A stretch of DNA of 64,000 nt from Desulfospira joergensenii DSM 10085 (lineage in GTDB: Bacteria > Desulfobacterota > Desulfobacteria > Desulfobacterales > Desulfobacteraceae). Every line of letters starts with the position of its first letter. The first letter of the stretch is position 1. The notes beneath the pieces are model-generated. The model was given only the letters and a program-made list of their open reading frames with translations. It was not told where the DNA came from and searched no databases. The stretch lies in NCBI RefSeq assembly GCF_000420085.1, contig NZ_ATUG01000001.1, forward strand, positions 434,001 to 498,000, given 5' to 3'. Made by a program: the position numbers and the translations under genes. This document shows positions 1 through 64,000 of this stretch, in pieces.

Positions 1-183
1 CGCCACCGGACAGCCGGCCCGGTCAAGGAAGTGCCCGGCCGCCTCAATGGAATCGGTCAGGATGAAATCCGGAATATCCAGCCCCGCAAGCCTCATCAAT
101 GCCTTGGCATCGGGCTCCAGTACCCAGCCGGTTTCCCGGGAGTTCTCGATGATCTGTCTGCTCAGTTTTTTCAACATGGTCAT
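1..183 (-). CDS. ADP-forming acyl-CoA synthetase, ATP-grasp (beta) subunit, partial
   Basis: This reading frame runs off the left edge; only the first 61 codons are present. A strong ribosome binding site (GGGAGGG, 8 nt upstream) picks the ATG whose first base is 183. The N-terminus (MTMLKKLSRQII, then LEPDAKALMRLAGLDIP) resembles the start of the ATP-grasp_5 domain of NDP-forming acyl-CoA synthetases, where an alpha helix precedes the 'yGIpvp' strand. It begins 25 nt after the stop of the alpha subunit gene on the same strand, so the two form a co-transcribed alpha/beta pair. Together such enzymes turn acyl-CoA, ADP and phosphate into acid, CoA and ATP, or the reverse. The ATP-grasp core itself lies outside the window. 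Confidence 0.7.
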   Translation of the reverse strand, partial: MTMLKKLSRQIIENSRETGWVLEPDAKALMRLAGLDIPDFILTDSIEAAGHFLDRAGCPVA

Positions 184-208
184 TGGTTTTTCCCTCCCAC
201 AACGGGGA

Positions 209-1576
209 TTAAATCCTCCGGCACCGTTTCAGGGCCTTGGCCATGAACACGGCACCGTCCACGGAAGATGCCACAGGGATATTGTTCAGTTCAAAGCCTT
301 CGATGATGATCTTATACTTATCCTCATTGGGCACATAGGCGATCAGGGGCTTGCCCTCGTTCCTGGCCACCTGGCTCAGTTTGGCGCCGATATCGGCCGA
401 TATCAGCGGAGAATAGGGAAGGAGCAGGGCAATGATACAATCCACACTATCGTCCCGGGACAGGTGTGTTGCCGCCACCAGGATATCACGGTCCCGGCAG
501 CTCCCGGTGAGATCCAGGGGATTGTCCAGGGAAACGATTCCCTGGATCTCCGGGGAGAGTTCTTCCCGGATGATCTTCTTGGTCTCTTCTTTGATTTCAG
601 GAACATCCACCCCGTGAAGCTCACAGGCATCGGCCGCCACCACACCGTGTCCTCCGCTCAGGGTGATAATCCCGGCCCTGCCGCTGATTCCCTTGGGATA
701 GCAGCTTAGGGACTCGCAGAATGAGGTCAGTTCATATTCGTTGTCTGCCTCGGCCACGCAATGCTGCTTCATGATCTCCGAAAAAACCCGGTAATCCCCT
801 GCCAGGGATGCGGTATGGGAGGAGGCCGCTGCCATGCCCCTTGTGCTTTTGCCGGCCTTGAGAACCACCACCGGCTTGGAGCATTGTTCGGCCATTTTGA
901 CGAATTCCCGGCCCTCCCCCCTGCCAAAGCCTTCGATGTAAAAGGCAATCACCTTTGTCCCCAGGTCCTGATCCAGGTATTGGAGCATCTCATTCTCCCG
1001 GATGCAGGCCTTGTTCCCGATGCTCACGGCCAGGGAAATCCCGATGCCCTGGCCTGCGAATTTCACCATCTGATCCACCAGGACCCCGCCGCTCTGGCTG
1101 ATAAATCCGATGTTTCCCTTTTCCGGACGGATCAGCCTTTCGCCGGGGAGGAAAAAGGTGTCCACATAGTCCGGGGAGTAAACCCCCAGGCAATTGGGCC
1201 CCACAAAGGGGAATCCGGCTTCCCCGGCTATCCGGGTCACCCGGTCCTGGATCTCCTGGTTTCCGGATTCGGCAAAGCCTCCGGATATGATCACGGCCCC
1301 GCCCACACCACTTTGGATGCACTCTTCCACAACCTTTGGAACGAACTCGGCCCGCACCGCAATCACGGCCATATCGATTTTTTCCCCGATCTGCTCCACA
1401 CTTTCATAGAGCCGCTCCCGGTGGATGAACCCTCCCCTGGGATTCACGGGAAAGGTCTTCACCGGATACCTCAGGTGATTTTTGCTGTAAATGACATTGG
1501 CAGGATGATCATCCTGTGTTGTGGACACGCCGATCACAGCCATGGTGGAGGGTCTGAACAGGCAGTTTAGATCCAT
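209..1576 (-). CDS. ADP-forming acyl-CoA synthetase, CoA-binding (alpha) subunit
   Basis: 455-residue protein with the layout of the alpha subunit of ADP-forming acetyl/acyl-CoA synthetases: an N-terminal CoA-binding Rossmann domain (LFRPSTMAVIGVS), then succinyl-CoA-ligase-like domains. The motif SSHTASLAGD carries the histidine that is phosphorylated in this family. Length fits a stand-alone alpha subunit, so the enzyme is split rather than fused. A longer reading from 1624 is possible, but AAGAGG lies 7 nt before the ATG at 1576, and the protein then begins MDLNCLFRPS as is typical. The beta subunit follows immediately. The likely role is substrate-level phosphorylation from acyl-CoA or acid activation; the acyl substrate cannot be told from sequence. 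Confidence 0.88.
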   Translation of the reverse strand: MDLNCLFRPSTMAVIGVSTTQDDHPANVIYSKNHLRYPVKTFPVNPRGGFIHRERLYESVEQIGEKIDMAVIAVRAEFVPKVVEECIQSGVGGAVIISGGFAESGNQEIQDRVTRIAGEAGFPFVGPNCLGVYSPDYVDTFFLPGERLIRPEKGNIGFISQSGGVLVDQMVKFAGQGIGISLAVSIGNKACIRENEMLQYLDQDLGTKVIAFYIEGFGRGEGREFVKMAEQCSKPVVVLKAGKSTRGMAAASSHTASLAGDYRVFSEIMKQHCVAEADNEYELTSFCESLSCYPKGISGRAGIITLSGGHGVVAADACELHGVDVPEIKEETKKIIREELSPEIQGIVSLDNPLDLTGSCRDRDILVAATHLSRDDSVDCIIALLLPYSPLISADIGAKLSQVARNEGKPLIAYVPNEDKYKIIIEGFELNNIPVASSVDGAVFMAKALKRCRRI

Positions 1577-1887
1577 TTTCATACCTCTTAAGGAAGCGAG
1601 AACAGCTATCAGCGGGAGCATCATCTGCCCCTCGCATCTTCATTTATATTCGGCCGTTCCTATACGGCAATTTAGTAAAGGAATTCCTATAAAGAAAACC
1701 CTGGGACGGCAAATCGAATATCAGGCCATCGAAAAATTTTAATGGAAACTCCGCGCTTGGATGGCTCACAGGGGAGTTTTTGCTCACATATCTGCCCATA
1801 CAGGCGAAAAGAAATCTGGAACCGGAGTGTTCTGCGGTTCCAGATTTCTGCAGCAACGCCGTTGACGGGTGAAGATTAAAGATCAGA
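1577..1887. other. Intergenic region upstream of the acyl-CoA synthetase genes
   Basis: 311 nt without a gene I can support. It contains the hairpin at 1810-1849 that follows the rubrerythrin-like gene, and presumably the promoter of the synthetase pair. No clear -35/-10 pair was recognised. Confidence 0.5.
1810..1849 (-). terminator. Perfect 15-bp hairpin after the rubrerythrin-like gene
   Basis: AGAAATCTGGAACCG (1810-1824) and its exact reverse complement (1835-1849) enclose a 10-nt loop. On the minus strand the stem is followed by TTTTC, a short U tract, and it lies 38 nt after the stop of the gene at 1888-2349. A factor-independent terminator is the simplest reading; the U tract is weak. 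Confidence 0.55.
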
Positions 1888-2349
1888 CTAGTTGTCCTGG
1901 TCGGCCAGGTAGTCGTCGTACATGGACTCCAGGGCAAGCTTGTGCTTGGACTCTTCCTGGACCAGAATCCGGAAAACCTTTTTGGCCTCTTCCACGTCGG
2001 TCTGGTTTTCGAGTGAGGAATAGAGCTTTACCGCCTTTTCCTCCCTTTTCATGGCAAGTTTGAGGATTTCAGGCATGGGCATGCCCTCTTTGTATTCAGT
2101 CTCCACCATGTAATCACTGATCTTTAGATCGGTTACCGGTTTAAACTCATAGGAATCAATCTTTTCTTTATTGCCTGAAATATCGGAAAGAAGAACCACA
2201 TGCTTTTGTTCTTCCTGGGCAAACCTTTGAAAGGTCTCCTTAAGGGAGTTCCGGGTGGCTTCCTTGGCCAGGGAGGTGTAGAATTCAACCGCCTCTTTTT
2301 CCTTGTCAATGGCAAATTCCAATATTTCATCGATAGATTTAAATTCCAT
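1888..2349 (-). CDS. Rubrerythrin-like ferritin-family diiron protein
   Basis: 153-residue protein of two ferritin-like helical hairpins. Iron-ligand motifs are visible twice: EKEAVEFY with EEQKH in the first half, and REEKAVKLY with EESKH in the second. This is the pattern of the rubrerythrin diiron domain (Glu ... ExxH repeated). The C-terminal rubredoxin domain of classical rubrerythrin is absent, so electrons must come from another protein. In anaerobes such proteins usually reduce hydrogen peroxide or hold iron. The start is supported by AAGGAGAG upstream of the ATG. The gene stands alone, with a hairpin terminator behind it. Confidence 0.88.
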   Translation of the reverse strand: MEFKSIDEILEFAIDKEKEAVEFYTSLAKEATRNSLKETFQRFAQEEQKHVVLLSDISGNKEKIDSYEFKPVTDLKISDYMVETEYKEGMPMPEILKLAMKREEKAVKLYSSLENQTDVEEAKKVFRILVQEESKHKLALESMYDDYLADQDN

Positions 2350-2486
2350 GCTTACTCTCCTTTTCTTGGTGTTTTATCTGTATTCACTATTTTCAATACG
2401 CCTGCATTCCTATGCCATTCAACATGGCTGATTCATAAGACACTTTTCGATTTAAACAGCAAATTTTATACCATATTCATGGAGAT

Positions 2487-3416
2487 TTACAAACCATTTT
2501 CCCGGAAGCGCTTATCTAAAATATCGGCAAGGGCCGATTCCACATCCTGAAACAAAAATTCATACCCGGCTTCCTCCAGGTTCCCGGGCCGGGCCCGCTG
2601 ACTCTGGAGGAGGGATGCGCCCAGCTCTCCCATGATGGTTTTCACCACAAAGGCAGGGGCCGGCATGAATGCCGGCCGGTTCAGAACCCGTCCCAGGGAG
2701 CGGGCAAACTCTTTTTGACGGACAGGCCTGGGCCCGGTAAAGTTGAACACCCCTTCAAGCTCCTTTTCCTCAATGATAAAGGCCACGGCCACGGCAAGAT
2801 CTTTCATATGAATCCAGGGGAACCATTGCCGGCCGCCTCCCAGGGGACCTCCTGCAAAGAACTTGAAGGCCGGCAGCATGGTGGCCAGGGCTCCGCCGTT
2901 TTTCCCCAGAACCACCCCGAACCTCATGACCGCGGTTTTCACCCCCTTTTCCCTTGCCTGGATTCCCGCCCCTTCCCAGTTCCGGCAGACATCGGCCAGA
3001 AAACCGGTTCCCGGGGCAGTCTCTTCGGTGAGCAGATCATCCCCGCAGTCCCCGTAAATTCCCACGGCCGACGTGGTCAGAAGTTTCCGGGTTTGCCCCT
3101 TTTCAAGGGCGCTGACGATATTTTGGGTGGTCTTTATCCGGGAGTCATGGATGGCCTGCTTGTACTTTGGGGTCCAGTACTTGAATATGCTCCTGCCGGC
3201 CAGGTTGATGATGATGTCTGCCCCGGCAGCATGGGCCTGCCATTCTCCTTCCAGGGTGGTGTCTGCACTGACCCAGGTGAACTGGGGGGATTCTTCAGAT
3301 AAAAAATGGGTTTTCGAGGTTCCCAGGCCAGTCACGGAATATCCCCTGTCCAGAAAAATCCTGGACAGATATTGCCCCACAAAACCGGATGCGCCTGTGA
3401 TGAGTACTTTCTCCAT
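2487..3416 (-). CDS. TIGR01777-family NAD(P)-binding epimerase-like protein
   Basis: 309 residues. The N-terminus KVLITGASGFVGQYLSRIF is a Rossmann dinucleotide-binding motif (GxxGxxG) of the extended short-chain dehydrogenase/epimerase class. The later GIYGD and FGVVLGKNGGAL segments and the C-terminal DUF1731-like part match the TIGR01777 (YfcH) family. Substrate is unknown for this family. The reading frame extends upstream, but AAAGGAGA sits just ahead of the ATG at 3416 and the Rossmann motif follows at once, so this start is preferred. It is transcribed away from the MFS gene. Confidence 0.88.
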   Translation of the reverse strand: MEKVLITGASGFVGQYLSRIFLDRGYSVTGLGTSKTHFLSEESPQFTWVSADTTLEGEWQAHAAGADIIINLAGRSIFKYWTPKYKQAIHDSRIKTTQNIVSALEKGQTRKLLTTSAVGIYGDCGDDLLTEETAPGTGFLADVCRNWEGAGIQAREKGVKTAVMRFGVVLGKNGGALATMLPAFKFFAGGPLGGGRQWFPWIHMKDLAVAVAFIIEEKELEGVFNFTGPRPVRQKEFARSLGRVLNRPAFMPAPAFVVKTIMGELGASLLQSQRARPGNLEEAGYEFLFQDVESALADILDKRFRENGL

Positions 3417-3617
3417 AACGGTCTCCTTTTGAATAGGCCTCTGTCTGAAAAATGATGCCGGAGCACTCCCCTTAAATAGAACCAAAGATAAGCATGATTG
3501 TCAAAACGACAAGAGATGAAGGGCCTTGCCGCCCTCCCCCGGGGGGAGGATAAACCACGGGCGAATCCGACGCAAACTGCGTTTCTTCCTTGATCTAACC
3601 CCGGTGGTATGACATAG

Positions 3618-5021
3618 ATGCCTGGAAGGAAAACATGGGAGGGGAACAATTGCCGGGCCAAGGTAATGGGTAAACTGCTGACTTATTTTGGGAGAATGCT
3701 AGAATTGGAATCCTTTGAAAACAACAGACTCAATACTCCGCCCATGTCCCTGGCCTGGCTGATCTGGGGGCTGGGAGCGATGTTCTACCTGGTGGGATTT
3801 TTCCAGAGGGTGGCCCCGGCCGTCATGACCCAGGAACTCATGCGCGATTTTCAGATCTCGGCCTCCGGGCTGGGCCATCTGTCCGGTCTTTATTTTTATT
3901 CCTATGTGTCCATGCAGATCCCCACGGGGATCCTTGCAGATACCCTGGGCCCCAGAAAGCTCTTATCTGCCGGATGCCTGGCTGCAGGCATGGGCACCCT
4001 TTTATTCTCCATGTCTTCGGGATTTTTTGCCGCAGGACTTGGCCGCCTTCTCATCGGAGCCTCGGTGGCCGTTGCCTTTGTAGGGCTTCTCAAATTGTCC
4101 TCTTCATGGTTTCCCAAAAACTTTTACGGATTTGTGGCCGGGAATGCCATTTCCATAGGCCTTATCGGTGCGGTTACGGCAGGCCCGCCCCTGAGGTTTC
4201 TGATGGATACTTTTTCCTGGCGTCCGGTCATCGTTTCCTCGGGGATCATCACGATCCTGCTGGGAGCCCTGATCTGGTTTGTGGTCAGGGACTATCCCCG
4301 GGAAAAAGGGTATTCGGATTTTATTGCCGTGGGGACCGGCCCCCAATCCTCCCCTTCAGACAGCTTCCGAAACAATTTCATCAAAGCACTCCGGTTCAGG
4401 AACACCTGGCTGCTCTTTATCATCCCCGGAGGCATCGTAGGAAATATTCTCACCTTTTCCGGCCTGTGGGGGGTCCCCTACCTGGTCTCCCACCACGGCC
4501 TGACCCCGGGAAGAGCCGCCTCCCTGACCTCTGTCCTGCTCATCGGATGGGCCCTGGGAAGCCCCTTTTTCGGATGGATGTCCGATGTCCTGGGAAAAAG
4601 AAAACCCCTCTATATTGCCGGATGTGTGCTGACCGCTGTTGGATGGTCCCTGATCCTGTTCCGGGAAGACCTGTCCATGCTTCAGCTGATCCTGATCCTG
4701 TCAATGACCGGGTTTTGTTCAGGATCCATGATTATCAGCTTTGCCTTTGCCAAGGAGAGTGTTCCCCTGACCCTGTCCGGAACCATTTCCGGACTGACCA
4801 ACATGGGATCCATGATGGGACCGACCCTGCTCCAGCCCCTGGTGGGCCGGATACTCGATGCCCGGTGGAGCGGTCAGATGGCAGAGGGTGTCAGAAGTTA
4901 TTCCCTTGAGGCCTATGAGACCGGATTCATCCCCATGATCGTGTGGATCCTTTTGTCTGTCCTGCTTTTATTCTTCACAAAAGAGACCCATTGCCGGCAG
5001 ATGACACTCATTGAGTCCTAG
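3618..5021 (+). CDS. Major facilitator superfamily transporter
   Basis: Up to 467 residues with about twelve hydrophobic segments. A motif-A-like loop (GILADTLGPRKLL) lies between predicted helices 2 and 3, and a second one (GWMSDVLGKRKPL) occurs at the start of the C-terminal half. Both are hallmarks of MFS secondary carriers at the inner membrane. The substrate cannot be deduced. The start is uncertain: ATG codons at 3618, 3666 and 3696 are all possible, and none has an ideally spaced ribosome binding site; the first membrane segment begins only after the third. The gene converges on the EamA gene with a 10-nt gap. Confidence 0.85.
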   Translation: MPGRKTWEGNNCRAKVMGKLLTYFGRMLELESFENNRLNTPPMSLAWLIWGLGAMFYLVGFFQRVAPAVMTQELMRDFQISASGLGHLSGLYFYSYVSMQIPTGILADTLGPRKLLSAGCLAAGMGTLLFSMSSGFFAAGLGRLLIGASVAVAFVGLLKLSSSWFPKNFYGFVAGNAISIGLIGAVTAGPPLRFLMDTFSWRPVIVSSGIITILLGALIWFVVRDYPREKGYSDFIAVGTGPQSSPSDSFRNNFIKALRFRNTWLLFIIPGGIVGNILTFSGLWGVPYLVSHHGLTPGRAASLTSVLLIGWALGSPFFGWMSDVLGKRKPLYIAGCVLTAVGWSLILFREDLSMLQLILILSMTGFCSGSMIISFAFAKESVPLTLSGTISGLTNMGSMMGPTLLQPLVGRILDARWSGQMAEGVRSYSLEAYETGFIPMIVWILLSVLLLFFTKETHCRQMTLIES

Positions 5022-5031
5022 CCCGGATGGA

Positions 5032-5994
5032 TTATGCCGTCTTCTTGCCCAGGGAATCTCGGGCCTTTGTTTTCGGGGTCCTCTGGCTGATGATCACCCC
5101 TGCTGCAACCATGACGGCCGCCCCGGACTGTCCAAGGGAAAGGGTCTCTCCCAGAATTGTCCAGCCAAAGATCACGGCCGCCACCGGAACCAGATTGATA
5201 AACACGGATGCCCGGGCCGCCGGAATCCGGCTCATGGCCCAGTTGTAAAGGCCGAATGCCCCCAGGGAGGCAAATAATCCCAGAAACCCGAGGGAGAGCA
5301 GAAGGTTCCCTGTAAAGACCGCCCGGGGGCAAGCCATGAGATGGCCGATCCCCGGAGAGAAGAAGAGAACCCCGGCCAAAAACTGCATGCCCGAGAGGGT
5401 CCAGGGATTATACCGGCTGCTCAATTGTTTGACGATCACCATGCTTCCGGCCGCACATCCCATGCCCAGAAATTCCAAAATATTTCCCCAGAAGGGGTTG
5501 TCCCCGGGATGACTTCCCTCCCCTAAAAGGGTCAGGAGGGCCACCCCGGCCACGGAAATGATCAGCCCTGCAATGGTCCGCCGGGAAATGGATTCCGACA
5601 AAAAAAGCCAGGCCCCGATACCCACCAGAAGGGGAACCGATGCAGAGATTACCCCGGCCTGGGAGGATGTGGTCAATTTCAGAGCATTGGACTCAAATAG
5701 GAAGTAGAGGCAGGGCTGAAGAAGGACCATGGGCAAAAGAAGTTTTAAGTCCCCTCTGAGATACTTGTCCGGCTTCAGCCGCCCGGCAAAGGGAAGCATG
5801 GCCAGGCAGGCAATGGCCATGCGGCAGAACATCACCGCCTGGGGATGGAGGACCTTGACGCTTACCCTCATGGCCACAAAAGAACCGCCCCAGAACAGGA
5901 CCGCCGCCAGCAGGGCCAGAATCGGCAATAGGTCATGCCGGGTGTCCAGGGACATTGAAATCGGGGTCTGTTTTTCTTGATCCAAAGCTGTCAT
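5032..5994 (-). CDS. EamA/DMT-family transporter
   Basis: 320 residues with ten hydrophobic segments arranged as two EamA repeats, starting at ILALLAAVLFWGGSFVAMR and near FLGMGCAAGSMVIVKQLSS. This is the drug/metabolite transporter fold, usually an exporter of amino acids or other small metabolites. AGGAGAGG lies 7 nt before the ATG. The AraC-type regulator at 6439-7269 is upstream on the same strand and may control it, a common pairing, but a 444-nt gap containing a structured repeat separates them. Confidence 0.87.
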   Translation of the reverse strand: MTALDQEKQTPISMSLDTRHDLLPILALLAAVLFWGGSFVAMRVSVKVLHPQAVMFCRMAIACLAMLPFAGRLKPDKYLRGDLKLLLPMVLLQPCLYFLFESNALKLTTSSQAGVISASVPLLVGIGAWLFLSESISRRTIAGLIISVAGVALLTLLGEGSHPGDNPFWGNILEFLGMGCAAGSMVIVKQLSSRYNPWTLSGMQFLAGVLFFSPGIGHLMACPRAVFTGNLLLSLGFLGLFASLGAFGLYNWAMSRIPAARASVFINLVPVAAVIFGWTILGETLSLGQSGAAVMVAAGVIISQRTPKTKARDSLGKKTA

Positions 5995-6175
5995 TGTACA
6001 ATCCTCTCCTGAACAGGCCCTGCCAGAGGGTCTGAAATCTCATCCATCTTAATGCCCTGCCCCGGGTCAATCATGCTCCAGGGACATGGCCTGCCGTTGT
6101 TCTGAAGATCATCCTATATTGGGACCGGATTGAAGTATTGCAGGATATTGCCATGCGCCCGATTTTGTTTACAAT

Positions 6176-6338
6176 TTATAGCTGTTCCCAAAATAAAATT
6201 CCGATTCCTGCCGGGAGGAGCAAAGATTTTGCGCTCATTCTAGAAAATCATCCATGATTTTCTCCGAGGGGGGATCCCTTCTCCTGCGGCGTCCTGCCGC
6301 CCGAAGGAATCCAATCCGCGAAAACCTTCGCTCCTCCC
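6176..6338. repeat. Branched palindromic repeat element (full copy)
   Basis: In the gap between the AraC and EamA genes, a 126-nt block (6213-6338) is bounded by an imperfect inverted repeat: GGGAGGAGCAAAGATTTTG at the left and the complement of GGGAGGAGCGAAGGTTTTC at the right. Inside are two further hairpins. One is AGAAAATCA/TGATTTTCT (6242-6263, loop TCCA). The other is a nested stem at 6272-6312, with GGATCCCTTC facing GAAGGAATCC and GCGGC/GCCGC at its tip. The predicted shape is a three-way junction. The left 53 nt (6176-6228) recur at 54220-54272. The rest of the gap (5995-6175, 6339-6438) shows nothing I recognise. Confidence 0.6.
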
Positions 6339-6438
6339 TTAAGCCTGTGCAGAGTCAAAATAGAAGATAAAAATAAAGAACCCTATTTTTGAGAACAGAT
6401 ATAGAAGTAAAAAAACAGAACTTCAGGAGATTGCACTT

Positions 6439-7269
6439 TCAGGAGGCGGCCAGGGAAAGATACTGCCTGGGGGTGGCACCGAAATACCTGCGAAAGGTAT
6501 TGGCGAAATGACTCTGATCGGAAAACCCGGTCTCCAGGGCGGCCTGGGCAGCCGGAGTCCCTTTGAGCAGGAGTTCCCTGCCCGCTTCAATCCGCTTCTG
6601 GATTCTGTAGAGATGGGGGGAGAGGCCCGTATCCTGCTTGAAAATTCTTAAAAAATGATACCGGCTCAAATCAACGCTTTGGGCAACCTCTTCCAGGGTC
6701 AGTTTCCTGTCCAGCTCGGCAGACAGGATCTCCCGGGCCCGGGATACCGGATGGCGCAGCAATTTTTTGTATTGAGATTGCCCGGCTCTGCCGTGGCAGG
6801 AGAAGAGGAAATGAAAGGCGGCCACCAGAAGGGCTTCTTTTTCAAGGCAATCCCTGCTGTGCATCAGGGTTCTGAAGACCTGGCGGAATAAGGCGGAAAC
6901 CTGTTTTTCATGGACGATCCCGGTGGTAAATTCCGGCCAGGCAGCCGGGCCTGAATCCGACTCACCGGCCAGGTTTTTCATGGCTTCCAGGGTGATATAG
7001 CACATGAAATAGGTTACCGGTCCCTCATCCACCGGCACCCCTGAATGGATCTGGCCGGGATTGAGCAGGGTCACTTCGCCGGGCCCCACAACCGGGTCCG
7101 GGGCATCCCCCCGGAAGCAGAAGCTGGCGCCCGACTGCATGAGACCGACACCGTAAATTTTTTCATGGAAATGATCGGGAAACCTGTGATGGGAATTCTG
7201 AACCAGGCAGAGGTCAATCCCCGGCAGTTCCGGATCCCGAAAATAACTGACATTTGCTTTGGCCTTCAT
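6439..7269 (-). CDS. AraC-family transcriptional regulator
   Basis: 276 residues. The N-terminal half resembles an AraC-type cupin sensor domain (HFHEKIYGVGLMQSG near residues 34-48). The C-terminal ~100 residues contain the two helix-turn-helix units of the AraC/XylS family (LTLEEVAQSVDLSRYHFLRI, then AALETGFSDQSHFANTFRRY, ending FGATPRQYL). It probably senses a small molecule and activates a nearby gene; the downstream EamA transporter on the same strand is the best candidate target. The assigned ATG has only a distant purine tract in front of it, so the start is moderately certain. Confidence 0.9.
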   Translation of the reverse strand: MKAKANVSYFRDPELPGIDLCLVQNSHHRFPDHFHEKIYGVGLMQSGASFCFRGDAPDPVVGPGEVTLLNPGQIHSGVPVDEGPVTYFMCYITLEAMKNLAGESDSGPAAWPEFTTGIVHEKQVSALFRQVFRTLMHSRDCLEKEALLVAAFHFLFSCHGRAGQSQYKKLLRHPVSRAREILSAELDRKLTLEEVAQSVDLSRYHFLRIFKQDTGLSPHLYRIQKRIEAGRELLLKGTPAAQAALETGFSDQSHFANTFRRYFGATPRQYLSLAAS

Positions 7270-7434
7270 GTTTTTTAAATTACCCCTTTTTCCAGAAAAA
7301 GTATTGTAAAAAATTGCTGTTTTTGTCCGGGAATTTTCCCTTTGACTCCCATGGCAAAATATTGTATTTCATGGCGGTTTGTGCGTCATGTGGACTTGGA
7401 CTGGAAATTTACGGAGCGAATACGGAGCAGAACA

Positions 7435-7536
7435 ATGACAACATCACCTGCTATTCTTGTGGCACTCGGTCTTGGCGGATTTTTCACCGTCATCATGATC
7501 GGCCTGGCCGTGGCCATTAAAAAAAACATCATCTAA
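7435..7536 (+). CDS. Small single-span membrane protein (33 aa), function unknown
   Basis: A 33-codon frame preceded by GGAG 8 nt before the ATG. The product is one hydrophobic helix (residues about 5-28) followed by a basic tail (KKN). A perfect GC-rich hairpin follows the stop. The combination of ribosome binding site, membrane helix with positive-inside tail and terminator-like structure argues for a real mini-gene. It loosely resembles the tiny accessory subunits of sodium-dependent transporters, but no such transporter is adjacent, so no function is assigned. Confidence 0.5.
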   Translation: MTTSPAILVALGLGGFFTVIMIGLAVAIKKNII

Positions 7537-7547
7537 AAAACCGGCCT

Positions 7548-7578
7548 GATCCCCCGGTCCCCAGCGGGACCGGGGGTC
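7548..7578 (+). terminator. GC-rich hairpin after the mini-gene
   Basis: CCCCCGGTCCC (7551-7561) pairs exactly with GGGACCGGGGG (7566-7576) around a CAGC tetraloop, with two further flanking pairs. No U tract follows, so it may act as a terminator or as an RNA-stabilising hairpin. Confidence 0.45.
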
Positions 7579-7661
7579 CCCTCAATCAAAAAGCTCTTTT
7601 TAATCCGGATCTTGAATTTCCATGAACCTGAAGTCAAGCGGAAGAGCTGAGCAGCCCCGGG

Positions 7662-8540
7662 TCAACGGCCTTGTTTGGGACTGTTTTTATTCAGAAAATC
7701 AATCACAAATCCGTTGAACGTTTCTGGATTGTCCCGGTGCATTCCATGGGAGGCATTGCCAATGACTGCCCATTGGAAATTTCTTAAACAGCCCCGGAGT
7801 GTTTCATGCATCCTCCCGTAAATACGAGGACTGTTTTCTCCTGTGATGAGAAGAACAGGATTCTTTATTTTTTTCAGGTTTTCACAGTTGAGCGGCTCCT
7901 GTACGTCCCTGATCAGGCTTTTTAAAGATCCGGCGTTTTCTCTGCGAATTTGCCGGGCCGCTTCTGAGAATTTTTTCCAGGCACCCATTCTGCTTACCGA
8001 GTCTGTAAATAACTCCAGCCCTTTATCCAGGTCCCCTTTCTGAATCAGGTCGAGTGCTTTTCCAACGATACGATTCCGTCTTTCTATCTCTTCCATGCCT
8101 TCTGAATCATCCGAAAACAATTGAGCGAACGGGGCCGGATCCGCAAGGACAGCCGAATGAAAAAGGTCCGGATGAACCGTCATCATTTTCAAAACAACCG
8201 CTCCCCCGCGGGAATGCCCCACCAGATGCACAGGGCCCATATCAAGCGTTTTTATAAATCCGGATAAATCCTCGGCATGGTGACCAATGGAAACCGGACT
8301 TTCGTTCCCAAACTCTGAAGAACCGGGCCGCAGATTCAAAACAAGGGTTCTGTATTTTTTACTGAAGAACTCTGTTTGATTTTCCCAGGAACGGCAGTCG
8401 CCGAGAGAGCCGTGGATCCATATTACAGGGATCCCCTCCCCTTGGTCCAAATAGGTCATTTCATAGCCGTTAACGATAATTGACTTTAGATTCACAGGAT
8501 CTGCCTCCCCCATAATCTGAGTTATTTTTTTTACGCTCAC
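7662..8540 (-). CDS. Alpha/beta-hydrolase
   Basis: 292 residues with the alpha/beta-hydrolase fold signature. There is an oxyanion-hole HG motif (IWIHGSLGD), the nucleophile elbow GHSRGG with the catalytic serine, and a C-terminal histidine in NASHGMHRDNP. The acid that usually follows the sixth strand would lie around LLITGENSPR, where Glu replaces the common Asp. Substrate is not predictable. There is no signal peptide, so it is cytosolic. It stands alone; the ribosome binding site is weak. Confidence 0.85.
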   Translation of the reverse strand: MSVKKITQIMGEADPVNLKSIIVNGYEMTYLDQGEGIPVIWIHGSLGDCRSWENQTEFFSKKYRTLVLNLRPGSSEFGNESPVSIGHHAEDLSGFIKTLDMGPVHLVGHSRGGAVVLKMMTVHPDLFHSAVLADPAPFAQLFSDDSEGMEEIERRNRIVGKALDLIQKGDLDKGLELFTDSVSRMGAWKKFSEAARQIRRENAGSLKSLIRDVQEPLNCENLKKIKNPVLLITGENSPRIYGRMHETLRGCLRNFQWAVIGNASHGMHRDNPETFNGFVIDFLNKNSPKQGR

Positions 8541-8810
8541 ATGATCGCATTTTTTAACGCCCGGCGCTATTGTTTTCGGATTTGTTTAAACCGGCAGCAG
8601 ACCCCTGTCCGCGGGACTTCGGGGTTCCCGGCCAATCCGCCTCGCGCTTTTTGTATCGGCTCGGTTTTATTGTGTGCGCCACGAAAAGGGTTGCCCTGGC
8701 CGGAAACGGGATTTGCCTTTACACACAGCTTATTTGCTGGTAAAAATAATATCTGGCCGCCAGCCAGATGACAAATTAATCTGTAGTTTAAAAACACGAA
8801 TTCCTCAAAA

Positions 8811-9589
8811 ATGAAATCTCTTTCTCTTGTATGCTTTTTTCTGTGGAGTCTCTTTCTGTGGTATGCCCCTGCCCCTGTAATGGCTATTGATGCATTAAGT
8901 GTCTCAGTAGCCGAAGAAAAAAACAACGGGCTCAGTGCAGAAATTTTGCAGGCGATTGCCAAAAAATTGGATACAAGGCTTGTCTTCCTATATGCCCCCT
9001 TTGCCAGGCGTCTTTACATGATGAAGAGTGGAACCATCGACCTTATGACAGGGCTGCTGAAGCGGCCGGAGCGGGAGGAATATATTTATTTTATCCAACC
9101 ACCCTACAGGCTTGGGTCAGATACGGTCTTTTTTGTTCCCGGGGGAAAGTCCGCCCTTATCCAGACATACGATGATCTCTATCCCTTGTCCATCGGAACC
9201 ACCCTGGAATCAAAATATTTTCTCCGGTTTGACGGGGATAATACATTAAACAAAGAACCGGTTTCCAATGTGAGCTTCAATTTCAAAAAATTGTTGCTTG
9301 GACGTCTGGATACCGTAATTTATGCGGAAGGCCCCGGCATTGAGAAGATTCACAAGATGGGGATGGCCGATAAAATAGAGATGGCCCAATTTCGCTTCAG
9401 CCATGAAAAAAAGCCTATATCGGCATTTCAAAAAAATCCCCTCTAATGGACGACATTTCCAGGGTCGAATCCCTTATCCAGAAAATGATTGCAACCGGAG
9501 AAATCAAAAAGATCATCTTGAGTATTATACCCGGCGCCATCTGCCTGTTCCCGCTCATTGATCTTTTTCCCGTCAAAGGGTGCCCGTGA
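8811..9589 (+). pseudogene. Frameshifted periplasmic solute-binding (family 3-like) protein gene
   Basis: The first 211 codons encode a signal peptide (MKSLSLVCFFLWSLF ... AIDA) and a type-2 periplasmic binding fold like SBP_bac_3 proteins. The frame then stops at 9444-9446. The missing C-terminus continues in another frame: reading ATC GGC ATT TCA from about 9418 gives IGISKKSPLMDDISRVESLI and runs to a TGA at 9587-9589. A single indel near 9415-9420 therefore split the gene. Its 3' end overlaps the convergent DsrP-like gene by 17 nt. Without correction the product lacks its last helices and is probably inactive. Confidence 0.75.
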
Positions 9590-10739
9590 TATTATACTCC
9601 TTGATGCTGATCGCAATTTTAAAAAGAAGGGTCAGGATAAAAAGCCCCAGGGCTGTGACCCCTGCCGATATGGCCAGTTCGTGGAGCGTGGGGATATATT
9701 CGGTTACATGATGCAGGGCCGAAGGGATAAATCCGCCGGCAATCATTCCCAGGCCCTTATCGATCCAGGTCCCGGCAACGACGAGGATGCAGGAGAGAAT
9801 CAGGATCGTATTGTTTTTTCTCATGAAAGGAATCACCAGAAGAATGGCGGCCAGCCCCATGCAACACACAGAGGTCCACATCCAGGGGACCAGGGCGTGG
9901 TGGCCATGAAGCCCCACATAGAGGTATTTGATATGATCCATATGGGACGGGATTCCGGAATAAAATACCACAAAGACTTCACAGATCAGAAAAAAGAGAT
10001 TGGCAATAAGCGAATAGGCGACGATCAGGGCAAGGGTCTGGACGGCCTTTATTCCCGGATCAAACCGGGTTGTTTCTCCGATGAACAGGCACAATAAAAT
10101 TAAAATGGCCGGACCTGCCGCAAATGCCGAAGCCAGAAATCTGGGAGCCAGAACCGCGGTGAGCCAGAATCCCCTCCCTGGCAATCCGCAATAGATAAAA
10201 GCGGTCACCGTGTGGATGGAAAAGGCCATTGGAATGGAAATATAGATCAAGGGTTTAACCCAGGAAGGGGCCTGACAGCCGTTTCGCTCCGCCTCCAGGA
10301 CATTCCATCCAATAATGATATTCAATACCAGATAGCCGAACAAGACATTTCCGTCCCAGAACAGCATGGACCAGGGGGTGGGATGCAAAAATACATTCAG
10401 CGCCCGCATGGGCTGTCCAAGGTGGACCAGAAGATATAACAGGCACATCACCAGGGATGATACAGCCAAAAATTCACCCAGTACGGTGATCTTTCCAAAG
10501 GCCTTGTGATTGTGCAGATAATAGGGCAGAACCAGCATGACACCGCCGGCGGCCACGCCGACAAAATAGGTCATCTGGGCCGTATAAAACCCCCAGGACA
10601 CATCCCGGCTCTGCCCGGTCACCATCAGTCCGTATTTAAGCTGTTCCAGGTAATAGTATCCGCCCACGGCCATGACGGCCAGAAGTCCGGACAGCCAGAT
10701 CCAGTATCTTTTGTTTCCATTAAAAGCAAGTTCAAGCAT
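9573..10739 (-). CDS. NrfD/DsrP-like integral membrane quinone-interacting protein
   Basis: 388 residues with about ten transmembrane helices. The N-terminal segments (YLEQLKYGLMVTGQSRDVSW, YFVGVAAGGVM, LGEFLAVSSLVM) and the C-terminal GTWIDKGLGM are close to DsrP of the DsrMKJOP complex of sulfate reducers, an NrfD-family subunit that exchanges electrons with menaquinone. GGGGGG lies 6 nt before the chosen ATG. The partners DsrM, K, J and O are not next to it, which is unusual. A large regulator sits immediately upstream on the same strand (gap about 70 nt). Function as an electron-transfer membrane anchor is family-based; its partner is unknown. Confidence 0.8.
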   Translation of the reverse strand: MLELAFNGNKRYWIWLSGLLAVMAVGGYYYLEQLKYGLMVTGQSRDVSWGFYTAQMTYFVGVAAGGVMLVLPYYLHNHKAFGKITVLGEFLAVSSLVMCLLYLLVHLGQPMRALNVFLHPTPWSMLFWDGNVLFGYLVLNIIIGWNVLEAERNGCQAPSWVKPLIYISIPMAFSIHTVTAFIYCGLPGRGFWLTAVLAPRFLASAFAAGPAILILLCLFIGETTRFDPGIKAVQTLALIVAYSLIANLFFLICEVFVVFYSGIPSHMDHIKYLYVGLHGHHALVPWMWTSVCCMGLAAILLVIPFMRKNNTILILSCILVVAGTWIDKGLGMIAGGFIPSALHHVTEYIPTLHELAISAGVTALGLFILTLLFKIAISIKEYNITGTL

Positions 10740-10808
10740 GGTCAGCCCCCCAATATGAGTAGATGATATTTCCAAACCATCAAATAAAAGAGGGTATACG
10801 GTATGGGA

Positions 10809-13800
10809 CTAAATTTTGACTAAATCGCGCCGGCAGGCTGATAATTTTTCACTCACCGGAAGATCCAGGTGACGGGCGGCCCTGGCATAGGTGTCATAGG
10901 TGTGCTTTACCCTGGAAAACCGGCCGGTTTCGGCATAAAAAACCATGAGTTTTTCAACGGCCAGTTCATCCAAAGGATTTTTTGCAAACAATTTTTCAGC
11001 GTAAAAAACGGCCTGATCCAGATTTTTTTCCCGCTCAAAAATCCGGATGACCGCCCGGAGGGCAGATTCGTAATCCTTTGAAAAGGCCTCCCTCTTTTCC
11101 ATGCACCACTCTTCATAGGGGTCTTGTTCAAGAAAGTCCCCCCGGTACAGATCAACGGCATCCAGAAAGCATGAAATTGAGTTCCCTTCCCGGTCTCCCG
11201 TGGCCATTCCCTTTGAAAGCAGAGAAGAGAACGCTTCACTGTCGATATTGACCCTTTTATCGGCAAAGAGCCGGTAGGTATCTTTTTTCCGGTCGATATA
11301 TGCGGAAGCCGCCTTGGGAGAAAGATCCGGCTCAAGGGTTTTTCTTAATGCGCTCATGGCCATATTGAACCGGGCAGCCGTCTTGTCCGGATCCTGTTCC
11401 GGCCACAGGAATTCGATGAGCTCTTCGCGATGGATATATCCCCGGCCATGGTTGGCCGCAAGAAACTTCAGGATCATCAGAGCTTTGGCGCTTTTCCAGT
11501 CGGATAAAGGGATCTCCATGCCGTTGATACTCAATTGAAAAGGTCCCAAAAGGCAGATTTCCAAGACGGCAGGGACCGGGGTTAGCTCGTTTCCGAATAG
11601 CATTTCAAGGTGCGCCCCTGCCCCGGAACCAGACCGACCGGAGATATCAGGGCCCTTCTCCAGCAAGGGAATGATCCAGTTCTTTTCCTTGACAAGAAAG
11701 GGATCATAGGAATGAATCCTGGACAGGTCAACGGCCTTGGCCATCTGTTTGCAGGCCTCCTCCAGATTGCCCAAGCCGGCAAGGGCGCGGGCGGAGAGCA
11801 GGTAATTGGTAAACAGATGATATGCCGCCCCTTTTAAATTTGGTCTTGCAGCGAGAAGCCTTTCCAGTCCGGCCTGAAATTCTCCTTCATCCAGTAGAGC
11901 TTTTGATAATGAATTTTCAAGAATGCTCCGGGTGACTTTCAACCCATATCCCTTGATCATGTCCAGCCCTTTTTCCAGAGCTTTTTTCGCAGGTGTAATT
12001 TTCTGTTGTGCAAGATAGGCAGAGGCAAGGCAATCCAAAGTGGAGGCTAGTCCCCACCGGTTCCCCGGCTGTTCAAACAGGGGTGTGCATTCATTGATTT
12101 TATTGAAAACATCATGGAAATTTCCCAGCCCCAGGCTGTTTTGTGCCCAGGCCAGGTAAACCCAGGCTTTTCTGCTGTCGGCAAGGGACATTCTCTCACA
12201 GACTTCAATACCTTTTTGCGCATAATCACAGCCTTTCTGGTATTCTCCCAGATAATAGCTGTTGGCACTCAACTGATAATAGACCAGCGGCAGACAGGGT
12301 TCGATATTCAGTTTCAGAACTGTTTTCAAGAGGATCTTGCAGAGCTGCTGGGACGGCTTAAATTCCCCGGCAAAGTAGAGGGTATGGCTCAGGGAGGTAT
12401 CGAACAGGGCCGTGGCTATTTTTTTCTCAAAAACAGGATAATCTGAGATGGCTTTCCGGGCATTTTGGTCATGTTTTTCCGATCCTTTAAAATCCCCCAG
12501 AACAGAAGAAAAAAAGATCAAAAAGGTCATGGCCATGATATAGGTCTGGGATTGGGGGGGAATATCCTCCAATACCTGTTCCATCAACAGCTTGGCCTCT
12601 TTCAGATGACCCGAATAGTAGTATTGGGAGCCAAGTTCAATAATACAGGAGATCATCTGATCTTTTGCTTCCTGCTGTTTAAACAATTTAAGGGCCCGGG
12701 AGATCAGTTGAATGGCCTTTTCAGGATCACCGTAATGGGAATGGAGCCTGGACAGGGAGAGCAGAAGCTGGGGGTTATTTTTCAGGATCTGTTCGGGAAT
12801 TTTTTCAATCTGCCGGCCCAGAAAATGGATCTTTCCCCCGAGCAGAAATTTCATTTCATGGGTTTGAATAATCTGCACGGCCCTTTCAAAATCCCGGCCT
12901 TCCACAAAGTGATGCAGGGCCTGAAAAACATCGTAGTCCTCTGCCGCCTCACCGATGCGGCAATGAAGATGACAAACCTGGGAAACAGAATAATTTTTTT
13001 TCAATTGTTCCCGTAAAAAATCCCGGAACAGATGATGAAGATAAAAGACTTCCCCGGAATCATCCACAGGGAAAATCAAGAGATGATCTTCAATCATCTT
13101 TTCCAGGAGGAGCCGGGCGTTGTTGACCTTAAAGATGCGTTCACACTGCCGGGCATTAATTTCAGGCAACAGCGCCGCCTTCATCATGAAGTGTCTGACA
13201 GGATCCGGCTGGGTATCAAAAACAGTTTCCTTGAGGTAGGAAAATATATATTCCGGTTTTTTCCGGATGTGATCAAGGCTATCAGACATACTTTTTTGAG
13301 CCTGTTTTCCAAAGGTATATCTCAAAAGGACCAGGCTTGCGGCCCATCCCTTTGTGAGGCTATAAATGCCGTCAATATCCTTCCGGCTCATCCTTGAATG
13401 ACAAAGAAAAAAGGATTTGATTTCAGAATTGGAAAAAGCCAGGTCTTCTTCGCTGATCTCAACGAGCTGATCCTGGGCTCTGAGACGGGACAATGCCAGG
13501 GGCAGTTTTTTCCGGCCGATGATGACCAGATGGATGTGCCCGGGCAGGCGCGGCAGAATAAAATCAACGGCCTGATTGATCTCTGCATTTTCCTGAACCA
13601 GATGGTAATCATCCAGAATTATGGCGGCGGGCTGTCTGATCCTGGCCTGAAGAAATGCCAGCCATTCCGTGAGGACCGCGGTTCGATTTTTAATCCCCGG
13701 ATTCGGCAGGCGGACAGACTCAGAGGCCTTGTCCGTTGAACCGGACCGCTGTTCAACCATTGAATAAAGGTATGAAATAAAGACATGAAAATCCGTATCC

Positions 13801-14003
13801 TGTTGATCCAAGCGATACCAGGCAGGGATAATGTCCAGTTGGGAGAGCGCATCGATCACAAGGGTTGTCTTTCCGAAACCGGCCCCTGCCAGTACGGTGA
13901 ACAATTTCCTGTGCTCGAATTTTTCAAATATCCGGGTCAGCCGTTTGCGATGTAAAATATCGGGTCGTTTGGGCGGCTGAAGTTTTGATTGCAGGACGTT
14001 CAT
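10809..14003 (-). CDS. Large MalT/LuxR-like STAND ATPase regulator with C-terminal BTAD
   Basis: 1064 residues. The N-terminus (LQPPKRPDILHRKRL) and Walker A (GAGFGKTT, residues 41-48) with Walker B (AAIILDDYHLV) match MalT-type signal-transducing ATPases. The middle (about 330-800) is TPR-like helical repeats. Near residue 820 a winged-helix segment begins (LEICLLGPFQLSINGMEIPL ... REELIEFLWP), followed by a bacterial transcriptional activator domain as in SARP/AfsR proteins, replacing the usual LuxR helix-turn-helix. It probably binds an inducer and ATP, oligomerises and activates a promoter. The DsrP-like gene directly downstream is the natural candidate target. Confidence 0.88.
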   Translation of the reverse strand: MNVLQSKLQPPKRPDILHRKRLTRIFEKFEHRKLFTVLAGAGFGKTTLVIDALSQLDIIPAWYRLDQQDTDFHVFISYLYSMVEQRSGSTDKASESVRLPNPGIKNRTAVLTEWLAFLQARIRQPAAIILDDYHLVQENAEINQAVDFILPRLPGHIHLVIIGRKKLPLALSRLRAQDQLVEISEEDLAFSNSEIKSFFLCHSRMSRKDIDGIYSLTKGWAASLVLLRYTFGKQAQKSMSDSLDHIRKKPEYIFSYLKETVFDTQPDPVRHFMMKAALLPEINARQCERIFKVNNARLLLEKMIEDHLLIFPVDDSGEVFYLHHLFRDFLREQLKKNYSVSQVCHLHCRIGEAAEDYDVFQALHHFVEGRDFERAVQIIQTHEMKFLLGGKIHFLGRQIEKIPEQILKNNPQLLLSLSRLHSHYGDPEKAIQLISRALKLFKQQEAKDQMISCIIELGSQYYYSGHLKEAKLLMEQVLEDIPPQSQTYIMAMTFLIFFSSVLGDFKGSEKHDQNARKAISDYPVFEKKIATALFDTSLSHTLYFAGEFKPSQQLCKILLKTVLKLNIEPCLPLVYYQLSANSYYLGEYQKGCDYAQKGIEVCERMSLADSRKAWVYLAWAQNSLGLGNFHDVFNKINECTPLFEQPGNRWGLASTLDCLASAYLAQQKITPAKKALEKGLDMIKGYGLKVTRSILENSLSKALLDEGEFQAGLERLLAARPNLKGAAYHLFTNYLLSARALAGLGNLEEACKQMAKAVDLSRIHSYDPFLVKEKNWIIPLLEKGPDISGRSGSGAGAHLEMLFGNELTPVPAVLEICLLGPFQLSINGMEIPLSDWKSAKALMILKFLAANHGRGYIHREELIEFLWPEQDPDKTAARFNMAMSALRKTLEPDLSPKAASAYIDRKKDTYRLFADKRVNIDSEAFSSLLSKGMATGDREGNSISCFLDAVDLYRGDFLEQDPYEEWCMEKREAFSKDYESALRAVIRIFEREKNLDQAVFYAEKLFAKNPLDELAVEKLMVFYAETGRFSRVKHTYDTYARAARHLDLPVSEKLSACRRDLVKI

Positions 14004-14222
14004 GGTCTGATCCTAAATTGGGTCGACATCAGGAAAGGTTATAGAAAAAGAACCCGCGGATTTCAAGCCCTATGGAATCCTGCATGAATACTGAACCCGG
14101 AACAGATTCAGTCCGTACCGGGTTTTACGGGAATGCCGCCGCTGAGAACGGACCAAAGACGCGGTCCGCCTTCTTTGACCGGGTACTACTTAAAAAGCAT
14201 AGCCTACCTTCTTTCCCGCGGG

Positions 14223-14666
14223 TTACAGCCTGTTGATAAAATCGGCAAACCATTCCCATCCGTATCTTGTCATCTTTCCTACAAGTTTTTCTGGAATACG
14301 GCCTTCAGGATTTTTACCGATATCCACGCCGACAATGGGGACATCGTTGGATACCGCACAGTCAATCTCCCAGACGGCCCATGAATCCTTGGCGGTATCT
14401 GCTGAAACAATAAACATCACACCATCTGATTCACGGATGATCTTTTCAAGGGCCTGGTTTTGATCTTTCTCCCCTGCCCTGCTCCGATCAAATGTGAGAA
14501 AATCGATTGTGGGATTCGTATAAAATTCCCATCTATGCCTGAAATTGACCAGCATATCCCGGTATCGAATATCAGATCCAGCACAACCAACATAGATCTT
14601 CTTATGTTCTCTTTTCACCGCCCGATCTTTTGGCGGCTTTCCCACTACCACCTTATGCACGATCAT
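14223..14666 (-). CDS. TIR-like domain protein (ThsB/MTH538-like)
   Basis: 147 residues forming a single TIR-like (DUF1863) domain. The features are a first strand KKIYVGCAGSDIRYRDML, the FDRSRAGEK loop, SDGVMFIVSADTAKDSWAVW and then WEIDCAVSNDVPIVGVD. The glutamate in VWEID is at the position of the catalytic Glu of TIR NADases. Such proteins are best known as ThsB of Thoeris phage defence, which makes a cyclic ADP-ribose signal for ThsA. No ThsA (SIR2, macro or STALD domain) is next to it, so it is an orphan. AAGGA lies 8 nt before the ATG. NADase activity is an inference. Confidence 0.72.
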   Translation of the reverse strand: MIVHKVVVGKPPKDRAVKREHKKIYVGCAGSDIRYRDMLVNFRHRWEFYTNPTIDFLTFDRSRAGEKDQNQALEKIIRESDGVMFIVSADTAKDSWAVWEIDCAVSNDVPIVGVDIGKNPEGRIPEKLVGKMTRYGWEWFADFINRL

Positions 14667-14785
14667 CTTATCATCCTTGCTTCAAAATAGTCCATTCGAT
14701 GATATTGCCCTTTCACCATGGTCTCTGTACTCGCCGGGGACAACGCAGTTTCTGGCTGCATGGCCATCCGGTTCTGATGTGCCTG

Positions 14786-15433
14786 TCATGAAATTTTGTC
14801 GTTCTCTATTTGCCATCCAGCTCTTTCCCATGCATCGGCCATGACAGGATTTCTTTTTAAGTATGCATCTACCTTTCTTTTCGGCACTCGATTGAAAACA
14901 CAGGAGAAATTGATACACTTTGTACATTTGAATTTGAACAATACGCCGAAAAAGAAGAGCAGGAGCAGGTCCCCAAGGGACAAAAGAACATACAATGGCT
15001 GCCGCCCAAGGATCATAAAAAAAAATAGATATGCGCTCATAATGATCAACCCCATGACCAATTGGATCTTTTTGGATCTGGTAATCGGTCCGGGTTGATA
15101 TTGCCAGAACTTCGGACATCCTTAGTTGGCAATGCATTTTATGATAAATCCTTTTAATGCGTAATACGGGCAGTGGCTGCAAAGGATATAGATTTCCCAA
15201 AATCCGAAAAAAACAACAGCCATTATCAGCCAGCCGAAAAGATAGGGAGAATATCCGCTTTGGCGGATGCCGATCACAGCAGGAATGGCAAAAGGGAAAA
15301 AAATCAAATAGAACTGCAACAGACTTTTATAGCTGAACCTGCAATTTAAATCATCTGTATCTGTACCGTCCCTGCAGTCGGCCTGGGAATTCCAGCTGCA
15401 GATTTTGTGGGGGTTCAATTGCCTGGTTTTCAA
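14786..15433 (-). pseudogene. Conserved membrane protein gene interrupted by one in-frame TAA
   Basis: Two open segments in the same frame are separated only by a TAA at 15122-15124. The upstream part has two hydrophobic segments and ends SHCPYYALKGFIIKCIAN. The part after the stop starts GCPKFWQYQPGPITRSKKIQ, has two more membrane segments and a CTKCINFSC motif, and ends WERAGWQIENDKIS. Read through, it is one about 215-residue protein with paired cysteine motifs at the membrane edges. TAT or TAC to TAA (Tyr to stop) is the simplest lesion. The start is uncertain; a TTG at 15433 lies immediately after the GFA stop codon. Confidence 0.65.
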
Positions 15434-15434
15434 T

Positions 15435-15863
15435 TTAGTCAGACCATCTCTTCCCAAACTGCGGAAGATCATCCTTGATTGCATAAAAATCCCCTATCTG
15501 ACTGCACCAGATATGGCCGATTGTTTTGAGGTCTGTGGGAGAATCCAGGGAACCTGCCGCTATTGCAATATTGGGTTGGTCTTCCGGATGCCAGAAAAGC
15601 GATGATCCGCATTCCGAGCAAAACCCCCTGCGGACATTGTCCGTTTCATCAGTGGTAGATTTAAACCACTTCAACCCCGTCTGCTTGATGAATTTCAGGT
15701 TTTCGAATTTTACGCTGGTGTATGCCCCATAATTGCCATGGAATTTTCTGCATTTTGAACAATGGCAATTGACAACATCCCTCAGATCTCCCTGGATTTC
15801 AAATTCCACCTGCCCGCACAGACATCGGCCTCTGGTTTTTTGATTGCCTTCATTCTTTGCCAT
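15435..15863 (-). CDS. GFA/CENP-V-family zinc-binding protein
   Basis: 142 residues with the cysteine pattern of the glutathione-dependent formaldehyde-activating (GFA, CENP-V/Mss4-like) fold: C14 and C16 (RCLCGQVEF), C33, C35 and C38 (NCHCSKCRK), and C82 and C85 (FCSECGSSLFW). These bind one or two zinc ions. Despite the family name, most members have no proven formaldehyde role. AGGAGGGG precedes the ATG by 8 nt. The interrupted membrane-protein gene follows directly on the same strand, so the two were probably co-transcribed. Confidence 0.9.
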   Translation of the reverse strand: MAKNEGNQKTRGRCLCGQVEFEIQGDLRDVVNCHCSKCRKFHGNYGAYTSVKFENLKFIKQTGLKWFKSTTDETDNVRRGFCSECGSSLFWHPEDQPNIAIAAGSLDSPTDLKTIGHIWCSQIGDFYAIKDDLPQFGKRWSD

Positions 15864-15971
15864 TTATTTTTCCCCTCCTGGCTTAAAAGGTTTCATTTTT
15901 TGTGAAAACCTGCATGTAAAAATGTTCTCCGACCGCTATTGTATTCCCAATCCTCCGGCTTTTTTATCGTT

Positions 15972-16508
15972 TCACTCCGGGGGCGGGGTGCCTGGCTGCT
16001 TCCAGAAACTCCAATCAATTCTCCCCTCTGAATTTTTGCTGCCATCTGAGACCCTGCCGGTATAGCCGAATGTAATGGCCGCCGTATCTGCAGGCATTGG
16101 CAAACGCCTGGTAAAGGTCATCTTTCCCGGACCGCCAAGATAGAGGCCATGACCGAAAAAAGCTATTGATCCGGAATCCAGGACAAATCCACCGGCATCA
16201 AGGGCATACAGATTGAGTCTGAATTTATCCAGTGTGGTGAATCCATTGATCAGATAATCGCCCAATTTCACTTCACCGGAAATCTGAAGATCCTGTGCAT
16301 CCCGCTGGAAGCTATACTCAATGTCCACGTCACGGGTCTGCCAGTTTCCTTTTTGGGATTCAGTCTTCTGGAGAAGGATACGATCTTCCTTCCCAAACCA
16401 AAGCCCCTTATGAGTAAAGGCCTTACCGGCACAGCCAGCCAAAAGCATTGCCAGAAGCAACCATCCCAATGACTGAAGCAGGGCCGCGGTTCTTTTTTTT
16501 GCACACAT
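15972..16508 (-). CDS. Predicted lipoprotein, function unknown
   Basis: 178 residues starting MCAKKRTAALLQSLGWLL, a type II signal peptide ending in a lipobox (LLAGC). The cysteine would be acylated and the protein anchored in the envelope. The rest is beta-rich with no motif I recognise. GAGGAG lies 6 nt before the ATG at 16508; a longer frame starts at 16556 but would put the signal peptide inside the protein. The gene is the last on this strand before the gene remnant at 16667. Confidence 0.72.
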   Translation of the reverse strand: MCAKKRTAALLQSLGWLLLAMLLAGCAGKAFTHKGLWFGKEDRILLQKTESQKGNWQTRDVDIEYSFQRDAQDLQISGEVKLGDYLINGFTTLDKFRLNLYALDAGGFVLDSGSIAFFGHGLYLGGPGKMTFTRRLPMPADTAAITFGYTGRVSDGSKNSEGRIDWSFWKQPGTPPPE

Positions 16509-16666
16509 CTTATTCTCCTCAACAAGAATTTTATGTTTAGGACCAACTCGATCCATGCTCAGAGTTTAAGAACGAAAGAGAATGGATGCAAGCGCTGCTG
16601 TCACAGAAATCCGGTTCATGTCCCTGCTGAACATTTATTAATTCATTTTCCACCGTAACAAAAGAA

Positions 16667-16859
16667 CTCCCTGATGATGGATTCGGGCATGGATTCGGCC
16701 ATTATCGATCCGCTGGATGCCAAAATCATGGCCACCATCCGAACGGCTGACATGCTGCTCTCCCATGACGATTATTGCATGAACTATCTGAAAAGGGGTT
16801 CGGGCCGGCGCCATTGTAAGTTAAATTTATAGGCTGTTCCACCCAATCCGATGCTGCTG
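16667..16859 (+). pseudogene. 3' fragment of a pterin-dependent methyltransferase gene (duplicate of 30794-30985)
   Basis: These 193 nt match the end of the intact methyltransferase gene and its trailer at 30794-30985 with three substitutions and one extra A near 16791-16794, about 98% identical. The extra base breaks the frame. Homology starts abruptly at CTCCCTGATGATGG. The fragment has the same orientation as the intact gene, so the two copies form a direct repeat about 14.1 kb apart that encloses the whole demethylation island. The rest of the gap (16509-16666) shows nothing recognisable. Confidence 0.9.
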
Positions 16860-16881
16860 ACCGTTTTTCGGCATCAGCATC
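16850..16881 (+). terminator. Hairpin behind the methyltransferase fragment
   Basis: GATGCTG (16850-16856) pairs with CAGCATC (16875-16881), with inner pairs including CCG/CGG around a T5 loop. It occupies the place of the hairpin behind the intact copy (30971-31009), though the distal arm differs. Confidence 0.4.
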
Positions 16882-16914
16882 AAATCCCCACTCTACCGCT
16901 CAGATCCAACTATT

Positions 16915-17375
16915 TCAAGAAATTTTAAAATACTTTGTATCAGAATGAAGCATGATATGGGTTTCGGTAAAAGAAATATTTTCAATCTTACTGAGTCCAC
17001 CGCCAAAAATAAAATTATTCAGATCATTTACAGAATCAACCAATACCTCCAGAAAGAGATCATATTTGCCTGTTGTAACCCAAACTGAATTTACCTCGGG
17101 TAGCTTCTCTATTTCAGCAATCGTTTCAGTATGGGATCTGGTTATCAAATTTATACCCAGCAAGGCACTTACCTTATTTGAGAAAACAAATGGGTTTATG
17201 CGGACTTCCAGGTTAAGGATATTTTTTTTAGCAATCGGTTCACCCTATTGTCAATAATGCCCTCTGATACACCCAGATCTTTTGCAATGCTTTTATAAGG
17301 CCTCCTTGCATCAATCTGAAGGGCTTTTATGATATTTATCTCTATATCATCCAAATTGTAATCTATTAATGCCAT
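16915..17375 (-). pseudogene. Lrp/AsnC-family regulator split by a -1 frameshift at an A8 run
   Basis: The first frame starts at 17375 (MALIDYNLDDIEINIIKAL) and holds the AsnC-type helix-turn-helix (YKSIAKDLGVSEGIIDNRVN). It then reaches CTA AAA AAA ATA and would stop soon after. In the -1 frame the protein continues NILNLEVRINPFVFSNKV, then the ligand-binding RAM domain (LPEVNSVWVTTGKYDLFLEV) to 16915. With the shift the product is 153 residues, a normal Lrp length. The shift point is A_AAA_AAA, a canonical slippery heptamer within eight A's (17222-17229), so the gene may still be expressed by ribosomal or polymerase slippage. It is divergent from mttB1, the usual layout for a local regulator. 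Confidence 0.75.
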
Positions 17376-17580
17376 TTTTATTTCCTTCCATTTATTTAAC
17401 CATGAGAAAAATAGTTTTGTCTAAGGGTTCTAAGGAATGTGTATATATCCTTTTTATATAAAATATAGTAATTTTTCTAAATACATCATAAATTTAATAG
17501 CTATAAAATTCAAATTATGGAATTTAGAACGTATTATTCCTACCAAAGCACATCTTCCTAAAAAAAGAACATGCATTTTT

Positions 17581-17623
17581 ATGAATAATCCATATTTTTT
17601 ATCAAAAAATATGGATTATTCAT
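17581..17623. promoter_or_regulatory. 43-nt perfect AT-rich palindrome upstream of mttB1
   Basis: Two exact 20-nt inverted arms (17581-17600 and 17604-17623) flank a 3-nt ATC centre. The site lies in the 366-nt gap between the divergent Lrp-like gene and the first mttB gene, 19 nt upstream of a -35 hexamer. Operator for the Lrp-like protein is the most natural role; a terminator for readthrough is an alternative. The surrounding 17380-17640 is strikingly AT-rich compared with the rest of the window. Confidence 0.55.
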
Positions 17624-17642
17624 AAAAAATAAATAATTTTAC

Positions 17643-17671
17643 TTGACACATAAAATATCCCCTGGTATCTG
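17643..17671 (+). promoter_or_regulatory. Sigma-70-type promoter for mttB1
   Basis: TTGACA (17643-17648, perfect -35) is followed after 17 nt by TATCTG (17666-17671, 4 of 6 matches to the -10). It lies 70 nt before the mttB1 ATG and just downstream of the long palindrome. Confidence 0.5.
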
Positions 17672-17741
17672 TAAAAGATGGACTTTTAGCAATTTGGAAC
17701 ATAGTAAAAAACAATCCCAGGATCTATCAAGAGGAGACAAC

Positions 17742-19202
17742 ATGATAAACTCCGGATCGACACAAGTATCGAGACCCCATTTAAAAATTTTAACCGAAGA
17801 CCAAATTTTTGAAATAAAACGCGCTGCCTTTGATATTATGTTCAGTGTCGGTTTCAAGGTGTTGCATGCCGGCGCAAGGGACATGCTCAAGAAGGCAGGC
17901 GCCGTTGTGGAAGGTGAGCATGTAAGGGTTCCTGAATATATTGTTAAACAATGTTTGGTCACGGCACCAAATGGATTTACCTTGTATGACCGTTTGGGAA
18001 ACCGGGCCCTTGAAATAGAAGGTCGTAAAAGTTATTTTGGCACCTCCACCGGAAGCCCCAGAACAAAGGATGCACTGACCGGGGAAATTCATCCCACAAC
18101 CGTTAAAGATATTGGTATCGGTGCGCGAGTTGCAGATGCCTGTGAAAACATTGACTGGGTCATGCCCATGGGCTCATCCCAGGATGTTCCTTCTATTGCG
18201 TCGGATCTTTACGATTTTGAAGCGGTTGTCACCAATACGACAAAACCAATTGTTTTTCTGGGGTATTCCGGCAGAGGAACCCAGCTGGTATTTGAAATGG
18301 CAGCTGAAATTGCCGGTGGAATGGACAAACTCAGGCAAAAGCCGTTTCTTGCGGTCTATCCTGAACCCATCAGTCCCCTTGTTCAGCCGGATGAAACCAT
18401 TGATCGTATATTTGCTGCTGCGGATCATTTTATTCCCCAGGTGCCGGGACCTGCCGTCCAGATGGGCGCCACAGGCCCGATTACCATGGCGGGTGTTATT
18501 ACGATGATCACCGCAGAATCATTGATGTGCCTGGTATTGGCCCAGCTAAGGCAACCCGGATGTCCGGTTTGCCTCAGCGGGAATGTCCAGATTTTAAATA
18601 TGGCATCAGGTGTCTTTGGTGTCGGATATCCGGAAATGAGTCTTGGTATATCTGCCCAGGCAGAAGTTGCCCAATCCTTTAATTTGCCAACCTGGGGGTA
18701 TGCAGGCTGCAGCGATTCAAAAGTACTGGATGCCCAGGCAGGTCTTGAAAGCGGATTTTCCATCATCACCCAGGCCCTTGCCGGGCTCAACCTGATCCAT
18801 GATGTGGGGTACCTTGATCAGGCCATGGTCTGTTCCACAGCTCAACTGATATTGGGGAATGAGGCCATCGGGATGGCCCGAAAATTCATGGAAGGCATCC
18901 GGGTGGACCCGGAAAGCATCGCCCGGCAGGTGATTGAAGATATCGGTCCCGGAGGTCATTTTCTGGCCCACAAACACACCCTGACCCATTGCCGAGAAGC
19001 TGTCTGGGGTTCAAAACTGCTGACCCGGGAACCCTATGAACGCTGGAAGGCAAACGGTGAAAAGGATATGGCACAAAGAATTCAGGAACGCCTGGCCGAT
19101 ATCCTTGAGAATCACAAGGTACCGCCTTTGCCGGAAAAAGTTCTGACAAAAATCAGGAAAATACGGGATGCGGGTGTTAAAGAGCTGACGGCAAAAGAAT
19201 AA
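17742..19202 (+). CDS. MttB-family (trimethylamine methyltransferase-like) corrinoid methyltransferase 1
   Basis: 486 residues of the MttB superfamily TIM barrel. These enzymes move a methyl group from a methylamine or betaine to a corrinoid protein. The frame has no internal TAG, so this is a non-pyrrolysine member, like those acting on quaternary amines such as glycine betaine or carnitine. Recognisable segments include RKSYFGTSTGSP, VQMGATGPITMAGV, SLGISAQAEVAQS and the IEDIGPGGHFLAHKHTL segment near the C-terminus. GAGGAG lies 6 nt before the ATG at 17742. It heads the island and has a promoter and a palindrome upstream. The substrate cannot be read from sequence alone. Confidence 0.88.
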   Translation: MINSGSTQVSRPHLKILTEDQIFEIKRAAFDIMFSVGFKVLHAGARDMLKKAGAVVEGEHVRVPEYIVKQCLVTAPNGFTLYDRLGNRALEIEGRKSYFGTSTGSPRTKDALTGEIHPTTVKDIGIGARVADACENIDWVMPMGSSQDVPSIASDLYDFEAVVTNTTKPIVFLGYSGRGTQLVFEMAAEIAGGMDKLRQKPFLAVYPEPISPLVQPDETIDRIFAAADHFIPQVPGPAVQMGATGPITMAGVITMITAESLMCLVLAQLRQPGCPVCLSGNVQILNMASGVFGVGYPEMSLGISAQAEVAQSFNLPTWGYAGCSDSKVLDAQAGLESGFSIITQALAGLNLIHDVGYLDQAMVCSTAQLILGNEAIGMARKFMEGIRVDPESIARQVIEDIGPGGHFLAHKHTLTHCREAVWGSKLLTREPYERWKANGEKDMAQRIQERLADILENHKVPPLPEKVLTKIRKIRDAGVKELTAKE

Positions 19203-19251
19203 AATTACCACAACGTACTTCGAATTCATAAAACAAAAAATTTTTAATTAT

Positions 19252-19269
19252 TAAAGGGTGTTGAAACCG
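19252..19269 (+). repeat. IS terminal inverted repeat, left
   Basis: 18-bp end of the IS element, matched in inverse orientation at 21093-21110 with one mismatch. Confidence 0.8.
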
Positions 19270-19474
19270 TTCAAATTTCTGTTTCGTTATAGGTGCCCCA
19301 CGCGTTTGTAATTCTTTTTTCCAATGTCAGATTGTCCGGCTTTTACCGTAGCAATATCTGGTTTTGTTTTTTACCGCATAAAATCTATTTCAGACGGCGG
19401 CCTTTGTTGTATTCAGATATACCAATAGCGACCGATCAATCGGCTCAGAAAAAATCCCGCATTGAACGTTCAAT

Positions 19475-20974
19475 TCATCCTGTGGCAGCAAACAACTCCT
19501 TTTGCCCATCTTCTTTTTTCATTGGTTTATGCCTTGTTCCGGCCATTTCAATCAACAATGTTACGATAGTCGTCAGAGTTGATCGGACAATCACACCATG
19601 CTGGCTTCTTACCCGTGTTTGTTCGAGGCCTTCTCTTTTTTTCATCAGATTAAAGGGCCTTTCACAGTTTTTCCGGATCTCGATTGCGTCTTGAGATCCG
19701 CTATGAAAAATCGGCATTGGTTGAAAATAGCCGCTGTCAAAATCAACGATCCTTGATTTTGAACAATTTGATTCAAACGCACACTCACCCGGAACGGCAT
19801 CACATCCAAATTCGTGGCCTTCCGGTGTCGATCCCAAAAACTGCATTGGAATCTCACAAGAATCATTACAGGCAACCCTTAATGGCGATTCCAAAACGTT
19901 GTCAGGAAGTTTGGCTTTCTCCGATGCAGGGGTGACGACATAGACACCGGTTTCGTTGAGAACCGAACCATCACTATCGTGATAAGCCTGGTCGGCGGTT
20001 ATCAATTTGATATCAATACCCAATGTTTGAGCAAGCTTGATCAACGGTTTTAAAAACAGGCTGTCATGATGATTTGCCGCCCCGATTAGGGATACCAATG
20101 GAAAACTATGGCCTGTCGATGGGTTGATGGCTGTTAGGGTGTGAAGCCGGTAGCCAATGACGTAATACGATTTATCCCTTTTATTCCGGCGTTTTCCACA
20201 ATCACAGTCCGGATCGGAATACATTCGTATTTTTTTGCCTTTGACCTGAATTGTGCAAAGGGGGTAATTGATTTCAGACGGCAGTTCACTGGAATCAACA
20301 CCATGGATAACGGCACTCTCCAGACAGCCTGATTTATAAAAATGATGGAGGAAATATACCAGGACATTCATCAATTGTTTGAAATTCAGGCCACGCCGGA
20401 AGTGACACAATTCAGTATGATCTGCCTGGTGTTTGGTATTTAAAGGCAGTCTCACAAAACGCCTGTTTTGCTTTCGTTCCCTGCCAAAATATTCATCGCT
20501 GCAAAATTTCCTGTAACTGATTTCAGGGTATTTGATTATTTTTAAAAGCTCCATCCGAAATAACTGGTAGGGTTGAATATCCCTGTGCACAGCGGAATAT
20601 CCGTCAGGCGCAATCAAGCTGTTGATAATCTGGTTGTCTATAAGTTGGTCAACAAACTGCAATTCCGGGTCTACAATTTCAGGGTATGGCTTTTTCAGGG
20701 TGTCAAAATGAAACAGGTTGTCGGAATGAAAATTTTCAATGTAGGACGCCATCTCAGGAAGGCTACGAATCTCTGCTGAGGGGGCCTGATCTTCAACTCC
20801 TATGAGTTCTTCGATGGGGATGTCCAAGGTTTGAGAATAATCATAATTATCCAAAACTTCCATCATGATTTGCTTTGTCAGCTCTTTTTTGGACTTCCTT
20901 GTCATCTTTTTCCAGTTCGGAAAACTCTTTTTCAATTGCTTTGTGATGATTCGCCTGATATTTTTTGTATGCAT
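19475..20974 (-). CDS. DDE transposase of the IS element (IS4/IS1182-like)
   Basis: 499 residues. A basic N-terminus is followed by a DDE/RNase-H-like catalytic core. Candidate catalytic aspartates are in HGVDSSELP and ITADQAYHDSDG, and a glutamate in a late NLMKKREGLEQTR segment, spaced as in IS4-type transposases. Cysteine-rich stretches (DPDCDCGKRRNK; CAFESNCSKSR) resemble those of IS1182-type enzymes. The frame is intact, so the element may be active. The exact IS family is not certain. Confidence 0.85.
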   Translation of the reverse strand: MHTKNIRRIITKQLKKSFPNWKKMTRKSKKELTKQIMMEVLDNYDYSQTLDIPIEELIGVEDQAPSAEIRSLPEMASYIENFHSDNLFHFDTLKKPYPEIVDPELQFVDQLIDNQIINSLIAPDGYSAVHRDIQPYQLFRMELLKIIKYPEISYRKFCSDEYFGRERKQNRRFVRLPLNTKHQADHTELCHFRRGLNFKQLMNVLVYFLHHFYKSGCLESAVIHGVDSSELPSEINYPLCTIQVKGKKIRMYSDPDCDCGKRRNKRDKSYYVIGYRLHTLTAINPSTGHSFPLVSLIGAANHHDSLFLKPLIKLAQTLGIDIKLITADQAYHDSDGSVLNETGVYVVTPASEKAKLPDNVLESPLRVACNDSCEIPMQFLGSTPEGHEFGCDAVPGECAFESNCSKSRIVDFDSGYFQPMPIFHSGSQDAIEIRKNCERPFNLMKKREGLEQTRVRSQHGVIVRSTLTTIVTLLIEMAGTRHKPMKKEDGQKELFAATG

Positions 20975-21092
20975 AAAGCCTCTGTGGTGTTGTTTCCTTT
21001 TTGTTTAGGCGCTTGAAAGATACAACTAAACAGAGGCTTTTTCAATTACTAACATACTGAAAATTTGTCGGATAACGTTAAAATTGCGTCAT

Positions 21093-21110
21093 CGATTTCA
21101 ACACCCTTTA
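21093..21110 (-). repeat. IS terminal inverted repeat, right
   Basis: 18-bp right end of the IS element; reverse complement of the left end with one mismatch. Confidence 0.8.
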
Positions 21111-21226
21111 TTAGGGAATTTAGGATCCGGCGCAATCATTCTGCCCAAAATGGATTCGGAAAATTATTCCTAAATTACAATAGCTTAATATAAATTTTTT
21201 TAAAAAAACAACTACAGGAAGAAAAG

Positions 21227-22540
21227 ATGTCTAAAAAAATAGAGGTGGTTATTATCGGATGCGGGATCATTGGCAATTGCATCGCCTTTGAATTGTCCAA
21301 GAAGGGATACAAGACATTGAGTATTGACAAGAACGGCGATTCCGGTGCCGGTTCTACCGCCGGATCCTGTGCCATTGTCCGTGCTCACTACTCCACACTT
21401 GAAGGGGTTGCCTTTGCCTGGGAAGGGTTTGATATCTGGCAAAACTGGAAAGAGTATTGTCAGGTAGATGATTCCTGGGGAATGGCGAAGTATAATGAGT
21501 GCGGTTCCGTTATGATTAAATCACAGGACAGAAACTGGAGAAAGATACTTGAACACTGGGATACGGTAGGGGTTCCCTATGAGGACTGGGATATAAAAAC
21601 CCTTTCGGAACGCTTACCGATAATGAGCAATCGTGAGTTCTGGCCCCAAACGCGACCGGAAGAGGATGAGGCTTTTTTTGATGAACGGGATACGACCATT
21701 GAGGGTGCATTGTATTGCCCCGCTGCAGGGTATATGTCCGACCCAAAGCTGTCCACCCACAATGTTCAGATGGCAGCTGAAGCCAAAGGCGCCCGGTTTA
21801 TGTTCAATGCCGAGGTGACACAGATTCTCCGGGCGAACAACCGGGTAACCGGCGTTATGTTAAAGGATGGTACACACATTGAAACCCAGGTTGTCATCAA
21901 TGTGGCCGGCCCCCACTCCAGTGTCATTAACCAAATGGCAGGCGTTGAAGAAAACAACACAATCAAAACCCGGGCAGAACGTCACGAAGTTGCCTATGTC
22001 CCTTCACCGGCAGGTTTTGATTTTGAAACCAATGGATTTCAGATTTCCGACGGCGACAATGGGATCTATATGCGTCCGGAGGTGGGAAATTCTATCCTTG
22101 TGGGCAGTGAAGACCCCAAATGCGATACCCATCAATGGGTGGAAGACCCGGACCAATTCAATAGAAACACCACCGACAGCCAGTGGACGGCCCAGGTATA
22201 CCGGGCGGCAAGACGCTTGCCTGACCTGGGTATTCCCAACATGCACAAGGGGTTTGCCGAGTTGTACGATGTTTCCAGCGACTGGCTTCCCATCTATGAC
22301 AAAAGCGATCTTGCCGGTTTCTATATGGCGGTGGGATCCTCCGGGAATCAATACAAAAATGCACCTGTGGCCGGGATGATGATGAGTGAGCTCATCGAAG
22401 AATGTGAAAAAAATGGGTTGGATCACGATGCACAACCGCTGCAGTTTATGCTTCCGAAAACAGGTATTTCGCTTGATATGAGTACATTTTCCAGAAACCG
22501 GGAATTGAATCCCAACAGTACCTACTCGGTTATCGGCTGA
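21227..22540 (+). CDS. FAD-dependent amine oxidoreductase (DAO family, sarcosine/dimethylglycine oxidase-like)
   Basis: 437 residues with an N-terminal FAD-binding motif (VIIGCGIIGNCIAFELSKKG), an ALYCPAAGYMSDPKLS segment and the conserved late FAD-contact stretch FYMAVGSSGNQYKNAPVAG. This is the D-amino-acid oxidase/sarcosine oxidase beta class, which oxidises secondary or tertiary N-methyl amines to iminium or formaldehyde plus the demethylated amine. In the island it could remove methyl groups that MttB enzymes leave behind. AGGAAG precedes the ATG. It follows the IS element and is 44 nt upstream of mttB2, so these genes form one transcription unit. Confidence 0.85.
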   Translation: MSKKIEVVIIGCGIIGNCIAFELSKKGYKTLSIDKNGDSGAGSTAGSCAIVRAHYSTLEGVAFAWEGFDIWQNWKEYCQVDDSWGMAKYNECGSVMIKSQDRNWRKILEHWDTVGVPYEDWDIKTLSERLPIMSNREFWPQTRPEEDEAFFDERDTTIEGALYCPAAGYMSDPKLSTHNVQMAAEAKGARFMFNAEVTQILRANNRVTGVMLKDGTHIETQVVINVAGPHSSVINQMAGVEENNTIKTRAERHEVAYVPSPAGFDFETNGFQISDGDNGIYMRPEVGNSILVGSEDPKCDTHQWVEDPDQFNRNTTDSQWTAQVYRAARRLPDLGIPNMHKGFAELYDVSSDWLPIYDKSDLAGFYMAVGSSGNQYKNAPVAGMMMSELIEECEKNGLDHDAQPLQFMLPKTGISLDMSTFSRNRELNPNSTYSVIG

Positions 22541-22584
22541 TGGTGATGAACCCAAATTACGATGGTAAAATTCAGGAAAAACCC

Positions 22585-24012
22585 ATGAACAGGCAGACCC
22601 CCGACGAAAAGATTGAACGACTGAACCAGATGGCGCTTAAGATCCTTGATGAGATTGGGATCAGAATTTTAAGTGATCGATACCTAAAAATTCTGGCCGA
22701 AAAAGGAGGTCGGATCAAGGGCAGAAGGATTTTTTTCTCCGGGGACCAGGTCCGGGAGCTGCTTGAAAAAGCGCCGGAATCTTTTGCCTTAGAGGGTGTC
22801 GATTCAGCCCATACCATGGAAATTGGCAAAGGCAAATCTAAAATTGCCGCGGGATATGGGTGTTCTTCAATCATAAATGCAAAGGGAGATGTCCGGGATG
22901 CCCGATACCGGGATCACCTGGAATTTATCAAACTGGTACAGCAAACTCCTTTGTTGGGTATCAATGGCGGTATCCTGGCCCAGCCCACGGATATCGCTGC
23001 TGAAAAGAGTCATCTGGCCATGCACTATGCAACCCTGGTCTACTCTGACAAATGCATTATGGGAATGCCCGGAACAAAAGAACAGGTGGAAGATATCATG
23101 AGACTGACGGCCATACGGCTGGGAGGTACGGATCAGTTAAAGCAATCTCCCAGGGTTGTCACCATGGTCAGCCCGGTCAGCCCCCTCCAGGTAGATGAAA
23201 TGCTACTGGGTTCCATTGAAGTCGCGGCCCGTTACAATCAGCCGGTCATGGTGTCTCCCGGTGTGGCAGCCGGAACGACAGGGCCCATCGATCTGGCCGG
23301 CAATCTGGCCATGGCCACGGCAGAAGCGCTTGGGGTTGTCATGATGACGCAACTGTTCAATCCAGGACTCCCGGCCATTTTTGGGCTGCAATGTTATGGT
23401 GCAGATATGAAAACCGGAAATATTTCCATTGGTTCTCCGGCCTACGCACTCCAGGCAAAATACTGTGCAGCCCTGGCCAATTTTTATGGTCTGCCCTCCC
23501 GGGCCGGAGGTACGACCAATGATGCCAAGGCGTTATCTGCACAGTCAGGGTATGAGAGCATGCTCGCCATGTTCACAGCAATGCAGAACAACGTCAGCCT
23601 CATTGTCCATGGAGCAGGCATTTTAGACAGTTTTGCAGGCATTTCTTTTGAGAAATTCATCATGGATTTAGAAATGATTCAGATGATTCAATTTTATCTG
23701 GATGACCTTGATGTCAGCGACGAAACATTAAATTTTGATTTGATAAAAGAAGTGGGTCCGGGCGGACTTTTCCTGACCTCCATGGATACGATGAAAAAAT
23801 GTCGAACCTTGACATGGAATCCGGATGTGGCCCTTCGGGGCGGGTTAAACGGTATGACACCGGAAGGAAAACTCTTAAACAACATTGATGAAACCCGGGG
23901 AAAAATGCTGGAAGCCTATGAAAAACCTCAAATGGAAGAAAGTATTTTACAGGAGATGAATCGGTTCATGAAAAAAAGGGGGCTGGATCCCGCAACGCTT
24001 CCAGCTGTCTGA
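22585..24012 (+). CDS. MttB-family corrinoid methyltransferase 2
   Basis: 475 residues, a second and clearly divergent MttB-superfamily member. Family landmarks are AAGYGCSSIINAKGDVRDA, VMVSPGVAAGTTGPIDLAG, SRAGGTTNDAKALSAQSGYE and the late EVGPGGLFLTSMDTMKK segment. No TAG occurs in frame, so no pyrrolysine. AGGA lies 9 nt before the ATG at 22585; ATGs at 22540 and 22546 are also in frame but lack a binding site and overlap the previous gene. Two different MttB proteins in one operon suggest either two substrates or two steps on one substrate. Confidence 0.87.
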   Translation: MNRQTPDEKIERLNQMALKILDEIGIRILSDRYLKILAEKGGRIKGRRIFFSGDQVRELLEKAPESFALEGVDSAHTMEIGKGKSKIAAGYGCSSIINAKGDVRDARYRDHLEFIKLVQQTPLLGINGGILAQPTDIAAEKSHLAMHYATLVYSDKCIMGMPGTKEQVEDIMRLTAIRLGGTDQLKQSPRVVTMVSPVSPLQVDEMLLGSIEVAARYNQPVMVSPGVAAGTTGPIDLAGNLAMATAEALGVVMMTQLFNPGLPAIFGLQCYGADMKTGNISIGSPAYALQAKYCAALANFYGLPSRAGGTTNDAKALSAQSGYESMLAMFTAMQNNVSLIVHGAGILDSFAGISFEKFIMDLEMIQMIQFYLDDLDVSDETLNFDLIKEVGPGGLFLTSMDTMKKCRTLTWNPDVALRGGLNGMTPEGKLLNNIDETRGKMLEAYEKPQMEESILQEMNRFMKKRGLDPATLPAV

Positions 24013-24056
24013 ACAAATACAGTTAACAATAACCCTAGAAAAAATTGGAGAAAATC

Positions 24057-25052
24057 ATGAAAAAAAGAATTCTAATTCTAATGGTATCAGCACTGATTGT
24101 AACCTTGGCAGTTGGAAACGCAATTGCGGCAAAACGCTGGAGAATTGCGGGGATCGCACCGGTTGACCATGCCAGCACAAAGATTTTGAAGGCGGCGGCC
24201 AAAGAGATCAACGGCAACACAGACAACAAATTCAAACTAAAGGTGTACCCGGCAAGTCAGTTGGGAGATTATACCCTGGTCCTCAATGAGGTCGCCCAGG
24301 GCGCCATTGAACTTGCTGACATCTCCATCACGCCCCAGCTGGACAAACAATTGGGCATCGTATACATACCCAGTCTTGCAGCCACCTACGATGACATCGA
24401 TCGCGTGTATGCCAAGGGGTCAAATTTTTACCAGATCTATGAAGAACTCCTGGCCAAACACAACATTAAACTGCTGGGTATTGATGTCCAGGGATTTGCA
24501 GGTGTGGGAATGGTGAAAGAGCCTAAAAGCCCCAAAGACATCAATGTTGCAAAAGATACCATGATTCGCGTTCCCCCCATTGAAACCTGGAAAATTGTAG
24601 CAGAAGCCCTCAATTACAATACGGTTACCATTAACTGGGGAGATCTCTACCCTGCCATGCAGTCCGGGGTATGCGACGGATGGATCGCCGGAACACCTTC
24701 CTGGAACTATATCGCATTCAAGGACCTGCTTAAATATTACATCCCCTACAACACCACCGTTGATTCCACAGCCTATATCATGGGCATGGACAAATGGAAC
24801 AGTTTAAGTGCGGAAGAACAAAAAATCTTTGCCGCTGCATTTACAACCGCCGCCGCAAGCAGCCGGGAAAATGCCAGAAAAGATGATGAGGGATTTATCA
24901 GTCAGATGGAAGACAAGGGCATAAAAATCATCCGACTGACAGAAGATGAAACCCGAACCATTGCCAAAGAAGTCCATGATAAAGTGTGGCCCAAACTCAC
25001 CCAGACCCTGGGGAAAGATATCATGGACCGCCTGGATAAAGATATCCAATAA
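24057..25052 (+). CDS. TRAP transporter periplasmic substrate-binding protein (DctP type)
   Basis: 331 residues starting MKKRILILMVSALIVTLA, a Sec signal peptide cleaved near GNAIAA. The DctP fold is shown by VYPASQLGDYTLVLNEVAQG and the DTMIRVPP segment. Its arginine is at the place of the family's conserved Arg, which usually clamps the carboxylate of the ligand. GGAG stands 6 nt before the ATG. With the next two genes it makes a complete sodium-coupled TRAP importer, presumably for the compound the MttB proteins demethylate. A carboxylate-bearing substrate such as a betaine or N-methyl amino acid would fit. Confidence 0.9.
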   Translation: MKKRILILMVSALIVTLAVGNAIAAKRWRIAGIAPVDHASTKILKAAAKEINGNTDNKFKLKVYPASQLGDYTLVLNEVAQGAIELADISITPQLDKQLGIVYIPSLAATYDDIDRVYAKGSNFYQIYEELLAKHNIKLLGIDVQGFAGVGMVKEPKSPKDINVAKDTMIRVPPIETWKIVAEALNYNTVTINWGDLYPAMQSGVCDGWIAGTPSWNYIAFKDLLKYYIPYNTTVDSTAYIMGMDKWNSLSAEEQKIFAAAFTTAAASSRENARKDDEGFISQMEDKGIKIIRLTEDETRTIAKEVHDKVWPKLTQTLGKDIMDRLDKDIQ

Positions 25053-25144
25053 TACCGTTTTTTATTTATGAACGGATTAATACCATGTGCAGTTCTTAGA
25101 ACATACGTTTTCCAAGGCTGCACATTCTCTTAAATGGAGGAAAA

Positions 25145-25705
25145 ATGAGTTCCCCTCAATTAAGCACCCAAGAGATTCAGGCAAAATACCAGACTGTTTT
25201 AGACACCTCTGTCCTCTGGCAAAAATTTAAAAAATTTCATGTGTGTTGCCTTGTCACCGCTTCTCTTCTGATCACAACTGCCATCTGTATTGCCGCTGCC
25301 ATGCGGTATTTCTTCAAATTGGATTTTTTCGGGCTTGAAGAGTTTGTCCTCATCACCGCCTGTGTTCTGTATTTTATCGGGGCTGCCCAGGGCAGTTTTG
25401 AAAAATCCCATATTTCAGCAGATTTTATGGAAAAACTGATGGCCAAGCGGGGGGGGTTGGGGCACTTATTGTTCATCCAGAAGACCATTGAGCTTGTGAT
25501 GAGCTATGTTTTCATTTACTGGGGATTTTTAATGATCCAGTGGTGCATCAAAGCCTGGCCTGTCACACCGGTTTGGCGGATTCCTTTCCTGATTCCCGAA
25601 TCCATCGTATGTCTGTCCTTTATCCTGATGGCAGTATATAACACGGCCCACTATGTCCTGCTCTTAAAAATTTTATTTCAACACAATATTCAGGAGAAAA
25701 AATGA
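25145..25705 (+). CDS. TRAP transporter small membrane subunit (DctQ type)
   Basis: 186 residues with four hydrophobic segments, the usual size and topology of the DctQ/DctM-S small permease subunit, including the FFGLEEFVLITACVLYFIGA stretch. TGGAGG lies just ahead of the ATG. The stop overlaps the ATG of the large subunit (ATGA), showing translational coupling. It stabilises the large subunit and contacts the binding protein. Confidence 0.9.
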   Translation: MSSPQLSTQEIQAKYQTVLDTSVLWQKFKKFHVCCLVTASLLITTAICIAAAMRYFFKLDFFGLEEFVLITACVLYFIGAAQGSFEKSHISADFMEKLMAKRGGLGHLLFIQKTIELVMSYVFIYWGFLMIQWCIKAWPVTPVWRIPFLIPESIVCLSFILMAVYNTAHYVLLLKILFQHNIQEKK

Positions 25706-26994
25706 TTGTTCTTGGAACAGTATGTGTGCTGATTGTTTTGTTGATGATCGGTGTACCCATCGTCTTCACCTTTGGCGCGGCCACCCTGTTTATTGCCCTG
25801 GTCGGAGATTATAACATGGCCACCCTGTTGCCGGCAGGATATAACCGCATGAACAATATGGTGCTTGTGGCGGTTCCCTTGTTCATTTATTCCGGTGCCT
25901 TAATTCAGAAAGGAAAGATTGCCGAACCGCTTATCGGAATGGCTGAGATGATGTTCAAAAAAGTACATGGATCCCTTGCCATCGTCGCGGTTGTCGGTTC
26001 GGCAGCATTCGGATCAATCTCAGGCTCGGCAGCTGCGACCCTTTCCTGCATGGGTTCTATTTTATTGCCCAAGATGTATAAGGACCGTTATCCCCGTGCG
26101 ATTGCCAACGCCCTTGTCGTCAATGCCTCTCCCCTGGGACTTTTAATTCCTCCCAGTGCGGACCTGATTCTTTTTGCCTGGATTGCCCAGCAATCCGTAC
26201 TGGCGTGTTTTCTGGCAACCGTAATTCCGGGTTTCATTCTGATGACCCTGCTGGTTCTTGTCAGCTTATTTTTGCTGAGAAACAAAGAAGTTGCCACGGA
26301 CCCTGAGCTTGAAAAACCCCTGACCCTTGATTTTGTTGCCAAAAGAGTCAAATTTGCCAGTCCCGCCATGACCATGCCCATCATCGTTCTTGGCGGCATA
26401 TATGGCGGTTTTGTTACCCCGACCGAGGCGGCCGGAATGTCTGTCCTGGTAGCTGTGATATTGGGGCGATTTGTTTACAAAGGAATTGATCGAAACAACT
26501 TTATTGAAGCCAGCCTGGAAAGTTCGGTCACCTCCGGGGTGTTCATGGTCATGCTTTTTGTGGTGATGATCATGAGTCGTCTCTTTGTTTTTGAAGATTT
26601 TTCCCAAATCACTCTGGATTTTCTATACAGCATCTCCGACAACAAGTGGGTGGTGTTGTTTATGGTCAACATTTTAATGATCATCATCGGCATGCTCATG
26701 GATGATGCCAGTGGTATATTAATATCAACACCGATTCTTATTCCCGTTGTTATGGAATTGGGAATTTCCCCCATTCATTTTGCAGCGATCCAGGGCGTCA
26801 ACCTGGGCATGGGGACAATTACGCCTCCCACGGCCCCCTTGCTTTACCTGGGGGCAAGGGTCGGGAAAACACCGGTGCCTGAAATGTTGAAGCCAACCCT
26901 GATATATATTTTATTTGCCTGGATCCCCACCCTGATCCTGACAACGGTATTTCCCCAGATCTCCCTGTTTCTTCCGGCGTTTTTTCTGGGATAA
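25702..26994 (+). CDS. TRAP transporter large permease (DctM type)
   Basis: 430 residues, about twelve membrane segments, with family hallmarks: [20 protein letters not shown], the [20 protein letters not shown] loop, [15 protein letters not shown] and [18 protein letters not shown]. It forms the sodium-driven translocation path at the inner membrane. The start overlaps dctQ by four bases. Its place between mttB2 and tdh ties the uptake system to the catabolic genes. Confidence 0.93.
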
Positions 26995-27020
26995 AACGCC
27001 TATTCAAAAAGGATCAAAAA

Positions 27021-28067
27021 ATGATGAAAACAATGAAAGCGCTTGTGAAAGCAAAACCGGAACAAGGACTCTGGCTCCAGGAGGTTCCCATTCCAGACAT
27101 TGGTTACAATGAGGTATTGATCAAAATCTCAAAGACCGCCATCTGCGGCACCGATGTCCATATTTATAACTGGGATAAATGGTCCCGGCAAACCATTCCG
27201 ATTCCCATGCACATTGGCCATGAATTTGTGGGAACCATTGAAAAAATAGGGTCGAAGGTGACGGATTTTCAGCCCGGAGATCTGGTTTCCGGAGAAGGGC
27301 ACCTGATCTGCGGACAATGCCGGAACTGCCTGGCCGGTCGGCGGCATCTGTGCAAAGATACAAAGGGGGTGGGTGTAAATCGATCCGGCGCATTTGCCCA
27401 ATACTTGGCCATTCCGGTTACAAATGTCTGGTATTGTGACAAAACCATTCCCCAAGATGTGCTGGCTTGTTTTGATCCATTGGGGAACGCTGTTCACACG
27501 GCACTTTCCTTTGATGTCCTGGGAGAAGATGTTCTCATTACCGGTGCCGGTCCTATTGGATGCATGGCAGCAGCCATTGCCAAACATGCCGGTGCCAGAC
27601 ATATCGTTGTGACCGACGTCAATCCATATCGTCTTGCCCTGGCGCAAAAATCAGGCGCAACCCTGACCGTTGATGTAAGGAGTGAGACCCTTGAAGATGC
27701 CCAGCAAAAACTGGGAATGAAAGAAGGGTTTGACGTGGCCATGGAAATGTCAGGCAATCCTGCGGCGCTGAACACCATTTTAGACAATATGTGCCACGGT
27801 GGAAAAATTGCCCTTCTAGGTATCATGCCCGACCGAACACCGATAGACTGGAATAAGGTGGTCTTTAATATGCTAACCATCAAAGGCATATATGGCAGGG
27901 AAATGTATGAAACCTGGTATAAAATGACCAGTATGATTCAGACCGGACTTGATATTTCTCCTTTGATCACCCACAGGTTCCATTATACCGAATTTGAGAA
28001 GGGATTTGAGATGATGCGGTCCGGGCAATCCGGAAAAGTCATCCTGGACTGGGACGAAAAAGAATAG
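27021..28067 (+). CDS. tdh: L-threonine 3-dehydrogenase
   Basis: 348 residues, a zinc-dependent medium-chain dehydrogenase very close to Escherichia coli Tdh. The N-terminus has [18 protein letters not shown] with the catalytic-zinc Cys, followed by GHEF with the His-Glu pair. A structural-zinc loop ([15 protein letters not shown]) and the NAD Rossmann motif ([19 protein letters not shown]) follow. It oxidises the 3-hydroxyl of L-threonine to 2-amino-3-ketobutyrate with NAD+. AAGGA lies 6 nt before the ATG. The next gene encodes the partner ligase Kbl. Finding this pair inside a methyl-transfer operon is unusual and may point to a threonine-like or N-methylated substrate. Confidence 0.92.
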
Positions 28068-28098
28068 AACACATTTTATTTTGATCGGAGTAAAAACC

Positions 28099-29322
28099 AT
28101 GAGTACTGACAAACTTGATTCAGCGCTAAACCTTGAGCTTGAAAGCTTATCGGCAGACGGCAGGACAAAACCACCGGAAAGAATCATTGAAAAATATATT
28201 CCACCCAGGGGTGAAACAGGCCCCCGGTATAGGCTTAAGGGCAGTGAAATGGAATTTATCCGATTTAACTCCAATTCATACCTCTCATTGTCCAACCATC
28301 CCAGCCTTGTGGCCGCGGCAGACAAAGCAACTCTGGATTTTGGTGTGGGGCCGGGGGCTGTGCGTTTTATAGACGGTACGTTTAGCCATCATATCGCTCT
28401 TGAAAAAAGAATTGCCGCCTTTGTGAAAAAACCCGGGGCCAAAATATTTAATTCGGCTTATACCTCAAATTGCGGCCTGGCCTTGAGCATTTCCAATAAA
28501 AAAACCCATTGGATCGGAGATCAACTCAACCACAACAGTATCATCAGGGCCATGCGTATCACCAACATACCCAGTGAAAACAAAGGGATATACAAACACA
28601 ATGACATGACTGACCTAAGACGATGTCTTGAAGAAGTCCGCCCTGAAATAGAACGGGTGGTGGTGGTCTTTGACGGGATTTTCAGCATGCGGGGTGATTT
28701 CGCACCCATCCATGAAATTGTTGATATCTGCAGGTCCTATGATGACAAGTTCAAAGATGGCGTTATTACCATCGTCGATGATTCCCACGGCATCGGCGCC
28801 TATGGGGACACCGGACGGGGAACTTCGGACCATTGCAATGCATGGCCGGATATTGTTGTTGGAACCTTTGGCAAGGCCTTTGGTGTAAACGGCGGTTTTA
28901 TCGCCGGCAGTCACGCCCTCGTAGAATCGGTCCGCCAGAAAGCAGACACCTATATTTACACCAATCCCTTAAGTGTGGCGGATTGTGCCGCAGCCCTGAC
29001 TGCCATTGACATCTGCGACAGCGATGAAGGATTGTCACTGCTGGAAAATTTAAAAGACCGCACGGCCCAGTTTAGAAAAGGGCTGGAAAATTTAGGGTTG
29101 GAATCCATTTCAGGACCCCACCCGGTGGTTCCCCTTATGGTCAGAGAAACCCAAAAAACCCAGGATCTTGTCAAATATCTTTTTGAAAATGGTGTTCTGG
29201 TCGTAGGACTTACCTTCCCGGTAGTCCCCAGGGGAGACGAAACCATTCGGTTTCAGATTAACGCCTGCCATACATCAACAGATATCCTTTATGTACTGGA
29301 TTTGCTCTCCAAGTTTCAATAA
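28099..29322 (+). CDS. kbl: 2-amino-3-ketobutyrate CoA ligase (glycine C-acetyltransferase)
   Basis: 407 residues of the alpha-oxoamine synthase family (PLP fold I). GTFGKAFGVNGG carries the lysine that binds PLP, and DDSHGIGAYGDTGRG is the family's cofactor and substrate segment. Kbl cleaves 2-amino-3-ketobutyrate with CoA to glycine and acetyl-CoA, completing threonine breakdown begun by Tdh. GGAG is 8 nt before the ATG at 28099. At 407 residues it is slightly longer at the N-terminus than E. coli Kbl, so a related amino-ketone substrate cannot be excluded. Confidence 0.88.
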   Translation: MSTDKLDSALNLELESLSADGRTKPPERIIEKYIPPRGETGPRYRLKGSEMEFIRFNSNSYLSLSNHPSLVAAADKATLDFGVGPGAVRFIDGTFSHHIALEKRIAAFVKKPGAKIFNSAYTSNCGLALSISNKKTHWIGDQLNHNSIIRAMRITNIPSENKGIYKHNDMTDLRRCLEEVRPEIERVVVVFDGIFSMRGDFAPIHEIVDICRSYDDKFKDGVITIVDDSHGIGAYGDTGRGTSDHCNAWPDIVVGTFGKAFGVNGGFIAGSHALVESVRQKADTYIYTNPLSVADCAAALTAIDICDSDEGLSLLENLKDRTAQFRKGLENLGLESISGPHPVVPLMVRETQKTQDLVKYLFENGVLVVGLTFPVVPRGDETIRFQINACHTSTDILYVLDLLSKFQ

Positions 29323-29463
29323 CCGGCACGGCCGGAGCAGGTTATGGGCTCCCGGCCACAACGGAAATAAAAACGCTCCTGATGATGACATTTCGGTGGG
29401 AGTTTCATGTAAAGACCTCAGCTATATTTATTATATGAAAAATATTTATTAAAGGAGAAAAAA

Positions 29464-30105
29464 ATGACTGATTTCAATTCAATGATAGATGCCCTGGTCG
29501 CCTGTGATACAGACCGAGTGACACAACTTGTAAATGCCGCCATCACAGAAGGGATCGCCGCCAGTGATATTCTCAACAACGGCCTGATTGCCGGCATGGA
29601 TATTGTGGGTGAACGAATGGAAAACGGTGACATGTTCATCCCGGAAGTTCTCATGGCTGCCCAGGCCATGGGACAATGCGTCGCCGTCCTAAAACCCCTG
29701 CTGGGAGAAGGAGAGTCCGCCACTGGCGCCTCTGTTCTTATCGGCACGGTCAAAGGAGATCTCCATGATATAGGTAAAAACCTGGTGGCCATGATGATGG
29801 AAAGCGCCGGCATGGAAGTTCACAATCTGGGCGTGGACATTGCCCCGGAAAATTTTGTGGCCATGATCAAAGAAAAAAATACCCAGATCGTTTGTTTGTC
29901 AGCATTGTTGACCACCACCATGCCCATGATGAAACAAACCGTGGATGCCATTGTGGAAAGCGGTCTGAGGGACCAGGTAAAGATTCTTGTGGGCGGAGCC
30001 CCCGTCACCCAGGCCTTTGCCGATGAGATCGGTGCAGACGGGTTTGCCGCCGACGCCGGTGCCGCCTCAAAATTGGCCAAAGCCCTGGTAAACGAGACCC
30101 GATAA
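29464..30105 (+). CDS. Corrinoid protein (MtbC/MttC-like methyl carrier)
   Basis: 213 residues. An N-terminal helical cap (residues 1-85, with NGLIAGMDIVGERMENGDMF) shields the corrinoid, and a B12-binding Rossmann domain follows. GDLHDIGKNLVA places the cobalt-ligating histidine at residue 101, and LVGGAPVTQAFADEIGADG closes the nucleotide-loop pocket. It accepts the methyl group from an MttB enzyme and passes it to the pterin methyltransferase encoded next. AAAGGAG precedes the ATG. A 141-nt gap separates it from kbl, so a separate promoter is possible. Confidence 0.92.
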   Translation: MTDFNSMIDALVACDTDRVTQLVNAAITEGIAASDILNNGLIAGMDIVGERMENGDMFIPEVLMAAQAMGQCVAVLKPLLGEGESATGASVLIGTVKGDLHDIGKNLVAMMMESAGMEVHNLGVDIAPENFVAMIKEKNTQIVCLSALLTTTMPMMKQTVDAIVESGLRDQVKILVGGAPVTQAFADEIGADGFAADAGAASKLAKALVNETR

Positions 30106-30149
30106 ATTAAATCAGGTAAATTAGATCGGATAAACCTTAGGAGATACCC

Positions 30150-30950
30150 ATGTTTGAAGTAATAGGCGAAAGAATCAACACCTCCAGAAAACTGGTTCAG
30201 GCCGCCGTGGCAGCGCGGGATGCTGCCTATATTATCGATGATGTAAAAAAACAACAGGCGGCCGGGGCCAACTTTATTGATGTGAATGCCGGTGCCCGCA
30301 TCGGCCATGAAGAAGAGGACATGCGCTGGCTGCTGGACACCATTCAGCCCATTTCCACCGTGCCCCTCACCCTGGACAGCCCGGACCCGGCCGTCCTGGA
30401 AATGGCCTTTAAGATGGTGGAAAAGACCCCCATGATCAACTCCATCAGCCTGGAACGAGACCGATTTGATGCCATGATGCCTTTTCTCGAAGGAAAAGAA
30501 TGCAAGGTGATTGCCCTGTGCATGGACGATGCCGGCATGCCCGGCTCTGCCGCTGACATTTTGAACCGGGCCAGGGAACTTGTGAAAGCACTCAACAAGA
30601 TCGGTATTCCCACGGGATCCATCTATATGGACCCCCTGGTCCAGCCCATCAGCACCGATTCGAACAAAGGGGTCATGGTGCTGGATGCTGTCCGGGCCAT
30701 CAAGGCTGCTTTTCCCGAAGTTCACATCACCGGCGGCCTGTCCAACATCTCGTACGGGTTGCCCCAGCGTCATATCATCAACCGAACCTTTGTCTCCCTG
30801 ATGATGGATGCGGGCATGGATTCGGCCATTATCGATCCGCTGGATGCCAAAATCATGGCCACCATCCGAACGGCTGACATGCTGCTCTCCCATGACGATT
30901 ATTGCATGAACTATCTGAAAGGGGTTCGGGCCGGCGCCATTGTAAGTTAA
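30150..30950 (+). CDS. Methylcorrinoid:tetrahydrofolate methyltransferase (MtgA/AcsE-like)
   Basis: 266 residues, a pterin-binding TIM barrel as in MtgA, AcsE and MtrH-type proteins. Visible are FEVIGERINTSRKLV, the GANFIDVNAGARIGHEEEDM segment, VPLTLDSPDPAVLE and HITGGLSNISYGLP. It moves the methyl group from the corrinoid protein to tetrahydrofolate, feeding the methyl branch of the Wood-Ljungdahl pathway, which many Desulfobacterales use to oxidise C1 units. The last ~155 nt and the trailer are duplicated at 16667-16859. It is the final gene of the island. Confidence 0.92.
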   Translation: MFEVIGERINTSRKLVQAAVAARDAAYIIDDVKKQQAAGANFIDVNAGARIGHEEEDMRWLLDTIQPISTVPLTLDSPDPAVLEMAFKMVEKTPMINSISLERDRFDAMMPFLEGKECKVIALCMDDAGMPGSAADILNRARELVKALNKIGIPTGSIYMDPLVQPISTDSNKGVMVLDAVRAIKAAFPEVHITGGLSNISYGLPQRHIINRTFVSLMMDAGMDSAIIDPLDAKIMATIRTADMLLSHDDYCMNYLKGVRAGAIVS

Positions 30951-30970
30951 ATTTTTAGGCTGTTTCACCC

Positions 30971-31009
30971 AATCCGATGCTGCTGCCCATTCACCCGCGG
31001 CATCGGATT
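30971..31009 (+). terminator. Hairpin after the methyltransferase gene
   Basis: AATCCGATGC (30971-30980) and its exact complement GCATCGGATT (31000-31009) form a 10-bp stem with a 19-nt loop, 20 nt after the stop. No strong U tract follows. Confidence 0.5.
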
Positions 31010-31025
31010 CTCCCGTTCAACATCC

Positions 31026-31147
31026 TCATTCTTCTATTCCGTACAAATTCAATTTATCATACAGAGTCTGCGCCCGATACCTAAAAACACGGCTGCTGTT
31101 GAACGATTCCCTTTGGCCAGGCGCAAGGCTCTGCGAATGGCAATTTT
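31026..31147 (-). pseudogene. Remnant of the C-terminus of a sigma-54 (NtrC-type) activator
   Basis: Reading from about 31147, one frame gives IRRALRLAKGNRSTAAVFLG. After a one-base slip the next frame gives YRAQTLYDKLNLYGIEE and a stop. Joined, this is a Fis-type helix-turn-helix that ends NtrC-family proteins. Nothing of the AAA+ domain remains. It probably marks a lost regulator of the neighbouring island. Confidence 0.55.
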
Positions 31148-31253
31148 TTAGCCGCTCGATCAGATGCCCGCGTCGAACAAAATCAGGCCGCAGTTGAGAG
31201 ATGTAAAGTTTGGTTTCAAGGAGAGGGTATTGTGTATCTTTGGTATTGATTGC
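31146..31253 (-). pseudogene. Remnant of the N-terminus of a MalT/LuxR-type regulator
   Basis: The frame reads PLLETKLYISQLRPDFV, then RRGHLIERLK, the opening signature of MalT-type ATPase regulators. It has no start codon (an upstream stop lies near 31260) and ends before the Walker A motif, directly abutting the NtrC remnant. Evidence of deletion or recombination scars. Confidence 0.5.
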
Positions 31254-31299
31254 TCTATTTCACATTTTAATATAGTTCGAGTTGTGCCGTTGAAATTGA

Positions 31300-31476
31300 T
31301 TATCGAATCAGGCAACTAAGCAAAAATTTTCGATTTCGAATATTGTTGTTGGTCTTTTTCACCAAACAAGCACGACCCTTTTCTTCAATAAAATCAATTC
31401 CCGATGCAGGGGTGATCCCCAATTTCTCACGAATTATTTGAGGAATTGTAACTCGACCTTTTATGGTGACTTTCAT
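31300..31476 (-). CDS. SpoVT/AbrB-like antitoxin-type protein, probably truncated (58 aa)
   Basis: An open frame with a good ribosome binding site (GGGGGA) encodes MKVTIKGRVTIPQIIREKLG and continues ITPASGIDFIEEKG, a swapped-hairpin AbrB DNA-binding domain as found in MazE/VapB-type antitoxins. The last ~15 residues (NIRNRKFLLSCLIR) do not look like a normal tail, so the original C-terminus has probably been lost. No toxin gene follows. Likely a relic, though the DNA-binding domain could still fold. Confidence 0.5.
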   Translation of the reverse strand: MKVTIKGRVTIPQIIREKLGITPASGIDFIEEKGRACLVKKTNNNIRNRKFLLSCLIR

Positions 31477-31669
31477 AATTTATCCCCCACTATTATGTAT
31501 GGTGAACTTATGGGGTGCAAGTCCCCTAGAGGTGAATCTTGTTAACGCATTATCAATATGTATTAGCCGAAAACAAGGGCGGACCGCAAGGGAGCAGGCC
31601 AACTGCGATTGATTTAAAAGATCAAATGAATTAGGCTGTCATCCGATTTTAATTTTTCAGGGAAAAAGC
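31477..31669. other. Intergenic region with RNA-like motifs
   Basis: The stretch contains GGGGTGCAAGTCCCC (a small hairpin) at about 31513-31527 and, further on, a GGGCGGACCGCAAGGGAGC motif. The wording recalls domain I of bacterial group II introns, but no intron-encoded protein or domain V is visible. A remnant is possible; the assignment is weak. Confidence 0.25.
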
Positions 31670-32239
31670 ATGTTAAAAGAACTGATCCAGAATAAAGAGC
31701 AGATCCATACCCGGCAGCTCAGCCTGTCCACCTATCCCCATGAAGACGATATGATCCTGGTCCATGGAGAGCTGAAAGACCGGCGGCATGTCCCCATATT
31801 CGATATTCTGGGCCGGCCAAAGGGCCCGGGCGTCATCCACCACATCACCCTGACCCTGGCCGTTGCCCCGGCTCCCTTGAGGATCGTCGATGCTGAAGCA
31901 GAAATGATCACCGTGCCCATGGAGGAATGCCGTTCCTGCCTGGACCGGGTGGAAGAGCTGAAAGGACTTGAAGTCAAATCGGGATTTTCAAACCGGGTCC
32001 GGGAGATCATGGGAAATACCAAGGGCTGCACCCATCTTTGCGGACTGACAACGGTCATGGCCCAGGAGATCGTCCACGGCTGGCTCACCCAAAAGAGGAA
32101 AAAAGAGATCGCCCTGCCCTCCTCCATGGAAGAACTCCAGGGAAAAAACTTTCTGGTGGATTCCTGCCGGATCTGGAAAAAGGACGGGATCAGGATGAAG
32201 CAGTTGACCCGGGCTTTTCAGGATAAATCCAATTCCTGA
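31670..32239 (+). CDS. DUF2889 family protein
   Basis: 189 residues. The pattern YPHEDDMILVHGELKDRR, then DAEAEMITVPMEECR and a KGCTHLCGLTTVMA motif in the second half matches DUF2889, a family of unknown function common in proteobacteria, with conserved Cys and His residues that might bind metal. CAGGGA lies upstream of the ATG. It converges on the alkyltransferase-like gene with an 18-nt gap. Confidence 0.8.
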   Translation: MLKELIQNKEQIHTRQLSLSTYPHEDDMILVHGELKDRRHVPIFDILGRPKGPGVIHHITLTLAVAPAPLRIVDAEAEMITVPMEECRSCLDRVEELKGLEVKSGFSNRVREIMGNTKGCTHLCGLTTVMAQEIVHGWLTQKRKKEIALPSSMEELQGKNFLVDSCRIWKKDGIRMKQLTRAFQDKSNS

Positions 32240-32257
32240 AACACTGCTCTGGCTGAT

Positions 32258-32611
32258 CTAGCTGCTCCCGCTTTCCCCGATAACGTCGATGTCCCAGAAA
32301 GGTCCGGGCTCCCAAAGATAAACCGAAAGATCCACCCTCCCGGAAAGGGAGAACTCCACCCCCTCATCTTCCAGCAAGGCCTTTTGAAGCTCATATCCGT
32401 GGGAGGGTTTCAGGGAGATCCTGCCCTGGGAATTGATGACCCTGTGCCAGGGCAGATCGTGTTTCCGGGACATGGAGTGCAAAAGCCTTGAGACCTGGCG
32501 GGCTCCCCCGGGTTTGCCGGCCAGGCCGGCGGTCCGGCCGTAGGTCAGGACCCGGCCCTCGGGGATGGCCTTGATGACCTTGAGGGCCCGTTGTGTGAAA
32601 ATATCCAGCAT
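32258..32611 (-). CDS. Alkyltransferase-like (ATL) DNA-damage recognition protein
   Basis: 117 residues of the MGMT/Ogt DNA-binding fold: VIKAIPEGRVLTYGRTAGLA, RQVSRLLHS with the arginine finger, and the active-site motif. The motif reads PWHRV with Trp at residue 55 where true alkyltransferases have Cys (PCHRV). Such proteins bind O6-alkylguanine without removing the alkyl group and hand the lesion to nucleotide excision repair. The start codon lies 11 nt after the ABC permease stop on the same strand. Confidence 0.88.
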   Translation of the reverse strand: MLDIFTQRALKVIKAIPEGRVLTYGRTAGLAGKPGGARQVSRLLHSMSRKHDLPWHRVINSQGRISLKPSHGYELQKALLEDEGVEFSLSGRVDLSVYLWEPGPFWDIDVIGESGSS

Positions 32612-32622
32612 AAAGCCCTTTT

Positions 32623-33507
32623 CTACTGCTTGACCGCCAGTCTCTTCTCAAGAAGGGAGACGGTCCCGGACAGGGTAAAGCAGAGGATAAAATAGAGCAC
32701 CGTGATGGTGATCCAGATCTCAAAGGTTAAAAATGTGGCGGCCATGAGTTCCATGCCCTGGAAGGTCAGTTCCTGGATGGAGATCACGGAGACAATGGCT
32801 GAATCCTTGATGGTGGATATGAACTGACCGGCCAGGGGAGAGGCCACCCGGCGCAGGGCCTGGGGCAGGACGATGAGCCGGAAGGTCTTGAAGCCGGACA
32901 GCCCCATGGACCAGGCGGCTTCCCACTGGCCCGAGGGAATACCGTTGATTCCCCCCCTGACGATCTCGGAGATATAGGCCCCCTCGTAAACAGCCAGGGC
33001 GATGACGGCGGACAAAAAGGCGTTTATCCCCCCGGCATCGGCCAGGAAAAAGCTGAAAACCTTTTGAAACCCTTCAGACCGGTCCCGCAGCCATTGATCC
33101 AGATGGAGCAGGTCCAGGAACTGGCTGGACACGAAATAGTAAAAGATGATGACCAGCACCAGGGAGGGAATATTCCGGATGGTCTCCACGTAGATCCGGC
33201 TTGCCGTGCGCCTGAAAAAGGAAGCCGAGGTTCCCATGACCCCGGAAAGAGTCCCCAGAATAAAGCCCAGGACCACGGCCCAGACGCTGAGCTTGATGGT
33301 GGTGAGGAACCCCTGTAAAAGGATGTTGGTCCTGAACTCGCCGGTGGCGGCATCCCGGAACATGAAGTATCCGGGAATGATCTCCCATTCCCATTGATAG
33401 TCCAGGAGGCGTTCCATGCGGAAAAAGAAAAAAGATACGGCAGCCGCCAGAACCAGGACGGCTGCCATATCCAGGGGGGTAATCCTATTGGAGGGTTTAC
33501 TTAACAA
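32623..33507 (-). CDS. Polar amino-acid ABC transporter permease 1
   Basis: 294 residues with five to six membrane segments and the ABC-permease EAA loop (EAAWSMGLSGFKTFRLIVLP), of the HisMQ/GlnP type. The ETIRNIPSLV segment is typical of amino-acid permeases. A 60-residue insertion-like periplasmic segment follows the first helix. The start overlaps the end of the binding-protein gene by 11 nt, so the two are translationally coupled. It probably pairs with permease 2 (34333-35115). Confidence 0.88.
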   Translation of the reverse strand: MLSKPSNRITPLDMAAVLVLAAAVSFFFFRMERLLDYQWEWEIIPGYFMFRDAATGEFRTNILLQGFLTTIKLSVWAVVLGFILGTLSGVMGTSASFFRRTASRIYVETIRNIPSLVLVIIFYYFVSSQFLDLLHLDQWLRDRSEGFQKVFSFFLADAGGINAFLSAVIALAVYEGAYISEIVRGGINGIPSGQWEAAWSMGLSGFKTFRLIVLPQALRRVASPLAGQFISTIKDSAIVSVISIQELTFQGMELMAATFLTFEIWITITVLYFILCFTLSGTVSLLEKRLAVKQ

Positions 33508-34300
33508 GATCTTCCCATTTTTTGGATTCGAACCAGTATTCTTTTTTCTCCTTTAGAAATCCCTGTTCATGCATGTTGAGGATCCAGTTGTTGAAAAAGT
33601 TCAATGCATCGTGATCCCCTTTTCTCAAGGCAAATCCAATGGGCTCCCGGGTAAAGTTGTCCTCCAGGGGAACGAATAGTTTATCCGGGTATTTCAGGGC
33701 ATGGAACACGGGCATGGGGGCGGAGGAGACAACGGCATGGACCCGTCCCAGGTTCAGTTCCTGGAGTGCCTGGCTCTCGTTTTCAAAGCGTTTGAGCTTT
33801 GCATTCGGCATGAACTTCTTTGCGGCCTGCTCGGCCGTGGTGCCCATGCGCACGGCAATGGTCACATCTTTTTTATTGAAGTCTTTCAGGCTTGAAAATC
33901 CCTTGGCTTTGGTTTTATGGGCCACCATGGACATGCCCGAGTACTCATAGGGGATGGTGAAGTTGACCTTGAGATTCCGCTCCGGGGTGATGCCCATGCC
34001 TCCGATGATCACATCAAATTTTCCCGTGAGCAGGGCCGGGATGATCCCGGACCAGGCCGTGGGGATGAACTCAGGCGTAACGCCCATGTCCTGGGCCAGT
34101 TTTCTGGCCACATCGATTTCAAATCCGATGAGCTTGCCGGTCTTGTCTTTCATGGCCCAGGGCACAAAGGTGGACATGCCGATCCGGATGGATCCCCTTT
34201 TTTGAATGGTTTCAATGACGCTTTCCTTGGAATCTGCAGAATATGCGGTTGAGGCGGCCAGCATGATCAGGGCTGCCATCCAGCAGAGAAGTTTTTTCAT
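33497..34300 (-). CDS. Polar amino-acid ABC transporter substrate-binding protein
   Basis: 267 residues with a Sec signal peptide (MKKLLCWMAALIMLAASTAY, cleaved near YSA) and a family-3 binding fold: GSIRIGMSTFVPWAM, LIGFEIDVARKLA and FDVIIGGMGITPERN are classic for glutamine/histidine-type binding proteins. It delivers an amino acid to the two permeases. It is flanked by both permease genes on the same strand; no ATPase gene is present. Confidence 0.9.
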   Translation of the reverse strand: MKKLLCWMAALIMLAASTAYSADSKESVIETIQKRGSIRIGMSTFVPWAMKDKTGKLIGFEIDVARKLAQDMGVTPEFIPTAWSGIIPALLTGKFDVIIGGMGITPERNLKVNFTIPYEYSGMSMVAHKTKAKGFSSLKDFNKKDVTIAVRMGTTAEQAAKKFMPNAKLKRFENESQALQELNLGRVHAVVSSAPMPVFHALKYPDKLFVPLEDNFTREPIGFALRKGDHDALNFFNNWILNMHEQGFLKEKKEYWFESKKWEDLVK

Positions 34301-34332
34301 GGGTTTCTCCTTTTTAAAAAAATTGCATGGGG

Positions 34333-35115
34333 TTAATGGACAAATTTCATTTTATTTTCAAGCCGTCGGATTACAAAAGAGAGGCCTGCGTTAATGGCCA
34401 GATAGCATAATGCCACAGCAAACCAGATTTCAAAAGTCAAAAATGTTTCAGACACGATTTTCTGCCCCTGCATGGTCAGGTCATAGATAGATATGGTGGA
34501 GACCAGGGCTGAATCCTTAATCAGGGATACACTCTGGCCGGCCAGCATGGGAAGGGTCTGGTAGAGCATCTGGGGGATGATGATCTTGGTATAGGTGATT
34601 CTCGGGGAGAGTCCGATGGACTGGGCCGCTTCAAACTGGCCCTTGGGAATATTGATGATGCCCGACCGGATGATCTCCGAAGCATAGGCCCCTTCAAAGA
34701 TCCCCAGGGCGATCACGGCCGAGGCAAAGGCCGGGATTTCCAATACCGGGGAGATCACAAAATAGATCACAAAGATCTGGACCAGCAAAGGGGTGTTCCG
34801 GATGATTTCCACATAGGCCCAGGCCAGGGCCCGGAAAACAGGGAAATTCGACAGCCGGGCCAGGGCCGAAGAGAGCCCCAGGATCATGGAAAGCCCCAGC
34901 CCCAGGACGGAGATCTTCAGGGTGATAACCAGACCGTCCAGGAGAAGGCCCCGGACAAACTCCCCGTTTTCAAATGAGAAGAAATAAGGCCGAATCCGGT
35001 ACCACTGCCAGTTGTAATCCAGGGTATCAACCCCGGCAGCCAGGACCAGGATGAAAACCAGCCCCCCTGAAAAAAAAAGCACCTTTATGAATTTGGCGTA
35101 TTTTTCCCGGTTCAT
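34333..35115 (-). CDS. Polar amino-acid ABC transporter permease 2
   Basis: 260 residues, HisMQ/GlnP-type permease with EIIRNTPLLVQIFVIYFV and the EAA loop (EAAQSIGLSPRITYTKIIIP). It is similar in layout to permease 1, including a first helix followed by a YNWQWYRIRPYF periplasmic segment. An in-frame ATG at 35154 would add 13 residues; the one at 35115 (MNREKYAKF) is preferred since the helix begins soon after, but neither has a clear binding site. Confidence 0.87.
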   Translation of the reverse strand: MNREKYAKFIKVLFFSGGLVFILVLAAGVDTLDYNWQWYRIRPYFFSFENGEFVRGLLLDGLVITLKISVLGLGLSMILGLSSALARLSNFPVFRALAWAYVEIIRNTPLLVQIFVIYFVISPVLEIPAFASAVIALGIFEGAYASEIIRSGIINIPKGQFEAAQSIGLSPRITYTKIIIPQMLYQTLPMLAGQSVSLIKDSALVSTISIYDLTMQGQKIVSETFLTFEIWFAVALCYLAINAGLSFVIRRLENKMKFVH

Positions 35116-35296
35116 TAGCTTATCCCGGAAAAGATATGCCTTGAAGGCAGGCATCGATCATGGGACCCATGAAGGAAATGAGACTCGGATTTTCAGAACG
35201 TATCAGCATGTTGACCAAAGGATTTTTACCCCTCCCTTTATGGGTAAATCGATCTGGAAACTTAAGGGTATTTGGTCCGATTACTACCACAAAAAA

Positions 35297-35340
35297 CAAA
35301 AACCTGCCACCTCTATGGAGTTAGAGGCGGCAGGTTTTTT
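35297..35340 (-). terminator. Strong factor-independent terminator after amtB
   Basis: AAAACCTGCC...CCTCTA pairs with TAGAGG...GGCAGGTTTT with one internal mismatch and a 6-nt loop. T-rich runs flank both sides, so it can work in both directions. It lies 25 nt after the amtB stop. Confidence 0.85.
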
Positions 35341-35364
35341 ACAAGGCCGGTACTGATGTAACGC

Positions 35365-36777
35365 TTATGCTTCTCCGGCCAGGTCTTTGGCAGTAAAACC
35401 GGCAGGAGATTCGGAGAGCTTGCCGGTTCCGGGCCCGGAGAGAGAGCCCATACTGCCGTGATTAATGGTTGTAAAGTCAGGATAGGCCGTACCGCCGTGC
35501 TCTGTGGAATCCAGGCCTTCCAGTTCCTCTTCCATGGATACCCGGAGTCCCATGACCATGTCGACGATCTTGAACAGGGCATAGGCTGCGGTAAAGGTCC
35601 AGATGAAACAGGCAGCGATTCCCACAACCTGAACGCTGAGGATCTTCATGGTCATGCCTTCAATGTTGAAGATACCGGCCCCCAGGGTTCCCCAGGCACC
35701 GCAGACCCCGTGTACGGAAATGGCACCGACAGGGTCATCAATTTTGATCTTGTCAAAGAAAAGAACGGAAAATACCACGATGATACCGGCAATCAGCCCG
35801 ATGACAACCGCACTGCCCGGAGTTACGTTGGCACAGCCGGCGGTGATGCCCACAAGCCCTGCCAGGGCGCCGTTGAGGCTCATGCCGACCTCAGGTTTAC
35901 CAAACTTGATCCAGGATACGACCATGGCAGCCACGCAGCCGGCTGCGGCAGCCAGGTTGGTATTTACGAAAATCATGGCAATATCCTTGGATGCTGCCGT
36001 GGTGGACCCCGGGTTGAACCCGAACCATCCCAGCCAGAGGATGAACACGCCCAGGGAGGCCAGGGGGATATTATGGCCGAGGATGGGTCTTACATTGCCG
36101 TTTGCGTCATATTTGCCCAGCCGGGGTCCCAGGACCATGGCACCGGCCAGGGCTGCCCATCCGCCCACGGAGTGAACCACGGTGGAGCCGGCAAAGTCGA
36201 TGAATCCCAGACCTTCCAGCCAGCCGGACCCGTTGAACAGACTTCCCCAGGCCCAGGACCCGAAGACCGGATAGATGACGGCGGTAACAAAAACCGTATA
36301 GACCAGGTAGGCAGTGAATTTGGTTCTTTCGGCCATGGCACCGGAAACGATGGTGGCTGCCGTGGCTGCAAAAACCACCTGGAACATCCAGAATGCAAGA
36401 ACCCAGGGATCTCCGCCGATCTGGAAATCACTTAGAAAAAACCCGCTGGTACCGAAAAATCCGGTTTTGGATGTCCCGAACATGATCCCGAACCCGATGG
36501 CCCAGAAGGCTATGGAGCCCATGGAAAAATCCATGAGGTTTTTCATCATGATATTGACGGCATTTTTGGCCCGGGTAAAACCGGCTTCCACCATGGCAAA
36601 ACCGGCCTGCATGAAAAAGACAAGAGCTGCTGCAACAAGGGTCCATACGTAGTCAGCATGGGACTGAACCAGGTCAATGGCCTCTTTGTTGGTCAAAGCC
36701 GTAGGGGTATCATCTCCGGCCCAGGCCGCAGAAATCGAACAGATTAATGTGAATATCAACATACAAAAGAATTTCAT
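35365..36777 (-). CDS. amtB: Ammonium transporter
   Basis: 470 residues with an N-terminal signal peptide (MKFFCMLIFTLICSISAAWA) and eleven membrane helices. Family features are the GFIDFAGSTVVHSVGGWAAL segment, with the pore-lining Asp and first twin-histidine, and ISVHGVCGAWGTLG with the second histidine. It conducts ammonium across the inner membrane. AAGGAG precedes the ATG. It follows glnK by 23 nt, the conserved arrangement in which the P-II protein plugs the channel when nitrogen is plentiful. A C-terminal tail of about 60 residues faces the cytoplasm. Confidence 0.95.
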   Translation of the reverse strand: MKFFCMLIFTLICSISAAWAGDDTPTALTNKEAIDLVQSHADYVWTLVAAALVFFMQAGFAMVEAGFTRAKNAVNIMMKNLMDFSMGSIAFWAIGFGIMFGTSKTGFFGTSGFFLSDFQIGGDPWVLAFWMFQVVFAATAATIVSGAMAERTKFTAYLVYTVFVTAVIYPVFGSWAWGSLFNGSGWLEGLGFIDFAGSTVVHSVGGWAALAGAMVLGPRLGKYDANGNVRPILGHNIPLASLGVFILWLGWFGFNPGSTTAASKDIAMIFVNTNLAAAAGCVAAMVVSWIKFGKPEVGMSLNGALAGLVGITAGCANVTPGSAVVIGLIAGIIVVFSVLFFDKIKIDDPVGAISVHGVCGAWGTLGAGIFNIEGMTMKILSVQVVGIAACFIWTFTAAYALFKIVDMVMGLRVSMEEELEGLDSTEHGGTAYPDFTTINHGSMGSLSGPGTGKLSESPAGFTAKDLAGEA

Positions 36778-36800
36778 TTTATTTATCTCCTTTTTAAATT

Positions 36801-37546
<746 letters not shown>

Positions 37547-38620
37547 CTAGGGATGAGTCAGGATCTTCATCAGGGAGTCCCCCCTTGCATATCCCCTTGC
37601 AAATCGTTGTTGAATCAAGGGAAATGACAAGAATTTGAAAAAGACGGAGGGGAACCGGTAAAGAAAGATTTTTCCCAGGCTGTAAAGCATCAGATCCCTT
37701 CTGATAATTTTCATGTATTGATTGTACAAAGTCCCGGGAGTTTTGATCGGTCCGCAGTCCAGTATGGCCCGGGCAGCGGCCTGCCCGCTTTTAAGGGCAA
37801 AGTAGATCCCCTCGCCAAAACAGGGTTCGGCCAGCCCGGCCGCATCTCCGGCAAGAAGAACCCTGCCCTGCCCCGGGCGCCGGCAATACCCTCCTGTCCC
37901 GATGGGATATCCCTTAAAGGAATTGATCTTTGCCTCTGGAAACCGGATGGAGGCATAGTCGGAAAGGAGCTGTAATTTTACCCCTTTTCCCGGAAGAGCG
38001 GAATAAATCCCGATGTTCAGGTGGTCATCCCTGGGAAATACCCAGTAATAGCCTTTTCCCGGCATGGAAAAGTCAAATTCCATTTCATGATCTTTTGGCC
38101 GGTCCACGGGAATTTCCGCCTCAAGGGCGGGGTTTTTCATGATCCTGAAATCAAATCCGCAGATCCGCCGGACAAGGGAGTTGGCCCCGTCCGCACCGAT
38201 GAGGTATAAAGCCCGGATCCGGCGGCCGTCCGCAAGGACCTCCACATGGTTTGGAAAGCGTTTAATGGACTGGATTTTCTTCACCCCCCGGAAGATGGCC
38301 CCTTTTTCAACGGCTTTGTTCAATGCCAGGAGATCCAGGTCCCGCCGTCTTGTCATGTAACAGAGAGGAGCAGGACTTTTTAACCGGAAACTCCTGCCCC
38401 GGGGCGGCCTGATTTTCAAGGTCCGGCATTTACGCAGAACAAACCCTGTAAGGTCAAACCGGAAAAGAGAAAAAGCCCTGGGGGTGATGCCGCCGGCACA
38501 GGCCTTTTCCCGGGGGAATTTTTTCCTGTCCACCAGCAGCACCCGCCTTCCCCCTGCTGCAAGGTCAAAGGCGGCACCGGCACCGGCCGGGCCGGCTCCT
38601 ATGATCACCGCATCAAGCAT
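37547..38620 (-). CDS. Geranylgeranyl-reductase-family FAD-dependent oxidoreductase
   Basis: 357 residues. The N-terminus AVIIGAGPAGAGAAFDLAAG is an FAD Rossmann motif; RKKFPREKACAGGITPRAF is the substrate-loop motif of the geranylgeranyl reductase group, and VLLAGDAAGLAEPCFGEGIY is the second FAD-binding motif. Members saturate isoprenoid chains of lipids, quinones or chlorophyll; here reduction of a menaquinone or lipid side chain is plausible but unproven. The gene is monocistronic, upstream of nothing on its strand except the glnK promoter region. Confidence 0.85.
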   Translation of the reverse strand: MLDAVIIGAGPAGAGAAFDLAAGGRRVLLVDRKKFPREKACAGGITPRAFSLFRFDLTGFVLRKCRTLKIRPPRGRSFRLKSPAPLCYMTRRRDLDLLALNKAVEKGAIFRGVKKIQSIKRFPNHVEVLADGRRIRALYLIGADGANSLVRRICGFDFRIMKNPALEAEIPVDRPKDHEMEFDFSMPGKGYYWVFPRDDHLNIGIYSALPGKGVKLQLLSDYASIRFPEAKINSFKGYPIGTGGYCRRPGQGRVLLAGDAAGLAEPCFGEGIYFALKSGQAAARAILDCGPIKTPGTLYNQYMKIIRRDLMLYSLGKIFLYRFPSVFFKFLSFPLIQQRFARGYARGDSLMKILTHP

Positions 38621-38897
38621 ATTTTCCCTTACCAGAAATCAAGATCAAATTAAACCCCAGGGGTGCAAACACCAAAAAGGTCTCATTTTTCCCAAATTTT
38701 TTATACAAGGGTAAAGGAAAGCCTCAGACCAGAACAATATTGTCAAAACCGCCTCCTTCTGATATGGCTTTCTAAACGCTTTACTGACCACTTTTCCCGG
38801 AGCCTTGCTTACAATAGAATTTTTTGGGAGAATTCTTTGGGGGAAGTCCTTTGGGGATTGTTTTGGGAATTATCCCGGAAAAGATAAGGATCAAATT

Positions 38898-39527
38898 ATG
38901 TCCTGGCATTTCATCTTCCTGTTTTCAATGACCGTATTTATTGCCTCCATCATTCCCGGCCCCAGCATGCTGCTGGCCCTGACCCACGGCATGCAGTACG
39001 GTGCCCGGAGAACCGCTGCATCGGCCATGGGGAATGTCGCGGTTACCTTATTGCAGGCCTCCGTCTCCATAGCCGGGCTGGGCACCATTTTTATCGCCTC
39101 GGAGATCATCTTCCAGGCGGTACGATGGATAGGAGCCGCCTACCTGATCTATCTGGGGATAAGTATTTTATGTTCATCAGACCTTGTACTGACCCCTAAT
39201 CGGGCCAAAAGAGACGCAGGAAAGAAACCCCTGACCAAGATGTTTTTCCAGGCTGCCTTTGTAACGGCGGGGAACCCAAAGGCCATCCTGTTTTTTACGG
39301 CGGTCTATCCCCAGTTTATTCAACCGGAACTGGCCTTTGTTTCCCAGTCCTGCATCCTCTTGGGGATTACCGCCCTTATCGCATTTTCCTGCTTCATGCT
39401 CTACGCTGCCGGCGGCCAGAAGATCGTCTCCATTTTCTCCACTGCGGCCACCGGTAAAATCATAAAAAACATCATCGGGACTAGTTTTATCGGAGCCGGT
39501 ATCGGGCTGGCTGCCAGTCAAAAATAA
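38898..39527 (+). CDS. LysE/RhtB-family amino-acid exporter
   Basis: 209 residues with six hydrophobic segments and the family signature near the N-terminus: FIASIIPGPSMLLALTHGMQ, then a GARRTAASAMGN loop. Later AAFVTAGNPKAILFF is the second conserved loop. It exports an amino acid or related compound. The frame opens upstream at 38805, but AAGGA 8 nt before the ATG at 38898 and the immediate membrane segment favour this start. Confidence 0.9.
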   Translation: MSWHFIFLFSMTVFIASIIPGPSMLLALTHGMQYGARRTAASAMGNVAVTLLQASVSIAGLGTIFIASEIIFQAVRWIGAAYLIYLGISILCSSDLVLTPNRAKRDAGKKPLTKMFFQAAFVTAGNPKAILFFTAVYPQFIQPELAFVSQSCILLGITALIAFSCFMLYAAGGQKIVSIFSTAATGKIIKNIIGTSFIGAGIGLAASQK

Positions 39528-39762
39528 TCCCGGGCATTGCTTTCCCCGGATTCGATGTTATTCTCTTTAATAGAAACCAGGCAAAGGGCCGTAGGTTTGA
39601 ACCACTGAAACGGCAGGGCCATGCCGGGTGATCCATCCATTGTTTCCTGCAGATTCTTCTTCCACGCGAACCGCCCTGCCATCCCGAAATACCTCTATAT
39701 AAGAAACAGGGAATTTTGGAATTTCAGCCCACGCCCCCGCCGAAAAACCAAAGGAGATTCCC

Positions 39763-40227
39763 ATGAAAAATTATCTGACCCCCCTAGTGGCAGGCGCCCT
39801 ATTGTCTGCGGCTGTAATTTTTATCCTGCCCCAGCCCCTGTTCGCCCATTGCCAGATCCCCTGCGGGATCTATGATGATCATGCCCGGGTTCAATCCATG
39901 CTTGAAGATGCGGCAACCGTGGAAAAATCCGCCCGATTGATCGGGGAACTGGCCGGAAAAACCGATGCCCAGTCCCAGAACCAGCTGGTCCGGTGGGTGA
40001 TGAACAAGGAGGCCCACGCCCAGAAAATCATTGAAAAAATCAGTGATTATTTTCTCACCCAGAGGGTAAAACCGGATCAGAAGGATTACACAGAGAGGCT
40101 GGTTCGTCATCACAAAGTCATTGTTGCAGCGATGAAGGCCAAACAAAAGGCTGACGTTCAGACGGCAAAAGATCTGGAAAAGCGTATCCGGGATCTGATC
40201 TCCTATTATCCACCGCACTCGGATTAG
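39763..40227 (+). CDS. sodN: Nickel-type superoxide dismutase with a Sec signal peptide
   Basis: 154 residues. After a hydrophobic leader (residues 1-28, ending PQPLFA) comes HCQIPCGIYDDHARV, the nickel hook HCxxPCGxYD. His29, Cys30 and Cys34 would be His1, Cys2 and Cys6 of the mature enzyme, which bind nickel through the free N-terminus. The remaining helices match the NiSOD four-helix bundle. Classical NiSODs are cytosolic with a propeptide removed by SodX; here signal peptidase cleavage could itself expose His1, placing the enzyme outside the cytoplasm. AAAGGAG lies before the ATG. No sodX is adjacent. Confidence 0.88.
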   Translation: MKNYLTPLVAGALLSAAVIFILPQPLFAHCQIPCGIYDDHARVQSMLEDAATVEKSARLIGELAGKTDAQSQNQLVRWVMNKEAHAQKIIEKISDYFLTQRVKPDQKDYTERLVRHHKVIVAAMKAKQKADVQTAKDLEKRIRDLISYYPPHSD

Positions 40228-40310
40228 ACATATCTGCCCGGCTGTTTCATGTACTTTTATGGAACCCGGTTGAACCGGCTAAAACCCGAAGCAGGCTCAA
40301 TGGCCCGGGG

Positions 40311-40739
40311 TCAATAGGTTCCCGGCATCTCTTTGATCTTCATGGTCAGAACCTTGCCCCTTACAGACTGAAGGACATAGGAGATATCCCCCAGCTTGAT
40401 GATGCTGTTCTTTGAATTTGCAGGAAAATGCATGGGATAGGGGCGGGCGGTATCCAGTTCAAGCAGATAGAGGTCAAGCTGGACCTGTCTGTTCTGCACA
40501 CCTCTGAATACCAGACAGGTCTTGCCCACTGTTACCTTGTCACCCTTGACCAGAACCACCTGATTGTCCGCCACCTTGGAAAAGGACGGGATTCCGGCTT
40601 CCCGATTGTTCCTTATCCAGCCCTGGTACCGGGTCTTGTAGGTCGGTGTGGAAACGTAGTAGGTAATCCCGAACGGAATCGCCAGGCATATGAGCATGAA
40701 AATAATCGCCATCCATCCCTTTCGGTTCGGTAAGGCCAT
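40311..40739 (-). CDS. Small membrane-anchored protein, function unknown
   Basis: 142 residues: a basic start (MALPNRKGW), one membrane helix (about 9-28), and a soluble beta-rich domain outside the cytoplasm. GGGAGGACAGGT directly precedes the ATG, so the gene is real. The hydrophobic start and extracytoplasmic domain recall signal-peptidase-like proteins, but no Ser/Lys catalytic motif is seen. It is convergent with sodN and upstream of nothing obviously related; no function is offered. Confidence 0.65.
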   Translation of the reverse strand: MALPNRKGWMAIIFMLICLAIPFGITYYVSTPTYKTRYQGWIRNNREAGIPSFSKVADNQVVLVKGDKVTVGKTCLVFRGVQNRQVQLDLYLLELDTARPYPMHFPANSKNSIIKLGDISYVLQSVRGKVLTMKIKEMPGTY

Positions 40740-40808
40740 ACCTGTCCTCCCTGTTTTCGCGGAAAAGGTCAGATCATTTTATTCCCTGACCCAGTTCCTG
40801 TCCAAACA

Positions 40809-41144
40809 CTACCTTGACCAGACATCATCCACCACAAAGGGGGTGCACTGGACTCCCACGCTCTGTTTTTTCAGCCAGATCCTGGCCATGGGAACGGATT
40901 TCCCTTCCATATTGGCGATGCTGGGCAGTTCTTCGGCAAAGGAGATATCCCTGGCCTTGAATTCATAGAAAAAGGTGTTGGCTGAAAAAGGATCTGCGAT
41001 CAGGATCACCTTATCTTTTTCATGGGGATGTTTTTTCGGGGAGCCGGTAAAGGGAATATGTCGGCTTACATCAAAATCTCCGGGTTTCCCGTAGGTCTGG
41101 ATTTCAAATTTTTCCTTTACTCCAAGGATATTGTTCAACGACAT
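40809..41144 (-). CDS. Small conserved cytosolic protein, function unknown
   Basis: 111 residues with AAGGAGG just ahead of the ATG. The even, charged composition (KHPHEKDKVILIADPFSANT, then FFYEFKARDISFAEELPSI) and the strong ribosome binding site suggest a well-expressed soluble protein. I believe similar sequences occur widely in sulfate reducers, but I cannot name a function from sequence. Some database entries for such proteins may carry doubtful names. Confidence 0.6.
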   Translation of the reverse strand: MSLNNILGVKEKFEIQTYGKPGDFDVSRHIPFTGSPKKHPHEKDKVILIADPFSANTFFYEFKARDISFAEELPSIANMEGKSVPMARIWLKKQSVGVQCTPFVVDDVWSR

Positions 41145-41225
41145 GGCGCCTCCTTAAGGGATTCTGAAGTTCAGGATGAATTGTATCCATTATATATCAG
41201 GCAGGGGGAAAAAATGAATCTTTTT

Positions 41226-41975
41226 TTAATACCCCCTTGATCTTTCCGCTCTGATACGGACCAGGTACCTGCCTTCTTCATCCACCATGATCCTTTCACA
41301 CAACAGTCCGTGGCAGGCGGATACATATTCCAGGGTATAATAATCCACGTAGAGCCAGTCAAAGGAATCTCCTTTGATCTCTTTATATGTCATGGAAAAA
41401 TCGACCTCGCCGAAGTAGGAGGCGTCTTCCCTCCCCGGGCCGGAAACCGGCCGACGATTTTCATCCATGAATACGGACAGATCCGTGGAATCGGCAATAA
41501 TCCGTCCTCCCCGGGCCAGTAAGGGTTTCACATGGTCCAAAAAAAGATGGAGCCCCTCCAGGGTTCCGCAGATCCCAATCCCGTTCATGAGCATAAGAAG
41601 GGTGTCGTATCCGGGATTGCGGAGGTCCAGAATACTGCCGTGGACCCGGTTCCGGACTCCCCTCTTTTTCATCACCTCCATGCATCCGGGTGAGATATCC
41701 AGGGCCGTGACCCCCATGCCCTGTTCCTGGAGATAAAGAGCATGGCATCCGGAACCGGCCCCCAGGTCAAGGATATGTCCCCGGCAGAGTCCCAGAGCTC
41801 CCTGCTCGATCCGGTTCATTTTATCAAAGGATCTGAACATGACCGCCCCGGTCATGGGCGGCATGTCGATGCAGGAGGATTTTACCTGGACTTCCGCTCC
41901 TGTATTGCCGGCCAGATAATCCTTGAGCATCTCGCCCAGGGGGTCTTTTTGGGGGGTTGTTATGATTTTTTGCAT
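41226..41975 (-). CDS. Class I SAM-dependent methyltransferase
   Basis: 249 residues. ILDLGAGSGCHALYLQEQG is motif I of Rossmann-type methyltransferases, VTALDISPGCMEVMKKRGV is motif II with the acidic residue that binds the ribose, and YDTLLMLMNGIGICGTLEGL continues the fold. The methyl acceptor is unknown; the pattern resembles small-molecule methyltransferases. A ribosome binding site is not obvious before the first ATG. Confidence 0.82.
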   Translation of the reverse strand: MQKIITTPQKDPLGEMLKDYLAGNTGAEVQVKSSCIDMPPMTGAVMFRSFDKMNRIEQGALGLCRGHILDLGAGSGCHALYLQEQGMGVTALDISPGCMEVMKKRGVRNRVHGSILDLRNPGYDTLLMLMNGIGICGTLEGLHLFLDHVKPLLARGGRIIADSTDLSVFMDENRRPVSGPGREDASYFGEVDFSMTYKEIKGDSFDWLYVDYYTLEYVSACHGLLCERIMVDEEGRYLVRIRAERSRGY

Positions 41976-42360
41976 GATTGGAATATACAGGTTAACATTT
42001 ACCGGTCTCTGGTTGAAAACAAAGGAACCGGCCCCATTGGCTGGCTGTTCCTGCCGGTAAAACTAAACCGATTCCGGCCTGTATTGCAATAGTCTTTCCT
42101 GAATTTCGAAAAATCCGGGCTTTGATCCCATCGTTGCCGGATTCTGTTTTACTCAAATCCCATGAGAATATTGCTTTTTTTTATTGGTTTGTATATCCTG
42201 ATTCTGATCCATATACAAGAAACAAGCGACGACATCCATTCTTCATAGTTGCCCCGATGTTGTAGACAAATCTGAAACATGAAAAAAAATCAATACGGAC
42301 AATCCGTATTCTGAGGGAGAATAGGCGGTTCTCTTTTCAGACCAGGAGAAATTTTCAAAG
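41976..42360. other. Intergenic region upstream of the PocR hybrid kinase
   Basis: 385 nt, more AT-rich than its neighbours. Only the palindrome at 42292-42310 stands out; no gene is supported. Confidence 0.5.
42292..42310. promoter_or_regulatory. 19-nt palindrome (possible operator)
   Basis: AATACGGA, a CAA spacer and TCCGTATT form a perfect inverted repeat 50 nt before the kinase ATG. Size and position fit an operator for a dimeric regulator; which one is unknown. Confidence 0.4.
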
Positions 42361-44523
42361 ATGAAGATGAAAATTTTAGATTTTATCGATTTTAAGAGAG
42401 TGAATACACTGCTTGAAGGGTTCAACCAAACTACTGGCTTTGTAACAGCTATTTTAGACCTTGAAGGGAATGTCTTATCGAAATCGGGATGGAGACAGAT
42501 TTGTACTGATTTTCACCGTATGAATCCTGAAACCGCCAAAAGATGTACCGTTAGCGATACGGTCTTGGCCAATAAAATGAGTCAGGGGGAAAAATACCAT
42601 TTTTATAAATGCCTGAATGGATTGGTTGATGTAGCGGTACCCATTATAATAGAAGGGGATCATGTAGCCAATCTTTTTTCCGGCCAATTTTTCTTTGAAA
42701 AACCGGACCTATCTTTTTTTGAAAAACAGGCCGAGACATATGGATTCGATAAAAGAGCCTATATTAAAGCACTTGAGAAAGTACCGGTAATTTCTCAGGA
42801 GCGTGTTAAAACTGCAATGAATTTTTTGCTGAACATGACCGAGATGATCAGTGAAATGACATTTCAGAAATTGGAACAGATAGAACTAAATGAGCAGAGA
42901 AGAAAAAATGAGGAGGCATTGCGGTTCAGTGAAGAAGATTTAAAAGAATCACAGCGAATCGCCCATGTGGGCAGCTGGCGTCTGGATGTTCAGAGCAATC
43001 AGGTCATTTGGTCGGATGAGCTTTACAAGATGTACGGTTTTGATCCCTCACTTCCTCCACCGCCTTTCACCGAACACCGAAAGCTGTTTACACCTGAAAG
43101 TTGGGACAGATTGTCTGCCGCCTTAAACAACACAATAAATACAGGGGCTCCCTATGAGCTTGAGCTGGAAACCGTTCGTACGGACAAAAGTCATGGATGG
43201 ATGTGGGTGCATGGTGAATCCGTACACGATGCAAGTGGTGCAATTGTTGGCTTAAAAGGCGTAACTCAGGACATCACCCTACGCAAGGAAACAGAGGCGG
43301 AACAGGAGAAACTGAAAGCCCAATTGCTGCAGGCACAAAAAATGGAATCTGTGGGAAGGCTTGCCGGAGGGGTGGCCCATGATTTCAACAACATGCTTAC
43401 CATCATCCTCGGAAATACGGAAATTATCATGGAGGACATGCGTTCAACCGATTTCCACCTTGAAAATTTAGAGGAGATCTACAAGGCTGCGGAACGGTCC
43501 GCCAAACTCACCAAGCAGCTACTGGCCTTTGCCCGCAAGCAGATTATTAATCCCAAGGTGTTGAACCTGAACCAAGTTATAAGTGAAATGCTGAAAATGC
43601 TAGGTCGTCTGATTGGGGAAGATATTGATCTAAACTGGCTGCCTGATGACAATCTGAAACCAATCAGAATAGACCCCTCTCAAGTGGACCAAATCCTGGC
43701 CAATCTCTGTGTTAATGCCCGTGACGCTATCAAGAGCGTCGGCAAAGTCACCATTGAAACCGACAATATCTCTTTTGACGAAGAATACTGCCGAGATCAT
43801 ATTGACTTCGTCCCTGGCGATTACGTCATGATAGCCGTAACCGATAACGGAGTCGGCATGGATAAAGCTACCCTTGCGAATATTTTCGAACCGTTCTTTA
43901 CAACGAAAAACGCCGACAAAGGCAGCGGGTTGGGATTGGCGACAGTTTTTGGCATCGTCAAACAAAACGACGGATTCATAAATGTATATAGTGAACCCGG
44001 ACAGGGAACCACATTCAAGATATATCTCCCTCAGTATCATGAAACTGATTTACCCAGAAAAGAAAACACCAGGCAGACAGATGTTTTTTCCGGGACGGAG
44101 ACCATTCTTCTAGTGGAGGATGAACCCTCTATCCTCAGGCTGACTCGAATGATGCTGGAACGCCGGGGATATAAAGTTTTATCCGCTTCCACACCAGGCA
44201 AAGCCATCAAAATCGCAAGCGAATCCAGCTCCGTAATTGATATGGTCATAACGGATGTTGTCATGCCGGAAATGAATGGGCGGGATCTTGCAAAAACACT
44301 CACTGACCGTTTCCCTGATCTTAAATGTCTTTTTATGTCAGGCTATACTGCAAATGTGATTGCTCACCATGGCGTTTTGGATAGTGGTGTTCAGTTCATA
44401 AACAAACCTTTTTCAAAGCAGGATCTATCCAGAAAGGTACGGGAAATGCTCAATATGCAAAAAACTCCCCATGATAATCATTCCCGGCATGAAAATGAGA
44501 CAGGAAAGTCAATGCCGAATTGA
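42361..44523 (+). CDS. Hybrid sensor histidine kinase with N-terminal PocR domain
   Basis: 720 residues. Order: PocR sensory domain (about 1-170; GFVTAILDLEGNVLSKSGW, FHRMNPETAKRC, VPIIIEGDHVANLFSGQFF), a PAS/PAC pair (about 190-310), HisKA with phospho-accepting His in GGVAHDFNNML, and HATPase with DNGVGM, EPFFTTK and GSGLGLATV. A receiver domain closes the protein (ILLVEDEPSI, phospho-Asp in VITDVVMP, Lys in INKPF). PocR domains were first described in the regulator of propanediol and cobalamin genes and are thought to bind small hydrocarbon derivatives. There is no transmembrane segment, so sensing is cytosolic. No response-regulator transcription factor is adjacent. AGGAG lies 12 nt before the ATG. 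Confidence 0.9.
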   Translation: MKMKILDFIDFKRVNTLLEGFNQTTGFVTAILDLEGNVLSKSGWRQICTDFHRMNPETAKRCTVSDTVLANKMSQGEKYHFYKCLNGLVDVAVPIIIEGDHVANLFSGQFFFEKPDLSFFEKQAETYGFDKRAYIKALEKVPVISQERVKTAMNFLLNMTEMISEMTFQKLEQIELNEQRRKNEEALRFSEEDLKESQRIAHVGSWRLDVQSNQVIWSDELYKMYGFDPSLPPPPFTEHRKLFTPESWDRLSAALNNTINTGAPYELELETVRTDKSHGWMWVHGESVHDASGAIVGLKGVTQDITLRKETEAEQEKLKAQLLQAQKMESVGRLAGGVAHDFNNMLTIILGNTEIIMEDMRSTDFHLENLEEIYKAAERSAKLTKQLLAFARKQIINPKVLNLNQVISEMLKMLGRLIGEDIDLNWLPDDNLKPIRIDPSQVDQILANLCVNARDAIKSVGKVTIETDNISFDEEYCRDHIDFVPGDYVMIAVTDNGVGMDKATLANIFEPFFTTKNADKGSGLGLATVFGIVKQNDGFINVYSEPGQGTTFKIYLPQYHETDLPRKENTRQTDVFSGTETILLVEDEPSILRLTRMMLERRGYKVLSASTPGKAIKIASESSSVIDMVITDVVMPEMNGRDLAKTLTDRFPDLKCLFMSGYTANVIAHHGVLDSGVQFINKPFSKQDLSRKVREMLNMQKTPHDNHSRHENETGKSMPN

Positions 44524-44654
44524 AGGGATATCTTTCAGCCAGGGATCCATTTCATCTGTTTCACTGTCAACTGATTGTAAATTAGAACTGTCACCCGGTT
44601 CAGCCGCAACCCCCAACCCATAACTTGCAGCCACCGGAAACCGGCTGGACTCAT

Positions 44655-45281
44655 TCAAACACCGGATTCATTTTTAACCAGGGCCGTGATCATCTCCTCC
44701 ACCTTGGTCCCGATGCGCTTCATATGGGAAATCCGCTCGGCTTCGGTGCGGCCCGGGTAATTTCGAAAGGCGATGAGTATGCCGCTCAGGCAGGCAAACA
44801 GGGTATGGGCCATAATTCTTGAGTCATTTTTGCATCCAAGCTGTTTAAAAATCGACTCAAAAAGGTCCATGAGCATGCGCCCCACCTGGTTGAGACTGTC
44901 CAATGCCTTCATCTCCCGGGATCCGTGGAGGGCAAAATGGGTGATCATCCTCCACTGGGCCTTGTGTTTGATATAGTAGTCCAGAAAATGGGCCACGGTA
45001 ATTTTGACGCAGTCCTCCCCGGCAGTCTCAACCTCTTTCTTCAGCTTTTTGATAAACTCGGTGGAATCCATGCAGGCAATGGCGGCATAGAGTTCTTCCT
45101 GGCTCTTGAAATAGGTGTAGATGGAGGACTTGGCAATGCCTGCGGACTTGGCAATTTCAGCCATGCTGACCTTGTCATAGGTTTTTGTCCCGAACACTTC
45201 CCGGGCCGCATCGATGATGATCTTCTGCCGAAGTTTTCTCTCCCTGGCCTTGAGTCGGCTTAACGTGTTGTTTTGATTCAT
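44655..45281 (-). CDS. TetR-family transcriptional repressor
   Basis: 208 residues. The N-terminal helix-turn-helix is clear: QKIIIDAAREVFGTKTYDKV, then SMAEIAKSAGIAKSSIYTYF. The C-terminal ligand-binding part is all helical. It is divergent from the acyl-CoA ligase operon and probably represses it until an acyl-CoA or related effector binds, as many TetR regulators of CoA pathways do. The frame opens at 45407, but the ATG at 45281, with GAGAAAGA upstream, gives a normal TetR length. Confidence 0.9.
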   Translation of the reverse strand: MNQNNTLSRLKARERKLRQKIIIDAAREVFGTKTYDKVSMAEIAKSAGIAKSSIYTYFKSQEELYAAIACMDSTEFIKKLKKEVETAGEDCVKITVAHFLDYYIKHKAQWRMITHFALHGSREMKALDSLNQVGRMLMDLFESIFKQLGCKNDSRIMAHTLFACLSGILIAFRNYPGRTEAERISHMKRIGTKVEEMITALVKNESGV

Positions 45282-45362
45282 GGATTTGTCTTTCTCATTG
45301 ACTTGGTTCGAAATGTCTGGAAAATTACCATACCATACCCTGTGAAATCCTTCAAGCAATGG

Positions 45363-45391
45363 TTGACATGCCGACCGACGTTCGATATAAA
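45363..45391 (+). promoter_or_regulatory. Consensus sigma-70 promoter of the ligase/dehydratase operon
   Basis: TTGACA (45363-45368), 17 nt, then TATAAA (45386-45391). Spacing and -35 are perfect and the -10 is 5 of 6. It stands 67 nt before the ligase ATG and so is likely to be strong unless repressed. Confidence 0.75.
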
Positions 45392-45405
45392 AACCGATAT
45401 ACAAC

Positions 45406-45422
45406 AAACCGTTTCTCGGTTT
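45406..45422. promoter_or_regulatory. Probable TetR operator
   Basis: AAACCG-TTTCT-CGGTTT is a perfect inverted repeat just downstream of the -10 box, where a bound repressor would block initiation or early elongation. The TetR gene is divergent from it. A half-site-like AAACCGAT lies within the -10 region. Confidence 0.5.
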
Positions 45423-45457
45423 TACTTCCTTGAATAAAAGGCGGAAAAGGAGGAACC

Positions 45458-47185
45458 ATGCCTGAAAGCAAACCCTGGCTGAAATTTTATTCCGCAGTGC
45501 CCACCTCTCTGGACTACCCCGATGCCACCATGTATGAAGCCGTCATGAAAACCGTGAACCGGGTACCGGACAGGGTGGCATGGGATTTTATGGGCACCCT
45601 GTCCACCTATGCCGAATTCGGCAGGGCCATATCCCGATGCGCTGATGCTCTTTCCGGACTGGGATTGAAAAAAGGGGATGTCATTACCATTTCCATGCCC
45701 ACCTCTCCCCAGGGAATCATCTGTTTTTATGCGGCCAACAAGATAGGGGCCATCGCCTCCATGATCCATCCCCTGTCCACCCAGAGCGAAATTGAATTTT
45801 ACCTGGATCTGTCCGGCTCGACCCTGGCCCTGACCCTGGATGCCTTTTACGATAAATTTTCCCGGGCCATGGAAAAGACCTCCTGCAAAAAACTGATCCT
45901 GACCCGGATCGGGGATTATCTCTCCCCTGTCAAACGGATGGGATTCTGGCTCACCAAGGGCCGGAAGATCCCCAGGGTACCGGAAGATCCAAAGATCTCC
46001 TGGTGGCAGGAGATCATGAACCAGACCTTTCCGGCCCAGCCGGCAGCAGAAGCCTCTTCGGAAGACACCGCCGTGATCCTCTACTCCGGGGGCACTACGG
46101 GCAGGCCCAAGGGGATTATGCTCTCCAATAAAAACTTTATCTCCGAGGGCATGATGGTGGCGGCCTGGGGAAATCTGGATGAAAATGACACCATCCTGGC
46201 CATCCTGCCCATTTTCCACGGATTCGGCCTGGGAGTCTGTGTCAATGCTGCCTTCATGGCCGGGGGCAGGAGCATCCTGGTGCCCCAGTTCAGTCCGGAA
46301 ATCACGGCCGGACTGATCAAGGCAAAAAAACCCAATTTCATCATCGGCGTGCCCACCCTTTATGCGGCCCTGAACAAGAACAAAATCTTTTCCGGGGCAG
46401 ATCTTTCCTGCCTAAAGGCGGCATTTTCAGGGGCCGACACCCTGCCCCAAAAGGTAAAAACCGAATTTGAGGCCCTGGTCCGCCGCCGGGGAGGAAAGGT
46501 CAAGCTCCTGGAAGGATACGGCCTTACCGAGGCGGTCACCGCCATCATGGCCATGCCCATGGGCCATTACCGGGAAGGCAGTGTGGGGATACCCTTTCCG
46601 GACATGGATGCCAAGATCGTGTCTCCCGGAACCACAAAAGAAGTCCCCCCGGGAGAGGACGGTGAGATCTGTCTGTCCGGGCCTGCCGTGATGAAAGGCT
46701 ATCTCAACCAGGAAGAAGAAAGCAGAACCGTATTGAAAATCCATGAAGACGAAAAGACCTGGCTCCACACCGGGGACATTGCCTCCCGGGATGAAGACGG
46801 ATTCTTCTATTTCAAGCTCCGGCTCAAACGGATGATCAAATCCTCGGGAATGAACGTCTATCCGGCCCAGGTGGAAGAGATCATCTATGAGCATGGAGCC
46901 GTGTCCCAGGTCTGTGTCATCGGGGTTCCGGACAGGGACCTGGTGGAACGGGTCAAGGCCTTTGTGGTGCTTAAGCCGGGATTTTCCCCGGGACCGGACA
47001 TGGAAGAAGAGATCATCACCCTTTGCAGAGAAAAACTGATCAAGTGGAGCTGCCCCCGCAGCGTGGAGTTCCGGGACACCCTGCCCTTCACCCGGGTGGG
47101 TAAGGTTGCATTCAAGACCCTTGAAGACCAGGAAATCCAGAGGCTGCGCCGGGAAGGGAAATATGCAGGAGAAAACAAATCATGA
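45458..47185 (+). CDS. AMP-forming acyl-CoA synthetase (ligase)
   Basis: 575 residues of the ANL superfamily. The phosphate-binding loop is ILYSGGTTGRPKGIML, the A5-type motif is LEGYGLTEAVTAI, the A7 motif is LHTGDIASRDEDGFFYF, and a late GKVAFK lysine is the adenylation residue. It activates a carboxylic acid with ATP and CoA. AGGAGG stands before the ATG. It is the first gene of an operon with the dehydratase subunits, so its product is probably their substrate or precursor. The acid is not identifiable. Confidence 0.92.
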   Translation: MPESKPWLKFYSAVPTSLDYPDATMYEAVMKTVNRVPDRVAWDFMGTLSTYAEFGRAISRCADALSGLGLKKGDVITISMPTSPQGIICFYAANKIGAIASMIHPLSTQSEIEFYLDLSGSTLALTLDAFYDKFSRAMEKTSCKKLILTRIGDYLSPVKRMGFWLTKGRKIPRVPEDPKISWWQEIMNQTFPAQPAAEASSEDTAVILYSGGTTGRPKGIMLSNKNFISEGMMVAAWGNLDENDTILAILPIFHGFGLGVCVNAAFMAGGRSILVPQFSPEITAGLIKAKKPNFIIGVPTLYAALNKNKIFSGADLSCLKAAFSGADTLPQKVKTEFEALVRRRGGKVKLLEGYGLTEAVTAIMAMPMGHYREGSVGIPFPDMDAKIVSPGTTKEVPPGEDGEICLSGPAVMKGYLNQEEESRTVLKIHEDEKTWLHTGDIASRDEDGFFYFKLRLKRMIKSSGMNVYPAQVEEIIYEHGAVSQVCVIGVPDRDLVERVKAFVVLKPGFSPGPDMEEEIITLCREKLIKWSCPRSVEFRDTLPFTRVGKVAFKTLEDQEIQRLRREGKYAGENKS

Positions 47186-48297
47186 AAGAGTTCAAGGCCT
47201 TTTGGGATGCGGTCAATGATCCCTCAGCTGTTGCCGCCGGGATAAAATCCAAAGCCGGGAAAAAGATCATGGGCCATGTATGCTCCTATGCCCCGGAAGA
47301 GCTCATCCATGGGGCAGGATTTCATCCCATGCGGATCTTTCCGGGTCAGGCCGAAGTCAGCCTGGCCGACAACCATCTCCAGTCCTACTGCTGTTCCCTG
47401 GTCCGGGGAATTCTGGAGGACTGTCTTGCCGGGAACCTGGATTATCTTTCCGGCATGGTCTTTCCCCATACCTGCGACTCCATCATGCGGTTGAGCGATA
47501 TCATCCGTTTAAAGGGACAATTTGAGTTCTTTGCCGATGTTCTGGTGCCGTCCAAGCTGGATACCGCCAGCGCCAAAGCCTATCTTGGACAAGTTCTGGA
47601 ACGATTCCGCCAGGACCTTGAAAGGGCCGAGGACAGGGAAGTAACGGACCGGGAGATTGCCGCCTCCATCCGGCTGTTCAACTCCATCCGGAAAAATCTT
47701 TCCCGACTCTTTGAACTCAAATCAAAGCACCCCGGACTTATCTTTGGAAAAGATCTTTATGCCGTTGTCAGGGGGGCCATGATCATGGACAGAAATGAAC
47801 TGGCCCGGCACCTGGAACGCCTTGTCCAGAAGCTGGAAGAAAAAGAACCACCTCCCTTTGCCGGCAGACGTCTGGTCCTGGCCGGGTCTGCCTGCACCAT
47901 GCCTGAAATCCACTCCCTTATCGAACAGGGAGGAGGGGCAATTGTGGCCGATGATCTGTGCACGGGGCAGCGCTGGGCCGACGGGCAGATCGACCCGGAC
48001 ATGCCCCCCATGGAGGGCCTTGTTGAAAGATATGCCCAAAGGATGGTCTGCCCGGCCAAACATGCCGGGATCCATGCCAGGGGGGACCGGCTGCTGGAGA
48101 TTGCAAAAGAGCATGGAGCCCATGGAGTGATCTTTCTCCTGGTCAAGTTCTGTGATCCCCATGCCTTTGACCTCCCCTATCTGAAAAGCGTTCTGGATCA
48201 GGCCGGGATCAAAAGCCAGGTTCTGGAACTTCCCGAGCATCAACAGGGCATGGGACAGGCCGCCACCCGCCTGGAAACCTTTATCCAGATGATATGA
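47182..48297 (+). CDS. 2-hydroxyacyl-CoA dehydratase-family subunit 1 (HgdB/BcrC-like)
   Basis: 371 residues of the HgdB/FldC/BcrBC family. Cysteines that bind the [4Fe-4S] cluster lie in HVCSYAPEELIHGAGFHPM, SYCCSLVRGILEDCL and FPHTCDSIM. The start overlaps the ligase stop (ATGA), so it is translationally coupled. With the next two genes it forms a ketyl-radical enzyme system. The presence of only two core subunits favours a dehydratase over a four-subunit benzoyl-CoA reductase. Confidence 0.87.
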   Translation: MKEFKAFWDAVNDPSAVAAGIKSKAGKKIMGHVCSYAPEELIHGAGFHPMRIFPGQAEVSLADNHLQSYCCSLVRGILEDCLAGNLDYLSGMVFPHTCDSIMRLSDIIRLKGQFEFFADVLVPSKLDTASAKAYLGQVLERFRQDLERAEDREVTDREIAASIRLFNSIRKNLSRLFELKSKHPGLIFGKDLYAVVRGAMIMDRNELARHLERLVQKLEEKEPPPFAGRRLVLAGSACTMPEIHSLIEQGGGAIVADDLCTGQRWADGQIDPDMPPMEGLVERYAQRMVCPAKHAGIHARGDRLLEIAKEHGAHGVIFLLVKFCDPHAFDLPYLKSVLDQAGIKSQVLELPEHQQGMGQAATRLETFIQMI

Positions 48298-48460
48298 GGG
48301 CAATTGATAATGAATAATGGAGAATTGATAAGTAAGGATGCTTCGCATTTTTTATAGAAGATCTCGGCAACAGGGAACAAAACGCTTTCACCGGTTTTCC
48401 AGCCTTTTGTGCTCTTCGCTTTTGACTTTAGACTTTGAGCTTTCGCCTTTACCATAAGGA
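48298..48460. repeat. AT-rich heptad-like repeat between dehydratase genes
   Basis: The spacer starts with ATTGATAATGAATAATGGAG followed by more ATTGATA-type units and ends with a run of TTTGACTTT/TTTGAGCTTT-like units. It differs from the GC-rich genes on both sides. Similar ATTGACAATGAAT-type units lie in reverse at about 51148-51180. It separates two subunits of one enzyme that are normally adjacent. Confidence 0.45.
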
Positions 48461-48466
48461 TATTAT

Positions 48467-49699
48467 ATGACGGACAAAGACAAACCCATCAAAATCAAAT
48501 CCGCCAAAAAGATGCGGGACATCATGGGGCTCTACTACATGGATGCCCTGACCGCCTCCCAGAACAACAAACTGGTGGCCTGGATCACCTCGGGGGGCCC
48601 TGTGGAGCCCCTGGTGGCCATGGACATCATCCCGGTCTATCCTGAAAACCACGGGGCCATGATCGGGGCCTCCAAAATGGGAGAGGACCTGTGCGTCAAG
48701 GCCGAAGAGATGGGGTACAGCACGGATCTGTGCTCCTATGCCCGGGCTGACATTGCCTGCTCCGTTGTAAAGGGCGGGCCCATCGGCGGGCTTCCCCGGC
48801 CGGACATGCTGGTCTGCTGCACCAATATCTGCGGCACGGTATTGAAATGGTACGAGGTCCAGGCAAGGTTCTTTGATGTTCCCCTGTTTATCCTGGATAC
48901 CCCGGTCTGCCATACCGGGTATACCCCTGAAATCGACACCTATGTCAAGACCCAGATCCGGGAGTACATTGAGTTCCTGGAAAAAACAAGCAAAAGAAAA
49001 CTCGACCATGACCGCATGGATGAAGTGGGAAAACTATCCCTTGAAGGTCAGAAGCTCTGGCAGAAGGTTCTCAACACCACGGCGGGAAAGCCCTCTCCCA
49101 TGAGCGCCTTTGACGCCTTTTTCTTCCTGGCCCTGATCGTCACCCTCAGGGGCACCCGGACCGCCGTTGATTTTTATAAAGAGCTGCTGGCTGAAATGGA
49201 AGAGAGGATCGCCCAGGGCATAGGGGTTGTACCGGACGAGAAGTACCGCCTCCTCTGGGACAATCTGCCGGTCTGGCACCAGCTCAAGTGGCTCTCCGCC
49301 ACCTTTGCCGGCCACCGGGCCTGCCTGGTGGCCGATACCTATACCTCGGCCTGGTGCAGCGCCATTGAAAACATCGATCCGGACAACTTCCTGGATTCCA
49401 TGGCCCGGGCCTATACCGGGATATACCTGAACATCGGGGTGGATCAGATGGCCGCCCAGGTCCTGGATTATATCCGTTTTTATGATGTCAATGGCATGGT
49501 CATGCACTCCAACAGATCCTGCAAACCCTATTCCTTCGGCCAGATGGACATCATGAACATCATCCGGAAAAAGGCCGGGATTCCCATTCTCATGCTGGAG
49601 GCGGACATGACCGATCCCAGAAGTTTTGCAAGATCCCAGGCCCAGACCAGAATCGATGCATTCATGGAAATCGTCAGACAGAGAGGAGCCGCGTCATGA
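48467..49699 (+). CDS. 2-hydroxyacyl-CoA dehydratase-family subunit 2 (HgdA/BcrB-like)
   Basis: 410 residues, paralogous to subunit 1. It opens AKKMRDIMGLYYMDAL and has the family segments ITSGGPVEPLVAMDIIPVYP, STDLCSYARADIAC, VCCTNICGTVLKWYE and MHSNRSCKPYSFGQMDIM. Cys residues in these segments are candidate iron-sulfur ligands. Together with subunit 1 it would hold the active site for syn- or anti-elimination of water, or ring reduction, through a ketyl radical. An AAGGA ribosome binding site precedes the ATG. It overlaps the activase gene by four nt. Confidence 0.87.
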   Translation: MTDKDKPIKIKSAKKMRDIMGLYYMDALTASQNNKLVAWITSGGPVEPLVAMDIIPVYPENHGAMIGASKMGEDLCVKAEEMGYSTDLCSYARADIACSVVKGGPIGGLPRPDMLVCCTNICGTVLKWYEVQARFFDVPLFILDTPVCHTGYTPEIDTYVKTQIREYIEFLEKTSKRKLDHDRMDEVGKLSLEGQKLWQKVLNTTAGKPSPMSAFDAFFFLALIVTLRGTRTAVDFYKELLAEMEERIAQGIGVVPDEKYRLLWDNLPVWHQLKWLSATFAGHRACLVADTYTSAWCSAIENIDPDNFLDSMARAYTGIYLNIGVDQMAAQVLDYIRFYDVNGMVMHSNRSCKPYSFGQMDIMNIIRKKAGIPILMLEADMTDPRSFARSQAQTRIDAFMEIVRQRGAAS

Positions 49700-50463
49700 T
49701 TTTCGCAGGCATAGACATCGGCTCCATCACAGCCAAAGCCGCCCTGATCAAGGATAACCGGGTAGTTGCCACCCGGGTCATTCCGACCGGATACAACCAT
49801 TCGGCCGCCGGAGAAAAGGTATTTCAACAGATCCTCAGGGACTCAGGGATTGACAGAAAAGAAATCCAGGCGGTCGTGGCCACGGGATACGGCCGGGCCA
49901 GCGTTGAATTTGCCGACAAGGCCATGACGGAAATCATCTGCCATGGAGCCGGGGCCTATTTTTTAGATCCCGGAGTCCGGGGCATCATCGATGTGGGGGG
50001 CCAGGACTCCAAGGCCATTCTCTTGGATGGGGAGGGACATGTCCAGGACTTTGCCATGAACGACAAGTGTGCGGCCGGCACAGGCCGGTTTCTGGAGGTC
50101 ATGGCCCAGGCCCTGGAGGTTCCGTTAAAAGAGTTGGGGGAACTCAGCCTGACCGGAAAGGAACCGGTTAAGATATCCAGCGTCTGCACTGTTTTTGCCG
50201 AATCCGAGGTCATCTCCATGATCGCCAGGCAGAAAAAACGGGAAAACATCATCTCCGGCATCCACGCCTCTGCTGCGGCGCGCATCGCCTCCCTGGTCTC
50301 CCGGGCCGGAATCCGGCCCCCTGTTGTCATGACCGGGGGGGTGGCCAGAAACCAGGGCATGGTCAAAGCCCTGGAAGACCGGCTGGGATGGGATATCGCC
50401 ATCAATCCATTTCCCCAGGAAAACGGGGCCATAGGCGCTGCCGTACTCGCCTCAAGACTCTGA
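49696..50463 (+). CDS. ATP-dependent dehydratase/reductase activase (HgdC/BcrAD-like)
   Basis: 255 residues of the ASKHA ATPase fold: FAGIDIGSITAKAALI (phosphate 1), IIDVGGQDSKAI (phosphate 2) and VVMTGGVARNQGM (adenosine motif). The cysteines that hold the [4Fe-4S] cluster between two monomers are in MNDKCAAGTGRFLE and SSVCTVFAESEV. It injects single electrons at very low potential into the dehydratase by ATP hydrolysis. A single activase implies a homodimer, as in 2-hydroxyglutaryl-CoA dehydratase. The start overlaps subunit 2 (ATGA). Confidence 0.93.
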   Translation: MIFAGIDIGSITAKAALIKDNRVVATRVIPTGYNHSAAGEKVFQQILRDSGIDRKEIQAVVATGYGRASVEFADKAMTEIICHGAGAYFLDPGVRGIIDVGGQDSKAILLDGEGHVQDFAMNDKCAAGTGRFLEVMAQALEVPLKELGELSLTGKEPVKISSVCTVFAESEVISMIARQKKRENIISGIHASAAARIASLVSRAGIRPPVVMTGGVARNQGMVKALEDRLGWDIAINPFPQENGAIGAAVLASRL

Positions 50464-50506
50464 TAAGGAAAAGCCCCGGGACGCTTCTTTCCTTTTTACT
50501 GTTTTT

Positions 50507-51100
50507 TTATCTGGATTTCATCTTATCGATCAGGTTTTTCACGGGCTCTCCATTGGGAGCCAGGGCCATGGGATTGATCTTGACCAGGTCTTCCCAGGCC
50601 TGAACAGCCGCTTCCATATCTTCTAAATCGTGCATGAGAACGATTCCCTTATTGAAACGGGCGGTTTCAAAGGAAGGATCTGCCTGAATCGCCTTATCAA
50701 AGGCCTCCACGGCCTTTTCAGGCTGGCCGCTCCTTCTGTACATCACCCCCAGGTCCGTGAGAACCCCGGGCTTCCCCGGTTCCAGGGCCAGGGCTTTGGT
50801 ATAGGCTTCAATGGCATCGGCCGGCCGGTGGGTGTCAAAGAACAGATTGCCCAGCTCGGTCCAGGCCCGGGCATCATCCGGATTCTTTTTGAGGTGCTCT
50901 TCCAGCTTTAAGATATTGGCCCCCACCTCCGGGCTGATGCCTTCGGCATTCTCCCCTTTATCGGGGTCATGGGGCCCGGCCTGGGCCGCAACCTCCGGGC
51001 CCTGATCCGCCAGTTTAAAAGAGGTATAGGCAGCCCCGGCCAGAAAGCCGATGGTAAGGGAAATAAGAACGGCCATGTATAAGGTCTGTTTTTGTACCAT
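50507..51100 (-). CDS. Membrane-anchored TPR protein
   Basis: 197 residues. One membrane helix near the N-terminus (about 8-28) is followed by a linker and three TPR units, for example DARAWTELGNLFFDTHRPAD, then KPGVLTDLGVMYRRSGQPEK. TPRs hold partner proteins; the partner is unknown. The layout is like cytochrome c maturation CcmH/NrfG-type TPR proteins, but no maturation genes are adjacent. It is convergent with the activase gene. Confidence 0.8.
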   Translation of the reverse strand: MVQKQTLYMAVLISLTIGFLAGAAYTSFKLADQGPEVAAQAGPHDPDKGENAEGISPEVGANILKLEEHLKKNPDDARAWTELGNLFFDTHRPADAIEAYTKALALEPGKPGVLTDLGVMYRRSGQPEKAVEAFDKAIQADPSFETARFNKGIVLMHDLEDMEAAVQAWEDLVKINPMALAPNGEPVKNLIDKMKSR

Positions 51101-51223
51101 TTGTCAGATATCCGTAATTTTAAAAATGGATGTTGTTTGGTGCGCTGTTCCTCAATTATTCATTGTCAATTATCCATTTGCCAACAATAATCACCCGGTT
51201 CCGGGTTTCAACCCCGGTTGATT

Positions 51224-52138
51224 TCAGACCGTCCCGATATGCCAGGGCTCAAACCTCACCCCCAGGTCGTTGTCCCGGCTGTACCTGAATTTGACGTATC
51301 CCAGGCGGTTCAGTCTCTTATACACCTTTGTTTCGATGAACTTTTCCGTAAAATTATATACGCCAAAGCCCTTCTGCCCCACATCAAAATCCCCTGTCCC
51401 GTGGAAGGAGTACCCGGGGGGGGCAAGGGATCTGGAAGCCATGGAAAGATTTCCCCGGCTCCGGGAAACCTTGTCCAGAAACAATAAAAACTGCTTCATG
51501 ATTCCCCTGACCCCGGAGGTCAGCACAATTTCCCGGCCCACCTGCTTTTTTACGGCCTCATAGACCTGCATGGGTTTTCCCCGGTAGAGATAATTTCCGG
51601 TCCGGGGGATCTTTTGAACCTCTTTTTTCCGGATAACCCCGGTGATGTCTTCAATGGGTTTTTCCCCGAAAAATCCGTAATCACTCCCCTTGGCATAGAA
51701 TATCTTTTCAAGGAATTGAATTTCAGAAGGGAGAAACCGGCCGATGGAAGAATAGTTCTTTGAAAGCGCCAGGGCCTGATCAAAATCGAGAAGGGCGTAA
51801 TTGCCGTACCCGACCGTACGCTGAATCCGCTTCAACCGCTTGAGACTGGAATGGAGCAAACCTATATCACGGGAATCCAGAAAGATATCATCCTCAAAGT
51901 CATGGTCAAAAAAACGGCTTTTCATGAGCCGGTCTTTAACGGCTTTATCCAGATCCGGACCTGCATCTCCGGCCGCGGCAGAAGAGATTTTCTGCGGTTC
52001 TTTTTTTGGGGTTCTTTTCCCGTGCACAGCCCCTGCAGGACCGGACCAGCCGAGCTCCGGCGGCATGGCAAAGGCCTGGGGAACCCCCTTGAGCACAGCT
52101 GAAACAAAAACAAATTTTAAAAAATCCCTTTTATCCAT
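51224..52138 (-). CDS. Probable D-alanyl-D-alanine carboxypeptidase (VanY/M15-like)
   Basis: 304 residues. It begins MDKRDFLKFVFVSAVL, a signal sequence cleaved after QAFA. The C-terminal third has PPGYSFHGTGDFDVG, with zinc-binding His and Asp, and RFEPWHIGTV, with the second His: the M15B fold. Such enzymes trim the last D-Ala from peptidoglycan stems in the periplasm. The first 130 residues are not part of the catalytic domain. The frame opens at 52279, but the ATG at 52138 with AAGGGA is the natural start. Confidence 0.82.
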   Translation of the reverse strand: MDKRDFLKFVFVSAVLKGVPQAFAMPPELGWSGPAGAVHGKRTPKKEPQKISSAAAGDAGPDLDKAVKDRLMKSRFFDHDFEDDIFLDSRDIGLLHSSLKRLKRIQRTVGYGNYALLDFDQALALSKNYSSIGRFLPSEIQFLEKIFYAKGSDYGFFGEKPIEDITGVIRKKEVQKIPRTGNYLYRGKPMQVYEAVKKQVGREIVLTSGVRGIMKQFLLFLDKVSRSRGNLSMASRSLAPPGYSFHGTGDFDVGQKGFGVYNFTEKFIETKVYKRLNRLGYVKFRYSRDNDLGVRFEPWHIGTV

Positions 52139-52470
52139 TTCCCTTACACCCTGCCCCGGTATTCCCGGCCGTTTCGTGGTTCGGCATTGTACCCCATCCG
52201 CTTGCTCCGGAAAAGACTTTTCCCCAATCTTCCATGAAAAAGATATCCCGATCAAAGGAAGCCTGATCAAAAGGCTCATGGCAGATTTGATACCTATTTT
52301 TTGCCGGGCCGTTGCACATCTGCGACCCTGGGCTCAGCAAGTCTTCCGGCTGAACGCCAACCAGTTGATAAGACAGGGTTTTTTCTGTCCGTATTTCGTA
52401 AAATCGACTGGCATGCATTATGCTACATTATATTTGAATTTCTAACCCTGCAATACAAAAGGAGACGCAC
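52139..52470. other. Intergenic region between divergent genes
   Basis: 332 nt between the M15 peptidase gene and the CGGC gene. It should hold promoters for both; no unambiguous hexamer pair or palindrome was recognised. Confidence 0.45.
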
Positions 52471-52815
52471 ATGGAAAAAGTCGCTGTGGTTGGCTGCGGA
52501 ACATACATGGATCAGGGATACGGATGTCCGGGGGAATGGAGGTGCCTGAAAGCCGCTTCCCAGGGGGAGGGAAAATTTGAGGCCCCCTCTTCGGTTGTCG
52601 CCTTTGTAAAATGCCAGTGTCCTGGCAGAGCCGTCCTGCCCACCCTGGGCATGGCAGCAAAATTATCCCAAATCAAGCCCGACAAGATCTATCTGAGCTC
52701 CTGTCTGGCAGGCGCCCTGCCCGGCTGCCCCTATACCGGCGCGGAAGAACTTGCCGGAATCCTGCAGGAAAAGACAGGGATTAAAGTTATCATGGGAACC
52801 CATGATTATCATTAG
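52471..52815 (+). CDS. CGGC-domain protein
   Basis: 114 residues. VGCGTYMDQGYGCPGEWRCL and a later KCQCPGRAVLP, then YLSSCLAGALPGCPY place cysteines as in the CGGC domain, a probable metal- or cluster-binding fold of unknown role in anaerobes. AAAGGAG lies before the ATG. It is 26 nt ahead of the selenoprotein gene and almost certainly in its operon, suggesting a redox or metal role linked to it. Confidence 0.72.
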   Translation: MEKVAVVGCGTYMDQGYGCPGEWRCLKAASQGEGKFEAPSSVVAFVKCQCPGRAVLPTLGMAAKLSQIKPDKIYLSSCLAGALPGCPYTGAEELAGILQEKTGIKVIMGTHDYH

Positions 52816-52841
52816 GATATTGCTAACAAGAGGAGAGATAA

Positions 52842-54164
52842 ATGGCAGAAGCTGTCATCAAACTTGGAAAGAAGAAAAAAGACACCACATTTCTGGATAA
52901 GGTAAAGGAAATTCTGCCCGAGGGCGGGAATCTGAACGCCTGTCTCACTTGCGGGGCCTGTGCTTCGGGATGCCCGGCCACGGGACTGGCCGACATGGAT
53001 CCCAGGAAATTTCTGCGCATGGCCGCCCTGGGCATGGACGAAGAAATCGCCCAGTCTGACTGGCCCTGGATGTGCACCATGTGCATGCGCTGCATCTATG
53101 TCTGCCCCATGCAGATCGATATCCCCCAGCTCATCTTCAATGCCAGGGCCCTGCGCCCCAGGGAAGAAAGGCCAAAGGGGATCCTGGGATCCTGTGACAT
53201 GGCCCTGAAAAACGAAACCACCTCTGCCATGGGCACAACCGAGGAAGATTTTGAATTTGTTATTGAGGATGTCCTGGAAGAGTACCAGGAGGCCCAGCCG
53301 GAATTCGCGGAAATGGAGGCCCCCATTGACAAGGAAGGGGCTGAATTCTTTCTCAACCAGAATTCCAGGGAACCGGTGACCGAGCCGGATGAACTGGTCC
53401 CCCTGTGGAAGATCCTTCACCTGGCCGGTGTGGACTGGACCTACGGGTCCAAGGGATGGGCCGGGGAAAACTATTGCATGTTTCTGGCGGACAATAAGGA
53501 CTGGGAGCAGATTACCGCCACTTCGGTCAACCAGGCCAATAAGCTCAAGGTCAAGACCTACCTCAACACCGAGTGAGGTCACGTAACCTTCTCAGTCCGG
53601 TCCGGAGTGAAAAGATTCAACCTTGAACACGATTTTGAAATTAAAAATATTTACGAATACTATGCCAAATGGATCCGGGAGGGAAAGCTAAAGGTCAATT
53701 CCGACTGGAACAAGGACCTGAAGATCAAATTCACGGTCCAGGACCCCTGCCAGATCGTCCGGAAAAGCTATGGAGACCCCATTGCCGACGACCTGAGGTT
53801 TGTGGTTAAATCCGTTGTGGGGGAAGAGAACTTTATCGATATGCAGCCCAACCGCTCAAACAATTACTGCTGCGGCGGGGGCGGGGGATTTCTCCAGTCC
53901 GGATTCAAGGAAGAGCGCCTGGCCTACGGCCGGATCAAGGATCAGCAGATCAAGGCCACCGGAGCAGATTACTGCATTGCCGGATGCCACAACTGCCATG
54001 CCCAGATCCATGAACTTTCCGAACATTACGGAGGAAACTATCCCGTGGTCCATCTCTGGACCCTGATCTGCCTTTCACTGGGGATTCTCGGTCCCAATGA
54101 AAGGGAATATCTGGGGGAGGATCTAAAAGAGGTCAATGTCTTCCACCCGGAAACCGCTCTATAA
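52842..54164 (+). CDS. Selenocysteine-containing heterodisulfide reductase-like FeS protein (HdrC/CCG-domain fusion)
   Basis: 440 residues if the in-frame TGA at 53574-53576 is read as selenocysteine (residue 245). Before it are two [4Fe-4S] motifs (CLTCGACASGCP, CTMCMRCIYVCP) of HdrC type. After it is a CCG domain: the first motif is NTE-Sec-GH, where relatives have Cys, and the second is NYCCGGGGGF. The frame continues without another stop to 54164, and both halves are the two ends of one known fold. A bacterial SECIS-like hairpin follows the TGA by 11 nt. Reading the halves as two genes would leave the second without a start or ribosome binding site. HdrD/HdrB-like proteins reduce disulfides or transfer electrons; the partner is unknown. 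AGAGGAGA precedes the ATG. Confidence 0.85.
53588..53614 (+). promoter_or_regulatory. bSECIS-like hairpin for selenocysteine insertion
   Basis: Stem arms 53588-53598 and 53604-53614 pair at nine of eleven positions (mismatches C-A and G-G) around the loop GGUCC (53599-53603). The loop begins 23 nt after the UGA. This matches the bacterial SECIS format, and the loop is one base from GGUCU of E. coli fdhF, where the GG is recognised by SelB. Confidence 0.75.
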
Positions 54165-54180
54165 TTTTGCATACCCTCCC

Positions 54181-54220
54181 GGAGGCCGGAAACCAAATCT
54201 TTTTCCGGCCTCCGGTCTTT
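54181..54220 (+). terminator. Factor-independent terminator after the selenoprotein gene
   Basis: GGAGGCCGGAAA (54181-54192) pairs exactly with TTTCCGGCCTCC (54202-54213), loop of 9 nt, followed by GGTCTTTTAT. It lies 16 nt after the stop codon. Confidence 0.85.
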
Positions 54221-54272
54221 TATAGTTGTTCTCAAAATAAAATTCCGATTATTGCCGGGAGGAGCAAAGATT
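54220..54272. repeat. Second, truncated copy of the branched repeat element
   Basis: 53 nt identical to 6176-6228 at 49 positions, including AAAATAAAATTCCGATT and GCCGGGAGGAGCAAAGATT. The rest of the branched element is missing. It sits between the terminator of the selenoprotein gene and the stop of the convergent kinase gene. Confidence 0.75.
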
Positions 54273-54277
54273 CCATA

Positions 54278-56191
54278 TCAGCCCGAAGTCATCAGACGGT
54301 TTATCCGGCCGACATAGTCCAGATTCCTGCAGGGCTTTGACAGATGATCGATATAGGGATCATTTTGCTTCAACTCTTTGATGGACTCCAGGAATTCAAT
54401 GTTCCCGGAGATGAAAAGAATGGGAACGATCCTGTCTGTTTTCCGGATATGGTGGTAGACATCCATGCCGTTAAGGCCTCCGGGAAGGATATAGTCCAGG
54501 CTCACAAGGTCATAATCGTTCCTGTCGAACAGATCCACGGCGATCTGCCCGTTGCCGGCGATATCCACCCTGTGATTGCAGGGCTTTTGGGTCAGGATCT
54601 TGTACTGGACCCCTGATATGGCCGGTTCATCCTCAACCAGCAGGATATATTTCCCGGAACTAAGCTTCCCATTGTCGATATCTTCCTTTTCCTCTGCTGT
54701 CAGTTCCTTTTGAATGACCGGCAGGGAAATCCTGATCTTTGTCCCTTTTTTAATTTTGGAAACAAGGTTTATCCTGCCTTTGTGCTGGTCCACATATTTT
54801 TTTACGTTGGCCATTCCATAGCCGGTTCCCTTGATTCCAGGCGCGTAAGACCCGGATTCGTCCCGGCTTCCCTTCAGGGTAAAAGAGGGCTCGAAAATTT
54901 TCTCAAGAAATCTTTCAGGGATGCCGCATCCGTTGTCCTGGATTTCGATGCAGACCTGATCCTTGCGGTGGTATGTCCGGATGATGATCTCCGGCCGCTC
55001 AACCCGGCTGGTGGCATGGATGGCATTCTGCAGGATATTGACAAGGGCATGTTCGATCATGCCGGGGTCCGCGAGAAGGTCCGGTCCCCGGGGACCGTAT
55101 TCCCGGATCAAATGGATCTTTTCCAGGTCTCTTTTCAGCAGGTTCAGGACCAGTTCGATTTTTTGATTGACGGGGAAATACTCCTGCTTGGGCTCCTGGT
55201 CCTTGGCAAAGGCCACCAGATTTTTGGTCAGGTTCTGACCCCGCAGGGTCTGGTCGAATATCAGTTCAAGGGTTTCCCGGGTCCCGGGGTCCTGGCATCC
55301 GATGAGAGCCAGCTCGGCATTGCCCATGATAATACCAAGGGTATTGTTAAAATCATGGGCCATTTTGCCTGCGATCTGGCCGACCAGGGCGAGTTTTTTG
55401 GATTCTGCCGCCTCGGCAAGGGCCTCCATTTTCTCGGCCTGGGCCTGTTTGCGCTCACTGATGTCCCGGAGAGCCGTTATTCTTATTTTTTTTCCCCGGG
55501 ACTCGATCATCCTGCCCTGGATCTCTGCCGGGAAAGTGGAGCCGTTTTTGCGCAGGGCGGTAACTTCATAGGGCTTTTCATACCCGGATATCATATTGGC
55601 CTTTACCCGGTCCCTGTGTTCGGGGATGATCCACTCCATCCCGTACCGGCCCACAGCCTCTTCCCGGGTATACCCGAACATCCGTTCTGCAGTAAGATTC
55701 TGATCCAGGCAGAGGCCCTGGTCGGAAAGGAAAATTGACTCAAACGAGGCATCGGACAATGCGGCCAGACGGGCCTGGCTCTCCCGCAGGGCCTTTTCGG
55801 AACGGATCCGCCTTGTGATATCCCGGCATATGCAGAACACCATTTTCCGACCGTACCGCACGGCCTTGCTGGTACTGATCTCCACGTCCAAAAGACTGCC
55901 GTCCTTTCGGCGATGGCGGGTTACGAAACGATCGCCGGCTTCATCCAGGTCCTCAATCATCCCGAGAATATGTTCTTTATCCCATTGATCATCCCAGTCC
56001 CATACAGAAAGCTCCAGGACCTCTTCCAAAGAATACCCGAGATTCCGGGCAAATTTTATATTGGCATCCTCTACTTTCCCGTTTTCATCCAGAACCACGA
56101 TCCCGTCCCTGGATTCCTGGATCATCTTCCAGAGCCAGGCGACTTCCTCGCGCAGAGCCGCCTCTGGTCTTTCTCCTTTTGTCTTTTTCAT
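54278..56191 (-). CDS. Hybrid PAS-sensor histidine kinase
   Basis: 637 residues. Two PAS domains (about 20-140 and 150-265; the second ends IRITALRDISERK), then HisKA with His in MAHDFNNTLGI, HATPase (DNGCGIPERFLEKIFEP, GTGYGMANVKKY), and a receiver domain (YILLVEDEPAI, phospho-Asp in LVSLDYILP, Lys in LSKPCRN). No membrane segment, so it is cytosolic. The frame starts with GTG at 56200, but AAGG lies a good 6-8 nt before the ATG at 56191. It may regulate through a separate output protein; none is adjacent. It is divergent from rpoH. Confidence 0.9.
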   Translation of the reverse strand: MKKTKGERPEAALREEVAWLWKMIQESRDGIVVLDENGKVEDANIKFARNLGYSLEEVLELSVWDWDDQWDKEHILGMIEDLDEAGDRFVTRHRRKDGSLLDVEISTSKAVRYGRKMVFCICRDITRRIRSEKALRESQARLAALSDASFESIFLSDQGLCLDQNLTAERMFGYTREEAVGRYGMEWIIPEHRDRVKANMISGYEKPYEVTALRKNGSTFPAEIQGRMIESRGKKIRITALRDISERKQAQAEKMEALAEAAESKKLALVGQIAGKMAHDFNNTLGIIMGNAELALIGCQDPGTRETLELIFDQTLRGQNLTKNLVAFAKDQEPKQEYFPVNQKIELVLNLLKRDLEKIHLIREYGPRGPDLLADPGMIEHALVNILQNAIHATSRVERPEIIIRTYHRKDQVCIEIQDNGCGIPERFLEKIFEPSFTLKGSRDESGSYAPGIKGTGYGMANVKKYVDQHKGRINLVSKIKKGTKIRISLPVIQKELTAEEKEDIDNGKLSSGKYILLVEDEPAISGVQYKILTQKPCNHRVDIAGNGQIAVDLFDRNDYDLVSLDYILPGGLNGMDVYHHIRKTDRIVPILFISGNIEFLESIKELKQNDPYIDHLSKPCRNLDYVGRINRLMTSG

Positions 56192-56440
56192 ATCAGGCAC
56201 CTTAACCGGTGGGTGGATTTTGCTTTTTTTGAACTTTTTACGAAAAACCCCTTTAATGAATAACTTTTTACGGGGAAGAATGCAATTCTTTCCTTGGGCC
56301 TGTCAGGGCCGAAATCCTCCCGGCTTCTGTGAAAGCCCTGGAAAAAAATTTCTAAGATTACTTTTTAGTAAGAATATATTACTTTTATAGAAATCATCTT
56401 AATGGTATACTCCTAATTTTAATCAACAAAGGTTCGCGGA

Positions 56441-57406
56441 ATGAAGAAAAATACCGTTCAGACAGATGAAAAAACCCCGAAAAAGAGGCTGACCAAGGAG
56501 GATTTCCTGGTTCCGGCATCAAAGATGAAAACCTCCAGTTCCAAGGCCCTTGTCAAATCAGACCCCATCCAGAGCTATCTGAATGAAATCAACAGGTACA
56601 GACTTCTGACCCGGGAAGAAGAGGTCATACTGGGCAAACGGATCCAGGAGGAAGAGGATCAGGAAGCCGCCTATATCATGACCACCTCAAACCTGAGGCT
56701 GGTGGTAAAGATCGCCCTGGAATTCCAGAGGATCTGGATGCAGAACCTGCTGGATCTCATCCAGGAGGGGAATATCGGTCTTGTCCAGGCCGTTAAAAAG
56801 TTCAACCCCTATAAAAACGTAAAATTCTCCTATTATGCCTCCTTCTGGATCAAGGCCTATATCCTGAAGTTTATCATGGACAATTGGCGCATGGTCAAGA
56901 TCGGGACCACCCAGGGCCAGCGCAAATTGTTCTTCCGGCTGAAAAAAGAGAAACAGATGCTCATTGAGCAGGGGTTTGACCCCAAACCCAAGCTTCTGTC
57001 CGAGCGCCTGGGCGTGTCGGAAAAGGAAGTGGTGGACATGGACCAGCGATTGGCCAACTGGGATCTTTCCCTGGACGAGCCCCTGAAGGATGATTCAAAC
57101 ACCGAACGCATTGAATTTATCAATGTGGAGGCCGAGTCATCCGAGGACCAGATGGCAAAAAAAGAGATTGAGGATATTCTCCATACCAAGGTCAATACAT
57201 TCAAAACCACCCTCAACGACAGGGAACTGGATATATTTGAGCGCCGCATTTTCTCGGATTCCCCGGAAACCCTCCAGGAAATCGGCGAGCAATACTCCAT
57301 TTCCCGGGAGCGGGTCAGGCAGATAGAAAACAATATCCTGAAAAAGATGAAAGCCTTTTTCAAGAAGGACATGCCTGATTTTGACATGTATGATCACAAC
57401 CAATAG
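56441..57406 (+). CDS. rpoH: RNA polymerase sigma-32 (heat-shock) factor
   Basis: 321 residues. Region 1.2/2 is clear: SDPIQSYLNEINRYRLLTRE, NLRLVVKIALEFQRIWMQNL, DLIQEGNIGLVQAVKKFNPY and VKFSYYASFWIKAYILKFIM. Region 4 has TLQEIGEQYSISRERVRQIE. The RpoH box region between 2 and 3 (WRMVKIGTTQGQRKLFFRL) matches the QRKLFF signature of sigma-32. It directs RNA polymerase to heat-shock promoters. AAAGG lies 8 nt before the ATG. The TPR lipoprotein gene follows by 21 nt and may share its transcript. Confidence 0.92.
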   Translation: MKKNTVQTDEKTPKKRLTKEDFLVPASKMKTSSSKALVKSDPIQSYLNEINRYRLLTREEEVILGKRIQEEEDQEAAYIMTTSNLRLVVKIALEFQRIWMQNLLDLIQEGNIGLVQAVKKFNPYKNVKFSYYASFWIKAYILKFIMDNWRMVKIGTTQGQRKLFFRLKKEKQMLIEQGFDPKPKLLSERLGVSEKEVVDMDQRLANWDLSLDEPLKDDSNTERIEFINVEAESSEDQMAKKEIEDILHTKVNTFKTTLNDRELDIFERRIFSDSPETLQEIGEQYSISRERVRQIENNILKKMKAFFKKDMPDFDMYDHNQ

Positions 57407-57427
57407 AACCGCCCTTTTTCAGGCAAA

Positions 57428-59224
57428 GTGAACCCATCCATGAGACATGTTTCTGTTCTTATTCTAGCGGCCCTGCTCTTCTGGGGTGCAGGCTGTGCCC
57501 GGATCAAACCGGAATCCGGCCCGGGAGCCGCCCTGCCGGCCATGGAAGAAAGCCGGGAGCCTTCCGCCAAATTCTATTACCTTGAATCCAGAATCCATGC
57601 CGGGGCCGGCAGGATTGACCCGGCCATCGCCGCCCTTGAAAAGGCCATTGAAAAAGATCCGGAATCTGCCCTGCTCAAAAGGGATTTGATCCGGTTCTAC
57701 CTGGAGAAGAACCAGAAAGACCAGGCCCTGGCCCTGGCCGAGGACCTGGTTGAACTCGATCCTGAGAATGTGGACAACCTTCTTCTCCTGGCCCGGTTTA
57801 AGTCAGACCGGAACCGGAAAGAGGATCAGGATCTTCAGGACCTTCTGAAAAGGATTCTGGACCTGGACCCGGCCAACAAGGAGACCTATCTGCGCCTGGG
57901 CAAGATATATATGGAAAACCAGCAGTATCCCAAGGCCCTGGACCTGTTCACCCGGATGGCCAAGGAATTCCCCCTCTACTATGTGGCCCAGTTCTATCTG
58001 GGCGAAGCCAATATGATGACCCGGAACCTGGAGGCGGCAAAGCAGGCCTTTCTGGCCAGCATTGAACTGGAGCCCAACCTTGTGGAAGCCCGGTTCAGAC
58101 TGATTGATATCTACAGAGAGGAACACAAGGTCTCCGGCAAAGGCCCAACGCCGGAAGACCGTAAGACCCTCCTGGAATATTATAAGAACATATTGGAGAT
58201 TGAACCGGAAAATCTCCAGGCCAGACTGGAACGCGCTCTCCTGGTATACCAGGGAGGGGATTTAAACCAGGCCCAGACCTTATTTGCCGAACTGGCCCGG
58301 GAAGCCAAGACCGATTCAAGACTGGTCATGACTGCCGTGGATACCTATATCTCCCGGAAAAGGGGGAAAGAGGCTGTGATTGTTTTTTCACAGCTGCTCA
58401 AGGCGGATCCGGAAAATGACAATTTGATCTTTTTTACGGCCATGGCCCATGAGTCTGCCAAGGATTTTCAAAGGGCCGTGGATCTGTACCGCCGGGTCAG
58501 CCCGGAACATCCCCAGTACAAAAAGGCCGTTCTCACCACAGCCTTCCTCTATAGGGACATGGGCAAAATCCAGGAGGCCATTCAATTTCTGGAGGATCAC
58601 CATGCCCAATCCCCCATGGATATCGATATTCTCCTCTATCTCTCCTCTTTTTACGAAAAACAGGAAGACCTTGAAAAGGCCATATCCGTCCTGGAAGAGG
58701 GACTTGCCTATTCTCCGGAAAACACCTCCCTGCTGTTTCGCCTGGGGGCGATCCAGGACAAAAAAGGCCTGAGGCAGGAATGTATCCAGACCATGAAGCA
58801 AATCCTCCGCATTGATCCGGAGGATGCCAGCGCCCTCAACTACCTGGGCTATACCTATGCAGACATGGGCGTCCAATTGGATCAGGCCCTGGACCTGGTC
58901 TCCCGGGCCCTGAAACTCAAGCCAGAGGACGGCTATATCACGGACAGCCTGGGCTGGGTTTACTTCAAAAAAAAGGAGTATGGAAAAGCGATCCTATACC
59001 TTGAACGAGCGGCGGAGCTCAGCGATTACGAAACCGTTATCGCCGACCATCTGGCCGACGCCTATGTCAAGGCCGAAAGGTTTTCAGATGCCCTGACCGC
59101 CTATGAGAAGGCCCTGGCCAGGGCCGGAAAAGAGGATAAAAAAACCATCAAAGAACTGGAAGAAAAGATCAAAAAGGTCCGGGCCCGGCTGGAAGAAGAA
59201 AAGAAATCAACCCCTGTGGATTAA
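57428..59224 (+). CDS. TPR-repeat lipoprotein
   Basis: 598 residues. An N-terminal signal peptide ends in a lipobox (LLFWGAGC), so the protein is membrane-anchored, probably in the outer membrane. About twelve TPR or TPR-like units follow (for example NYLGYTYADMGVQLDQALDL, then SLGWVYFKKKEYGKAILYLE). Such proteins act as scaffolds in envelope assembly. The frame opens with GTG at 57428; an ATG 12 nt later would also keep the lipobox. The next gene, LolB-like, starts at the base after its stop, so the two likely work together in lipoprotein or envelope biogenesis. Confidence 0.85.
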   Translation: MNPSMRHVSVLILAALLFWGAGCARIKPESGPGAALPAMEESREPSAKFYYLESRIHAGAGRIDPAIAALEKAIEKDPESALLKRDLIRFYLEKNQKDQALALAEDLVELDPENVDNLLLLARFKSDRNRKEDQDLQDLLKRILDLDPANKETYLRLGKIYMENQQYPKALDLFTRMAKEFPLYYVAQFYLGEANMMTRNLEAAKQAFLASIELEPNLVEARFRLIDIYREEHKVSGKGPTPEDRKTLLEYYKNILEIEPENLQARLERALLVYQGGDLNQAQTLFAELAREAKTDSRLVMTAVDTYISRKRGKEAVIVFSQLLKADPENDNLIFFTAMAHESAKDFQRAVDLYRRVSPEHPQYKKAVLTTAFLYRDMGKIQEAIQFLEDHHAQSPMDIDILLYLSSFYEKQEDLEKAISVLEEGLAYSPENTSLLFRLGAIQDKKGLRQECIQTMKQILRIDPEDASALNYLGYTYADMGVQLDQALDLVSRALKLKPEDGYITDSLGWVYFKKKEYGKAILYLERAAELSDYETVIADHLADAYVKAERFSDALTAYEKALARAGKEDKKTIKELEEKIKKVRARLEEEKKSTPVD

Positions 59225-59989
59225 ATGAAACCCACCGCTCTTTTATCCCATATCTTATCCGCCATGGTTCTGATCCTGCTGGTGGCAGGATGCGGGTCCA
59301 TGCGGCCGGTAACCGATCCTGCCCTGGACAAGAAAGCCTCGGAACGGGCCCTTGCTGCCCGGTCCCTTAACCGGGACGTAAAATCGAGCAAGGGCACAGG
59401 CTGGGTAACCCTGGAAATGGACGGCAGAAAGGACAGGTTCAGGGTGGCCTGGGCGGTAAAGACCCCCAACCGGGCAAGAATCACCCTGCTTGCCTCGGGC
59501 ATTCCCTTTGAAACCATTGCAGGGAACGGCAAATCCGTTACATTTTTCTCCCATACCCATGCCCATGGTCTTTATACCGCAAAAGGGAGGGACCCGGACC
59601 TGAAACAGGCCCTCCATATCCGGATCAGGCTTTCCCAAATCGTATCCATGCTCCTGGGACAGATTCCCCTTGGACAATTTGATGATGCCTGGTTTTCACC
59701 TGAAGCCCCGGATCAGATCATCCTCAGGCAGGGTAAGGGATCTTTTGTCCATGTATTGGACCTGGACCCGGACGGGACCCCCCGGGGACTGATCCGCCAA
59801 GACGGCTCCGGAAATCTTGTCTATGATATCCAGATCCTATCCGTGAAAAGAGTCCATGGCCGGGACATGCCGGTCGATTTCCTCATCCGGGACAGGCTTG
59901 GCCGGAGCATCCGTCTGATCCTCACCCAATTCATCCCCAATCCCCCCATAAAAGAATCCGTATTTGTATTGACAGAACCGGGATCATGA
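59225..59989 (+). CDS. LolB-like / DUF4292 outer-membrane lipoprotein
   Basis: 254 residues. A signal peptide with lipobox (LLVAGC) is followed by an 11-stranded half-barrel-like pattern; GTGWVTLEMDGRKDRFRVAW and LLASGIPFETIAGNGKSVTF resemble the LolA/LolB-type DUF4292 domain. LolB receives lipoproteins at the outer membrane. The match is by layout, not by strong motifs. The ATG directly follows the stop of the TPR gene, indicating tight coupling. Confidence 0.7.
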   Translation: MKPTALLSHILSAMVLILLVAGCGSMRPVTDPALDKKASERALAARSLNRDVKSSKGTGWVTLEMDGRKDRFRVAWAVKTPNRARITLLASGIPFETIAGNGKSVTFFSHTHAHGLYTAKGRDPDLKQALHIRIRLSQIVSMLLGQIPLGQFDDAWFSPEAPDQIILRQGKGSFVHVLDLDPDGTPRGLIRQDGSGNLVYDIQILSVKRVHGRDMPVDFLIRDRLGRSIRLILTQFIPNPPIKESVFVLTEPGS

Positions 59990-60042
59990 CCATTATCTAA
60001 TCAGATTTAACCCGTATCCTCTCATAAGGAGATAATCATAAC

Positions 60043-60918
60043 ATGATTCACGAGAATGTAGACCAGGCAAAAAAGAGCGGCGGATGCCCCTCCCAGGGCG
60101 GAGATACAGCAAACAGACAAAAGGAACAGGAGGCCATGATCAAGACCTCTCTGTCCAAAATCAAACATAAAATTTTCGTATTGAGCGGCAAGGGAGGTGT
60201 GGGCAAGAGCAGTGTTTCCGCCAACCTGGCGGCCAGCCTGTCCAAAAAGGGATATAAAACCGGCCTCATGGACGTGGATGTGCACGGCCCCTCCATTGCT
60301 CAGATGCTGGGAATGAAGGAACTTCTGGACATTACCCCGGACCAGAAGATGCTCATGCCCCAGAAGATCAACGACAACCTCAAGGCCGTCTCGGTCCAGG
60401 CATTGATGCAGGACAGGGACCAGGCCATCATCTGGAGAGGACCGGCCAAGGCCGGGATGATCCAGCAGTTCGTGGGATCCGTGGACTGGGGAGAGCTTGA
60501 TTTCCTGGTCATTGACGCCCCTCCCGGAACCGGTGACGAGCCCCTCACCGTCATCCAGACCATCCCCGAGGCCCTTGGCGTCATCGTCACCACCCCCCAG
60601 GAAGTAGCCCTGGCCGATATCCGGAAATCCATCTCCTTTTGCAAAACCGTGAAGATGAAGACCCTGGGCATTGTTGAAAACATGTCCGGTTTCAAATGTC
60701 CCCACTGCAACGAGCCCATTGACCTGTTCAGCAACGGGGGAGGCGAAAAAACCGCCAAGGCCACCGGCCTGACCTTTCTGGGATCCATTCCCTTTGACAC
60801 CCAGGTGGTCATCTCCGGAGACTCGGGCGTCCCCCTGATGCTCCAGGATAAGGAAACCGCTTTTTCCAGCGCCTTTAAAACCATTGTGGACAACATCATC
60901 AGCCAGGTGGATATCTAA
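60043..60918 (+). CDS. Mrp/NBP35-family ATP-binding iron-sulfur carrier
   Basis: 291 residues. A short N-terminal extension (with GGCPSQGG) precedes the deviant Walker A LSGKGGVGKSSVSANLA (from residue 48), followed by MDVDVHGPSIAQMLG, DAPPGTGDEPLTV and the CxxC motif in FKCPHCNEPIDLF, all conserved in Mrp/Nbp35/ApbC. It carries iron-sulfur clusters to apoproteins and acts as a dimer. AAGGAG precedes the ATG. In this FeS-rich anaerobe it is a housekeeping function. Confidence 0.93.
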   Translation: MIHENVDQAKKSGGCPSQGGDTANRQKEQEAMIKTSLSKIKHKIFVLSGKGGVGKSSVSANLAASLSKKGYKTGLMDVDVHGPSIAQMLGMKELLDITPDQKMLMPQKINDNLKAVSVQALMQDRDQAIIWRGPAKAGMIQQFVGSVDWGELDFLVIDAPPGTGDEPLTVIQTIPEALGVIVTTPQEVALADIRKSISFCKTVKMKTLGIVENMSGFKCPHCNEPIDLFSNGGGEKTAKATGLTFLGSIPFDTQVVISGDSGVPLMLQDKETAFSSAFKTIVDNIISQVDI

Positions 60919-60946
60919 CCTTAAGCCTTCCAGCACGGGGTAAGAT

Positions 60947-62116
60947 TTGGAAAAACCATTCAAAAAAGCCAGGGAATTGAAAAGCCTCCTGAACCGAAGG
61001 GAAGAGGAGACCTTGAATTCCCTGGCCTGTTTTTCCACCAGGGCGGTCCGCCGCCATAAAGAGGGCCATCAGGACAATGAGTACCGACAGGCCTTCAGCG
61101 CCGATGCCGACCGGATTCTCAACTCCCTGGCCTTTACCCGGTATATTGACAAGACCCAGGTCTTTTCCCTGGTGAGGAACGACCATATCACCCACAGGGT
61201 CCTTCATGTCCAGCTGGTCTCCCGGGTGGCCCGGACCATCGGCCGGTATTTGGGGCTCAACCAGGATCTCATCGAAGCGGCCAGCCTGGGCCATGACATC
61301 GGCCACCCGCCCTTTGGCCATGACGGAGAGCGTTTTTTATCCAATCTGACCCAGGCCTGTGATGCCGGCCATTTCCACCACAGTCTCCAGTCCATCCAGT
61401 TCCTGGACAGGATCGAAAGAAAGGGAAAGGGATGGAACCTGAGCCTCCAGACCATGGATGCCATTGTCTGCCACAACGGGGAAGTCCATTCCAAAAATCT
61501 GACCCCGGAACAGACCCGGACCTTTGAGGATTTTGACGCCATGACGGCCCGGGTCAGCAGGGGGCCGGTCTGCGATGAGATCCCCATGACCCTGGAGGGA
61601 TGTGTGGTCCGCATGGCAGATACCATCTCCTATATCGGCCGGGATCTGGAGGACGGAATCCGTTTAGGGTTGGTGGAACGAAGCCAGATCCCGGAACCCT
61701 GCAGGCAGAGCCTGGGCCGGACCAACGGCACCATTGTGTTCAGCCTGGTCACGGACCTGATTTCCAACAGCCTGGACCAGCCCCTGATCCGGTTTTCCGA
61801 GCCCATAGCCCAGGCCCTGATGGAACTCAAGAGATTCAACTATAAGTTCATCTACAAGAATCCGGCCATCAAACAGCATCTTCAATCCATTGAGGATATC
61901 TTCAAATGCCTCTTTGAACGCTATCTTACCGACCTTGAAAAGGACAACCGGGATTCCGTCATCTTCAATGAATTTCTCCTGGACATGGACGAGGCCTATC
62001 AAAAAGACCACTCAAACCCGGAAATCGTCCGGGACTTTATCTCGGGCATGACCGATTCCTATTTTATCCGCCAGGCCCCGGACCGGCTCAAACCTCAATT
62101 CGTGGATCATGTTTGA
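60947..62116 (+). CDS. Deoxyguanosinetriphosphate triphosphohydrolase (dGTPase-like)
   Basis: 389 residues of the HD superfamily. Metal-binding residues lie in RNDHITHRVLHVQLVSR, GHDIGHPPFGHDGER and DTISYIGRDLEDGIRLG. The protein resembles the Dgt type, which removes triphosphate from dGTP. The start is a TTG at 60947, supported by GGGGTAAGA just upstream and by the absence of a nearby ATG. It overlaps the UPF0280 gene by 8 nt. Confidence 0.87.
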   Translation: MEKPFKKARELKSLLNRREEETLNSLACFSTRAVRRHKEGHQDNEYRQAFSADADRILNSLAFTRYIDKTQVFSLVRNDHITHRVLHVQLVSRVARTIGRYLGLNQDLIEAASLGHDIGHPPFGHDGERFLSNLTQACDAGHFHHSLQSIQFLDRIERKGKGWNLSLQTMDAIVCHNGEVHSKNLTPEQTRTFEDFDAMTARVSRGPVCDEIPMTLEGCVVRMADTISYIGRDLEDGIRLGLVERSQIPEPCRQSLGRTNGTIVFSLVTDLISNSLDQPLIRFSEPIAQALMELKRFNYKFIYKNPAIKQHLQSIEDIFKCLFERYLTDLEKDNRDSVIFNEFLLDMDEAYQKDHSNPEIVRDFISGMTDSYFIRQAPDRLKPQFVDHV

Positions 62117-62843
62117 GGACCGGAGCTCCTATCGGCGGCTGCACCGGAAAAAAGGGCTGGTCTCCTTTGAGATCACGGTCAAGGAGACCAATCTCAACAT
62201 CCAGGCAGACCAGGATCTGACCCGGGAAGCCGTGACCGCAGCCCTGAAATTCCGGGGATATATTGAAACCCATATCCGATCCTGTCCGGAGTTTTCCTCT
62301 TCTTTTGCCCCCCTGCCCGTCCCGGATCTGATTCCCGGCATCGTACTGGACATGTACCGGGCGGCCATCGCCTCCCGCACCGGTCCCATGGCCGCCGTGG
62401 CCGGAGCCGTGGCCGAGCATGTGGGAAAGAGTCTGTTAACAATTTCAAGGGAAATCGTGGTGGAAAACGGAGGGGATGTGTTCATCCGTTCCGACTCGGA
62501 CACAATCTTCACCATCTATGCCGGAGAATCCCCTTTGAGCATGAAGGCGGGAATCCTGGTGAAAAAAAGAAAAAAACCATTCGGCCTGTGCACCTCTTCC
62601 GGCACCCTGGGCCATTCCAAGAGCTTTGGAAAAGCCGATGCCGTAACCGTCCTGGCCTCTTCCTGCGCCCTGGCCGATGCCGTGGCCACAGCCCTGGGCA
62701 ACCGGGTCAAGACCCCTTCGGACATTGCAAAGGCCGTTGATACGGGAAAACAGATCCCCGGCATTGAAGGCCTGGTCATCATCAAGGGAGAGCATATGGG
62801 GCTGTGGGGGGATTTGAACCTGGTTCCCCTGGACAAAACTTGA
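62109..62843 (+). CDS. UPF0280 family protein (ApbE-like fold)
   Basis: 244 residues. YRRLHRKKGLVSFEITVKET, AAVAGAVAEHVGKSLL, ENGGDVFIRSD and the CTSSGTLGHSKSFGKADAV segment are typical of UPF0280, a family related to FAD:protein FMN transferase ApbE. It may bind FAD; its reaction is unknown. The start overlaps dgt, so it is coupled to it. It is the last gene of the run that begins with rpoH. Confidence 0.82.
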   Translation: MFEDRSSYRRLHRKKGLVSFEITVKETNLNIQADQDLTREAVTAALKFRGYIETHIRSCPEFSSSFAPLPVPDLIPGIVLDMYRAAIASRTGPMAAVAGAVAEHVGKSLLTISREIVVENGGDVFIRSDSDTIFTIYAGESPLSMKAGILVKKRKKPFGLCTSSGTLGHSKSFGKADAVTVLASSCALADAVATALGNRVKTPSDIAKAVDTGKQIPGIEGLVIIKGEHMGLWGDLNLVPLDKT

Positions 62844-63733
62844 GTGCCCCGGAGAAGCACACAACTTCATCCGCCTGTTCTGCTGAAAATAATCCTATTG
62901 TCTGCTATCGAATATCAGAATCACAATCAGGAAGCTTAATGCAAGACTCTTTGAGAAATGTTCGCCAGGATTTTTTCCCGTTTAAACTATCGCCACTTGC
63001 GGCAGAAAGATCATGTCCGCTCTGCCGTGGAGGCCGGTATGGGCTGCAGCGGAGTCATCGGGTGGGATTCTGTACAGGCTCTTGATTGGCTTTGCGGTTA
63101 AAAAGGGAAATTGTTTGAGCCTTATGCGAGTTTTTCCCTTTCAGCAAAGCCGGGCCTAGAGCCTGTAGGAATCATTCACCCTGCGCAGCCGCAGTCCAGA
63201 CCGGCCGGAGGTTGTCCTGGAAATCATGTCTTAAGGATCCTGAAAACGGAAGGGACCCAATCTGCTTATCCTGGGAATGGAATGGGTCGGCATAACCCGG
63301 CAGGGAAAGGAAAGGGGCGTTCCGCTAAATCCCCTGCTCCCGTCCATGGGAGCAGGGGAAGCTGAAAAGCCCGTGGTTTATCCCGTCCTGGACCCCGGCC
63401 TTTTAAGCCGCTCCACCCCCTTTCCTTCCCCTGCCTGACCGCCCTGATTTGCCATGGGGGTTGGTATCTGAGCAATCATTTTAATAAGGCTTTACACGAT
63501 TCAGTGATCCTGATATGCCATTGAATATATAAAGGAATTAGCAAGATCTGGATATCTTTCATATCTGCATATTATCCAGCTAGCTATTTGGTCATGGAAG
63601 TTATCCAGTTCTACACATCATCTTGTGTTTTTAAAGCTATTGATTATAAATAATTAGCTATTACCTATAGGACCAGTATTTTGGAAACAGTTACGTTGGA
63701 TTATTTTTATTTCAGAAAGGAGTCATCCGGATT
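62844..63733. other. 890-nt intergenic region
   Basis: No gene is supported here. Two inverted repeats are visible: AAAGGGAAA/TTTCCCTTT (63102-63141, 22-nt loop) and TCCCCTGCTCCC/GGGAGCAGGGGA (63330-63359, 6-nt loop). The last 250 nt are AT-rich and should contain the promoter of the metallo-hydrolase gene. The short open frames here overlap nothing conserved that I recognise. Confidence 0.5.
63330..63359. terminator. Perfect 12-bp hairpin
   Basis: TCCCCTGCTCCC (63330-63341) faces its exact complement (63348-63359) over a GTCCAT loop. No U tract follows on the plus strand, so its role as a terminator is uncertain. Confidence 0.4.
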
Positions 63734-64000
63734 ATGAAATTGCAGCAAATACGCAATGCTACACTTAAACTCACCTATGCCGGGAAGGTTCTGCTAACTG
63801 ATCCTTATTTAGCGGAGAAACACTCCATGGTGTCATACAGAGGGGATCAATGGAGCCCGCTTGTGGAATTACCATTTTCTATTAATGATGTCCTTGACGG
63901 GGTGGAGATGGTACTTATTTCACATATTCATTCAGATCATTTTGATAAAACAGCTCAAAAAAATATATCCAAAAAGCTACCTCTTTATTGTCAGCCGGCA
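63734..64000 (+). CDS. Metallo-beta-lactamase-fold hydrolase (UlaG-like), partial
   Basis: The frame starts at 63734 with AAGGAGT upstream and runs off the right edge; 89 codons are present. It begins MKLQQIRNATLKLTYAGKVL, then LTDPYLAEKHSM, and reaches the zinc motif HIHSDHFD (HxHxDH) of the metallo-beta-lactamase superfamily. The sequence LKLTYAGKVLLTDP matches the UlaG-like branch. Substrate unknown. The long intergenic gap before it suggests its own promoter. Confidence 0.85.
   Translation, partial: MKLQQIRNATLKLTYAGKVLLTDPYLAEKHSMVSYRGDQWSPLVELPFSINDVLDGVEMVLISHIHSDHFDKTAQKNISKKLPLYCQPA

What the first reader, a model, noticed from the sequence alone, without database searches (positions are those of the whole stretch)
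16915..17375. Lrp/AsnC gene with a canonical A_AAA_AAA slippery site exactly at its frame break
The helix-turn-helix and ligand-binding domains of the regulator are in different frames joined at CTA AAA AAA, within eight A's. A -1 slip gives a 153-residue protein of normal length with no missing residues. Such a site could make two proteins: a full regulator, and a truncated DNA-binding domain that would compete. It could also simply be a recent deletion or a sequencing error in a homopolymer.
Basis: partly seen in the sequence, partly recalled or inferred. Interest (0 to 1): 0.65.

Follow-up and report, generated by a model that had tools for sequence, protein, structure and literature searches.

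The report
Broken regulator gene at poly-A run
An ordinary gene-control protein of a marine-type sulfate reducer is split by one missing base in a run of A's, either a recent mutation or a sequencing slip, and nothing in its relatives suggests that the split is a designed way to make two proteins.

Summary
On the minus strand, window 16915-17375 encodes an Lrp/AsnC regulator whose HTH half (frame 0, 17375 to 17196) and ligand-binding half (frame -1) meet at CTA AAA AAA inside an A8 run (17222-17229).

The programmed-frameshift reading is not supported. All 17 comparable homologues in the bacterial family, including an intact paralogue in the same genome, are single uninterrupted frames. So is the closest relative (L037/L059, 78% identical, same divergent mttB neighbour), which carries its own A8 in frame. 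The heptamer A_AAA_AAA is common here: 78 in-frame copies in 65 called genes of 464 kb. There is no unusual downstream structure, and the weak SD-like stretch upstream is shared with the intact orthologue. Both halves show purifying selection (dN/dS about 0.18 and 0.13 against the orthologue), so the break is recent, artefactual, or still partly rescued by slippage.

Best reading: a singleton one-base loss at the gene's longest homopolymer. No other A/T run of 8 or more with readable coding on both sides was convincingly broken (0 of 46), so rampant homopolymer error is unlikely, but an isolated error cannot be excluded without reads. The gene divergently flanks a methylamine/betaine-type methyltransferase cluster, which it probably regulates. 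Ordinary; low interest.

The parts
16915..17375 (-). Lrp/AsnC-type regulator gene, split into two frames
   Evidence: 71% identical to the intact paralogue L001, 78-79% to L037/L059
17196..17375 (-). Frame 0 part: 59-aa ORF with the AsnC-type helix-turn-helix; last 8 codons are out-of-frame tail
   Evidence: PF13404 1.9e-11
16915..17226 (-). Frame -1 part: ligand-binding (RAM) domain, no start of its own near the junction
   Evidence: PF01037 5.1e-13
17222..17229 (-). A8 run (T8 on +), place of the frame break; contains A_AAA_AAA
17384..17389 (-). GGAAGG, plausible ribosome-binding site of the regulator
   Evidence: sequence
17576..17628 (.). Perfect inverted repeat, 25-bp arms and 3-base centre, in the divergent intergenic region; candidate operator, unique in the genome
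17643..17655 (+). TTGACACATAAAA block (-35-like), also present upstream of the divergent gene in L037 and L032
   Evidence: read from the intergenic sequences printed
17742..19202 (+). Divergent mttB-family methyltransferase, intact, probable regulatory target (486 aa)
   Evidence: 91% identical to L037 copy

Best explanation
This is an ordinary, single-frame Lrp/AsnC regulator gene that has lost one base at its A-rich junction (an A9 contracted to A8, or the base next to an A8), either as a recent replication-slippage mutation in this strain or as an isolated base-calling error. It is not a programmed frameshift. If the deletion is real, translation mostly stops after 59 residues, leaving a HTH without its ligand-binding and oligomerisation domain (inferred: little or no regulator). 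Incidental slippage on the A run may restore a small amount of full-length protein. Shown: the break, the intact homologues, the conservation of both halves. Inferred: recency, loss of function, control of the neighbouring mttB cluster. Undecided: real mutation (about 0.5) or sequencing error (about 0.4).
For: 17 homologues at E<=1e-30 in the family, all without internal stops, against one split copy here. Junction codons of the homologues read show no frame break and no A run except L037/L059, which carry GTG AAA AAA AAT in frame. Synteny with divergent mttB in L037 supports orthology. dN/dS with L037: HTH 0.157/0.871, RAM 0.110/0.870, with no stop codon in the downstream 102 codons, so any neutral period has been short. 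A8 is the gene's longest homopolymer. Antonov et al. 2013 (PMC3711429): unclustered frame-broken genes with homologues are expected to be sequencing errors or recent indels. An intact paralogue sits beside what looks like another mttB-family gene in the same genome (L001/L031), so loss may be tolerated.
Against: No other run of 8 or more A/T with readable coding on both sides is convincingly broken in 464 kb (0 of 46), which lowers the pure error reading. Window-specific changes at otherwise invariant sites are not clearly raised (6 of 76, against 6 of 76 in L002 and 2 of 72 in L037), so long-standing loss of function is not visible. The heptamer lies exactly at the break, as it would for a slippage site.
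Confidence: 0.9

Rival explanations
1. Sub-case of the best reading: sequencing or assembly error. The true genome has one more base and the gene is intact.
For: Both halves are under purifying selection up to the present. Homopolymers are the classic error site, and Antonov et al. 2013 expect homology-validated singletons to be mostly errors.
Against: 0 of 46 other A/T runs of 8 or more with coding on both sides are broken; 87 such runs lie inside called genes, including 15 of 9 or more. The survey is blind to AT-rich genes like this one, and the platform is unknown.
Confidence: 0.4
2. Compensated indel: the deletion is real, but RNA-polymerase or ribosome slippage on A8 restores enough full-length regulator that the gene is still functional and selected.
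For: Both frames remain conserved. Slippage rescue on poly(A) is documented in insect endosymbionts (12-50% of transcripts corrected, PMC5009743), and 8-A IS elements of Deinococcus and Nostoc are taken to be productive (PMC1088944). A_AAA_AAA shifts above 0.10% in E. coli without a stimulator (PMC4066793).
Against: The documented bacterial cases are mostly runs of 9 or more, or long runs in AT-rich reduced genomes. The present conservation is explained as well by a very recent break. No stimulator.
Confidence: 0.08
3. Programmed -1 frameshifting or slippage that purposefully makes a full regulator and a competing 59-aa HTH fragment.
For: A_AAA_AAA in the right frame, and an AGGGTG SD-like stretch 11 bases upstream (duplex energy -6.9).
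Against: No homologue has the break. The intact L037 has the same upstream stretch with the same energy, so it reflects the NRVN codons. Downstream fold z = -0.87, and the 60-nt fold ranks in the ordinary range of the gene. 78 in-frame copies of the heptamer occur in called genes. Lrp-family proteins dimerise largely through the lost domain (own knowledge), so the short product is a poor competitor.
Confidence: 0.03
4. Phase-variable contingency locus: the A run length switches the regulator on and off among cells.
For: Homopolymer at the break, and a regulator gene (sequence).
Against: A8 is short for switching; in other genera the run is absent, and in L037 it is A8 in frame with no break. 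No strain-level data.
Confidence: 0.04

Closest known systems
Lrp/AsnC (FFRP) transcription regulators
   Same: AsnC-type HTH plus RAM/AsnC ligand-binding domain in correct order, normal length if both frames are joined; divergent from a catabolic cluster
   Different: Coding sequence interrupted by a one-base loss at A8
dnaX programmed frameshifting (E. coli A_AAA_AAG; Thermus A9 transcriptional slippage)
   Same: A-rich slippery heptamer in frame, SD-like bases about 11 nt upstream
   Different: Not conserved in any homologue; no significant downstream hairpin; here the shift gives the longer product, and relatives encode that product in one frame
Singleton frame-broken genes of Antonov et al. 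2013 (GeneTack)
   Same: One broken member among intact homologues, homology covers both frames
   Different: No distinguishing feature; this is the category it fits
Poly(A) indels rescued by slippage in Buchnera/Blochmannia
   Same: Indel at poly(A) with both frames still conserved
   Different: 50% GC genome of 6.1 Mb, only A8, rescue not shown

Membership tests
Lrp/AsnC regulator | AsnC-type HTH at the N terminus | tested here: met
   PF13404 1.9e-11 in the 59-aa piece
Lrp/AsnC regulator | C-terminal AsnC ligand-binding (RAM) domain | tested here: met
   PF01037 5.1e-13 in the -1 frame piece
Lrp/AsnC regulator | Both domains in one open reading frame | tested here: not met
   Stop after codon 59 in frame 0
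Programmed -1 ribosomal frameshift | X_XXZ_ZZN heptamer in frame at the break | tested here: met
   CTA AAA AAA; but 78 such sites in 65 called genes
Programmed -1 ribosomal frameshift | Frame break and slippery site conserved among homologues | tested here: not met
   17 homologues uninterrupted; junction codons
Programmed -1 ribosomal frameshift | Downstream stem-loop or pseudoknot stimulator | tested here: not met
   z -0.87 and -1.62 for 102 and 62 nt; ordinary among 60-mers of the gene; pseudoknots not modelled
Programmed -1 ribosomal frameshift | Upstream SD-like stimulator | tested here: inconclusive
   AGGGTG, -6.9 kcal/mol, but identical in intact L037 and set by conserved NRVN codons
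Programmed -1 ribosomal frameshift | Both products made in the cell | not testable with these tools
   needs reporter assay or proteomics
Programmed transcriptional slippage | Conserved long A/T run (about 9 or more) in homologues | tested here: not met
   run present only in L037/L059, as A8 in frame
Phase-variable gene | Run-length polymorphism among cells or strains | not testable with these tools
   no reads and no second strain of this species held

The most novel reading that the evidence does not exclude
The A8 break is real and has become a lineage-specific slippage switch in which a low, fixed fraction of full-length regulator is made from a frame-broken gene, lowering control of the adjacent methyltransferase cluster.
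Probability: 0.04. Interest if true: 0.45.

Novelty: already known. Interest (0 to 1): 0.08.

Why it matters
It matters mainly as a caution: a perfect slippery heptamer at a frame break is what a one-base loss in a homopolymer produces, and one search of relatives separates the two readings. For annotation, the gene should be treated as a possible pseudogene or an error to be re-read, and the regulator of the neighbouring betaine/methylamine-type cluster may be absent or replaced by its paralogue in this strain.

Tried and rejected
Programmed -1 frameshifting: rejected on non-conservation and ordinary context. Long-dead pseudogene: rejected because there is no stop in 102 downstream codons and dN/dS is about 0.13. 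Rampant homopolymer error in the assembly: a self-trained frame model on 464 kb found no other convincing break at runs of 8 or more; the single flagged A8 (215681 in the concatenated stretch) lies at a gene junction. That model does not recognise this AT-rich gene as coding, so it is not informative for AT-rich genes. The genome and its sequencing platform could not be named: the one genome-contig scan may leave out near records, and papers did not help. The first tree included a wrong row (rnpA from L061) and was redone; support for the nearest grouping (window, L037, L002) is only 88/87. A first mttB comparison was off by a base and was redone.

Full report
Observation. The gene lies on the minus strand, 17375 down to 16915. 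Frame 0 gives 59 residues with an AsnC-type helix-turn-helix; the -1 frame from the A run gives the AsnC ligand-binding domain. The joint is CTA AAA AAA in an A8 run at 17222-17229. A -1 shift there gives a 153-residue protein that aligns end to end with relatives.

Relatives. A search of 58 related genomes and then of the 86 held genomes of the family found 17 homologues at E <= 1e-30, every one without an internal stop; this copy is the only split one. The closest is in a Desulfobacula metagenome-assembled genome (L037; identical in sequence to L059), 78-79% identical and with the same divergent mttB next to it. At the junction it reads CTC GTG AAA AAA AAT ATC: one frame, with its own A8. 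The window reads TTG CTA AAA AAA ATA TCC, one base shorter. Other homologues read CTG ATC CAG CAG GGC ATT or similar, with no A run. So the frame break belongs to this genome alone among those held, and the A run is a local accident of lysine codons.

Is the site special? In 464 kb of this genome the in-frame heptamer A_AAA_AAA occurs 78 times in 65 called genes, 20 of them followed by another A. The 102 nt downstream fold no better than shuffles (z -0.87; 62 nt z -1.62). An AGGGTG lies 11 nt upstream and could pair with the anti-SD (-6.9 kcal/mol), but intact L037 has the same bases and energy, because they encode the conserved NRVN. The features of dnaX-type programming that can be tested here are therefore absent or uninformative.

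Age of the break. Against L037, dN and dS are 0.157 and 0.871 for the HTH part and 0.110 and 0.870 for the ligand-binding part. There is no stop in the 102 downstream codons. If the gene had been neutral for much of its branch, dN would be far higher than 0.125 in total. So the deletion is recent, or it is not in the genome at all, or slippage still rescues the protein. Changes at otherwise invariant positions (T2A, L11I, S26P, T40I, A58V, I116V) are no more numerous than in L002.

Mutation or error. A frame model trained on the 464 kb finds 87 A/T runs of 8 or more inside called genes. Of 46 with clear coding on both sides none is convincingly broken; the only one flagged sits at a gene junction. 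Homopolymer errors are therefore not rampant, but one isolated error remains possible and reads are not available. The model is weak for AT-rich genes such as this one (GC 0.35 in a 50% GC genome; L037's copy is 0.34, so the low GC is shared). Antonov et al. 2013 (PMC3711429) class such singletons as sequencing errors or recent indels.

Function. The regulator is divergent from a cluster of mttB-family methyltransferase, an IS transposase, FAD oxidoreductase, second mttB-family protein, TRAP transporter, threonine dehydrogenase, glycine C-acetyltransferase-like enzyme, corrinoid protein and methyltetrahydrofolate methyltransferase. Relatives L037 and L032 keep the regulator beside parts of this cluster, and a TTGACACATAAAA block is found in the intergenic regions of the window, L037 and L032. 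Regulation of this cluster is the natural inference. An intact paralogue (L001, 71%) next to another gene that looks like an mttB-family member (read from its N-terminal sequence, not tested) lies about 209 kb away in the same genome and might cover for it.

Verdict. An ordinary regulator gene with a single-base loss at its longest homopolymer. Programmed frameshifting is improbable (about 0.03), and low-level accidental rescue is possible but unproven.

Noticed in passing
17576-17628: Perfect 25-bp inverted repeat with a 3-base centre between the divergent regulator and mttB, unique in the genome; L037 has only a shorter AT-rich palindrome in its intergenic region. Candidate operator.
   Followed up: partly
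16667-16865 and 30794-30991: 199-bp direct repeat, 97% identical: the 3' end of the methyltetrahydrofolate methyltransferase gene is duplicated just downstream of the regulator, with a one-base insertion, flanking the whole 14-kb cluster. Suggests a past tandem duplication or recombination.
   Followed up: partly
19475-20974: Transposase (weak match to IS1182/DDE_Tnp_1) inserted between the first mttB and the FAD oxidoreductase; in L032 the oxidoreductase lies directly next to the regulator, without it.
   Followed up: no
16915-17375 and L037 6001-6462: The regulator gene is unusually AT-rich (GC 0.35) in a 50% GC genome while the neighbouring mttB is 0.49; the orthologue shows the same contrast (0.34 against 0.465), the same-genome paralogue does not (0.49).
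   Followed up: partly
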